Shown: positions 1-35,787 of the stretch, piece after piece
Layout: each line of letters opens with the position of its first letter
Numbering within the stretch: position 1 is the first letter of the stretch
DNA from: a virus
Virus record (IMG/VR): IMGVR_UViG_3300026488_000008
Coordinates: 1 to 35,787 of that record
Length of the DNA: 35,787 bases
Strand: one strand, 5' to 3'
Position numbers and translations under genes: made by a program
The notes under the pieces: generated by a model
Told to the model about the DNA's origin: nothing
The model's input: only the letters and a program-made list of their open reading frames with translations
Databases searched by the model: none

Positions 1-317
1 ATCCTGTTGTCACGCCAGCGCAGCGTATTCGGGTCGATATCCTGCCCGTCCACGGTGAGCCGCGTGACAGAAATGATTGGCGCGTGCGAGACCTCTATCC
101 AGTCCTGCAATTCGTATGTGTGCGTGAGCCAGTTTACTTGCACGGGCGACCAGAAGTCCTCGCTCGCCGTTGCCGTGTCGAACACGTAGCCCGTGACCTT
201 CTCAATCTCTGCCGTCGCACGCTCTATCATCGCGTCGACGTTCATCTTGAGCAGCGTGTCCACGGGCAGCCCGCTCAGTCGCGCCACGTCTTCCGCCGTG
301 CAATACCGTCGGCCCAC
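1..317 (-). CDS. Head-tail connector (gp6-like), N-terminal part; continues at 35660 across the circle
   Basis: Reading leftward from GTG at 317, this frame runs off base 1 and continues at 35660-35354, because bases 1-127 are repeated at 35661-35787. The joined gene encodes 207 residues. GGAGG lies 8 nt upstream of the GTG and supports the start. The N-terminus (GRRYCTAEDVARLSGL) resembles the helical gp6-like/HK97 connector family, which forms the ring between portal and tail. Position supports this: it follows the major capsid gene and a 66-residue ORF. The family call rests on motif and synteny. The remote possibility is another neck protein. Confidence 0.75.
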   Translation of the reverse strand, partial: MGRRYCTAEDVARLSGLPVDTLLKMNVDAMIERATAEIEKVTGYVFDTATASEDFWSPVQVNWLTHTYELQDWIEVSHAPIISVTRLTVDGQDIDPNTLRWRDNR

Positions 318-331
318 CGCCTACGCCTCCT

Positions 332-532
332 TCACTCTTCCTTCTTTTTCTTTGTCCTTCGCTTCGGCTTCTCATCGACGAGCACGAACTCGCCACCCGC
401 GCCCTCGACGAACTTGCGCAGAACCTCCGCCTCTTCATCGTGCTCGATAATCTCGCCGTCGCGGATGACGTATGTCTTGCCGTCGATGGAAACCGTGACC
501 TGCTTGCCGCGTCCCATGCGCACCTTGAACAT
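332..532 (-). CDS. Small basic-tailed protein downstream of the capsid gene
   Basis: This 66-residue protein has no family I recognise. It begins with a short beta-rich part (VSIDGKTYVIRDGEII), then an acidic stretch, and ends in a Lys/Arg-rich tail (KPKRRTKKKKEE). Two ATGs are adjacent. AGGTGG is one base before the first and four before the second, so 532 is preferred over 535. It has its own promoter at 563-580 and lies 14 nt before the connector start. Location suggests a head-associated or head-completion accessory protein; the basic tail could contact DNA. Function is not established. Confidence 0.7.
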   Translation of the reverse strand: MFKVRMGRGKQVTVSIDGKTYVIRDGEIIEHDEEAEVLRKFVEGAGGEFVLVDEKPKRRTKKKKEE

Positions 533-562
533 CATACCACCTGAATATACAATACACAGAAG

Positions 563-580
563 ATGTTTTAACCGTTACGG
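563..580 (-). promoter_or_regulatory. Conserved viral TATA-like promoter for the 332-532 and connector genes
   Basis: Read on the + strand the site is GTTTTAACCGTTACGG; on the transcribed strand it is CCGTAACGGTTAAAAC. The TTAAAA box is about 33 nt from the start, which would leave a short leader carrying AGGTGG. The same element recurs at 3279, 7943, 9999, 15131, 15163, 34038 and 34375. The upstream arm merges into the tandem repeats at 574-651. Confidence 0.6.
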
Positions 581-651
581 AACGAAGTGACGTAACGCAG
601 TTACGGAATGAAATGACGTAACGAAGTTACGGAACAACGTGACGTAACGAA
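574..651. repeat. Three tandem 26-bp repeats, each with GTTACG/CGTAAC inverted ends
   Basis: The units are 574-599, 600-625 and 626-651, differing at a few bases. Each starts GTTACGGAA and ends TGACGTAACG, so GTTACG and CGTAAC form an inverted repeat within each unit; a partial fourth unit (GGTAAC) follows. The array lies between the capsid terminator and the promoter at 563-580 and overlaps the promoter's upstream side. It looks like an operator or activator array, but could also be a simple tandem expansion. Confidence 0.8.
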
Positions 652-655
652 GGTA

Positions 656-684
656 ACAAAAAGAGAAAAAAGGGGTCAGCCCCT
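656..684 (-). terminator. Terminator after the major capsid gene
   Basis: On the transcribed strand AGGGG-CTGA-CCCCT (684-671) is followed by TTTTTTCTCTTTTTG. A hairpin plus T-rich tract about 35 nt past the stop is consistent with termination of an abundant capsid transcript. Confidence 0.65.
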
Positions 685-718
685 ATTTTAGAGGCTGAAG
701 TCTATGACGTTCTCGCTA

Positions 719-1765
719 TCACAGCGAGAAGTCTTTGACGAGCTGCATGGTCTCTGGGAACTTGTGTATCAGAGTGCTGTATTCCTTGACGAAGAAGCTG
801 CGTGCGTCTGCGGTCACTGCCTTCTCCACGAGCATGGGCTCCTGTAGCACGCGGAACTCGACGAAGTCAAAGTTCACTACGAGTGCCTGGTGGTAGTGGT
901 TGGTCGTGTCGCTCTCTGGCATGAACCTGCTCGGAATGATGGGCACACCGTCAATCTCAACGGTGCGGAGACCGTAGTTGAGGTCAACGGGGTTGACGTA
1001 GCTGACCTTGTCCATGGCGAGCTTCTTTATCTTCGCGGCGGTCTGGTAGTCAGTGATTATTGCGAGCTGTCCTGCTGGGTAGGTCTCACGGGACGCCTCG
1101 ATTGCGTCAATCAGCATGTCGAGGGTCAGCGCTGCACCGCCTTCGGACGTGATGTTCGCGGAAGGCACGCGCTTGAGGAGACCGTCATACTCGTTTGCGT
1201 TGCTCGCGCTGTCACCGTTGAGGACAGCGTTCTCGTGCAGGAGCTTGAGTGCAGTCGTCGCGTGTGCAACTTCCTCGCGGTAGAGGTCGATATAGTGCTC
1301 GTCAGCCGCCTGTGCGAACCCGGACACAGCGCCAGTAGCGACGGATATCTTTATGTCCTCCGTGACCGCTGCGTAGGTCGCGTCTGCCTCTGGGAAGTTG
1401 CCGTTGATGGCGTCGCTCTCAGACACGAAGCCAGCGCGGTCACCGATGGCGGACAGCACGTTGTACTTGACAACAGCGCCCTTGTGTGCACGCCTGCGTA
1501 TCATGTTGAGCACAGGCGTCTCGCGCTTGACCTTGTCGACAATTTCTCTGTCCACCATCACGGGGATGGCGGGAATCGTGCCAGATGTTGCGACCTTCTC
1601 GATGTATTCTTTGAGGATCGGCTTGATGCCGCCCTCCTTCGTCTCGACGTCAATACCTGCAGCTGGGTCGTAGATTACTGCACCGTTCGGCAGGTCGCCG
1701 AAAGATGCCTTAAAGATGGTCTCGTAGGCTTCGCCCACGTTCCCCTTTACGAAAGCAGCCTTCAT
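719..1765 (-). CDS. Major capsid protein, HK97 fold
   Basis: This 348-residue protein builds the icosahedral head. Length, position directly after the protease/scaffold gene, and signature segments support an HK97-type coat: a helical, charged N-terminal arm, ENAVLNGD followed by YDGLLKRV in the middle, and an AIITDYQTAAKIKKL segment in the C-terminal half. The start is ATG 1765, with GAGGTGA five bases upstream; a GTG at 1774 in the same frame lacks that spacing. A hairpin terminator follows at 656-684, so it probably ends a transcript starting at 3257 or further upstream. I see no obvious protease cleavage motif in the N-terminal arm. Confidence 0.88.
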   Translation of the reverse strand: MKAAFVKGNVGEAYETIFKASFGDLPNGAVIYDPAAGIDVETKEGGIKPILKEYIEKVATSGTIPAIPVMVDREIVDKVKRETPVLNMIRRRAHKGAVVKYNVLSAIGDRAGFVSESDAINGNFPEADATYAAVTEDIKISVATGAVSGFAQAADEHYIDLYREEVAHATTALKLLHENAVLNGDSASNANEYDGLLKRVPSANITSEGGAALTLDMLIDAIEASRETYPAGQLAIITDYQTAAKIKKLAMDKVSYVNPVDLNYGLRTVEIDGVPIIPSRFMPESDTTNHYHQALVVNFDFVEFRVLQEPMLVEKAVTADARSFFVKEYSTLIHKFPETMQLVKDFSL

Positions 1766-1775
1766 TTTATTCACC

Positions 1776-3257
1776 TCACTTGAGCTTTATGGGCCTATAT
1801 ACTAATCCAACGCGGTCTTCAGACTTTTCGACGACTGGCACGACCGCTTTCTGCTCAGTCGCCTCATCTTCATTCTCCGCCTCATTGAGGCGGGCCTCAA
1901 TCCTTTCGAGGCGGTCGCGTATCTGCTCGATGAGCTCTGCAAGTTTCTGGATGTCAACGTCCGCAGACTTTTGTTCAGTTTCCTCGGGCTGTGCCTCCTC
2001 GATAGGCTCTGCCTCTTCCTTGACGTCCTCGACCTTCTCCTCGGGCCTGACTTCCGCCTCGACCTTTACGTCATCTTCGGGCATATCCAGTCCCTCCTCT
2101 TCGTTGAGTATGTTATCGTCCCACTCTGCCTCATAGTCCTCTGCCTCGCCACAGTCGGGGCACACGAAGTCCTCGACGTAGTCATCGACCTGCTCAACTG
2201 GGACCTCTTCCTTTGCGAGCTCTGCGTCGACGTCTTTCTTCGCGTGTTTGGCGCAGTAGCGCTCCCACAGGCGACGCGCCTTATTGTAGACGGTGCGGTG
2301 CCCGTATTTTGCGGCATACGCTATCGCCACGCGCACGGCGTTGCAGTTGAGTATTCTCTCTTTTCCGCCGTTGAGCAGGTGCTTCCACTCAAAGACAGGG
2401 TATTTCCTGTGCTCTGGGTCGAGGAACACCCACGCGGGCAGTTTCTCTCGCTCGCTCTGCTTTGGTGCCGTCCACGGCCGCCTCGTCACGGTAACCTTGC
2501 TCACAGCCTTCTCGACCATAGTATCACCCTCTTCAGCCTTGCCGAGAATTCTGTCACGCGCCACGGCGAGCGTGCGCAGAATCCTGTTGACAATCGTGGT
2601 CACGCCGTCTCTCACCGTCTCATCCTCAACGGAGTTGTTGATGAACTCCTTGAGCGCCTTGAGCTCCTTCATCGCGTCGGCAATCAGTGCCACCGCAGTC
2701 GGCGACGCCTTAGTCTCAACCGCGGAACCATCCTCGGCACCGTAGAGAGACTTCACGATGACCTCGGCCGCGTCGTAGGATGCCTGCCACACGCCCGCAT
2801 TTCGGTTCGCAGGAATTGCGACAAACGATGCCTCCACGAGCTCGGCGTCCACCCACTCGCGGACACCGTCCTTGTCGAAGCGGGACTCTTTCGGAATTGC
2901 CCCGATAGACACGCCGACGCGCAGGCCCTTCTTTACCAACTGCTCGACCTTCTTCCGCACCTTCTGCGCGTATTCATCGTCGAGCCAGTCGGGCTCCGCC
3001 ACGAGGGCGACGTGACCGCCCATCTCGACTGCGCGGAAGTTCTTCCACACCGCGACGATTGAATCGATGCTGTGCTTGTGGTCTACGAGCGCGGGCAGCG
3101 CCTCGACCTCCGCCCACCTCTTGATGAGCTCTGGCGCGATGCGCTCGCCCTGACGGTCGACGGACGAGTCGCTGAGAACGATGAGTGTCCTGCCGTCCGC
3201 TCCCTTCACAAACGGCGCGAGAACTTTCATTAATTTCGGCTCTTCGACAGGCATCAT
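1776..3257 (-). CDS. Prohead protease fused to an internal domain and acidic scaffold-like tail
   Basis: The 493-residue protein starts with a U35/HK97-type prohead protease: His in LVDHKHS (60-62), Ser117 in VGVSIGAIPKE and Glu142 in VEASFVAIPANRNAG match the catalytic His, Ser and acidic positions of that family. Residues about 270-345 hold a Trp/Tyr-rich globular module (WKHLLNGG to RRLWERYC), and a CPDC motif follows. The last 130 residues are very acidic and predicted coiled coil (IEQIRDRLERIEARLNEAE), as expected for a scaffold. The protease presumably removes the scaffold and itself during maturation. Adjacent ATGs at 3257 and 3254 follow GGGGTGAT. It is longer than a stand-alone protease, so this is a protease-scaffold fusion. 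Confidence 0.85.
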   Translation of the reverse strand: MMPVEEPKLMKVLAPFVKGADGRTLIVLSDSSVDRQGERIAPELIKRWAEVEALPALVDHKHSIDSIVAVWKNFRAVEMGGHVALVAEPDWLDDEYAQKVRKKVEQLVKKGLRVGVSIGAIPKESRFDKDGVREWVDAELVEASFVAIPANRNAGVWQASYDAAEVIVKSLYGAEDGSAVETKASPTAVALIADAMKELKALKEFINNSVEDETVRDGVTTIVNRILRTLAVARDRILGKAEEGDTMVEKAVSKVTVTRRPWTAPKQSEREKLPAWVFLDPEHRKYPVFEWKHLLNGGKERILNCNAVRVAIAYAAKYGHRTVYNKARRLWERYCAKHAKKDVDAELAKEEVPVEQVDDYVEDFVCPDCGEAEDYEAEWDDNILNEEEGLDMPEDDVKVEAEVRPEEKVEDVKEEAEPIEEAQPEETEQKSADVDIQKLAELIEQIRDRLERIEARLNEAENEDEATEQKAVVPVVEKSEDRVGLVYRPIKLK

Positions 3258-3278
3258 TATAAATCACCCCGCTTACAC

Positions 3279-3295
3279 GTTTTAACCCTTACGCT
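3279..3295 (-). promoter_or_regulatory. Conserved viral promoter before the protease-scaffold gene
   Basis: The site is CGTTTTAACCCTTACGC on the + strand. The TTAAAA box is about 25-26 nt from ATG 3257, so a transcript from here would be almost leaderless, while the GGGGTGAT before the ATG would serve readthrough transcripts from the upstream genes. Confidence 0.6.
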
Positions 3296-3306
3296 ACATT
3301 TTTGCG

Positions 3307-3633
3307 TTAGACTACGTCGTCGATGACCCATATCTCGAGCGTATCCTTGCGCGGGACGGTCAGCACTGTTCCGTCGGGAAACGCGATGTCAAACTCGCCG
3401 ACGTATATGCCGACGTTCTCCGTATCATTTGGCTTCCACGAGTATGACACGAGTCCTTGTGTTGCGTTCTCAATCTCCGCGCCGCTGTTGACGACGACAG
3501 AGCCATCGTCGAGCCGTTTCATCTTGAAGGACACCGTCGCCCCTGTCACATCGACGGGTATCCCCGACCGCTCGTCAAGCACCTGAAACAGCAACTTTGG
3601 AAGGGTTGAGCCCCTCTTTATCACGAACCGCAT
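3307..3633 (-). CDS. BppU-N-like (Ig-like) virion surface/baseplate protein
   Basis: This 108-residue protein matches the pattern of the N-terminal domain of baseplate upper proteins: a start of the form F.IKRGSTLPKL, then PVDVTGATVSFKM, GLVSYSWKPNDT, GIYVGEFDIAFPDG and PRKDTLEIWV. Such domains are beta-sandwich adaptors attaching receptor-binding proteins to the virion. ATG 3633 overlaps the stop of the DUF2341 gene by one base (TGATG), implying coupled translation and a joint role. Longer frames start upstream, but they lie inside the preceding gene without ribosome-binding support. The exact mount point, tail or capsid, is unknown. Confidence 0.7.
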   Translation of the reverse strand: MRFVIKRGSTLPKLLFQVLDERSGIPVDVTGATVSFKMKRLDDGSVVVNSGAEIENATQGLVSYSWKPNDTENVGIYVGEFDIAFPDGTVLTVPRKDTLEIWVIDDVV

Positions 3634-6600
3634 CACCAATACCTCCTCTTCAAAGACTTTCTCCGCGACAGATCTCGCGCATCTATCCCCTCCGACCTGT
3701 CTTTCGCATCCACGTCGCCATACCACCAGATATAGACGAATGCCGTGCCCTCGTTCTGCAACTCGCGGTGCACTTTAACCCTTGCACGCGCCTCTTTTGT
3801 ATCCTCAAACACGAACTTCACCACCGCCTTCGCCATGTTCGATATGATCTTGAACGGCGTCTTGACGCTTGCCTTTGCCTCTTTCTGCAAGGACTGGCGG
3901 TAGACGACACGGGCTTTAGCGGAGTTGGACACGACGGGCTGGAATATGACCTTCGCGTCCGCTGTGTTGCTGTCCTCGTGTGCAATTACGACGCGTGCAT
4001 TTGCAACGAGACCATTCTCGTATGTTATTAGCACGTCTGCCCTCGCGTTGCGGTAGTCTTCTCTCGTTATCTTCACGCTTGCTGTCGCCGCGTTTTCCAC
4101 GACGTTGCCGACGAGGATATACGCTTTCGCAGAGTTGGACGCAACAGAAGTCTTCTTGACCCTCGCGTCCGCACTGTTCGTCTGCTCGAACGTCGCCTTT
4201 ATGCGTGCGTATGCATTGTTCACGGCGACCGTTGTTTTGAGTATCCGTGCATCTGCCGTGTTCGAGACTTCGGTGCGGAACACGACATACGCGTCCGCAT
4301 TTGCGGACGTCTCATACGTCTGCGTCTGCGTTATCTCTTCCTCTGAGCCGTTCGTTGTCGTTGGTTCTGGTGAGGCGTATTTGCGGACAAAAATCCAATC
4401 AAACGTTACGCTTCCTGTTCCATATGCTGCTTGATTATACAGACCCACATACAAAGAGGGCATACTTACCGAATATGTCTGGGACTGTTCATTTGCAACA
4501 AAGGTAACATCAGATGTAGTGATATACATTGACATCCTTTGAGGGTTATTCAGCGTAGGGCTTACTGTCGTTTCCGTCTTCCATATTCTATTGCTTTTTG
4601 CATTGGCTCTCACTTCACTATTTTCGTTTCCAAATATAACAACAACGTTATTTGCATTCACAAATTTACTTTCCACACTGTCGTTACCAAACTCGCCTGC
4701 ACGCAACCCAGATGCCTTATCCCGCATGCGTGTAGCAACCGCAAAAGGAGGCGTAAAGGTATTCTCACTGTATAGCTGGTAATACGCACCAGTGCTACTT
4801 GTCGTAAGTGTAATAGCTGAACTAGAAATAGAATATGTTCCTTGTCCTTGCACCGTCCATTTGGATATATCCAAAGAATCCCCGTTAAAGTCGTCAAAGA
4901 ACTCAAATACAGCGTCTCCGCTCTGAATATCTTGTGCGGCGGGCTGGCCGTAACACATATAAATCGTCGTCGTTCCGTTCGCTGGAATGTGCGGAACTTT
5001 TACCCAAATCGTCGTTGTCGTCGAGTTCAGCCCGTCCTCGACCCAGTGCGGGATTACAATCTTCCCGTCGCTCGCTGTAAAGCGTATGTCAGAGCCGTCG
5101 CTGTTCATCTTGCCCGCTCCGATGGGTGTCTGCGTGTCTATGACAACCTTGACCTGAAAGTCTGTGAGCTCTTCGCTCCCGCTGTTGGACACGGTAATTG
5201 GCACGCGGTAGCTCCAATGTTCTATGATTGCTGAACCCTCTGAACCGATGGCTATAGTAAGATCCGCCGCTACGTTCGCAAACCCTGCCCAGTCTGCTTG
5301 CAACGCATTATCAAACCCACCTACTATGCGCCCATATCCCTCCACCGCAGCAGGGTCAGCATTATCTGTGCCCCATCCTTGTGGTCCGTATTTTACAGCA
5401 GACAGATCCTTGCGAACATACACCATATATCTTACAAATTCGCTGCTATTTTGGAGCACATTAATTGGTGTCAAATTGTCGCCACTATCATTCTTCAACT
5501 TGAAGTTAATGCCACCAGCAGAATTATTATTTCCTTCGTTAATCAACGCAACAAACAACCCAGGCAAAGGATACGAAGTAACCATATGTACTGCTCCACC
5601 CGCAATAGACAGAACTCCATTTGATACACTAACATTACCAACTTCGTCGACCCATTTCGTCGTATCAAGTGCTGACCCATCAAAGTCGTCCCACAGGTCG
5701 TAGACCTGCTCGGGGTCTTCCTGCGTCTCCGTCGCATTCGGGTTGTTATACCACAAGCGGACGGTGACAGACTGACCAGCGGGCACTGTGATGTCCTTGA
5801 GGCGGACAACAATAACTGCCTTCTGGTTGTCGGCGTCCCACACGGCAATATGATACGGTAGAACAGTCGTGTCATCGTCTGCGGTTACGAGGATGTCTTT
5901 GCCGTCGGCATGGGCACGGCTGAAGTCAAAGTTTGAGCTGTCGAGCTCGATGACAACGACGCCGTCGGTGACGTCTGATGTCCCGTTGTTCGTGACGGTG
6001 ATATCGCGGTAGAGGTGCCAGCCTTTCATCCAGACCTGTGGCAGTTCCTCCGCTCCGACGCTGGCGGTGGGCTCGGGGTCGGCGTATTTGCGGACACGAA
6101 CCCAGTCATAGTATGCGGTTCTATGGTCTATGGTGCTGTATCCATACACGCGCAATCCTATGTATCCAGAGTCGTGCCCTGTAAGTGTGGTTTCCAGTAC
6201 CGAACCATTTGGGGACATGTCAGCATACTTATACCTCTCTGCCCTCACATTAGTTCCATTTAGAGTGAACCGTAGAAGCAGCCACTCCCCAACAAGTGCT
6301 TCCGTAGTGTCATACACTTGGTTGGCAATATCTTTCGTTATCGCTAGGTTCCACACGCTGCTACTGCCGAAAGAACCCGATGACAGCCCGTATGAATGCG
6401 CAAAAGCATCGTTAGTATTAGCACTTGCCCGCGCAAATATACTACCCTCTTTCTCTTCTATTTTCACTTTCGCTTCCATAACTCCATCTGTAATCGTATA
6501 CGTATTGGATATTATCTCGCAATCGTGTAATCTTGCAGCACCGTTACTGATAGTACACGCTCCTTCTGATGTGTAGTTGTATGTGTTCCACTTGCTCGCA

Positions 6601-6965
6601 TCAAGGGAACTCCCCTCAAAATCATCAAAGAACTCAAACACCGCATCGCCGTCGCTCGCATCCGTCGCCGATGGGTTGCCGTAATACATGTATATCGTCG
6701 TGCTGCCGTTCGCTGGGATGGACGGGACTTTGACCCATATCGTTGCCTCTTGGTTCTGAGAGTCCCATTTCTCTATCCAGTATGGTATCTCCGTCGTCCC
6801 ATCATCAGTAGTGAAGCGAATATCAGAGCCGTCAGACGCCGCCTTGCTGAAGTCAAATTTGGATGAATCAAGGTCTATACTAACCTGAAAATCAGTCAGC
6901 TCGCTTCCAGTCTGGTTATCTATCGTAACCGCACGCCTGTAGCTCCATCCGCTTAGCCATCCCAT
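3633..6965 (-). CDS. Large virion surface protein with three DUF2341 modules, LamG-like domains and a 14-residue repeat tail
   Basis: The 1110-residue protein has three DUF2341 modules near residues 5-100, 315-415 and 590-690 (WSYRRAVTIDN, WHLYRDITVTNN, WSYRVPITVSN). Each is followed by an FDDF or similar segment leading into a beta-sandwich region of lectin/LamG type. Residues about 890-1072 are 13-14 consecutive units of 14 residues (A-x-A-x-V pattern), then a basic tail. These domains are typical of extracellular carbohydrate-binding proteins, so it is probably the receptor-binding fibre or a head/tail decoration. ATG 6965 has GGTGAT five bases upstream, overlapping the previous stop. Codon and base use fluctuates strongly (the LamG parts are AT-richer), suggesting domain exchange. 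Confidence 0.8.
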   Translation of the reverse strand: MGWLSGWSYRRAVTIDNQTGSELTDFQVSIDLDSSKFDFSKAASDGSDIRFTTDDGTTEIPYWIEKWDSQNQEATIWVKVPSIPANGSTTIYMYYGNPSATDASDGDAVFEFFDDFEGSSLDASKWNTYNYTSEGACTISNGAARLHDCEIISNTYTITDGVMEAKVKIEEKEGSIFARASANTNDAFAHSYGLSSGSFGSSSVWNLAITKDIANQVYDTTEALVGEWLLLRFTLNGTNVRAERYKYADMSPNGSVLETTLTGHDSGYIGLRVYGYSTIDHRTAYYDWVRVRKYADPEPTASVGAEELPQVWMKGWHLYRDITVTNNGTSDVTDGVVVIELDSSNFDFSRAHADGKDILVTADDDTTVLPYHIAVWDADNQKAVIVVRLKDITVPAGQSVTVRLWYNNPNATETQEDPEQVYDLWDDFDGSALDTTKWVDEVGNVSVSNGVLSIAGGAVHMVTSYPLPGLFVALINEGNNNSAGGINFKLKNDSGDNLTPINVLQNSSEFVRYMVYVRKDLSAVKYGPQGWGTDNADPAAVEGYGRIVGGFDNALQADWAGFANVAADLTIAIGSEGSAIIEHWSYRVPITVSNSGSEELTDFQVKVVIDTQTPIGAGKMNSDGSDIRFTASDGKIVIPHWVEDGLNSTTTTIWVKVPHIPANGTTTIYMCYGQPAAQDIQSGDAVFEFFDDFNGDSLDISKWTVQGQGTYSISSSAITLTTSSTGAYYQLYSENTFTPPFAVATRMRDKASGLRAGEFGNDSVESKFVNANNVVVIFGNENSEVRANAKSNRIWKTETTVSPTLNNPQRMSMYITTSDVTFVANEQSQTYSVSMPSLYVGLYNQAAYGTGSVTFDWIFVRKYASPEPTTTNGSEEEITQTQTYETSANADAYVVFRTEVSNTADARILKTTVAVNNAYARIKATFEQTNSADARVKKTSVASNSAKAYILVGNVVENAATASVKITREDYRNARADVLITYENGLVANARVVIAHEDSNTADAKVIFQPVVSNSAKARVVYRQSLQKEAKASVKTPFKIISNMAKAVVKFVFEDTKEARARVKVHRELQNEGTAFVYIWWYGDVDAKDRSEGIDARDLSRRKSLKRRYW
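3750..4298 (-). repeat. Coding 42-bp (14-residue) repeat array, 13-14 units
   Basis: Within the DUF2341 protein, successive 14-residue units begin ADAYV, ADARI, AYARI, ADARV, AKAYI, ATASV, ARADV, ANARV, ADAKV, AKARV, AKASV, AKAVV and ARARV, usually ending in SN, NT or NS. One unit is 15 long. The register is otherwise exact. The nucleotide copies are diverged, so this is an old, selected repeat rather than recent slippage. A regular beta-structure stalk is the likely fold. Confidence 0.85.
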
Positions 6966-6971
6966 TCATTA

Positions 6972-7346
6972 TCACCGCTTCGTCTCCAAAACCCAAGAGC
7001 CGTCAGGCTTGACAAACACGAACCGCTGATAGTTGTCCTCGCCTATGTTGCCCTGAAAACCGATACCATACCATTTCTCCGCATTCATTGCTGGCCCGTT
7101 CAGCGGAAGCGTGACAGTCGTCCTGCGGAACAGAATCCACCGAACATTCTCAAGCTTCTGCGGCAAATCGAGCTGGACTGGCTGCCCATCAACGAAAATC
7201 TGCTGCTCATCCAAGTCCACAAAAACGAGCCGCCCGTAGACCTCGATAGAGAACTTGCCCGTTCCCGGCCGTGCGGCCCTCTGCTTGTTAAACTCAAATA
7301 AATCGTAATATTCCTGCCCATCTTCAACCGCTTTGAACTCACTCAT
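6972..7346 (-). CDS. Unknown virion-operon protein, 124 residues
   Basis: I do not recognise a family. The protein is soluble and mixed alpha/beta, with several aromatic residues in its C-terminal half (KWYGIGFQGN, YQRFVFVKPDGSW) and no membrane segment. ATG 7346 is preceded by a GAGGGGGTG sequence. It ends 6 nt before the DUF2341 surface protein and follows a beta-rich 170-residue protein, so the set 7903-3307 looks like one virion-surface block. It could be an adaptor or decoration protein. Confidence 0.7.
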   Translation of the reverse strand: MSEFKAVEDGQEYYDLFEFNKQRAARPGTGKFSIEVYGRLVFVDLDEQQIFVDGQPVQLDLPQKLENVRWILFRRTTVTLPLNGPAMNAEKWYGIGFQGNIGEDNYQRFVFVKPDGSWVLETKR

Positions 7347-7371
7347 ATTTACACCCCCTCATGGTATTGAG

Positions 7372-7390
7372 GAGGGGTCGTCAGCCCCTC
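7372..7390 (-). terminator. Hairpin immediately after the 170-residue gene
   Basis: GAGGGG (7372-7377) pairs with CCCCTC (7385-7390), starting one base past the stop codon. On the transcribed strand the sequence around the loop resembles the capsid terminator (GGGGCTGA...CCCC), but no T-tract follows. It may attenuate or protect a 3' end rather than terminate fully. Confidence 0.4.
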
Positions 7391-7903
7391 TCAGCTCTCG
7401 TCGTATTGGACTTTAATGACCATCGTGCCGACGTCGCCTGGCGTTGTCACCGTGCTCGGCACAGCGAGCTGCATGACGAAATACTTGCTGTAGCCCGGAG
7501 ACGACGTTATCCCACCGCTCGGCGTGATGTCAAACGCGTTGGACACGCCCGTCCAGTTGGCAGACGGCGTTGTTGCGACGCTCGACTGCGTGTTCACGGG
7601 GTCGCTGAAAGTATCGGTCACGCCACCGTAGAGCTCGAGGTTAGAGTCGCTCTTGCTCCAGCTGTCGAGCCAGAGCTTGATGTTATCAATCTGGTTGAAC
7701 GTCCCGCTGAACTTCAGCCTGACCCACCGCTCGTAGGAATAGTTCGTGCCAGACTGGGGCACGGCGATGGGATACTGCGTATACTGTGTGCCGTCGCTGT
7801 CATACGCATCGATTGACATCAAGTTGAGGTTCGACGCCGAACCAGACGACGGGTTCTCAGTCCCGCCCGCCGTATAGACCTTCCATTCAACAGTTGCCGC
7901 CAT
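7391..7903 (-). CDS. Beta-rich virion surface/decoration protein candidate
   Basis: The 170-residue protein is rich in Ser, Thr, Gly, Tyr and Asn, poor in Lys and Cys, and has alternating beta patterns (WVRLKFSGTF, IKLWLDSW, YFVMQLAVPS). This composition suits an exposed beta-sandwich virion protein; no specific family is recognised. ATG 7903 has GGGTGAT four bases upstream, preferred over in-frame GTG 7912 and ATG 7909. It has its own conserved promoter at 7943-7958 and a hairpin after the stop, so it may be made in excess of its neighbours, as a decoration protein would be. Confidence 0.7.
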   Translation of the reverse strand: MAATVEWKVYTAGGTENPSSGSASNLNLMSIDAYDSDGTQYTQYPIAVPQSGTNYSYERWVRLKFSGTFNQIDNIKLWLDSWSKSDSNLELYGGVTDTFSDPVNTQSSVATTPSANWTGVSNAFDITPSGGITSSPGYSKYFVMQLAVPSTVTTPGDVGTMVIKVQYDES

Positions 7904-7942
7904 GACCATCACCCTCTATACTTATTAACTTCACGCTCCACA

Positions 7943-7958
7943 CGTTTTAACCTTTACG
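7943..7958 (-). promoter_or_regulatory. Conserved viral promoter before the 170-residue gene
   Basis: The + strand reads CGTTTTAACCTTTACG. The TTAAAA box lies about 42 nt from ATG 7903, giving a predicted leader near 16 nt that includes GGGTGAT. Confidence 0.6.
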
Positions 7959-7959
7959 A

Positions 7960-8307
7960 TTATCCTATACCCACGTACCGCTTTGCCTCCCAGAGCCCCT
8001 GCATGTACTCCTTCGCGAATCTCTCGAACGCCTGCTGGATAGCGTTCGCCATCTCTTCGACGTCCTCAGTCTCATAGACGTCGGGGTAATACATCTTCGG
8101 TATGTCGAGCAACCGCAGCTTCGTGAAGACGAGGTTGCCCTTCGCATCCGTGCGGTAGAGGTAGAGGAACACCTCTGTCTTCTGCTCGCCCGTCAGCGGG
8201 TCTGTCGTCTGCTCCCGCCGCATCAGCCAGTAGCCGTGCTCGGACAACACACGCCTCGCATGCATCACCCTGAACGTCTCAAACGGCACCTCAAACACAG
8301 CGACCAC
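7960..8307 (-). CDS. Unknown protein after the membrane proteins, 115 residues
   Basis: No family is recognised. The protein has a beta-rich front (MVAVFEVPFETF), a loop containing TTDPLTGEQK, and an amphipathic C-terminal helix (VEEMANAIQQAFERFAKEYMQ). The frame is open up to ATG 8340, but that stretch coincides with the more convincing end of the overlapping ORF 8309-8467. I therefore prefer GTG 8307, just past that ORF's stop, implying coupled translation. No strong ribosome-binding site is seen for either start. Its position between portal and surface genes suggests a virion or assembly protein. Confidence 0.6.
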   Translation of the reverse strand: MVAVFEVPFETFRVMHARRVLSEHGYWLMRREQTTDPLTGEQKTEVFLYLYRTDAKGNLVFTKLRLLDIPKMYYPDVYETEDVEEMANAIQQAFERFAKEYMQGLWEAKRYVGIG

Positions 8308-8308
8308 C

Positions 8309-8467
8309 CTACACGCGCAAGATCGCACGCAGTTGCTCATCTATCTCGTCCATCTGCTGCAACAGCTCTCTGAACCGTCGCTGGTTGTCAATCAGCCATT
8401 TATAGGCGGGATAAGTTTCCCAGTCACCACAAAGACGACGATCGCCAGCAGCACTAAGACGACCCAC
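8309..8467 (-). CDS. Possible overlapping small gene inside the end of the membrane-protein gene
   Basis: A 52-residue frame starts at GTG 8467 with GGAGGTG five bases upstream, lying in another frame inside the 8392-8628 gene, and ends at TAG 8309. Residues 14-33 (GDWETYPAYKWLIDNQRRFR) and the helical end (MDEIDEQLRAILRV) look like real protein rather than a frame shadow. About half lies beyond the membrane gene's stop, in sequence otherwise unexplained. An alternative is that this is a frameshifted extension of the membrane protein. Function unknown. Confidence 0.5.
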   Translation of the reverse strand: MGRLSAAGDRRLCGDWETYPAYKWLIDNQRRFRELLQQMDEIDEQLRAILRV

Positions 8468-8628
8468 TTGAGCACCTCCACAACTTTTAATTTCTCCTCC
8501 ATCACTCCTAACCGCCGATCCATATCTTGCAACAACACCGCAACATCTTCGTTTGTCTTTGCAATCCTTTCCAGCGCCGCGTTCTGCCTTTCAAGGTAAA
8601 GTTTCAGTATATCGAGCAAGTCGGACAT
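8392..8628 (-). CDS. Coiled-coil protein with C-terminal membrane anchor
   Basis: The 78-residue protein consists of a heptad-rich helix (LLDILKLYLERQNAALERIAK, continuing to MDRRLGVMEEKLKVVEV) and one membrane helix near residues 55-72 (WVVLVLLAIVVFVV). ATG 8628 has GGTGA seven bases upstream, overlapping the portal stop; ATG 8646 is the alternative. The layout recalls small phage membrane proteins placed near portal or lysis genes. A holin or spanin-like role is possible but cannot be shown. The end overlaps the ORF at 8309-8467. Confidence 0.75.
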   Translation of the reverse strand: MSDLLDILKLYLERQNAALERIAKTNEDVAVLLQDMDRRLGVMEEKLKVVEVLKWVVLVLLAIVVFVVTGKLIPPING

Positions 8629-8635
8629 CTCTTGC

Positions 8636-9949
8636 TCACCGCTCATATCCTATCGCCTTGCGGAACACAATTTCCAGCGCGTCCTTCACCTTGTTGTCCC
8701 TCGCACGCCGCTCGTCCTCGTCCGCGTTTTCCTCCTTCCCGCCCTTCGGCTCCTTGATACCAGCGGGCGCAAGGTAAAACGGGTTGTCCTCAATATCCTC
8801 TGGCGTCTCGGGAGGCAGACCCATGAGCTCACGCGCCTCGCTCGGGGAAATGAGCCCAAGCTTGTATAAAGGCACGACCCATGTAACCGCCCGCACCTGA
8901 TTCTTCGCATACGCGGGCGTGAACTTAATTGCAACGCCGCTACCAAACTTGGACACAAAACGGCGCGTGAGAATTCTCCCCCACTCGTCCTGCACAGCAC
9001 GTATGCGGGAGAAATAGGGAATCATAGTGTATTCGTCGCTACGCTTCTGCGAGCCGTATATGCGGGACAGCGGGACGTCCCACACGACGCACATCAACCG
9101 CGTCAGCATATCGTAGAGGTCGGAGAACTGCATCTCCTCTGGACCCTTCTGCAACTGAATGACATCCATGGGCACGGAAGAGACCATCACGCGGTTGCGG
9201 TTCTCTGACAGTGCACGGCGCAGACGCTCCTTGAACTCAAGGTATTCACGGCTGTTCGGCTGAATCCCCGCCGTCTTAAGGTCAACCTGCAGTATGACCT
9301 TCGGCATACCTCCGCTCTCAAAATACTTGCGCACGTATTCTTTCAGCGCGTCGAGAAGCCGCATGTCCTCAATTGCGACAGAAAGAGGAGTGAAAGTCGC
9401 AACGCCCGACGGTGTGATATTGTGGTTGTCCTTCCCCGCCTCATACATAAAGGCAGAGATGTGGATTAACTCGTCGGGCCTCCACTTCGCGACCTCCTTG
9501 CCCTGAATCTTCTGCACATACTGCACGATGTTGCCGTATTTGTCATACTCCTTCTTCACTGTGGACGCGGGAATCCACACGAGCTTCTTCGGCTTCCCGC
9601 CCTTTGTGAAGACGGGCTCGAGATACGCGTCGCCGTATATGAGGTAGTCAAAGAAAGCGGAGCGGATGACCTTGAAGAAACCCATATCGAGGAGCGCGTT
9701 ATACACGCGCTGCTGCGTCTCCTTGTCGGGCGCAACAATCTGCGGCGAAGAAAGAACATCGTTTGCAATTGCCTGTATCGGTGCAAACGCCTCTATGTTC
9801 GAGCGCACGAGATCTGAGAGTTCCTTCTTCTCCATCTGCTCAATCGCGAGCCAGTATGCATCGAGCTGCTGATAATCGCCCGTTCCGCTGACACCTGTCT
9901 GCCTGCCAATCGATTTAAAAATACTGCGAATTCCGTCTATGATACCCAT
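8636..9949 (-). CDS. Portal protein, HK97/SPP1-type
   Basis: The 437-residue portal forms the dodecameric DNA gate in one capsid vertex. Recognisable parts are the N-terminal clip of the form IAPDKETQ...F..Y..LIYGDAYLEPV, the WRPDELIHIS segment (residues about 150-160), GVATFTPLSVAIED, the EMQFSDLYDMLTRLMCVVWDVP stem-like helix and the C-terminal GLISPSEARELMGLPP that ends many portals. ATG 9949 has GGAGG nine bases upstream; earlier in-frame starts are too close to it or lack it. It is separated from the terminase genes by the rightward operon 10030-11497, unlike the usual adjacent order. Confidence 0.9.
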   Translation of the reverse strand: MGIIDGIRSIFKSIGRQTGVSGTGDYQQLDAYWLAIEQMEKKELSDLVRSNIEAFAPIQAIANDVLSSPQIVAPDKETQQRVYNALLDMGFFKVIRSAFFDYLIYGDAYLEPVFTKGGKPKKLVWIPASTVKKEYDKYGNIVQYVQKIQGKEVAKWRPDELIHISAFMYEAGKDNHNITPSGVATFTPLSVAIEDMRLLDALKEYVRKYFESGGMPKVILQVDLKTAGIQPNSREYLEFKERLRRALSENRNRVMVSSVPMDVIQLQKGPEEMQFSDLYDMLTRLMCVVWDVPLSRIYGSQKRSDEYTMIPYFSRIRAVQDEWGRILTRRFVSKFGSGVAIKFTPAYAKNQVRAVTWVVPLYKLGLISPSEARELMGLPPETPEDIEDNPFYLAPAGIKEPKGGKEENADEDERRARDNKVKDALEIVFRKAIGYER

Positions 9950-9998
9950 GAGCATTCGCCTCCGCGGAGCACAACCTACATAACTATTGACCGACAAC

Positions 9999-10014
9999 GT
10001 TTTAACCTTTGCGG
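9999..10014. promoter_or_regulatory. Conserved element serving divergent transcription of portal and phosphoesterase operons
   Basis: CGTTTTAACCTTTGCGG lies between portal and the rightward operon. For the rightward gene the TTTTAA box centre (about 10003) is 27 nt from ATG 10030, the spacing of a leaderless archaeal transcript. The reverse complement offers TTAAAA to the leftward portal gene, about 50 nt upstream of its ATG. Confidence 0.65.
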
Positions 10015-10029
10015 TGTTATATATATGCG

Positions 10030-10950
10030 ATGATGCGCAACAACGAGTTAAACGACAACCATTTCAAGGTTCTGCGCGCCCTGAAGAAGTTCTCCAAAAC
10101 GGGCGGCGCAACGTATGACGACCTCGAAGACGCGACGCGGATAAAGAAGTCGTCGCTCTACGTCTACATACACGACCTCCGCGAGGCGGGATATCCGATT
10201 GAAACCGTCGGTGACCGTCTGTTCCTCGAACAGCACACGACGAAGAACTCGCGGGAGATCACGCTCGACGGGACGCACTTCCGCGTCGGGCTGATAGCCG
10301 ACACGCACATAGGCAGCAAGAAGTTCGACGAGGAACATCTGCACGAGTTCTACCGCCTCGCCGAGGAGTGGGGTGCAGACATCGTCCTACACGCGGGCGA
10401 TATAACGGAGGGCTTCAACGTCTACCGCGGGCAGGAGAACGAGATTGACGTCTGGGGCGTGGACGAACAGGTGGAGCGCGTCATCGAGGTGTATCCCGAC
10501 AACCTGCCGACGGCTTTCATAACGGGAAATCACGACCTCGCCGTCATGAAGACGGCGGGCGTGGACATAGGCAAAATGATTGCACGCGAGCGACCGGACA
10601 TGGAATACCTCGGGCGCTACGTGGCTGACGTCCACCTCGGCGACATCACAGTGCGGCTATTGCACCCAGACGGCGGAGTGACGTATGCGCTGTCATACCG
10701 CCCGCAGAAATACGTCGAGGGATACCTTGCCAAGGGAGACGATGTCGGCCTGTTGCTGTTCGGCCATCTGCACGAGCAACTTATACTGCACCACGCCGAT
10801 ACATACGTCGTCCTGCCCGGTTGCTTCCAGAGACCAACGGACTACCTCATACGCAAGGGCCTACACCCTGTTATAGGTGGTGTATTGGCCGACATAAGTG
10901 TTAAAGGGGGAAGGGTCGATATATTGTTTAGGGTTGTAAAATGGGTATGA
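10030..10950 (+). CDS. Winged-helix DNA-binding domain fused to calcineurin-type metallophosphoesterase
   Basis: The 306-residue protein has an N-terminal winged-helix of about 75 residues (FKVLRALKKFSKTGGATYDDL, IKKSSLYVYIHDLREAGYPI) and a metallophosphoesterase core with all five motifs: ADTHIG, HAGDI, TGNHD, LLHPDGG and GHLH. Such enzymes hydrolyse phosphodiesters with two metals; members act as nucleases (Mre11/SbcD-like) or nucleotide phosphatases. The DNA-binding head argues for a DNA substrate. ATG 10030 (or the next codon, 10033) fits a leaderless transcript from the box at 9999. It is the first gene of a rightward operon opposing the terminase genes, so it may act in DNA processing for packaging. 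Confidence 0.85.
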   Translation: MMRNNELNDNHFKVLRALKKFSKTGGATYDDLEDATRIKKSSLYVYIHDLREAGYPIETVGDRLFLEQHTTKNSREITLDGTHFRVGLIADTHIGSKKFDEEHLHEFYRLAEEWGADIVLHAGDITEGFNVYRGQENEIDVWGVDEQVERVIEVYPDNLPTAFITGNHDLAVMKTAGVDIGKMIARERPDMEYLGRYVADVHLGDITVRLLHPDGGVTYALSYRPQKYVEGYLAKGDDVGLLLFGHLHEQLILHHADTYVVLPGCFQRPTDYLIRKGLHPVIGGVLADISVKGGRVDILFRVVKWV

Positions 10951-11216
10951 AGGAATACCTGCGCGCATACTTCGCGCACAAGGAGGGAGACGTCCGATAC
11001 GGCATCAAGCTCGGCGCGATGGTAGCGCTGATTATCGGCTTCTTTTTGATGGCGGAGCACGCGTGGATGTGGGACGGCTTCGACCCGATTTGGCTCGACC
11101 CGCTCGGGCATGAGTGGATCGGCTTCTATCTCGTGCTCGCTGCCGCGGGCGTGTTTATAAAACTGCGGTGGGACAAATCGACGTATGTTAAAATGTGGGA
11201 AAAAACAAAAAGGTGA
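10941..11216 (+). CDS. Small two-helix membrane protein
   Basis: The 91-residue protein has two membrane helices (about 26-41, VALIIGFFLMAEH; about 63-76, FYLVLAAAGVFI), a Trp/Asp-rich loop between them (WMWDGFDPIWLDP) and a basic end. It overlaps the phosphoesterase stop; either ATG 10941 or ATG 10947 (ATGA overlap) could start it. No family is recognised. A holin-like or membrane-anchoring role is possible. AGGTGA near its stop serves the next gene. Confidence 0.75.
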   Translation: MGMKEYLRAYFAHKEGDVRYGIKLGAMVALIIGFFLMAEHAWMWDGFDPIWLDPLGHEWIGFYLVLAAAGVFIKLRWDKSTYVKMWEKTKR

Positions 11217-11221
11217 AGTGA

Positions 11222-11497
11222 ATGGCAAGGCGGCGAGGCAAGGCGGCCGTAGGGGCGGCGGAGGCGGAGCTGCCAGCGGCGCGGTGCGATTATTGCGGGG
11301 CGGAGATTCCAGCGGGCCGTGGGCTGAAAATCGTCGCGCCAGTGCGGCAGGGCGGCAAGACCGTGATGCGCGTGCTGCGGTTCTGCAACTGGCGGGAGGC
11401 GTATGCGTTCATAATGTTCCTCGTGTCGAGCGAGTGGGATGCGGCAAAAGCAACGCATCTTGTGCAGAACGACCCCGCAGAGATGATGTATGGCTAA
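11222..11497 (+). CDS. Small cysteine-containing (possible TRASH/zinc) protein
   Basis: The 91-residue protein has a basic N-terminus (MARRRGK) and CDYCGAEI (Cys22, Cys25), followed by RFCNWREAYAF (Cys55). This C-x2-C...FCN spacing resembles TRASH/MYM-type metal-binding modules; His79 might complete a site, but only three Cys are present. AGGTGA precedes ATG 11222. The gene converges on the large terminase and their stop codons share bases 11494-11497. It may bind nucleic acid or partner the upstream phosphoesterase; function unknown. Confidence 0.7.
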   Translation: MARRRGKAAVGAAEAELPAARCDYCGAEIPAGRGLKIVAPVRQGGKTVMRVLRFCNWREAYAFIMFLVSSEWDAAKATHLVQNDPAEMMYG

Positions 11498-12870
11498 ACG
11501 ATTTCGTCGAAGAAGGCGCGGAACGGAGCTGCGTTGATTGCGGCGTCGTAGGCGAGAGCGAGTGACATCACCATGTCGTCGTGGCCCCGCAGTGCTTCGA
11601 GGCGGATGCGGTCGCCGACCTTGTGCAGGCCGATGGACGTCAGCTCGTGGTAGAGGTCCGTGTCGTCGGGAAGCCTGAGCCATCGGTTGCGGATTGCGAC
11701 CTCCAACTGCGACAGAATTCTTTCCTTCGAGCGGCGCTTCGTCTCGAAGCTGTGGACTATCGCCGACAGGCGCGGGTCTTTGACGAGCTCAGCGTAGTAG
11801 CCCTGACCGAGACCCGTGACTTCGATTTGGATTGCGCTGAAGTTGAACTCCTCGTCGAGCTCGCTGAGCAGGCGGACGAGCTCCGTCGGTGCGATGCGGT
11901 CACGCGTGCGGTAGATGTAGTGCACGGCATAGACAGGGCGGTCGCCGTCAGCCTTCGCGCCGAGGACTGTGATGACCGTGTAGTCGTCCGCACCTGCCGC
12001 GAGGTCAATGCCTGCGTAGTATGCGTAGCCGTCCCTTGCACGAGGTGCTGGGCGGATTGTCGGGTCGATACACGCCTGCACGTCCTCCTCGCGGAACAGG
12101 AGCGCCCCCGCAGGAATCGGCTTACAGAGATACTCGCGGAACCACGCGAAGACGGACATGTTGTTCTTGAGGTTTTCGAGGTCTTGCGGCGTGAAGCGGT
12201 CGGGCCACAGGACGCGTCCCTCGTAAATTGCCGCGAAGCGGCGCGTCACGAACTGCGTGTATTTGTCCTCGCTCATGAAGTCGGCGAATATGTCGTTCTC
12301 CGCCATGGGCGTGCCGACGACGATGAGCTTTCCCTTCTTCGTCTGCACGGTCGGCATGATGACGCTGTTAAATATCTCCTTGCTGCGCGTGACAGAGTAG
12401 TCGGTATCCTGCAGGATGTCGTCACAGACGGCGAGGTCGACGTGTAGACCGCGGATTGATGGCTGGAACGGGCGTGCAATAATTTTACAGCCCGTCTTCG
12501 TGTGGAGCTCCTGCGCCGACCAGACGTCCTCACGCCCACGGGGCTTCAAGAGCGCACGGAGGTATGCGTCGTCATCGACCTTCTCCTTTATGCGCTCGAT
12601 AATCTTCTTGGACTGCGCGAACGTGGACGAGACGATTAAAATCTCTTTGTTGTTGTAGCGCACCGCCCACCACAGCGGGTAGAGGACGGACATGAGCTCT
12701 GACTTGCCGTGCCCACGCGGTGCGAGTATTGCGACGTAGCGGTGCTTCTCGGCGAGCGCGACCATCTCGACGTGGAACCATGCGAGGCGGTATCCGAGGT
12801 AGCGTGCGAAGTAGGTGAAGTCGCGGCGCAGACGGTGCCGCAACAGCTGTGCGCGTATGTTCTTGCTCAC
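11494..12870 (-). CDS. terL: Terminase large subunit (ATPase and nuclease)
   Basis: The 458-residue motor packages DNA. The ATPase has Walker A LAPRGHGKSEL (about residue 50), Walker B DLAVCDDIL and the coupling motif VVGTPM. The RNase H-like nuclease has GIDLAAGADDYT, IEVTGLGQG and GHDDMVMSLALAY, carrying the acidic metal ligands. GTG 12870 overlaps the signal peptidase stop (GTGA); TTG 12879 is an alternative. No strong ribosome-binding site is visible, so coupling is likely. The 3' end overlaps by four bases the stop of a gene on the opposite strand. Confidence 0.93.
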   Translation of the reverse strand: MSKNIRAQLLRHRLRRDFTYFARYLGYRLAWFHVEMVALAEKHRYVAILAPRGHGKSELMSVLYPLWWAVRYNNKEILIVSSTFAQSKKIIERIKEKVDDDAYLRALLKPRGREDVWSAQELHTKTGCKIIARPFQPSIRGLHVDLAVCDDILQDTDYSVTRSKEIFNSVIMPTVQTKKGKLIVVGTPMAENDIFADFMSEDKYTQFVTRRFAAIYEGRVLWPDRFTPQDLENLKNNMSVFAWFREYLCKPIPAGALLFREEDVQACIDPTIRPAPRARDGYAYYAGIDLAAGADDYTVITVLGAKADGDRPVYAVHYIYRTRDRIAPTELVRLLSELDEEFNFSAIQIEVTGLGQGYYAELVKDPRLSAIVHSFETKRRSKERILSQLEVAIRNRWLRLPDDTDLYHELTSIGLHKVGDRIRLEALRGHDDMVMSLALAYDAAINAAPFRAFFDEIV

Positions 12871-13343
12871 TGTAGCCAAACAACATCACCATTTTCGTCG
12901 TATATGTAGCCGACGACGGCGCACATGACGTGTGACGCGGGCACAACGCCGTCTGGCACGGGGTTCGTCTCACGGTTGTCGCCCCACGTTATGTAGAACT
13001 CGTCGTTTATGTCTGCCACGATGCGGTGGTCGACGAGGGACGCGGGATGCACGAACACGTCCTGCATCTCGACGGGCGGAGCGTATGCGACGATGTCGCC
13101 GACGTCGTATTCGTCTTTCTTCACGCAGACGACCGTTATGCCGCCGCACGGCAGCGTCGGATACATCGAGCAACCCTGTGCACGTATGTGATACACCGTG
13201 CCGACGGGGTCGTCCCACGTCTCCGCCACGTGCTCGAGACCGACATACGAGGCGGTGACTGCCTCTATGTGCGGCAGATACGAATAGACCAGCAGCACGG
13301 CAAGGGCAACCGACACGAGCAAGAGAGCACGGTCACAGCTCAC
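12867..13343 (-). CDS. Type I signal peptidase, archaeal/Sec11-like
   Basis: The 158-residue protein has an N-terminal membrane anchor (ALLLVSVALAVLLVY, residues 6-20) and the S26 signal peptidase core: GCSMYPTL with catalytic Ser59, DEYDVGDIVAY, VDHRIV with His106, and the GDN motif (121-123, Asp122). Archaeal and eukaryotic enzymes use Ser/His as here, whereas bacterial ones use Ser/Lys. The active site would face outside the membrane. GTG 13343 has GGTGA six bases upstream. It sits between the terminase subunits and overlaps both, which is a surprising place for a secretory protease. Its substrate is unknown. Confidence 0.85.
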   Translation of the reverse strand: MSCDRALLLVSVALAVLLVYSYLPHIEAVTASYVGLEHVAETWDDPVGTVYHIRAQGCSMYPTLPCGGITVVCVKKDEYDVGDIVAYAPPVEMQDVFVHPASLVDHRIVADINDEFYITWGDNRETNPVPDGVVPASHVMCAVVGYIYDENGDVVWLQ

Positions 13344-13944
13344 CTTCCTTCACCTCTGGCGCCTCTTCAAGCCACTCCTCATACGCTCGCATGGCAAGGA
13401 CTTCGTAGTCGATGCCACGCTGCAGGTAGTCCCACAGACCGTCGCGGTCTTTAATCTCGATGTAGCCAAGCTCGGCGAGGTGCTTAACGAACTCGAAGTC
13501 GATCTTGGCGAGCTCCTCGTCCGTGAACATCGTGTCCGTGTCCGCCGACTGCATCGCCTTGTTGAGCATCTCGATTGCCTTGAGCAGGGACGGCGTCAGC
13601 TGGGTGTACTCCCTAAACTTGCCCTGCTCCTTGAGCTGGTTTATGATTGACTCGATGTCGCGGACAATTCCGCCGAGCTTCTCCGACAGGACGTAACGCT
13701 CACGGAGGTTACGCAGACGCAGACGGAGTTCGGCACGCTGTCGCCGTATCGCCTCCGCCTCGTTCTCCTGAACCGTCGCGATGTCGTCGATTGAGACCTC
13801 AATACCGTTCTCGCGCAGGACTTCGCGTATCTCCTCCTTCGGCCTGTCAAGTGCGGTGAGCGTGACGATGACCTCACGCACGAAGTCGAAGTCTGTCTGC
13901 GTCGGCTCACGATGGACAACGGGCTTTCCAATTTTACTTCCCAT
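13333..13944 (-). CDS. terS: Probable terminase small subunit
   Basis: The 203-residue protein has a helical N-terminus of DNA-binding appearance (FDFVREVIVTLTALDRPKEE, IREVLRENGIEVSIDDI), a long charged coiled-coil centre (EAEAIRRQRAELRLRLRNLR) and a helical oligomerisation-like end. That arrangement and its position upstream of the large terminase fit the DNA-recognition subunit. ATG 13944 has GGAGG seven bases before it and lies within the end of the methyltransferase gene. Assignment is by organisation and synteny, not by a diagnostic motif. Confidence 0.65.
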   Translation of the reverse strand: MGSKIGKPVVHREPTQTDFDFVREVIVTLTALDRPKEEIREVLRENGIEVSIDDIATVQENEAEAIRRQRAELRLRLRNLRERYVLSEKLGGIVRDIESIINQLKEQGKFREYTQLTPSLLKAIEMLNKAMQSADTDTMFTDEELAKIDFEFVKHLAELGYIEIKDRDGLWDYLQRGIDYEVLAMRAYEEWLEEAPEVKEGEL

Positions 13945-14701
13945 CAACAACCCTCCTTCTTGCCAGTTCGCAATACTCGCGGGATATATCCACGCCAATC
14001 GCACGGCGGTTCAACATCTTCGCAGCAACCAAAGTAGTTCCGCTCCCAGCGAAAGGATCCAACACCAAATCGCCAACATAGCTGAACAGTTTAATGCACC
14101 GCTTCGGCAACTCAATCGGAAATGGCGCTGGATGCCCAATTCTCTTTGCACTTTCTCCTCTAAAAGTCCACACTCCGAGCGTCCAATCTATAAATTCCTC
14201 ACGTGTAATGTCTGACTCTCCCTTCTTCTTTTTCTTCCATTGTTTCTTGTATAACACTACAATCGCCTCAGCAGGCGGAATCACATACGGCGCAGAAGCA
14301 CTCATAAACGAACCCCACGCCGTGCGCTTCGATATGTGCCCGCCATACCATATAATCGTCGTAAAATACTTCCACCCCACCTGCTTAGCGACAGTAACCA
14401 CATCGGAGTAGAGACTGATCATTCCTTCCCCTTTTACCCCTTTTCGGTTGCTTATAGGTATGTTTAAGCACATCCTACCATCATCTGCCGCGAGCAAATA
14501 CACCTTTTTCAACCATTTTGCGGTCCATTCTAAATAATCGTCATACGAAACACTGTCGTGATACACATCGTAGTCTATGTCAAGATTATACGGCGGCGAC
14601 GTGACTATCAAATCTACAGAGCCATCGGGAATAGAGGCAACCTCCAAAAAATCTCCATAAATTATCTGAATCTGTCCATCATCGTACACAACCTCAGACA
14701 C
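13934..14701 (-). CDS. Beta-class DNA methyltransferase (N4-cytosine or N6-adenine)
   Basis: The 255-residue enzyme has motif IV TSPPYN (residues 34-39) near the N-terminus and motif I DPFAGSGTT with the AdoMet-binding VGVDIS-like strand near the C-terminus, the order of the beta class. SPPY motifs are commonest in N4-cytosine enzymes but also occur in N6-adenine ones, so the base is undecided. No restriction gene is nearby, so it probably protects viral DNA or marks it for packaging. GTG 14701 has GGAGGGG five to six bases upstream and overlaps the previous gene by 8 nt. Its base composition is AT-richer than its neighbours, suggesting acquisition. Confidence 0.9.
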   Translation of the reverse strand: MSEVVYDDGQIQIIYGDFLEVASIPDGSVDLIVTSPPYNLDIDYDVYHDSVSYDDYLEWTAKWLKKVYLLAADDGRMCLNIPISNRKGVKGEGMISLYSDVVTVAKQVGWKYFTTIIWYGGHISKRTAWGSFMSASAPYVIPPAEAIVVLYKKQWKKKKKGESDITREEFIDWTLGVWTFRGESAKRIGHPAPFPIELPKRCIKLFSYVGDLVLDPFAGSGTTLVAAKMLNRRAIGVDISREYCELARRRVVDGK

Positions 14702-15107
14702 GCCTACCCCTCCTGCGGTTGATTATGTGCGCAACGAACTCCGCCGCCTGCTGCATCTTGCGGAACTGCACGAAATGGATGCCGCCGTCTATGAGCTCCT
14801 GCACGAACAGTGGCTGTGCTCGCTCGACATCCTCGCTGTTGGCACGGCACAGCCCGTAGAACACGACGAACTTCTCCCACGTCGCTGGAACCCTGTCCAG
14901 CCCTTCCCACGCCGCACGAATAGGGTCGTCCTCCCGCACAGCGGATATGACGACGAACCCGAGATGAAGCACGGGCACCCACAGCACGGGGACGTCGTCA
15001 CCGACCGAGATTATAGGGTCGCGGTCAAGCCACTGCGACAGAGACTCGACGAACCGACGGTCAACCTTTCCCGCCTTAACTGAAATCCATTTCGGGGCCT
15101 GTAGCAT
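14694..15107 (-). CDS. Unknown protein heading the packaging operon, 137 residues
   Basis: No family is recognised. The soluble protein has a hydrophobic core strand (VPVLWVPVLHLGFVVISAV, about residues 39-57), a helical C-terminal half and an Arg-rich end (NRRRGRRV). The frame is open to 15149, but that stretch contains the promoter. ATG 15107 is about 27 nt from the TTAAAA box centre, fitting a leaderless message, and there is no Shine-Dalgarno sequence. It is the first gene of the operon leading to the large terminase. Confidence 0.7.
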   Translation of the reverse strand: MLQAPKWISVKAGKVDRRFVESLSQWLDRDPIISVGDDVPVLWVPVLHLGFVVISAVREDDPIRAAWEGLDRVPATWEKFVVFYGLCRANSEDVERAQPLFVQELIDGGIHFVQFRKMQQAAEFVAHIINRRRGRRV

Positions 15108-15130
15108 CGTATTTATATACCGCCGAAAAC

Positions 15131-15171
15131 GTTTTAACACCTTCGCCACACGGTGGCGGAAGTGTTTTAAC
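15131..15171. promoter_or_regulatory. Divergent promoter pair with dyad symmetry
   Basis: Two GTTTTAAC boxes (15131-15138 and 15164-15171) flank an imperfect inverted repeat, ACCTTCGCCAC against GTGGCGGAAGT. The left box serves the leftward packaging operon (27 nt to ATG 15107). The right box would start rightward RNA near 15190, where no convincing gene exists. The dyad between them looks like an operator. Confidence 0.6.
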
Positions 15172-15185
15172 GGATTCCGCCCTTA

Positions 15186-15400
15186 TGTTATCGGGCGGGC
15201 GGGAGGAAAGCCGCCCATCGTGTGTCGGATGGTGGGTCGGCAATCGACGAAGAGCCCCAAACGCACGGTAGTAGGTGGCCCGCCTTGCGGCGGGCCCGTG
15301 CCCCCCAATTTCTCGGTTCGCCGCGCGCCAGTGGCGCTTGGCGTGAGTAGGGTCAGTCGTCTTTTGGTGTGTTCTTGCGTCGCTACGTTACCGAGCGGTG
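15186..15400 (+). ncRNA. Possible structured RNA: GC-rich hairpin cluster
   Basis: Downstream of the right-hand box are closely spaced stems: GGCGG/CCGCC around a GAGGAAAG loop (about 15195-15215), CCATC/GATGG, GTCG/CGAC, a strong GCCCGCC-TTGC-GGCGGGC hairpin (about 15282-15299) and GCGCC-AGT-GGCGC. The open frame across it (15220-15408) has no ribosome-binding site and an implausible composition. No known RNA family is recognised, and the 3' end is undefined. It may equally be DNA secondary structure of an origin. Confidence 0.35.
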
Positions 15401-15780
15401 TGAGGTAACTTGTAGATGTATAATTGTTTCCGCGTGTGTATATTTTCGGGCAAACAGGAATGTAAAACTTTTGGCGTTTTGCCGTATAAAAAACACACTT
15501 TTACGTGTGTGCCTATGGCTGTGCCCCCTACGGGGGCTGCACTGCAAAAAATTTACACAGCGGAGCAAGACTACCGACTGCGGCTGTAGCCGCATACTTA
15601 TGTGCGACGCAAAGTTTAAAAATGTTTGTGTCCGTGTGCCGTGCTGTCTGTCTGATTGCCGTCGTTGTTGTCACGGACGAGGGACAACAAGAGGTTCACG
15701 GAAGGGCGAAAATTTTTGGGTCGTCTGTTTTTTCTTTCGCCCGCCTGTCCCCTGTCCAAGCCCGGCTTCATGTTGCCTGT
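15401..15780. other. Non-coding stretch with spaced hairpins
   Basis: No plausible gene was found on either strand. It contains GCCCCC-TAC-GGGGGC (15523-15537), TGCGGC-TGTA-GCCGCA (15579-15594), a CACAC/GTGTG arm pair near 15493-15510, and a TTGTC/GACAA pair near 15667-15690. Base composition moves from GC-rich to AT-rich along the stretch. It continues the hairpin density of the flanking regions. Confidence 0.5.
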
Positions 15781-15792
15781 GACATATACATC

Positions 15793-16383
15793 GCGCGATA
15801 TATATCGCGCTATATACTTGGCGGACTATAGTCCGCCATTTGTATTCACTGACGGATACAACACAAAATATGCACGGCGAGGTATACAACACGAAAACCG
15901 AAATCATTTTAATGATTTCGGAACTATATATACGGCAACATGTTTTTTGTTGCCGTCGTTATGTATAACTGTGTTCGTTGATTGTCGTGGGTGACTACGT
16001 CAATTCGCGGATACATATCCGCGAATATATATACTTCACTATACATGAATGTAAAAAAAATGACGTTTTTCTATATAAAAAAAACAACTATATGTATCTT
16101 TGATTTGTATTTTGGGATATCCCAAAATCTCCTCTCTCCTTGGCGCTACGCCGTCACAGACGGCGGTATGGGGCGGAATTCAGATATACACAGAGAGGAA
16201 GGGCGGAATTCGGGAATACACATGGTGAGGGCAACATGCCCGGATGTGTATCCTCGAGTATATATATTTTTATGTATATATGGATCGTGGTAGGGGGGTA
16301 GTGGATATAGCACACACAGTAGTATATGTTTTTTATACGGAAAAAGCACAATTTTTTTACATTCTTATATCCTCAAGGATATA
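15793..16383. repeat. Ladder of unrelated perfect inverted repeats; candidate origin/control region
   Basis: No gene is visible, but there are many palindromes of different sequence: 15793-15810 (GCGCGATATATATCGCGC), 15819-15838 (TGGCGGACTATAGTCCGCCA), 15898-15921 (11-bp arms CCGAAATCATT), 15932-15956 (9-bp arms ACGGCAACA), 16003-16026 (11-bp arms ATTCGCGGATA), 16109-16128 (ATTTTGGGATATCCCAAAAT), 16149-16165 (7-bp arms CGCCGTC), 16215-16251 (outer ATACACAT, inner GGGCA/TGCCC) and 16366-16383 (8-bp arms TATATCCT). The spacers are AT-rich with TATATA runs. This fits a replication origin, cruciform-forming control DNA or an array of small RNAs; the sequence does not decide. Confidence 0.75.
16171..16230. 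repeat. Imperfect 30-bp tandem duplication
   Basis: Two units, 16171-16200 and 16201-16230, share GGGCGGAATTC and most of an ATACACA segment, about 70% identical overall by eye. The second unit also forms the left arm of the hairpin at 16215-16251. Confidence 0.7.
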
Positions 16384-16489
16384 TTTTATTTATAAATTAG
16401 CGGAACGTCGGTTTTCCCCTAATCAAAAAGTCACGATTTTTTTACGAAAATATAAACTCAAGGATATAAATTAGGGTAAAAAAATAGGG
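16384..16489. other. AT-rich spacer with CTCAAGGATATA repeat
   Basis: CTCAAGGATATA at about 16373 recurs at about 16457. CCCTAAT (about 16416) and ATTAGGG (about 16470) form a wide inverted pair. Poly-T tracts read leftward from the gene above may end its transcript. No gene is seen. Confidence 0.5.
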
Positions 16490-16858
16490 TTATGCATCGT
16501 GGAGGGGTTTCTCCACGACGCTTTCTGCAGTGATTACAAACTCCTTGTTCTCTGGTTTCATGATCTCCATCGTGTAGTAATGTTTTGCGATTGCCTGTAG
16601 CCCGGCAACAAGTGCTTTGGCTTTGGTGACGACTTCTTGCCAGTTCTTGCCATAGACGTTGCCAGCATAATTTATTGCGGGCTCTTCTGGATCATAACAA
16701 TCGTCATAGGGGGCTACGATCTCTATAATCTCTTCGGTATCTGGATTCACCCGGAACAGTTCGCGCGTTCCGGGTGCCTCGGAGACCCACACGTGGGCAT
16801 ATGGCAGCCCACAGTCAGACACGTAATACTTAACCTTGACCTTTATTTCCGTCGTCAT
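16490..16858 (-). CDS. Unknown early protein, 122 residues
   Basis: No family is recognised. The protein is acidic, with an N-terminal strand pair (EIKVKVKYYVSD), a central acidic loop (NPDTEEIIEIVAPYDDCYDPEEP) and an amphipathic helix (WQEVVTKAKALVAGLQAIAK). ATG 16858 is chosen because GAGGTGA lies five to six bases upstream. It has its own TTTATAAAG promoter (16891-16917), nearly identical to that of the 17854 gene. It is isolated within the AT-rich control region and has AT-rich codons, so it may be an early host-interaction protein. The last codons overlap a hairpin (CGTGGA/TCCACG). Confidence 0.7.
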   Translation of the reverse strand: MTTEIKVKVKYYVSDCGLPYAHVWVSEAPGTRELFRVNPDTEEIIEIVAPYDDCYDPEEPAINYAGNVYGKNWQEVVTKAKALVAGLQAIAKHYYTMEIMKPENKEFVITAESVVEKPLHDA

Positions 16859-16890
16859 CTTCATCACCTCACATCTATAACGCCAAACTC

Positions 16891-16917
16891 CTTTATAAAT
16901 CTATCGTCGGTTTTTTG
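16891..16917 (-). promoter_or_regulatory. Early-type promoter, class TTTATAAAG
   Basis: CTTTATAAAT followed by CTATCGTCGGTTTTTTG (+ strand) matches 22 of 27 positions at 17889-17915. The TATA centre is about 38 nt upstream of ATG 16858, giving a leader near 12 nt with the GAGGTGA site. Confidence 0.7.
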
Positions 16918-17110
16918 ACATTTCCAAAAATCCCAAAATTTTTGCTTCTGTTTCGCTTTTCTCTGTATATTATATATTATTATTATGCTCCATCTACCTG
17001 CATGTGCGTTATGTATATGTGCGTTATGTATAATTCAACGTATCGGTTTATATTCTCTTCTATTTATTTAATAACGGCAAAAGTATTGCGCTGGTCCGGT
17101 CCGCGGACCT

Positions 17111-17177
17111 ATTTAACCCAGCGCGCATTTAAACCGGCGCGCTCTAGTTTAACCGCGCTAGCATATTTTAACCGCGC
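17111..17177. repeat. Four iteron-like TATA/GCGCGC repeats
   Basis: Units begin ATTTAACCCAGCGCGC (17111), ATTTAAACCGGCGCGC (17127), GTTTAACCGCGC (17147) and ATTTTAACCGCGCGC (17165), spaced 16-20 bp. Each joins a TTTAA box to a GCGCGC or GCGC core. Repeats like this can be initiator-binding iterons or stacked promoters. They sit in the main non-coding region beside GGTCCGCGGACC. Confidence 0.65.
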
Positions 17178-17184
17178 GCTCCTA

Positions 17185-17215
17185 CATTTTGGAAAAAGCC
17201 AAAAAGAAAGAAATT
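17185..17215 (-). terminator. T-rich terminator after the 45-residue gene
   Basis: Immediately past TAA 17217 the transcribed strand reads CAATTTCTTTCTTTTTGGC then TTTTTCC. T-rich tracts alone can terminate archaeal RNA polymerase. A similar TTTTGGCTTTTCCC occurs at about 17915-17928. Confidence 0.5.
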
Positions 17216-17216
17216 G

Positions 17217-17354
17217 TTATGCTCTGCTCCAGGCTGGCACAACAACATGCCAGCCCATGCGAGCCCAGTAGGAAGCGCACCAATGAGCCCACTCTACCGG
17301 CACATGTGCAGTTATCCTTTTGTCGCCCTTCTGGATTATTATCTTCCTTCTCAT
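17217..17354 (-). CDS. Small Trp-rich protein, 45 residues
   Basis: ATG 17354 shares a base with the stop of the 17354-17854 gene (TAATG) and has GGAGGG six bases upstream. The 45-residue product starts MRRKIIIQKGDKRITAHV and is rich in Trp, Ala and Arg (WAHWCASYWARMGWHVVV). Composition and starting signals look genuine. A GGCTGGC/GCCAGCC inverted repeat lies within the coding sequence near the end. It forms a two-gene early operon; function unknown. Confidence 0.65.
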   Translation of the reverse strand: MRRKIIIQKGDKRITAHVPVEWAHWCASYWARMGWHVVVPAWSRA

Positions 17355-17854
17355 TACTGTCCCTCCCAAATTTTTCGTAAATCTTCGATGTAATCCATTA
17401 TTCCGTTATAGAGCCAATATCCTAGTGTGCCTTCATCGTCGCCTTCATAGTAGAAGAAAAGCATATCTTGAATTGTCGCTGTTTTGTCGTGTTTTGGATC
17501 TCCGCCGTAGTATTTGGAGACGTTCCCGAAAATTTCTTCTATCCACCATTCCCCGTTTTCATCGCGGAAGTACACAATGCCTGCATGTGGTCCGCCGATT
17601 GTTGTATATGTTTCTAGTGTGTTATTGTTTTCATTATATGTATATGCAATTGGTTCGAGTTCGTAGATAATCTCTGCGATATCATCCACTTCTGTTATAT
17701 TATAGTCTTCCATTAGTTCAAGGAGTTCTTTTACAAGGGTATCTACATCAGGTATTATAGCTTTTTCATCCCAGCAGTGGTGCACGAAGTGTTCGCGCAC
17801 TTCCTCTACAAATTCCCGGACCTTTTTTATATCTATTTCCTTCTTTCCTTCCAT
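17354..17854 (-). CDS. Unknown acidic early protein, 166 residues
   Basis: No family is recognised. The N-terminal third is helical and charged (KKVREFVEEVREHFVHHC); the middle is beta-rich with aromatic residues (IAYTYNENNNTLETYTTIGG, GIVYFRDENGEWWIEEIFG); the end is helical (WLYNGIMDYIEDLRKIWE). ATG 17854 follows AGGTGG with good spacing, preferred over in-frame GTG 17863. It has its own early-type promoter. It uses AT-rich codons unlike the late genes, in keeping with early accessory or host-takeover genes. Confidence 0.75.
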   Translation of the reverse strand: MEGKKEIDIKKVREFVEEVREHFVHHCWDEKAIIPDVDTLVKELLELMEDYNITEVDDIAEIIYELEPIAYTYNENNNTLETYTTIGGPHAGIVYFRDENGEWWIEEIFGNVSKYYGGDPKHDKTATIQDMLFFYYEGDDEGTLGYWLYNGIMDYIEDLRKIWEGQ

Positions 17855-17888
17855 CTTAACCACCTTCGCATCGATTATGTTCCGAAAA

Positions 17889-17915
17889 CTTTATAAAGTT
17901 ATCTCCGATTTTTTG
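17889..17915 (-). promoter_or_regulatory. Early-type promoter, class TTTATAAAG
   Basis: CTTTATAAAG followed by TTATCTCCGATTTTTTG; 22 of 27 positions match 16891-16917. The TATA centre is about 40 nt from ATG 17854. Upstream, 17957-17978 carries two CGGACCGT copies that resemble the GGTCCGCGGACC site at 17098. Confidence 0.7.
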
Positions 17916-17993
17916 GGAAAAGCCAAAATAAACGCATATTATGGGACGATGTACCGGCAACGGACCGTGCGGACCGTATCCAATGCACCGAAA

Positions 17994-18036
17994 AGTTTAA
18001 AAAAGAACATGGACCGGCGCATATTTTAAGCGCCGG
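17994..18036 (-). terminator. Hairpin terminator after the 18026 gene
   Basis: CCGGCGC (18014-18020) pairs with GCGCCGG (18030-18036), enclosing the stop codon. The transcribed strand continues into TTCTTTTTTAAACTTTTC. Stem plus T-tract ends the early operon before the two self-promoted genes. Confidence 0.7.
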
Positions 18037-18301
18037 CCGGTTCGTGTTCAATGTCCCAGCGCATGAGCTCGTGTAGCGTTCCCCTTTTAAACGCGGCCTC
18101 GAGGTCGTCCCTGTGCATCAGTCGGATGCCTTCGGCGTAGCCCCACGTGATTTTATCGTTTAAACGCCGCATCGGCAGTATCTCGACGAAGCTTTTTGTC
18201 TTTGGCACGACCATCAGCGCGACGCTCGGTCCGTATATGATTTCAGCGTCGCGCTCGAAGCCCCATTCGTCCACGAGTGTTATCTGTTTCCGTTCATACA
18301 T
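18026..18301 (-). CDS. Unknown early protein, 91 residues
   Basis: No family is recognised. It starts MYERKQITLVDEWGFERD, with a beta-rich front half (AEIIYGPSVALMVVPKTKSF) and a helical end (HRDDLEAAFKRGTLHELMRW). GGAGGTG lies five bases before ATG 18301. The stop codon is inside the terminator stem at 18014-18036, so this is the last gene of the early operon; two hairpins separate it from the gene upstream. Confidence 0.7.
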   Translation of the reverse strand: MYERKQITLVDEWGFERDAEIIYGPSVALMVVPKTKSFVEILPMRRLNDKITWGYAEGIRLMHRDDLEAAFKRGTLHELMRWDIEHEPAGA

Positions 18302-18321
18302 ATATTCACCTCCAATTATGC

Positions 18322-18383
18322 GTGCGGTTGAGCGAAGCGAATACCGCACCCGTAGTAGGGGTGGTAGGGGGCGAAGCCCCTAC
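18322..18383 (-). other. Two strong hairpins between early genes
   Basis: GTGCGGT (18322-18328) pairs with ACCGCAC (18343-18349), and GTAGGGG (18364-18370) pairs with CCCCTAC (18377-18383) around a CTTCG-type loop on the transcribed strand. The second stem includes the TAG of the gene above. There is no T-tract. A processing, stability or attenuation element is likely. Confidence 0.65.
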
Positions 18384-18562
18384 ACCTCCTCCAGCGCCGC
18401 CAGCGCAGTCTCAAGGTCATCTATCACGCTCTCCAGCTCCTCCGCTAGGTCGTCGCTCACTTGCGACGCTAACATCTCCAGCACGCTAATCGCACGCGTT
18501 ATGTTCCGCACGGCCACGCCGTGAGCCGTCAGGTCTTCGTCCGCAAGCATGTCTTCAAACAT
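18380..18562 (-). CDS. Small acidic helical protein, 60 residues
   Basis: The protein is almost entirely helical and acidic (LAEELESVIDDLETALAALEEV) with a possible coiled coil. ATG 18562 has GGAGGTG seven bases upstream, and it overlaps the end of the 26-residue ORF. No family recognised; a dimeric small regulator is one possibility. Confidence 0.65.
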   Translation of the reverse strand: MFEDMLADEDLTAHGVAVRNITRAISVLEMLASQVSDDLAEELESVIDDLETALAALEEV

Positions 18563-18635
18563 CTTCGCGCACCTCCATCCATTTTTCAAGGGAAAGGGTG
18601 AAAGGGTCCCAGCGGCGTTTTATCCGCACCTTCAT
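18555..18635 (-). CDS. Possible 26-residue peptide
   Basis: ATG 18635 forms an ATGA overlap with the previous stop and has AGGTG six bases upstream. The peptide begins MKVRIKRRWDPFTLSLEKWM and ends eight bases inside the next gene. The perfect fit into the chain of overlapping genes, and otherwise unused sequence, argue that it is translated. It may also act only to couple ribosomes between its neighbours. Confidence 0.5.
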   Translation of the reverse strand: MKVRIKRRWDPFTLSLEKWMEVREDV

Positions 18636-18856
18636 TCGCCGCACCTCTCTTCGAGCGTGTATAGGTCATCTTGCATCGCTGCCACGTAGTCGCTGACTTT
18701 GGACAGTATGTCGGCGTAGCGGAACAGCCGTTCCCTCTGTTTCTGCGAGAGGTTTGCATCCGTCGCTGCAATCTCGCGTAGCGCATCGCGGACGATGTCA
18801 ATCGCCGTGATTATCGGCACATCGACATCCTTTTCCAGAGTTATGTAGTCCTTCAT
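18632..18856 (-). CDS. Small helical protein, 74 residues
   Basis: Helical throughout after a short N-terminal strand (MKDYITLEKDVDVPII), including ATDANLSQKQRERLFRYADI and VSDYVAAMQDDLYTLEERCG. GGAGGTG is five bases before ATG 18856, which overlaps the upstream gene's stop by four bases. No family is recognised. Confidence 0.65.
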   Translation of the reverse strand: MKDYITLEKDVDVPIITAIDIVRDALREIAATDANLSQKQRERLFRYADILSKVSDYVAAMQDDLYTLEERCGE

Positions 18857-19086
18857 CTCCTCACCTCCGCGAGCAGGCGGTCCGCCTCTGCGATCTTGCT
18901 GTCGAGGTAGTCCATCCATGCGTCGAAAGCGTCCTCGCGGACGCGTGACAGCCACTGGTAAACCTCGTCTATCCGCTGGAAGTCGTTGCCCGTGATTGGT
19001 TCGTCGGCATCCATCTTTGCGATGATCGTATCTATCGCCTCGATCAGGTCCTCATACGCATACCTAATCTTCTTAGTAGTAGCCAT
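18853..19086 (-). CDS. Small helical protein, 77 residues
   Basis: An acidic all-helical protein (YEDLIEAIDTIIAKMDADEP, FQRIDEVYQWLSRVREDAFD, YLDSKIAEADRLLAEVRR). GGAGGTG is six bases before ATG 19086, which lies within the end of the preceding gene. The succession of similar-sized helical proteins here (19086, 18856, 18562) may be a family of diverged small regulators, but I see no clear mutual similarity. Confidence 0.65.
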   Translation of the reverse strand: MATTKKIRYAYEDLIEAIDTIIAKMDADEPITGNDFQRIDEVYQWLSRVREDAFDAWMDYLDSKIAEADRLLAEVRR

Positions 19087-19360
19087 ACCCATCACCTCCC
19101 GACTGGCCAGCAGTCAGCTTGTCAACGAAGTCACGTAGCGCACGCTTCATGCGCGCGAGTATCCCTTCGCCGCCAATCCTGTTGCCAGCGGCGAGGAGCA
19201 CGGCAAGATGCGCCACCGTCCGCTCTGCGGCATACTGCAGCCCAAGGTCACCCGCGTCGAGTATGTCTTGATACTCGTCGACGTTGAACTCAACGGTCGC
19301 TCGTGCGGTGAAGATTCCTCGTGACGGGTTATACGCGAAGTCGTTCAGCTCCACCTTCAT
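19073..19360 (-). CDS. Unknown early protein, 95 residues, first gene of a transcript
   Basis: The N-terminal part is beta-rich (FAYNPSRGIFTARATVEFNV), followed by helices (LQYAAERTVAHLAVLLAAG, LARMKRALRDFVDKL) and a Gly/Tyr end (SGGDGYGYY). GGAGGTG lies seven bases before ATG 19360. A TATA box at 19402-19410 starts this transcript. No family is recognised. Confidence 0.7.
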   Translation of the reverse strand: MKVELNDFAYNPSRGIFTARATVEFNVDEYQDILDAGDLGLQYAAERTVAHLAVLLAAGNRIGGEGILARMKRALRDFVDKLTAGQSGGDGYGYY

Positions 19361-19399
19361 GCCATCTCACCTCCCATCAATAACAATTAGCGCAAGGTG

Positions 19400-19416
19400 G
19401 TATTTAAACTTAACGG
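19400..19416 (-). promoter_or_regulatory. TATA-type promoter for the 19360 operon
   Basis: GTATTTAAACTTAACGG on the + strand gives GTTTAAATAC on the transcribed strand, about 45 nt upstream of ATG 19360. T-rich sequence at 19430-19455 just before it probably ends the TBP-like transcript. Confidence 0.55.
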
Positions 19417-19460
19417 TTGTGTTATGTATAAGTCAAAAGAAGAAGGGAAAAGAATATTAG

Positions 19461-19769
19461 TTATACATTCTGCAACTCTTTCTGCACGCTCGCGATGAAC
19501 GCCGTCGCCTCGTCCACTGACTTCGCACCGAGCACAAAACCCTTGCCCGACGGGTAGATGCGCATTTTAAGGCGCGATGTGCTATCCTTCGGCGAGATGT
19601 CCAGCCAGCCCGTGATGTCGTCATCGTCATATATCACGATGTTGTATTCTTTAAACGCGCGGCCGTCCCGCCATTTCTCGTAGAGCCGTATCGTGTCCAC
19701 GCGGCGGTGCAGGTCGAAGGACACGACGACGTTCGCCACGCGGTAGGAAAAAGGGAGATCGTTGCTCAC
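19461..19769 (-). CDS. TBP-like protein, single lobe
   Basis: This 102-residue protein resembles one of the two repeats of archaeal TATA-binding protein: RVANVVVSFDL (10-20) corresponds to the IENVVAS-DL strand, a helix follows, EYN (41-43) matches the conserved AEYN, and YPSGKGFVLGAKSVDEA (72-88) matches the F-SGK-V-TGAKS-EEA signature, then the C-terminal helix. Full TBP has two such lobes in about 185 residues, so a homodimer could rebuild the saddle. A conserved loop is replaced by YDDDDITGWLD, so DNA binding may differ. ATG 19769 overlaps the upstream stop (ATGA). It could activate viral promoters or poison host TBP. Motif identification is good, function inferred. Confidence 0.7.
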   Translation of the reverse strand: MSNDLPFSYRVANVVVSFDLHRRVDTIRLYEKWRDGRAFKEYNIVIYDDDDITGWLDISPKDSTSRLKMRIYPSGKGFVLGAKSVDEATAFIASVQKELQNV

Positions 19770-20101
19770 TTCTCTCCCTCCTGCTCTTTCTTTTTAAACG
19801 CGACGAACACGGCGTCGGTCGGGTCGTCGAACACGTAGAGCACGACCGCGTCGTCGCCGAGTATCCTGCTAGCATCCGCCGTGATTATGCTCGTCAGCGC
19901 GTTGAAGATGTTGTTCAGCGGTGCGACCTCCTGCTTCCACGTCAGCAGCGACACGTAGTTCGCGCCCTTCGGAAGGTTGTCCTCGGGCCGTGCCTTGCGC
20001 ATCAGCGAATACTCGAGTTCGCTGCGCTTGAGCACGAAATATATCACCGCGTCCTTCGGCGCTGGTCCGCCGACAAAGTCGCCCATCCTCACGAACTCCA
20101 T
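19766..20101 (-). CDS. Unknown early protein, 111 residues
   Basis: No family is recognised. It is mixed alpha/beta, with a strand (KDAVIYFVLKRSELEYSL), a helical centre (LNNIFNALTSIITADASRIL), a further strand pair (DDAVVLYVFDDPTDAVFVAF) and a Lys/Glu tail. GGAGG lies nine bases before ATG 20101. It is translationally coupled to the TBP-like gene by a four-base overlap, so a shared function in transcription is a reasonable guess, no more. Confidence 0.7.
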   Translation of the reverse strand: MEFVRMGDFVGGPAPKDAVIYFVLKRSELEYSLMRKARPEDNLPKGANYVSLLTWKQEVAPLNNIFNALTSIITADASRILGDDAVVLYVFDDPTDAVFVAFKKKEQEGEK

Positions 20102-20102
20102 T

Positions 20103-20393
20103 TTAATCAGCCTCCGTAACTTTTATTTCGAGCACGGTCAGCGGCTCGTGTGGTGTGTCGTCCACGTATATCTCCTCGCCGAGCACACGTAGCCCACACT
20201 CGTCGAGCACGTCCTGTATTCTGTCGAAGTCCGACTCTATGAACGCGGACGATTTAATCACTATGCTCGCCACGCCCTCTTCGTATGGGTCTTCCGCCGC
20301 CGTCACGCAGTAAAAGTGTGCGCGCAGTTTAAACGCGGCGTGCTCGACCTTCAGGAAGAACGCCACGTCTTCCTTTTTCGGGATTTTTACCAT
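20103..20393 (-). CDS. Unknown early protein, 96 residues
   Basis: No family is recognised. The protein alternates strands and helices (VAFFLKVEHAAFKLRAHFYC, VASIVIKSSAFIESDFDRIQ, LTVLEIKVTEAD). ATG 20393 follows AGGTGG with normal spacing, preferred over in-frame GTG 20402. It starts about 15 nt after the putative ssDNA-binding gene and ends just before the 20101 start. Confidence 0.7.
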   Translation of the reverse strand: MVKIPKKEDVAFFLKVEHAAFKLRAHFYCVTAAEDPYEEGVASIVIKSSAFIESDFDRIQDVLDECGLRVLGEEIYVDDTPHEPLTVLEIKVTEAD

Positions 20394-20407
20394 TTGCACC
20401 ACCTCTT

Positions 20408-20929
20408 TTACTGCTGCTCCGCCTCCTGCTGGTGCTCGCGGCAGAGGTAGACGCCGAATTTATCCTTTGAGTAGCGGGCGACGCCCGGAGAGATTTCAGC
20501 GCCACAGACCTCACAGACATACGTGCCGTTCGGCCCGTTTGGCGGATACTTTGCGGCGTCGTTCTTCTTGTATGTTTTCTTCTTGTATCCCGATGCCTTG
20601 TAACCGCCTTTCTTGCCCGCGTAGGTTACCTTCTGCGGTGCAGATTTTGGTGTTGAAGGCTTTTCGTCGTCGAACGTCAGCGACTCGAACTCGCCCTTTA
20701 TGAACTGTAGTGCCTTCTTGATTGCCTTGACCTGTGCGGCGCCGATGCTGCGGGCATCCTTCTCGGAGACGACGCCGTAGGAGGCGACGACGTCCTTCGC
20801 GGCGACCTTCGCCTTGACGACGACCTTGCCGTCGCCAATTGGCACGAAATCAAAGTCCACCGCAGACACGCCCAGCACGGAGCGTGCCTCATCCCACCAT
20901 TCCTTCCTATAGTGCTCAACTTCTACCAT
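20408..20929 (-). CDS. Probable ssDNA-binding/annealing protein with zinc finger
   Basis: The 173-residue protein has an N-terminal alpha/beta domain (about 1-85), a Lys/Gly/Tyr-rich linker (GKKGGYKASGYKKKTYKK) and a C-terminal zinc site, Cys139-x2-Cys142...Cys163-x2-His166 (YVCEVCGAEISPGVARYS, YLCREH). That C-terminal pattern is typical of viral recombination or ssDNA-annealing proteins, and the linker would suit nucleic acid binding. The N-terminal domain is not clearly Rad52 or Erf. ATG 20929 follows AGGTGG. It lies next to the resolvase gene, again fitting recombination. Confidence 0.55.
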   Translation of the reverse strand: MVEVEHYRKEWWDEARSVLGVSAVDFDFVPIGDGKVVVKAKVAAKDVVASYGVVSEKDARSIGAAQVKAIKKALQFIKGEFESLTFDDEKPSTPKSAPQKVTYAGKKGGYKASGYKKKTYKKNDAAKYPPNGPNGTYVCEVCGAEISPGVARYSKDKFGVYLCREHQQEAEQQ

Positions 20930-20944
20930 GTTAACCACCTGTCA

Positions 20945-20976
20945 AGGTTATAAAGGGTCATAAAGTTTATAAAAGG
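20945..20976 (-). promoter_or_regulatory. TATA-type promoter before the ssDNA-binding gene
   Basis: On the transcribed strand CCTTTTATAAACTTTATG is followed by CCCTTTATAACC, giving two overlapping TATA candidates about 25-45 nt upstream of ATG 20929. Confidence 0.5.
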
Positions 20977-20982
20977 AACGGT

Positions 20983-21342
20983 TTACGTTGTGGTATTTAA
21001 AAGGCGGTCTTCTTCTATTTCGTCCCATGTCCCGTCTGGTGTGAGCCAGCGCCACCGGCGGACGCCACGTTTTGGGCGGTCAACAAACACATATATGCGG
21101 GGCGTATTCCAACCGATATACTCTCGCAACGGCAACATCTTTTTATATTCTTTTAGCTCCGTGTCCTTTGCACTATACTTCTTGCACTGTATTATGAGGG
21201 TAGGCGTGCCCTCTTTCCACGCCACAAGGTCTGCCCAGCCGTGCGACCCCGCTGCACGTATCACCGTCCATCCGCGCTCCTCGAGCTTCTTCTTGACCGC
21301 GTATTCAAACGCCCGCCCGCGCTCATACTTTTTGTTTGGCAT
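20983..21342 (-). CDS. hjc: Hjc-type Holliday junction resolvase
   Basis: The 119-residue protein has the archaeal Hjc/PD-(D/E)XK layout: KYERGRAFEYAVKKKLEERG with Glu13, VIRAAGSHGWADLVAW with Ser33 and Asp38, and LIIQCKK with Lys54. The usual Glu of the E-x-K motif is Gln52 here, a substitution seen in some relatives; whether the enzyme keeps full activity is uncertain. It would cut four-way junctions formed during replication or recombination before packaging. GGAGGTG is eight bases before ATG 21342. Neighbours are the annealing protein and a Dam-type methyltransferase. Confidence 0.85.
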   Translation of the reverse strand: MPNKKYERGRAFEYAVKKKLEERGWTVIRAAGSHGWADLVAWKEGTPTLIIQCKKYSAKDTELKEYKKMLPLREYIGWNTPRIYVFVDRPKRGVRRWRWLTPDGTWDEIEEDRLLNTTT

Positions 21343-21356
21343 TACAGATACACCTC

Positions 21357-21893
21357 CTACGTGAATGCGAGTATTCCCGTCTTCTCTTCGTCGTCGAGTT
21401 CTTTCTTCGGTGCGTGTTTTGCACCCTCACGCATCACGCGTGCCGTAATCTCGTCGCTCTTCCGCTCCTTCGACACGCCGAACACGAGAATTTTCTCCCG
21501 GCCCGCCACGAGGCGGATGACGACGTAGCCTTCGCGGATCTTTTGTGCAATCCGCTCCGCCGTGTCGCGGTCAACGGGCACGGCATACAGCGGCATGTCT
21601 TTCTGCGTGACGTCATAGCCGAGGAAGTATAGCTGCCCGTATTCGTCCTCTGAAATTGTGCGGAACGGGTCATCGAGCACTTCGAACGTGCCCTCTATTG
21701 TTGTCGGGACGCTGTGCCGCCACAGCGACTTCTTGCAGATCCTGCACTCGACACGCTTCGCTGGCTTCTCCCGCCTGCCGCGCCTTTCGAGGTGAAACTC
21801 GCCCGTTTTGCGGTCGTGTATCAGCGCCCACTCGTAGTCGAACCAGTCGTCCGTGTGCACCGCCCAGCACGAACGGCAGACATAGACAGGGAT
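21357..21893 (-). CDS. Zinc-binding unknown protein, possible AUC start
   Basis: Two C-x2-C pairs (Cys6/Cys9 in VCRSCW, Cys50/Cys53 in VECRICKK) suggest a zinc ribbon, followed by a beta-rich domain (GYVVIRLVAGREKILVFGV). The first pair lies upstream of the first standard start, GTG 21860. The frame opens directly after the methyltransferase TGA, and the only codon with a well-placed GAGGTGA is ATC 21893. I therefore propose an AUC start, giving 178 residues. Alternatives are UGA readthrough of the methyltransferase frame or a shorter 167-residue protein from 21860 lacking one Cys pair. Confidence 0.65.
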   Translation of the reverse strand: MPVYVCRSCWAVHTDDWFDYEWALIHDRKTGEFHLERRGRREKPAKRVECRICKKSLWRHSVPTTIEGTFEVLDDPFRTISEDEYGQLYFLGYDVTQKDMPLYAVPVDRDTAERIAQKIREGYVVIRLVAGREKILVFGVSKERKSDEITARVMREGAKHAPKKELDDEEKTGILAFT

Positions 21894-22355
21894 TCAAATC
21901 ACCTCTCGTATTGTGACTATTTGTTTAATCAAAACACCATCTATTCCGCGAGGTGGATTAACGTTGTATCCGATTAGTGCAGATGGAAAGCGAACGCCCT
22001 TTCCTTGCAAACCCTCGTATTGAATGCGCGTAGCTGGAATAAAAATCCAAGTAGCATGTGGAAATATCACATCCTGCCATACTTTCGTCTCCATATTGTC
22101 GCACCTGTATATCGCCACTCCTCTTTTGCATACTTCGAAAAAGTGCTGGAACATCTCGTATGCTTTACTAAACGGTGGATTCATCCAGCATACGTCATTA
22201 GCTACGTCCCTTTCCACCACGTTCAAGAAATCACTTGAATACCGCTCACACTTGCGATTTTCTTCGTTCGCACAGCAGTCAAACGTAAAACCATATTGTG
22301 CATTTAAAATGTTAAACAACCACGCAGGAGTTTGCCATTCGTCTCTGCTTGTCAT
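21894..22355 (-). CDS. Phage Dam-type DNA N6-adenine methyltransferase
   Basis: The 153-residue protein fits the compact phage Dam family: SRDEWQTPAWLFNILNAQYG at the N-terminus, FDCCANEENRKC (Asp26 region), then VCWMNPPFSKAYEMF with catalytic motif NPPF (59-62), and TWIFIPATRI later. It would methylate adenine in viral DNA. GGTGATCC precedes ATG 22355, which overlaps the preceding gene's stop. It is shorter than classical methyltransferases but normal for this family. It is one of two DNA methyltransferases in the genome. Confidence 0.85.
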   Translation of the reverse strand: MTSRDEWQTPAWLFNILNAQYGFTFDCCANEENRKCERYSSDFLNVVERDVANDVCWMNPPFSKAYEMFQHFFEVCKRGVAIYRCDNMETKVWQDVIFPHATWIFIPATRIQYEGLQGKGVRFPSALIGYNVNPPRGIDGVLIKQIVTIREVI

Positions 22356-22774
22356 TGTGGATCACCCTTTTGGGCAAGTGTTACACGTATGCGTGATGGG
22401 TCGTGGTCTTCGTGGATGTAATAATTTCCCCACATCGAGCGGGAGAGTTCTATATTGTGCTTTGCGACGAAATCGTTTGCCCAGAGCCCGAACTCTTTCC
22501 ACTCTGGCGACACGGCGACGTCCCAGTCCCACTCACCGTCTCCGCGTGGAACGCCATACTTGTAAACAGTCTTTCCGTTGACCTCGATCGTGTCGATGTA
22601 GTCGAACTCGTCGCAGTCGTTGAAGATTATCAGGCGGATCGGCTTTTCGCTGTGCTCGCACAGCATGTTGCCAGCGTAACGGTAATAGCACGTCCACTCG
22701 CTGCAGTTCTCGCCACGGGCTAGTCGCTCGAGAAAAGATTTTATTTCTGCTATTGCATCTTCGTCTGAGATCAC
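22352..22774 (-). CDS. Unknown early protein, 140 residues
   Basis: No family is recognised. It is acidic with an N-terminal helix (DEDAIAEIKSFLERLARG), several Cys (NCSEWTCYYRYAGNMLCEH), and beta-rich Trp/Asp segments (RGDGEWDWDVAVSPEWKEFG). GTG 22774 has GGTGA five bases upstream and sits in a TGATG context with the previous stop; TTG 22789 is an alternative. It overlaps the methyltransferase start by four bases. Confidence 0.7.
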   Translation of the reverse strand: MISDEDAIAEIKSFLERLARGENCSEWTCYYRYAGNMLCEHSEKPIRLIIFNDCDEFDYIDTIEVNGKTVYKYGVPRGDGEWDWDVAVSPEWKEFGLWANDFVAKHNIELSRSMWGNYYIHEDHDPSRIRVTLAQKGDPQ

Positions 22775-22775
22775 A

Positions 22776-23072
22776 TCAATCACCCCCAACTAGCGCGTCC
22801 GCAATCCTTTTAAGGCGGGCAAGGTCCTCTGGTAGCGGAGCAGGTTCTCTGTCAGGCGGGAGGCCAAAAGACATGTATGTCGCCTGCGACGTGGCTGCGA
22901 TCCACAACAGCTGGAACTGACGGAATAGCGGGAGGACCTGTTCTCTGTATGCTCTGAATGGCCGCAACGTATCGATTATTGTGAGGTCATACAGTTGATC
23001 CGTGTAGCCGCCCTCCACGTATATGGGGTGCAGTATGGCGAACGTTCTGTATCTGAGCGGTTTAACGTGCAC
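22776..23072 (-). CDS. Unknown early protein, about 98 residues
   Basis: No family is recognised. It is hydrophobic and aromatic in its middle (LRPFRAYREQVLPLFRQFQL, LLWIAATSQATYMSFGLPP) and ends in a short helix. Start choice is uncertain: GTG 23072 has GGGGTGATC at ideal spacing, while ATG 23090 is a longer in-frame alternative. Either way it overlaps the preceding gene. Confidence 0.6.
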   Translation of the reverse strand: MHVKPLRYRTFAILHPIYVEGGYTDQLYDLTIIDTLRPFRAYREQVLPLFRQFQLLWIAATSQATYMSFGLPPDREPAPLPEDLARLKRIADALVGGD

Positions 23073-23433
23073 GTGGATCACCCCACACATATCTATCGGC
23101 GAACTCCTCAGCAACACGTGCGAGCATCTCGGGCATCGTGCCGATGCCGCACTCCTTGACGACGAACTGCACGGCGACGTTTACTATGCTCGCGTTAAAA
23201 GGCAGATAGTTCGGGTATCTCGGCCGTGCACCGCTGAGGTAGAGTATGAGCGCGAACGCGCTGTCGGCGGGCGTCGGCGCTGGTATGAAAAACATCCTGT
23301 TGCCGCAGCCGACAAAATGCTTATACACCGTGATGTATGCCACGTATTTTGCGTTCTCCCAGTCTTGCGTCAAGTCGACCGCTCGGTATGCGAGTGCGAG
23401 CCTTTCAAGCCTGCGCCATGTGAGGTATCCCAT
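23062..23433 (-). CDS. Unknown early protein, 123 residues
   Basis: No family is recognised. The N-terminal helix is basic (GYLTWRRLERLALAYRAVDL), the centre moderately hydrophobic (ADSAFALILYLSG, ASIVNVAVQFVVKECGIG) and the C-terminus helical. ATG 23433 directly follows the previous stop (TAAATG), with GGAGG upstream. It shares its mid-operon position and unknown status with 22776-23072. Confidence 0.7.
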   Translation of the reverse strand: MGYLTWRRLERLALAYRAVDLTQDWENAKYVAYITVYKHFVGCGNRMFFIPAPTPADSAFALILYLSGARPRYPNYLPFNASIVNVAVQFVVKECGIGTMPEMLARVAEEFADRYVWGDPRAR

Positions 23434-23907
23434 TTAGGCCGCCTCCGCTGGAATGTTATTCAGTGCTTCGCGTATCTTTTCCTCGACCTCGTAGAAAGGC
23501 ACGTAACCCTTTTTCTTGAGGTCTTCTTCGAGATCTCTGCCTGTTTCTTCTGCGAGTGCATACTCACGCACGACGATGGCGTCTGCCTCCTCAAGTGTTT
23601 CTCGCAGCTTGATTGCCTTGTATAGCCGCATGAACCCCTCGAAGCCCTTCTCGTGCAGTTCGCGCAGCGGTCTGCGCTCCTCGTAATACATCTCGTCGAT
23701 TTCATACTTGTAGTCGTCGGCGATGTCCACGATGAGGTCATCGAGTGCGCTGAGGTCAATTATCGAGACGTCGTCGGCGTATCCGTCGAGCCCAAACTCT
23801 CTGAGGAAAGTATACCACCGCATATCCTCTATGTCGGACAGCTTGCCGAACAGCCGCCCGTCTATCCGCGCAGGGTCGCGCACAAACACGATTGCATTTT
23901 CGCCCAT
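23434..23907 (-). CDS. Unknown acidic early protein, 157 residues
   Basis: No family is recognised. It is very rich in Glu, Asp, Tyr and Leu with long helices (DDLIVDIADDYKYEIDEMYY, RLYKAIKLRETLEEADAIVV), and could be a DNA mimic or a helical scaffold. ATG 23907 is chosen because the frame upstream is promoter sequence with TTTAAA at 23938-23945. It begins the operon that runs through to the resolvase region. Confidence 0.7.
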   Translation of the reverse strand: MGENAIVFVRDPARIDGRLFGKLSDIEDMRWYTFLREFGLDGYADDVSIIDLSALDDLIVDIADDYKYEIDEMYYEERRPLRELHEKGFEGFMRLYKAIKLRETLEEADAIVVREYALAEETGRDLEEDLKKKGYVPFYEVEEKIREALNNIPAEAA

Positions 23908-23934
23908 TCCGACCACCGATAGAAAAGGAACGGA

Positions 23935-23948
23935 AAAGTTTAAAAAGA
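23935..23948 (-). promoter_or_regulatory. TATA-type promoter for the 23907 operon
   Basis: The transcribed strand reads CATCTTTTTAAACTTTTCC, with TTTAAA about 35 nt upstream of ATG 23907. Confidence 0.55.
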
Positions 23949-24140
23949 TGTGTTTCTTACTCTGAGTGCGTCGAGCAGTAGCACGAATACGGTGACCGTG
24001 CCCCAGAACCCCGCTCCCGCCGCATGTGCGATGACAGTCGCTATGAGCCAAAGCGCATAGAGCTCTGCGGCAAGCACTGCGAGCACGAAAAGGACTATGA
24101 GCAACGCGCCAATTGCCACAAGGATTTTTGTCTTGTTCAT
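23940..24140 (-). CDS. Small two-helix membrane protein
   Basis: The 66-residue protein is mostly two membrane helices (ILVAIGALLIVLFVLAVLAA, residues about 6-25; GFWGTVTVFVLLLDAL, about 44-60). ATG 24140 shares a base with the preceding stop (TGATG), and GGAGGG is six bases upstream. It is a candidate for a membrane-acting early protein; a holin-like role cannot be excluded. Its 3' end overlaps the promoter of the next operon. Confidence 0.7.
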   Translation of the reverse strand: MNKTKILVAIGALLIVLFVLAVLAAELYALWLIATVIAHAAGAGFWGTVTVFVLLLDALRVRNTSF

Positions 24141-24517
24141 CAGCGTCCCTCCTTCTCCTCTTTTAACAGCGCGTAGAGTATCGCCAGATAATTCATCGCG
24201 TCTATGATCGTGTCCTCGACGCTCTCGTCCTTCGCGAGTAGCGTGCCCTTGCGGAAGAAGTTTTTGAGCCGCGCAAACTTGTCGCTGAGGCGCACCATCA
24301 CGCCCCACGCGGCAGGCACGCCGAAGCTCTCACACTCGCGGAAGTTGCTGAACGGGTCTTCGTCGCTGCTGTAGTCGTGGTTCTTCGCGCCCACGATGGA
24401 GAGGGCGCGGTGATACGCCTCGACGAACTTGTCGTCGTGCGACAGGATTATTGGTTTCATTGGTCCACGCTTCTCCGACGTTATGTCTATGCGGAACACG
24501 TCACGCGTCATCTTCAT
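24140..24517 (-). CDS. Nmad1/DUF1599-like nucleotide-modification-associated protein
   Basis: The 125-residue protein carries the pattern of this family: KNHDYSSDEDPFSNFRECES, VMVRLSDKFARLKNFF, ESVEDTIIDAMNYLAILYAL. The arrangement of D/E residues on helices recalls all-alpha nucleotide pyrophosphohydrolases and nucleotide-modification-associated domains of phages. It may hydrolyse or prepare unusual nucleotides. The start is not certain: ATG 24517 and ATG 24511 follow GGAGG, and ATG 24460 is a shorter choice. The domain itself begins near residue 25. Confidence 0.75.
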   Translation of the reverse strand: MKMTRDVFRIDITSEKRGPMKPIILSHDDKFVEAYHRALSIVGAKNHDYSSDEDPFSNFRECESFGVPAAWGVMVRLSDKFARLKNFFRKGTLLAKDESVEDTIIDAMNYLAILYALLKEEKEGR

Positions 24518-24836
24518 CGACCTCCCCGTCGAGCATTTCGTAGTATTCGTCTACCGCCTTTTCGACGGCATCTATAAGTTCCTTTGCTCGTGTGTTGAGC
24601 TGGTCTGCGTCGAGCACGTCGAGATCGGAAAGCTTGTAATATATGATCTCCGTATATATGTCCTCGTCCCATGTTTTATCTGCGAGATCGTCAGCATAGG
24701 CTACAGCGTTGATGTATTTTTGTAGTGCATCTTCCGCATCGACAGGCACAAGAAAGATGCAACGACTCTCCACATAGCCATCAGCAGTTCTTTCTTCCTC
24801 TACCACTAAGTAATAGTCATCTATACTTCTTTTCAT
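24501..24836 (-). CDS. Unknown acidic early protein, 111 residues
   Basis: No family is recognised. The N-terminal third is beta-rich (DDYYLVVEEERTADGYVESR, CIFLVPVDAEDALQKYINAV), and the rest is acidic helix ending in DGEVDEDDA. ATG 24836 overlaps the stop of the 51-residue gene (ATGA); the longer frame to 24881 lies inside that gene and has no start signals. Confidence 0.7.
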   Translation of the reverse strand: MKRSIDDYYLVVEEERTADGYVESRCIFLVPVDAEDALQKYINAVAYADDLADKTWDEDIYTEIIYYKLSDLDVLDADQLNTRAKELIDAVEKAVDEYYEMLDGEVDEDDA

Positions 24837-24988
24837 TCCCACCACCCGAGCAGATCTGCGAGCTTTTGTATTGTCTGCCACATCCGCCTGTCTATTTTAA
24901 TCTCCACGCCAATATCGTCGTCAAAAATTACAATCGCGTCGTTGGGGTCGTCATCCTCCGCGTGCACGATTGCATATATCTCTACCAT
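24833..24988 (-). CDS. Small acidic protein, 51 residues
   Basis: ATG 24988 has GGTGA five bases upstream and a TATA-like TTTAAA at 25020-25026. The product begins MVEIYAIVHAEDDDPNDAIV and continues with strand and helix (IFDDDIGVEIKIDRRMWQTI) to a GWWE end. It is the first gene of a transcript and overlaps the next by four bases. Function unknown. Confidence 0.7.
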   Translation of the reverse strand: MVEIYAIVHAEDDDPNDAIVIFDDDIGVEIKIDRRMWQTIQKLADLLGWWE

Positions 24989-25014
24989 GGCACTCACCAA
25001 GAAGAAAGAGGAAG

Positions 25015-25028
25015 GAAAAATTTAAAAG
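25015..25028 (-). promoter_or_regulatory. TATA-type promoter after the Cas4-like gene
   Basis: The transcribed strand reads GCCTTTTAAATTTTTCC, about 35 nt before ATG 24988. The following T-rich stretch may also terminate the nuclease transcript. Confidence 0.5.
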
Positions 25029-25029
25029 G

Positions 25030-25689
25030 CTATGGCTCGCCCTTCTCGCACTTCTTGCGGTATGGGCAATTCCGACAGCGCCACGACGGGACCTTAATTG
25101 GCAGTCGCCCGTTCTTCTGTGAGTAATACACGTAGCGCCATATCTCAAGGGCCTCTTCATACTTGCGCGGGTCGAACTCGACTTTAAAGCCGCGGATTGA
25201 GTTCGTGTTCTTCTTTATGTATAACAGTATCCCGTATTTTGCGTTCAGGTGCTTTATGTAGAAGTTCAGCTGCATCACATGCTCCTCATAGGGCTCGTCG
25301 GGCAGCTCCGACGCCGACTTCAGCTCCCACACGACGCCGCGACCGTCGAGCACGTCACAGCGCCCGCGGATTACGATGTCGCCGAGGTCAACGCGTAGTT
25401 CCTTCTCCGCCTCGCCACCGAACTTCTCGATAATCTTCTTCTCCCAGTAGTCGTGCACGGCGTCACCGAGCTCGAATATGTCGAGCAAGTAGACGTCGTG
25501 CGGCTCGTTGTATTTCTTGGAGTAGTAGATGTAGCGCGGGCAGTAACCCGCGCTGCTGGCGTAGAACTCGTTCTCGCCGAGCACGTGCTTGTCCCGCTCC
25601 GCGTAATACTGCTTCAGCAGCTGCTCGTGGTGAAACTTCCGCAGCTCCGTCACATCACGCGGTTCCTGCCTCTTCTTCTTTACCATCAT
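25030..25689 (-). CDS. Cas4-like RecB-family nuclease with Fe-S cluster cysteines
   Basis: The 219-residue protein has the Cas4/AddB-type layout: Cys50 in SAGYCPRYIYY, LGDAVHDYW (His79), IRGRCDVL with Asp112, VVWELKSAS with Glu122 and Lys124, QLNFYI with Gln140, and CRNCPYRKKC (Cys205, 208, 214) at the end. One N-terminal plus three C-terminal cysteines would hold a 4Fe-4S cluster. Such enzymes are 5'-3' or end-processing ssDNA nucleases. It overlaps the helicase gene by 35 nt, so helicase and nuclease are probably made together for replication or recombination; no CRISPR genes are nearby. ATG 25689 or the next ATG starts it. Confidence 0.88.
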   Translation of the reverse strand: MMVKKKRQEPRDVTELRKFHHEQLLKQYYAERDKHVLGENEFYASSAGYCPRYIYYSKKYNEPHDVYLLDIFELGDAVHDYWEKKIIEKFGGEAEKELRVDLGDIVIRGRCDVLDGRGVVWELKSASELPDEPYEEHVMQLNFYIKHLNAKYGILLYIKKNTNSIRGFKVEFDPRKYEEALEIWRYVYYSQKNGRLPIKVPSWRCRNCPYRKKCEKGEP

Positions 25690-27676
25690 CTTCCACCTTG
25701 TCTACCCAGTACGCGTAATATCTGTCGCCGCTCTTCTTGACGAGCTCCTGTGCCCGCAGCTCGCGCAGTGCGTAGCGTATCGTCGGCTCGTTCTTTTCCA
25801 GCACTGCAGCAAGCTCCTTGACGGTCACGCCGTCGAGCCCTGCCTTCTGCACCCAGTAGAACACATCCGCCTGTGCCTTCGGCAGGTATGCAATCCTGAG
25901 CTTCGGCGGCAGTTCGCCAATGTCTATGTCACCCTTCCACGACGCGAGCACCGCACCGAAAATCTGGTCGGCGAGCGCGTAGTCCGCGTCGTCGGGCACG
26001 AGGTTTTCCTTTTCGTGGCACAAGTAGCGCGTCTTGACTACACCGTCGAGTATGCGGGCGAAGTGATCTGAATAGCGGCCCGCGAATAGATCCTCTGCCT
26101 CCGCTGGGATAATCTCGCGGTGCTTCTCGACCATCTCATACACGCGGCGGTAGTCGATGCCGTCTATCGTGAAGCTGTGCGCCCAGTCCACGAGCGTCCG
26201 CAGTTCGGGCCACGGCTTCAGCATGTCTGGGTGCCAGCCAATCTCCTTGAGGTGCTCCTTGTTCTGTATGACGAAGTTCTTGTGCTTCTTCGTCATGACG
26301 TATATCAGCATGCGCGAGAGGAACGCGTTGTCGAATGCCTCCGCGAGGTCTGGAATCGACCGCACGTTCCGTGCCCAGTTCGTCATGGCGAGCATCCTTG
26401 CGCGCGGGTTTATCTCTAGCGTTGTATCGCTCACACCCGATGACGCCACGCGCGTTTTGTGCTCGAGTATCTCGTTCAGCAGTCCGACCATGTCGCCGCC
26501 CATCTCGCGATCTTGCGGGTTGCGCAGTATGATGCGCAGGAACTCGTCCACGAGGAAGAAGCGCTTGCGCTTGAGGAACTCGCCCACGCGCACGCGCCCG
26601 TTACCGAAGGACGGCACGATGCCCTTTAGCGTGCCCTGTCCATAGACGGGGTCTTCTGGGAAGTGCTTCTCTATCGCTTCGAGTATTGTCGACTTGCCCG
26701 TGTGCGGCGGCGCTATGAACAACATGTGCAGCGGGTAGCCGCTTATGTCGCCGCTGAACATCCACGCGAGCAGCAGGCGCTCGAACCACTCAGGGTGGCG
26801 GAACTCGCCGAATATCTTCTTGTAGAGCGTCTCGAAGTCTGGCTGCCTGTGCTTCTCGACCGCCGCGGGGTCGACGAAGTTCTCCAGCACCTCCCACGAC
26901 TTCGCGAGCACCATCTTGTTGATCGTCCTCAGCTTGCTCGTCTCGCCCAGTGTCTTGTAGTCGACGACGGGCACGAGCATGCCGCGCACCTTTCCGTATG
27001 ACAGCTGCACCTCGTCGGGAATGACGATGAAGTAGCGCTCGTTGTCGTCGCCTATCATCTCGTAGAGGTAACCCTTCCAGTATACCCCGCGCAGTGGCTT
27101 CTTCATGCCCTTCGCTGGCTCATCGGCGAAAACGATTTCTTCCATCGGCTGGTTCTGCTCCTCTGCTTTCTTCCGTGAAATCTTGCGGCGGTAGACGCCC
27201 GCGACGGGAATCTCGACCTGATAGTTCGTTATGCGGGCGGTCAGCGTCCCGCTCATCTCGAAGTTCACGCTGTATGGCATGACGAGGGGCACGTCCTCGA
27301 TGTAGCCCTCCGCCGCGAACTTGGCGACCTCCTTCGCCTGGTCCCACGACAGCGTGCGCCACTTGAAGTCGAGCCACGTGGCGATGCCCGGCACGGCCCG
27401 TGCCTTTATCGCCATTTTAATCGGCTCTGGCAGTTCCTGCTCGACCTCCGCCTGTATCTGCTCCCACGGGATTATGTCGAGGAACAGGAAATAGTCGCTC
27501 AGGTCGACGCCGCTCTTCTCTTGCAGTTCCTCCAGCGCCGTGCGTATCTTCTTCGGGTCTTTCGTCGCTATGACTTCCTTTATGCGGTATTTCCACTTCA
27601 CGAAGTCGGGCAGTGGCTTCTGCGCCTGCACGTAGTCGACGGCGCTCTCCAGATACGAGAGGTCTACGCGCCCCAC
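25655..27676 (-). CDS. MCM-type AAA+ replicative helicase
   Basis: The 673-residue protein has Walker A APPHTGKST (about 323-331), Walker B FFLVDEF (373-379), sensor 1 AMTN (430-433) and an FLSRMLIYV arginine-finger segment (452-460), matching the order and spacing of MCM. Residues about 600-665 form a winged helix (DGVTVKELAAVLEKNEPTIR), as at the MCM C-terminus. The N-terminal 290 residues are diverged, and I see no zinc-finger cysteines. It probably unwinds viral DNA as a hexamer. GTG 27676 has GGAGGGG seven bases upstream. Length is normal for archaeal MCM. Confidence 0.85.
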   Translation of the reverse strand: MGRVDLSYLESAVDYVQAQKPLPDFVKWKYRIKEVIATKDPKKIRTALEELQEKSGVDLSDYFLFLDIIPWEQIQAEVEQELPEPIKMAIKARAVPGIATWLDFKWRTLSWDQAKEVAKFAAEGYIEDVPLVMPYSVNFEMSGTLTARITNYQVEIPVAGVYRRKISRKKAEEQNQPMEEIVFADEPAKGMKKPLRGVYWKGYLYEMIGDDNERYFIVIPDEVQLSYGKVRGMLVPVVDYKTLGETSKLRTINKMVLAKSWEVLENFVDPAAVEKHRQPDFETLYKKIFGEFRHPEWFERLLLAWMFSGDISGYPLHMLFIAPPHTGKSTILEAIEKHFPEDPVYGQGTLKGIVPSFGNGRVRVGEFLKRKRFFLVDEFLRIILRNPQDREMGGDMVGLLNEILEHKTRVASSGVSDTTLEINPRARMLAMTNWARNVRSIPDLAEAFDNAFLSRMLIYVMTKKHKNFVIQNKEHLKEIGWHPDMLKPWPELRTLVDWAHSFTIDGIDYRRVYEMVEKHREIIPAEAEDLFAGRYSDHFARILDGVVKTRYLCHEKENLVPDDADYALADQIFGAVLASWKGDIDIGELPPKLRIAYLPKAQADVFYWVQKAGLDGVTVKELAAVLEKNEPTIRYALRELRAQELVKKSGDRYYAYWVDKVEDDGKEEEAGTA

Positions 27677-27677
27677 G

Positions 27678-27953
27678 TCACCGCCCCTCCTTCACGAGCG
27701 TTGTCTGTCCCGCGGGCAGCCGCTCCACTATCCTCTGCACGGCATCAGGCGCACCCTCAATCCGCACAATCCGCGCAAGCGGGATTGCAAATGCCTTCCG
27801 CGTCTCCGCGTCTATGCCCGACAGAAGGTCGCCGTATATCGTCACGGTCACGGCAAAAGACACGCGCTTCGACACGTGGTCGTCCGTATCATTGTAAAAA
27901 ATCTCAACCGTTTCGAGCCCTTTAAAAACGTCCTGTTCCTTCCTCCCACCCAT
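27678..27953 (-). CDS. Unknown protein heading the replication operon, 91 residues
   Basis: No family is recognised. Beta-rich N-terminal half (VEIFYNDTDDHVSKRVSFAV) followed by IVRIEGAPDAVQRIVERLPA. ATG 27953 has GGTGA five bases upstream, with GTG 27962 as an alternative. It ends two bases before the helicase start, so it may assist replication. A TTTTAACC box lies upstream at 27984-27992. Confidence 0.65.
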   Translation of the reverse strand: MGGRKEQDVFKGLETVEIFYNDTDDHVSKRVSFAVTVTIYGDLLSGIDAETRKAFAIPLARIVRIEGAPDAVQRIVERLPAGQTTLVKEGR

Positions 27954-27982
27954 GACACTCACCGACTAAAATAAAGAAGAGA

Positions 27983-27995
27983 AATGGTTAAAAGG
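27983..27995 (-). promoter_or_regulatory. Promoter of the replication operon
   Basis: The transcribed strand reads AGACCTTTTAACCATTTC, about 35 nt upstream of ATG 27953. The following T-rich stretch (TCTCTTCTTTATTTT) may also terminate the tail operon. Confidence 0.5.
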
Positions 27996-27996
27996 T

Positions 27997-28206
27997 CTAC
28001 TGTTTCTGCTTCATGACCTCATCAAGTGCAGCCTTCACGGCAGCAATCTTTTTGTCGAGCTTCTCGAGGTCGCTTTCAAGGAGCTTGCGTTCCTGCAGCA
28101 ACTGCTTGAGCAGCCGTGCGAGCTGCTCCGCATCGTCTATGTGGTCTTCCTCGTATTTCACGAGCTTGACCGTCCCGTCGGGCTGCACCTCATACTTCCA
28201 GTCCAT
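27997..28206 (-). CDS. Coiled-coil protein at the end of the tail operon, 69 residues
   Basis: The first 20 residues form a short beta segment (DWKYEVQPDGTVKLVKYEE). The rest is heptad helix (LARLLKQLLQERKLLESDLE, KLDKKIAAVKAALDEVMKQK). AGGAGGTGAATGT precedes ATG 28206. Located after the hub gene, it may be a fibre-assembly or tail accessory protein. Confidence 0.75.
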   Translation of the reverse strand: MDWKYEVQPDGTVKLVKYEEDHIDDAEQLARLLKQLLQERKLLESDLEKLDKKIAAVKAALDEVMKQKQ

Positions 28207-28218
28207 ACATTCACCTCC

Positions 28219-30411
28219 TCATGCAAACGTCCTCAACCGCCCCTTTGCTTCCACGAGTAGATCCACGAAACCCTTGCCACCGCTCGTGGACGTGCCGAAC
28301 TCAACCGTGTGCCACCCGGGCGTGAGGTGTGACGTCACGTCGAGCGTCTTCGGGTTGTCCGTGCCGCTGTATATCTGCGTGCCGTCTATCTTCACGTAGA
28401 AATTGCCGCTGTATGTGCTCGTGGAGAGCCCGGCCGTGTTTGTGACGGAGAGTGAAGGCACGCTCACGCTGTGGCTGTGGCTGTCGACATCCACGTCAAG
28501 CGACGGCACTGTGTGGCGGTGGCTGTCCACCGTTACATCGTGGCTGTGGCTTGCTTGAGAGTGCGCGTGGCTGTCGCTGAAGTAGTGGTAGTGCTTCCCA
28601 AAGCCGCCTGCGTTGAGTGTTATGTAGTTCTCTTGAGACACTACTTGCAAGCGGGGCGTGTTATACGTGTTGCTTTGGTAGTCAATGAAGTGCCCTTTCA
28701 CGGCAATACTGTCGCCTGCCCATGATACTGGATACGTTGCAAACAGCGCAAGATCTGCGTGAACTATAATGTATCGGTCACCAATTGCTGGAGGGGATTC
28801 TTCTTGGTATGTTCTGTACCAGAACCCTGCCGCATCCATTGTATAGTTTCTAGATGTGTTCACCAAATAAGCATATATCTGAAGCGGCTGATATGTGGTG
28901 TTCCATGTGTTTCCGACAACTTTGCATTTCAAATTTACGGTTAAGTGTCCGCTAATATAGCCGTAGTCGACGTATGTGCTTGGAATGTTTGCGGTGACAA
29001 GCGTTGTATTGTCATCCCTGCCGAGGTTGCCCGTAGACCCATTTGCAAGTGTTGTAAACCCACTTGTTGCGCCGATGTCTGGGATGCCTGTGTTCCCGTC
29101 TACTGTCGCAGAATTTATCGAAGGAGCCACAGAAGAAGAATCAGCGCCAGGCTGTGTGTAGTATGAATATCCGCTAGCTGTGTCTCCATCGGGTGCGGTG
29201 CTTCCCGAACTCCCAGAGTATGAACTTGTCGTCCCGTTTCCAGCATACGCACGGTAATCTGACACGTTATACGACAGCTGGATCTGTAACGTCTTATCTA
29301 TATCCTGCGGCACATACACGCGCCACGTCACGGGCTTGCCGTAGGCAAAGTTATCACTCTTCGTCTGGTGGAACACGTTCGGTGCACCAGACGGCGCGAT
29401 GTAGTCGGACGCGAGCTCCGCAAGTGCGCGGCTGAGGTCGCTGTCGTCGACAAAGGAGTAGAACCGCACGCTGAACTTGAAACGGTCGCCGAGCACCCAG
29501 CGACGGGAAGACACGCGCACCGTGTAGCTGTTGCCGTAGGAGTCAACGACAGTTATCACGTCGCCGAGCCCGATGCTCGGCCAGCTGTCTGGATCCAGCC
29601 ACGACGCGTAGCCAGCCACAGGCGGGTTGGCATATCTTTTAACGAGTGCGTTCGCGAGCTGCTGCGCCTCTGCGGTGGACAGCACGCGGTTCGTCTTAAC
29701 AATCTTTTCGCGGATCCCGTATGCACTCTGCGAGTTCGTGTCGTCCGCCGTTGCATACACTGTGTAGTCGCCACCCGCGTTGCCCACAACGATGACGCGG
29801 TTATACAGCTCCTCCTGCGGCTCGACCTCCAATGTTATATTCACGTCTTCGGTATATGTGCCGACAGACGTCTCGGAGCCGATATAGGCGGCGACGTCCA
29901 CCGCATCGCTCGCTGGGTTGTAATACCACTCGTAGTGCCCACTTGCCTTGTTTGACGGGACAGATTTCACGACTGCGGAGAGCGCGTTCAGTCTCGTGCC
30001 CATCGGTCGGAGCGCGGACACGGTCACGCCCGTGGGCAGACTGCCAGGTGCCACGATGTATGGGCTGTTGCCGTCGAGGTTTTCGGAGAGAATTTCCCTC
30101 ACGGCCGCGGCGAGGTCTGTCCCGTCGTATTTCTTCGGCAGGTAGATGACGCGGTCTTTCAGCCGTGCAACATTAGGAAAGACGGTGACGTGATACGCGC
30201 CACTCTTTGTCTTCCTCACGCGCGCGACGTATCCGCGGAAGACAGTCGTTCCGTTGACAGATACGACAACCTCGTCGCCGACGTCTGGCTTCTCGTATGC
30301 CGTGAACTCGCCCGCATCGACACGCATCAGGCTGTCGCCGACGGCTATGCTGATTATGTCATCCGTCCAGTCGTTCCCGCCCACGGTTATCGTGTATTCC
30401 ACGGCAATCAC
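28219..30411 (-). CDS. Tail hub/tip protein with HxH-rich distal domain
   Basis: The roughly 730-residue protein begins like baseplate-hub/tail-tip proteins (VEYTITVGGNDWTDDIISIA, VGDEVVVSVNGTTVFRGYVA, then WPSIGLGDVITVVD near residue 280). The distal part is Ser/Gly/Thr-rich and contains HYHYFSDSHAHS, SHSHDVTVDSHRHTV and DSHSHSV, the HxH motifs that bind iron in needle-like phage fibres. It likely forms the tail tip and host-contacting spike. GTG 30411 (GTGA overlap) is used as start; GTG 30402 with GGTGAT upstream is also good. Confidence 0.75.
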   Translation of the reverse strand: MIAVEYTITVGGNDWTDDIISIAVGDSLMRVDAGEFTAYEKPDVGDEVVVSVNGTTVFRGYVARVRKTKSGAYHVTVFPNVARLKDRVIYLPKKYDGTDLAAAVREILSENLDGNSPYIVAPGSLPTGVTVSALRPMGTRLNALSAVVKSVPSNKASGHYEWYYNPASDAVDVAAYIGSETSVGTYTEDVNITLEVEPQEELYNRVIVVGNAGGDYTVYATADDTNSQSAYGIREKIVKTNRVLSTAEAQQLANALVKRYANPPVAGYASWLDPDSWPSIGLGDVITVVDSYGNSYTVRVSSRRWVLGDRFKFSVRFYSFVDDSDLSRALAELASDYIAPSGAPNVFHQTKSDNFAYGKPVTWRVYVPQDIDKTLQIQLSYNVSDYRAYAGNGTTSSYSGSSGSTAPDGDTASGYSYYTQPGADSSSVAPSINSATVDGNTGIPDIGATSGFTTLANGSTGNLGRDDNTTLVTANIPSTYVDYGYISGHLTVNLKCKVVGNTWNTTYQPLQIYAYLVNTSRNYTMDAAGFWYRTYQEESPPAIGDRYIIVHADLALFATYPVSWAGDSIAVKGHFIDYQSNTYNTPRLQVVSQENYITLNAGGFGKHYHYFSDSHAHSQASHSHDVTVDSHRHTVPSLDVDVDSHSHSVSVPSLSVTNTAGLSTSTYSGNFYVKIDGTQIYSGTDNPKTLDVTSHLTPGWHTVEFGTSTSGGKGFVDLLVEAKGRLRTFA

Positions 30412-30794
30412 CACACCTTTTCAAGGTCGACTGTCACGACATACGGCCGTGTGCTGTGCTCTGGTGCCTCGCTTATGTCAAGTCCAACGATGACGAACTT
30501 CTTGTCCGTCTCGCTGAGCCATGAGTCATCAGGTATGTCTACAGTCACATATATATATTGTGTCGCAAGTGTTATAAGGGCATCGCGTGACGTCTCATCA
30601 ACGCGCCCAGATATGCGCAGCTTGAGGTCGGTCTTTCCTCGCGGCTGTTTATATCCCTTCGGTGCCGACGGCAGCTTGACAACACCTAATGTGTAGATTG
30701 GCTGGGGACGCACAGTGTATGCCTTCCGCGTGATAAACACCGTCGCGCTTACGGTTCCCGTGCCAATCGCATTTTGAATCGTCGCAATACCCAT
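30408..30794 (-). CDS. Distal tail protein candidate, 128 residues
   Basis: The beta-rich protein (TVSATVFITRKAYTVRPQPI, KTDLKLRISGRVDETSRDAL, YIYVTVDIPDDSWLSETDKK) lies between the tape measure and the hub, where distal-tail or hub-adaptor proteins are encoded. The final strand reads RPYVVTVDLEKVW. It shares no motif I can name, so the role is from synteny. ATG 30794 begins 5 nt after the tape measure stop. Confidence 0.6.
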   Translation of the reverse strand: MGIATIQNAIGTGTVSATVFITRKAYTVRPQPIYTLGVVKLPSAPKGYKQPRGKTDLKLRISGRVDETSRDALITLATQYIYVTVDIPDDSWLSETDKKFVIVGLDISEAPEHSTRPYVVTVDLEKVW

Positions 30795-30799
30795 TCAAA

Positions 30800-31867
30800 T
30801 CACCCCATCACCGTCGGCGCACCGTATGGCGACGCACCCATTGCTTTCGAGAATGCCTCCCTCACCTTCTCCGCATCCGTTCCGATAACCGTGTCTATGT
30901 TGATTATCGGCCCACCGCTGTATGCACGCTCGGCGATCGTCGGCGACTCTTCCCATCCTGCCCACTCATAAATCTTGTGTCGCAGGGCCATTGCACCGCC
31001 ATAGAACACGTTGAATTCGGGGACTTCAATTCCCGCCACGGATAGCAACCACTTTATTGGCGTGATGAGACTGTTTATTATCATATCCTGTAGCTTTGCG
31101 AGGAGCTCGATTATATCGAAGATTATGTTCACGAACGCTTTCTTGAGGTCAAAGCCAGTGTTTATGAGTTCGCCGAGCAGCAAGAGTATCAGTCCGAAAA
31201 CGACGGCTGCAACGCCCCACGCGGCTACTGTCCCCATACCTGCGCCAATCAGAACGCCAGCGAGCACCTTCGCTGGAATAATCAAGGCGTAAAGTGACTG
31301 GTATAGCATAGATGCAGCCATCATCGCCGTGCCAAGCACGGCTGCGCCTATAATGAAATACGCTATCATCTGCTTCGTGCGCGGGTCAATGCTGTCAACC
31401 CAGTCCACGAGTTCCCACAGTTTATCGACGAGCGGCGCAACAGCGTCGGAAAGCAAGGAAATCCACAGCGTCTGCCACGCCTGCGACATCCCGAAGAGGT
31501 CGGCGACGGAGTTCACCACCCGCCCAAAAGTCATCTGCAGGCCCATGCCCGCGAACAGCAAGGATAGCGCATCCATATTAAACCGCTGAAACACACGCGA
31601 CGCTTTTTGTATTCCTGTTGTGAATGTGCCGCGTATGAACCTCCCGAGTCGCGCAACTGTTGCATGCAGCTTCAGCGAGCGCTCAGATATGTTCTTCAAC
31701 TGGAAGTCAAACTGCTTCAAGCCCTTTGTCGCTGGCGACGTGAGTCCTATTTGCCCAAGACTTTTTACACTCTGCGAGAGCTGCTTCATAGACGCCTCTG
31801 CTTTCTTCGCGCTGGCCTCGTCGATGACGACCTTCAGCACGACACGCCTTTCAATATCGCCTGCCAA
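30800..31867 (-). CDS. Short tail tape measure protein
   Basis: The 355-residue protein follows the chaperone pair and precedes the distal tail gene, the position of the tape measure. It has a charged helical front (DEASAKKAEASMKQLSQSVK) and several long hydrophobic helices (MIAYFIIGAAVLGTAMMAAS, VLAGVLIGAGMGTVAAWGVA, AAVVFGLILLLLGELI). At about 1.5 angstrom per residue it predicts a tail near 50 nm, short for this group. TTG 31867 is about ten bases after GGAGG and overlaps the preceding frame by 17 nt. Confidence 0.75.
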   Translation of the reverse strand: MAGDIERRVVLKVVIDEASAKKAEASMKQLSQSVKSLGQIGLTSPATKGLKQFDFQLKNISERSLKLHATVARLGRFIRGTFTTGIQKASRVFQRFNMDALSLLFAGMGLQMTFGRVVNSVADLFGMSQAWQTLWISLLSDAVAPLVDKLWELVDWVDSIDPRTKQMIAYFIIGAAVLGTAMMAASMLYQSLYALIIPAKVLAGVLIGAGMGTVAAWGVAAVVFGLILLLLGELINTGFDLKKAFVNIIFDIIELLAKLQDMIINSLITPIKWLLSVAGIEVPEFNVFYGGAMALRHKIYEWAGWEESPTIAERAYSGGPIINIDTVIGTDAEKVREAFSKAMGASPYGAPTVMG

Positions 31868-32072
31868 GTGAACTCCGCCTCCGTGCAGCCTTTGCTTCTT
31901 CCTCCTTCAACCGTGCAAGCGCCTCAAGCGATGCACGGAACAGATCCCAGTCCATGTCCCACACCGCGGGTATCGGAGTGGACGTCTCCGCCGCCAGCAT
32001 TACCACGGCGGCGGTAATCTGCTCCTCAAATGTATTCTTGGCGTAGTCGTTGGACAGCTCCGCGAACACATC
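31851..32072 (-). CDS. Tail assembly chaperone extension (T part), reached by probable frameshift
   Basis: A frame +1 relative to the upstream chaperone runs from the slip site to 31851 and adds 73 residues (VFAELSNDYAKNTFEEQI, MDWDLFRASLEALARLKEEE, basic end RRRSSLGRRY). It has no good start of its own; GTG 32069, TTG 32105 and GTG 32090 lack ribosome-binding sites. The G/GT arrangement of tail chaperones, usually joined by frameshifting, is the best explanation. Confidence 0.65.
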   Translation of the reverse strand, partial: DVFAELSNDYAKNTFEEQITAAVVMLAAETSTPIPAVWDMDWDLFRASLEALARLKEEEAKAARRRSSLGRRY

Positions 32073-32394
32073 ATTTCCCGCGAAACCCACCGTTCTTCGC
32101 CGCAAACCCGAGTGCCTCTGCGATGCCGTTCATCACGTCCTCAAGGTGCTCGACGACGAAGACCTCTATCGTCTCACGGTCGATCTCGTCCTTGCTGTAT
32201 GCCTGTGCAATCATATTCACGACTGCGTCGAGCATCGCGTTGACGTCCTCCTGCGTGAACTCGCCCCTGTCCATCTTCGCGGCGACTGCCATCATCACTG
32301 ACACGTCCTTGACCCGCGGCTTGAACTTCACCTCAACGTCGCCGACCTTGAACTTCCTCACCTTTGAGCCAACCGCCGCAGCTAAATCAACCAT
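32071..32394 (-). CDS. Tail assembly chaperone (G part)
   Basis: The 107-residue helical protein (FTQEDVNAMLDAVVNMIAQA, ETIEVFVVEHLEDVMNGIAE) lies between the tube protein and the tape measure. That position and the overlapping downstream frame match the gpG family, which coats the tape measure during assembly. It ends at AAA-TGA (32074-32071). A +1 slip at that codon pair would continue into 32072-31851, giving about 180 residues. ATG 32394 follows a GGTGGTTGA context. Confidence 0.75.
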   Translation of the reverse strand: MVDLAAAVGSKVRKFKVGDVEVKFKPRVKDVSVMMAVAAKMDRGEFTQEDVNAMLDAVVNMIAQAYSKDEIDRETIEVFVVEHLEDVMNGIAEALGFAAKNGGFRGK

Positions 32395-32403
32395 TCAACC
32401 ACC

Positions 32404-32964
32404 TCACGCGGTCGGAACCCACACGGCAAACTTCTGCGGCAGACCCTTCGCACGCAGCGTGTATTCCGCAGACCCGTCGGCGGAAATCTTTGGACCCTCG
32501 AGAGTTATCACTGCATCGGCGAGCACGAGGGACAGCTTGTTGCCCTTTGACGTCTCTATCCTCACACCAAGCGTCTTGAGGTTGCCATACTGTGCAATCG
32601 TCCCGCCGACGTATGCCTTTCCGTTGGTTCCGTTTATCGTCGGCATGCCTATCATGTCGAACAGCTTCTCGTTGTGGTCGACGGTCAGCTCAATCTCGAC
32701 GAGCCCCTGTCGCTTGACGATCAGGTCGCCGTTTGCCACAGCCGTGCTGCCGTCAAATGAGCTCGTGCCCTGCCCGAGATACTGCACGATGTCAGCGTCG
32801 GGCGTGACCTCGTTTATTGTGAGCTCTTTGACGATGCCCTGTATCTCGTCGCCGCTAATCTGGTCGTAAAAGTCAGTCTCGATGTCCCAGTTCGCGGGAG
32901 CGTCGCCTATCTTAATCCCCTTCACGTTGTGCCCGTGAATCCTGTCAGGCAAAACAGTAGCCAT
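32404..32964 (-). CDS. Major tail tube protein
   Basis: The 186-residue protein is beta-rich with typical tube features: IKIGDAPANWDIETDFYDQI near the start, a central LVEIELTVDHNEKLFDMIGM and LSLVLADAVITLEGPKISAD towards the end. It follows the neck genes and precedes the chaperones, the canonical place of the tube gene. AGGTGGTG lies before ATG 32964. No sheath gene is seen, so a siphovirus-like non-contractile tail is likely. Confidence 0.8.
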   Translation of the reverse strand: MATVLPDRIHGHNVKGIKIGDAPANWDIETDFYDQISGDEIQGIVKELTINEVTPDADIVQYLGQGTSSFDGSTAVANGDLIVKRQGLVEIELTVDHNEKLFDMIGMPTINGTNGKAYVGGTIAQYGNLKTLGVRIETSKGNKLSLVLADAVITLEGPKISADGSAEYTLRAKGLPQKFAVWVPTA

Positions 32965-32974
32965 TTACACCACC

Positions 32975-33490
32975 TCACCCTTTAACAAGCGCTTCCTTTA
33001 TGCGAGTAGTAAGCCATGCATCGATGATAGCCTCGATGTTCTTCTCCACAGCCTCTGTGTAAGCATCCTTCACGAACCCGTGGTCTTCGGGTATGCGAAT
33101 CCTGAACTTGTTGCCCCTATCGAGGTGCGGGGCTTTATCCTTTACCCACGCAGTAAGCGTAGCATCACGGCTACCCGCCGCGTGCCACATCCCGTTCTTC
33201 CGCTTCTTCGCCGTGCGGTGGTAGCCGCTTGCAAACTTCCACGCGTGCGGCGCATAGAACACAACACGGTTACCTTCGATTGCAACGTCCGAAGTCAGTC
33301 GCCCCGTCCACACCATGTCACGCGACAGGAATTCCTGCCGCACAGCCGACGCAACGACCTGTGCCAGCACCTCCTGTCCCCGCGGATCAGTCAGCGCGCT
33401 GACAATCTTGCCGACGGCTTCTTCGAGTATCTTGTCGAGGTCTGGCTCGACTTCTCGCCCGTCCACCGTCACGCGTATCTCGCTGATCAC
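32975..33490 (-). CDS. HK97 gp10-like neck/tail completion protein
   Basis: The 171-residue protein shows the gp10-family pattern: an N-terminal helical part (LDKILEEAVGKIVSALTDPR), WTGRLTSDVAIEGNRVVFYA, APHAWKFASGYH and C-terminal helices. Proteins of this kind connect head to tail. GTG 33490 overlaps the previous stop (GTGA). Placement directly before the tube gene fits. Confidence 0.75.
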   Translation of the reverse strand: MISEIRVTVDGREVEPDLDKILEEAVGKIVSALTDPRGQEVLAQVVASAVRQEFLSRDMVWTGRLTSDVAIEGNRVVFYAPHAWKFASGYHRTAKKRKNGMWHAAGSRDATLTAWVKDKAPHLDRGNKFRIRIPEDHGFVKDAYTEAVEKNIEAIIDAWLTTRIKEALVKG

Positions 33491-33975
33491 TCGACCACCT
33501 CAAAATCGACCCGCCACACGCGGTGGTAAAACTTCGTCGGCTTCGTCACCACGTCCCGCGTCATGTTCGTGCTGGTAATCCGCGTTATGTATATCCCGTG
33601 CTGCGTCCAGTCATACGCCCGCAGGAACTCAAACACCTCATCCGACAGCGCGTCGAAGTCGGCAAGCTTCCCGCGGTGCATCAGGTGTATCTCGATGCTC
33701 CCAGACACGTGCGACCGGCCCTCGCCAAAGCCCTCGACCGTCACGTCGAAGTCCACGTCCGCTGGCGCGACAATGATGAGCGGATACTCGGGAAACTCCT
33801 CCAGCGTCCACCCGTCGGGAAACTTTGCCCGTATCCACTCGGGGGGGTCACGGGGCGCGGGCGTCCCCTCGCTGCCCACGTGGCGGTCTTGAATCGTGAA
33901 CCACTCACTATCGACGCTCGCCGCCGCCCTAAACGCATCTAAGAAGACCTTTGCAACGCTTGAATAGCTCACCAC
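33487..33975 (-). CDS. Tail terminator/completion protein candidate
   Basis: The 162-residue protein is alpha/beta with a terminator-like plan: an N-terminal helix (VAKVFLDAFRAAASV), EYPLIIVAPADVDFDVTVEG, SHVSGSIEIHLMHRG, then a helix (LSDEVFEFLRAY) and a C-terminal strand (YHRVWRVDFEVVE). In tailed viruses such a gene precedes the tube protein. GTG 33975 or GTG 33972 starts it without a strong ribosome-binding site. It heads the tail operon. Confidence 0.65.
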   Translation of the reverse strand: MVSYSSVAKVFLDAFRAAASVDSEWFTIQDRHVGSEGTPAPRDPPEWIRAKFPDGWTLEEFPEYPLIIVAPADVDFDVTVEGFGEGRSHVSGSIEIHLMHRGKLADFDALSDEVFEFLRAYDWTQHGIYITRITSTNMTRDVVTKPTKFYHRVWRVDFEVVE

Positions 33976-34001
33976 TTTGACCGCCCCGCGGCTGACTTCA
34001 C

Positions 34002-34016
34002 GGACGCCTCGCGTCC
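34002..34016. promoter_or_regulatory. Hairpin between divergent transcripts
   Basis: GGACGC (34002-34007) pairs with GCGTCC (34011-34016) around CTC. It lies between the tail operon start (33975) and the rightward promoter at 34038, so it could be an operator or a leader hairpin of the tail message. Confidence 0.45.
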
Positions 34017-34037
34017 TACTAAAATACCGTGCGATGG

Positions 34038-34054
34038 TGTTTTAACCCTTGCGG
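34038..34054 (+). promoter_or_regulatory. Conserved viral promoter for the rightward 34077 gene
   Basis: TGTTTTAACCCTTGCGGTG matches the consensus almost perfectly. Transcription about 26 nt downstream of the box would start near 34069, leaving a leader of about 8 nt with GGTGAT. The reverse complement may also serve the tail operon. Confidence 0.6.
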
Positions 34055-34076
34055 TGCATGTATTATGGGTGATGCT

Positions 34077-34367
34077 ATGACCGAATACGACGTCGATGAA
34101 ATGGAATACTACTTGCAGAAGAAGGCCGCTGCAGCGGCCAACAAGTTCCGCCGCGAGATAAACAAAATCCTCGACAGCATCGATAACCCAGATCTCGTGC
34201 ACCTCGACTACACGCTCGTCGTGACCGTTGCAGCGGACGAAATCTCTGCTAAGCAGATATCCGACCGCTTTATATGGCAGGCAGAGTGGGAGAAGAAGCA
34301 CGAGGAGGAAGAAGACACAGAGCCAGAAATTGCCGTTGCGCCAAAGGCTCCGCATATGTATGGTTAA
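34077..34367 (+). CDS. Unknown acidic helical protein, 96 residues
   Basis: One of only four rightward genes. Helical N-terminal half with an Ala-rich segment (MEYYLQKKAAAAANKFRREI), a beta strand (HLDYTLVVTVAADE) and an acidic tail (EEEEDTEPEIAVAPK). GGTGAT lies a few bases before ATG 34077; ATG 34065 is an in-frame alternative. It precedes the putative RNA locus. Function unknown. Confidence 0.7.
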   Translation: MTEYDVDEMEYYLQKKAAAAANKFRREINKILDSIDNPDLVHLDYTLVVTVAADEISAKQISDRFIWQAEWEKKHEEEEDTEPEIAVAPKAPHMYG

Positions 34368-34374
34368 TCAAAAA

Positions 34375-34391
34375 TGTTTTAACCATTTTGG
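34375..34391 (+). promoter_or_regulatory. Conserved-type promoter before a non-coding locus
   Basis: TGTTTTAACCATTTTGGTC is a weaker copy of the viral element. A start about 26 nt downstream falls near 34405, where no convincing gene begins. Confidence 0.5.
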
Positions 34392-34404
34392 TCATACATA
34401 TATT

Positions 34405-34720
34405 TGCCGATGAGGGTAAGGCCGCGGGCTGAGCCGCCACGTTGTGGCAAAGGGCGAGGAGGCCTGCGGGGCCAAGGCAACCGAGCGGCATCCGTATGGG
34501 CAAAGGTTAAAAAGATTTCGGTGCATATCGTATTGCACCGTGGTGGTACCTCCAACCATGTGGTCCGAGTCGGGGCGGCGGAAATGCCGCCCACCTTTCA
34601 TGCTGCCCGCAGCAGAGCATATCCGAAAATGTGGTCACCCCAGAATGCGGGCGAGAGGCCACGCAAGGCAAGCAAGGCAGAAAGGGCGGCCCGTTGCGGT
34701 CGCCCGTCTCTATTTCTTTT
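34405..34720 (+). ncRNA. Putative structured RNA locus
   Basis: This stretch contains strong stems: GCCAC-GTT-GTGGC (about 34436-34448), GGCC...GGCC (about 34471), CGGTGCA...TGCACCG (34519-34540), GGGCGG...CCGCCC around GAAAT (about 34575-34592), and GGGCGGCC...GGTCGCCC (about 34684-34705) followed by TCTCTATTTCTTTT. A promoter, GC-rich folds and a terminator-like end suggest an RNA of about 300 nt. The open frames crossing it have implausible Arg/Pro-rich composition. RNase P and SRP RNA signatures were sought and not found. Confidence 0.45.
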
Positions 34721-34722
34721 CG
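34684..34722 (+). terminator. Terminator-like hairpin of the non-coding locus
   Basis: GGGCGGCC pairs imperfectly with GGTCGCCC, and the T-rich TCTCTATTTCTTTT follows. It would end the rightward transcript starting near 34405. Confidence 0.45.
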
Positions 34723-34785
34723 CCGTGCGGCGGGCTATCTTTAAACCGTTAAGCATCGTAAAGGGGTTTAAGATACTTAAAGATT

Positions 34786-35082
34786 TTAAGATTCGGGCTC
34801 GCGGTCGCTCAGCAGGTCGCGGCCCGTGATGTTTCTGTAAACCTCGCCCAGGCGCCCATAGTCGACGAGGCGCAGTTCAAAGGTCCATATTGCGATGTTT
34901 TTTTTAGTAGCACCAAGTCTGTTCTTTGCTGTGCCAGCGAGCTCTTGCAAGAATTCGTCCAGCGCGTCTGATTCCACGAAATATTTGCCGCTTTTCGTCG
35001 CAACGATGTAGCCCTCGTCGTACACAGCGGGGTTACGTGCCGATAGGTCTAGTGGTCTCCACTTCCGCGTGCAAGTACGCAT
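34786..35082 (-). CDS. Unknown protein, 98 residues, leaderless
   Basis: No family is recognised. It starts MRTCTRKWRPLDLSARNPAV, then mixed alpha/beta (YIVATKSGKYFVESDALDEF, IAIWTFELRLVDYGRLGEVY) with a final helix. ATG 35082 lies about 27 nt from the TTTAAA box at 35104, and the sequence before it is T-rich without a ribosome-binding site, so the message is probably leaderless. The frame upstream to 35151 is promoter and gene overlap. It is transcribed independently of the connector block. Confidence 0.65.
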   Translation of the reverse strand: MRTCTRKWRPLDLSARNPAVYDEGYIVATKSGKYFVESDALDEFLQELAGTAKNRLGATKKNIAIWTFELRLVDYGRLGEVYRNITGRDLLSDREPES

Positions 35083-35101
35083 TGGAAAAAGAAGAAAGAA
35101 A

Positions 35102-35114
35102 ATGTTTAAAAAGC
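35102..35114 (-). promoter_or_regulatory. TATA promoter and T-rich stop region before 35082
   Basis: The transcribed strand is GCTTTTTAAACATTTTC, then TTTCTTCTTTTTCC. TTTAAA sits about 26 nt upstream of ATG 35082, and the T-rich run may terminate the preceding membrane-protein transcript. Confidence 0.55.
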
Positions 35115-35116
35115 AA

Positions 35117-35284
35117 TCACTCGCTGAGGCCGACAGCCACAGCGGCTGCAAAGAAGATTACACCCAGCACTGGTGCCGTGATGGAGCTAAGCACAGCGTG
35201 CCCCGCTGCGCCGACAACGTATCCGAGGGCGCCGAAAGCGACGCCGTATGCCGTAGCGGGTATAATCTTCTTACTCATTCCCAT
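35117..35284 (-). CDS. Small two-helix membrane protein after the connector
   Basis: The 55-residue protein is nearly all hydrophobic with two helices (about 9-25, TAYGVAFGALGYVVGAA; about 34-51, APVLGVIFFAAAVAVG) and a short basic start (MGMSKK). GGAGGTG is five bases before ATG 35284. In size and topology it resembles small holins, but nothing proves that. It ends the transcript that begins at the conserved promoter near 563. Confidence 0.7.
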   Translation of the reverse strand: MGMSKKIIPATAYGVAFGALGYVVGAAGHAVLSSITAPVLGVIFFAAAVAVGLSE

Positions 35285-35353
35285 GTCTACACCTCCACAA
35301 AAACTTTGTTTGTCTTCGTCTGGCTCATCGTGTGTGAGAAGTTGGGGCAGCAC

Positions 35354-35787
35354 TCACCAGACCTCACCCCGTTTCGGGATGAGTGTGTAGAGACGCCTCG
35401 CCTCTTTGACGAGGTCGTTTATGATGTCCTGCGGCAGCGTGCTCGGCCGCACATCACCCGCAGAATACTGCGCATAGACGGAGTTCTTGAACAGTGCGTT
35501 GCGGCCCTGAGGCGTGTCCGCGAGTTCGAGCAGGGTCAGAACGATACACAGCTGTTTGGCGATGTTGCGGTCACGCTCGTCCGTGATGCCGTATGTGTAT
35601 TCGACGTGTATCTTTTTGTCCACGCCGAAGTTTGAAATCGGGCTGTCGGGCGTGAGATAAATCCTGTTGTCACGCCAGCGCAGCGTATTCGGGTCGATAT
35701 CCTGCCCGTCCACGGTGAGCCGCGTGACAGAAATGATTGGCGCGTGCGAGACCTCTATCCAGTCCTGCAATTCGTATGTGTGCGTGA
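35354..35787 (-). CDS. Head-tail connector, C-terminal part
   Basis: This is the same gene as 317-1. Bases 35661-35787 duplicate 1-127, so the window's last 127 bases contain part of the gene a second time; the unique C-terminal portion is 35660-35354. Features include TYGITDERDRNIAKQLCIVL (a helix) and DIINDLVKEARRLYTLIPKR. The apparent TTG start at 35770 is an artefact of the window end: the frame is open beyond it and begins at GTG 317. Confidence 0.75.
   Translation of the reverse strand, partial: THTYELQDWIEVSHAPIISVTRLTVDGQDIDPNTLRWRDNRIYLTPDSPISNFGVDKKIHVEYTYGITDERDRNIAKQLCIVLTLLELADTPQGRNALFKNSVYAQYSAGDVRPSTLPQDIINDLVKEARRLYTLIPKRGEVW
35661..35787. repeat. 127-bp terminal direct repeat (circular closure)
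   Basis: These bases are identical to 1-127. An odd-length exact overlap of 127 is typical of a k-mer assembly closing a circle, so this is more likely an assembly overlap than a biological terminal repeat. A reading frame continues without interruption across the join. Confidence 0.95.

Follow-up and report, generated by a model that had tools for sequence, protein, structure and literature searches.

The viral DNA analysed here encodes a small protein that, judged from its sequence, is a free-standing TBP-domain protein of one lobe rather than a TBP proper. The source is the IMG/VR record IMGVR_UViG_3300026488_000008, and the stretch that was analysed, in the following called the window, is the whole record of 35,787 bases. 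The gene lies on the minus strand (19769-19461), starts with GTG and codes for 102 amino acids. An earlier sequence-only reading had placed the open reading frame at 19461-19769 without naming a strand, and this position was borne out. Its description of the product as virus-encoded, TBP-like and single-lobed likewise held up, given the match to PF00352, a lobe profile, hhalign, matches in the PDB and a guided fold prediction. We regard the homology to a TBP lobe as close to certain.

In a Pfam-A search TBP (PF00352) was the sole family matched up to E=10, with 28.7 bits and E=1.2e-6 at a curated cut-off of 22.9. The match spans residues 9-101 of the protein and positions 2-84 of 85 of the model, i.e. 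the full lobe model. We built a lobe HMM from 17 TBP lobes of archaea and viruses; it gave the viral protein 25.4 bits, whereas none of 5000 shuffles exceeded 7.0. The scores versus the N lobe and the C lobe of TBP (23.6 against 18.2 bits) are compatible with an origin of the viral lobe from either. NCBIfam listed TBP models alone, all of them well under their full-length cut-offs (18.5 vs 278 bits for the TBP equivalogs). phmmer ranked five archaeal TBPs at the top in the PDB with weak E-values from 0.003, and hhalign aligned the single sequence to three archaeal TBPs with a probability of 91.6. The identity to archaeal TBP lobes is 24-27%. No non-TBP family with a better score emerged from the profile searches, in agreement with the earlier assignment. 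A match to PHROG 21553 (E=0.0012) was dropped as a relative, since no TBP matches this group. When all six frames of the window were scanned with the lobe HMM, no other TBP lobe was found and the TBP-lobe protein alone scored; a neighbouring gene was rejected as the missing second lobe on the basis of negative or near-zero scores.

From the single sequence AlphaFold2 returned S2-S5 and H2 in the order of TBP, at low confidence (pLDDT 56). Guided by an alignment of 14 viral TBP lobes, taken from loci that had been retrieved, it provided the order S1-H1-S2-S3-S4-S5-H2 with a pLDDT of 87.6 and a pTM of 0.76. The guided model has the shape of a TBP half-saddle, as the sequence-only reading had anticipated; it counts as support and not as independent proof, because the alignment itself favours the TBP fold. 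In Foldseek comparisons of this model with the PDB, TBPs occupied ranks 1-32 (probability 0.99-1.00, query TM 0.56-0.69), followed by RnlA, and in the viral library BFVD it matched TBPs of giant viruses as well as some of their proteins of lobe size. The single-sequence model yielded nothing informative in Foldseek, and this comparison was set aside.

With the archaeal TBPs of Sulfolobus acidocaldarius (1MP9), Pyrococcus woesei (1AIS) and Methanocaldococcus jannaschii (2Z8U) the viral protein has in common the full-length PF00352 lobe, the order of strands and helices, the Asn and Val of the DNA face and the SGK and GAKS motifs. Asn13 and Val15, the minor-groove positions in S1, were invariant in both alignments, and neither the SGK turn nor GAKS has been lost. 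The letters quoted in the sequence-only reading are correct for residues 10-20 (RVANVVVSFDL), 41-43 (EYN) and 72-88 (YPSGKGFVLGAKSVDEA). For EYN as a hallmark of TBP, however, only the letters stood and not the position in the alignment: it is Tyr47-Asp-Asp-Asp-Asp-Ile-Thr-Gly that faces the stirrup Tyr-x-Pro-Glu-Gln-Phe-Pro-Gly instead. The viral stirrup reads YDDDDITG in place of YxPEQFPG and is acidic (DDDD), and compared to archaeal TBP there are insertions of several residues before and of three residues after the stirrup. Whereas archaeal TBP has two lobes, the viral protein has one, with Ile52 and Tyr72 replacing the Phe pair by which TBP kinks the DNA. Phe78 and Leu80 stand where TBP has Val and Thr on the DNA face. 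Given these four residues, TATA-type bending may be lost. Because the two lobes and the Phe pair of TBP were looked for and not found, we file the protein as a TBP-domain protein and not as a TBP.

The ends of the record form an exact direct repeat of 127 bases (1-127 and 35661-35787), such that the record is probably a closed circle representing a complete genome of about 35,660 bases. This probable completeness makes it meaningful that a second lobe is absent and that the apparently complete genome encodes neither TFB nor a TFB cyclin domain. Genes for an HK97-type capsid protein, a protease, a portal and a large terminase are present, and the source is apparently a tailed virus of an archaeon. 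The host is taken to be archaeal because of an Hjc-like resolvase, a PolD-small-subunit-like phosphoesterase (10009-10950, plus strand) and the TATA-like boxes described below. Elsewhere in the window, a peptidase S24/S26-like protein with a GCSMYPT motif (12867-13343, minus strand; sub-threshold E=0.0009) overlaps the start of the large terminase gene. An AT-rich segment at 16341-16473 contains two 48-base direct repeats (75% alike) with CTCAAGGATATA and is a candidate replication or regulatory region.

The TBP-lobe gene is the last of a four-gene operon on the minus strand (19461-20938) whose genes follow one another at distances of 5, 1 and -4 bases. The other members, on the same strand, code for proteins of 176 (20408-20938), 99 (20103-20402) and 111 amino acids (19766-20101). 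The GTG start of the TBP-lobe gene overlaps the stop of the preceding gene by four bases, and its third-position GC of 0.78 is like that of other genes. The 176-residue protein has a C-terminal zinc site (CxxC...CxxH), its gene adjoins the Hjc-like gene, and it is perhaps a single-strand annealing or recombination protein. Upstream of the operon lie the genes for the Hjc-like resolvase (20983-21342), a Dam-type methylase and a Cas4-like nuclease (25030-25689); downstream of the TBP-lobe gene a pyrimidine-rich stretch is followed by the next promoter.

Different promoter boxes are associated with different parts of the genome. GGTTAAAAC occurs in 6 exact copies (0.13 expected), all on the minus strand, which is the strand of the structural genes. 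The unusual TATA-like elements that the sequence-only reading had seen at viral promoters were confirmed by the 8 copies of GTTAAAAC (0.67 expected) and the 5 copies of TTTATAAA (0.17 expected). GGTTAAAAC goes with structural operons: it was found before the prohead protease and major capsid genes (3279-3287, with its centre 26 bases 5' of the ATG at 3257), before the genes at 7391-7912 (box at 7944-7952) and 332-535 (box at 565-573), and between the portal gene on the minus and the phosphoesterase gene on the plus strand (9999-10007). The copy at 34376-34384 is probably that of the tail-gene block downstream of it, the gene assignment being uncertain, and the copy at 34039-34047, upstream of 33487-33975, may serve the plus-strand ORF 34029-34367 instead. 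On the minus strand, one copy of GTTAAAAC (15131-15138) is located about 26-28 bases 5' of a likely ATG near 15107, at the head of the operon leading to the methyltransferase and the terminase, and a second copy (15164-15171) also lies upstream of this operon. TTTATAAA goes with regulatory and recombination operons, including that of the TBP lobe itself, the TATA-like box of which (20966-20973, minus strand) is 27 bases 5' of the GTG at 20938; two further minus-strand copies precede the genes at 16490-16867 (box at 16892-16899) and 17354-17863 (box at 17890-17897). All eight copies of GTTAAAAC fall into the structural part of the genome and four of the five copies of TTTATAAA into the other part (Fisher P=0.007 in a post hoc test). 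The late-type boxes are mostly 25-36 bases 5' of the start codon and are preceded by CGYAAR, which is possibly a BRE.

The protease-capsid promoter was compared with that of 16 distinct contigs carrying homologous protease genes, which are AT-rich, distant (about 30% identity) and mostly fragments. A canonical TTTAWATA or TTTATAWA box was present in 12 of them (1.0 expected) and GTTAAAAC in none, indicating that the lineage of the virus departs from the usual box at the homologous late promoter. GGTTAAAAC could also be an ordinary box for the host TBP.

Close relatives of the TBP-lobe protein were found neither by tblastn in phages and plasmids, nor in IMG/VR scans with the protein, the lobe alignment and a motif pattern, nor in a GTDB scan, and these sets thus provided no relative for a conservation test. 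Two matches in the GTDB scan (a MerR-type protein and a molybdopterin oxidoreductase) and a single motif match in IMG/VR were due to chance. Among 59 whole records of relatives of the virus, found via terminase and capsid, none contained a TBP domain, which is weak evidence because most of these records are fragments. Full-length TBPs were present in nine IMG/VR contigs, in one case interrupted by a stop, such that a virus-encoded TBP is not new in itself. The interrupted case (L007:5992-6534) was rejected as an example of naturally split lobes: both lobes belong to one TBP, and the in-frame stop that separates them may reflect a broken gene or an error in sequencing. In the contigs L002, L004, L005 and L006 the full two-lobe TBPs are located near a PolD-small-subunit-like phosphoesterase, and such a phosphoesterase is also encoded in the window. 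The TBPs of the virus contigs (L002-L006, L008, L009/L010) and of giant viruses share with the viral lobe a virus-encoded TBP domain but have two lobes, in most cases an FPG stirrup, and no close sequence similarity to it. Three giant-virus proteins in BFVD (A0A8K1T2T8, 94 aa; A0A167R4C5, 132 aa; A0A2P1EL28, 120 aa) are lobe-sized and have a similar predicted fold (probability 0.99-1.00), but they are uncharacterised, come from protist viruses and are 11-13% identical to the viral lobe. The free single-lobe form of TBP in a tailed virus is without precedent in our searches of phages, plasmids, IMG/VR, GTDB and the literature. To this extent the novelty claimed by the sequence-only reading stands; it does not extend to viral TBPs in general, given the two-lobe TBPs of IMG/VR contigs and giant viruses and the TBP-like late factors of herpesviruses (PMC4893493).

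As a tentative interpretation, held with somewhat less than even confidence, we propose that the protein is an early-made promoter-selectivity factor that acts, probably as a homodimer, at late promoters together with the host TFB. The lobe would be made early from its operon with the TTTATAAA promoter. It would bind DNA with the concave face of its sheet and pair with itself, by which a two-lobed saddle would be rebuilt. The dimer would select the late promoters consisting of CGYAAR and GGTTAAAAC for the host RNA polymerase via the host TFB, and host TBP would serve the TTTATAAA promoters. That the protein binds DNA, forms dimers, recognises GGTTAAAAC, contacts host TFB and is made early is inferred, as is the archaeal host. 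The two promoter classes lend circumstantial support to a role in transcription; a redirection of the host polymerase by the viral lobe, one of two functions considered in the sequence-only reading, is plausible, and the data suggest that the virus supplies a promoter-recognition factor of its own to activate its late genes. The kept Asn13 and Val15, the acidic stirrup and, by analogy, the herpesvirus late factors count in favour of the proposal. TBP-like late factors of beta- and gamma-herpesviruses bind a non-canonical TATT box (PMC4893493). The likeness to these factors (EBV BcRF1, MHV-68 ORF24 and analogues) concerns the proposed function, in which a TBP-like protein acts at late promoters that have a non-canonical box. 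The herpesvirus factors are, however, much larger proteins of animal viruses and part of a viral pre-initiation complex, whereas the function of the viral lobe is a proposal from sequence. The lost Phe pair, the absence of a viral TFB and the position of the gene among recombination-type genes count against a promoter factor. A more specific version appears doubtful: the homodimeric single lobe would recognise the near-palindromic GGTTAAAAC box, hand the late genes to the host polymerase via host TFB and represent a modern counterpart of the TBP that preceded the duplication.

The neighbourhood of the gene allows a different reading, in which the protein is a nucleic-acid-binding accessory of the viral recombination or replication machinery that uses its single TBP lobe like the N-terminal domain of bacterial RNase HIII. 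The Hjc-like resolvase, the Cas4-like nuclease and the zinc-site protein in or upstream of the operon are in agreement with it. So is Tyr72: in bacterial TBP-like lobes the aromatic position L5.1 is occupied by Tyr or His (PMC7221094), and we infer that Tyr72 corresponds to it. RNase HIII, AlkA and RnlA also carry one TBP-like lobe per chain and a Tyr near the SGK turn. In these proteins, however, the lobe forms part of an enzyme or a toxin, whereas the viral lobe has no Pfam match to their TBP-like domains, and the Foldseek match of RnlA ranks below the TBPs. Since TBP was the sole Pfam family matched, the TBP-like families of RNase HIII and AlkA do not score; neither these families nor an attached enzyme domain were seen in Pfam up to E=10, and the chain leaves no room for a second domain. 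With archaeal TBPs as the best sequence matches, no catalytic domain attached and the second promoter class left unexplained, we consider an accessory role unlikely, if still worth weighing.

We regard it as rather improbable that the protein acts as an antagonist, in which case the half-TBP would silence transcription of the host or of early viral genes by pairing with host TBP or by occupying TFB. With its acidic stirrup, a single lobe could resemble the surface that contacts TFB and still yield no productive saddle, and global inhibition of transcription by a protein of an archaeal virus, RIP, has a precedent (PMC9501531); yet the kept Asn13 and Val15 of the DNA face would be needless for a protein acting on protein alone, and the separate late box would be left without reason. 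The divergence from archaeal TBP lobes and the interrupted two-lobe TBP of contig L007 would fit a decaying, functionless remnant of a captured two-lobe TBP, but the intact frame, the translational coupling to the preceding gene, the normal codon-position composition, the end-to-end coverage of the lobe model and the lack of any second-lobe trace alongside make this highly improbable.

The available parts of reviews describe archaeal viruses as using host TBP and TFB, and the exception named there is viral TFB homologues, in rudiviruses (PMC5569661, PMC9501531). TBP is unmentioned in a survey of archaeal tailed viruses (PMC8651126). If the proposed promoter-selectivity factor is real, a tailed archaeal virus would make a general transcription factor of its own, and the viral TBP lobe, combined with a promoter box specific to the virus, would constitute a simple early-to-late switch that parallels late transcription in herpesviruses. 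The case would further show that a TBP lobe can exist on its own, with implications for the origin of the duplicated TBP.
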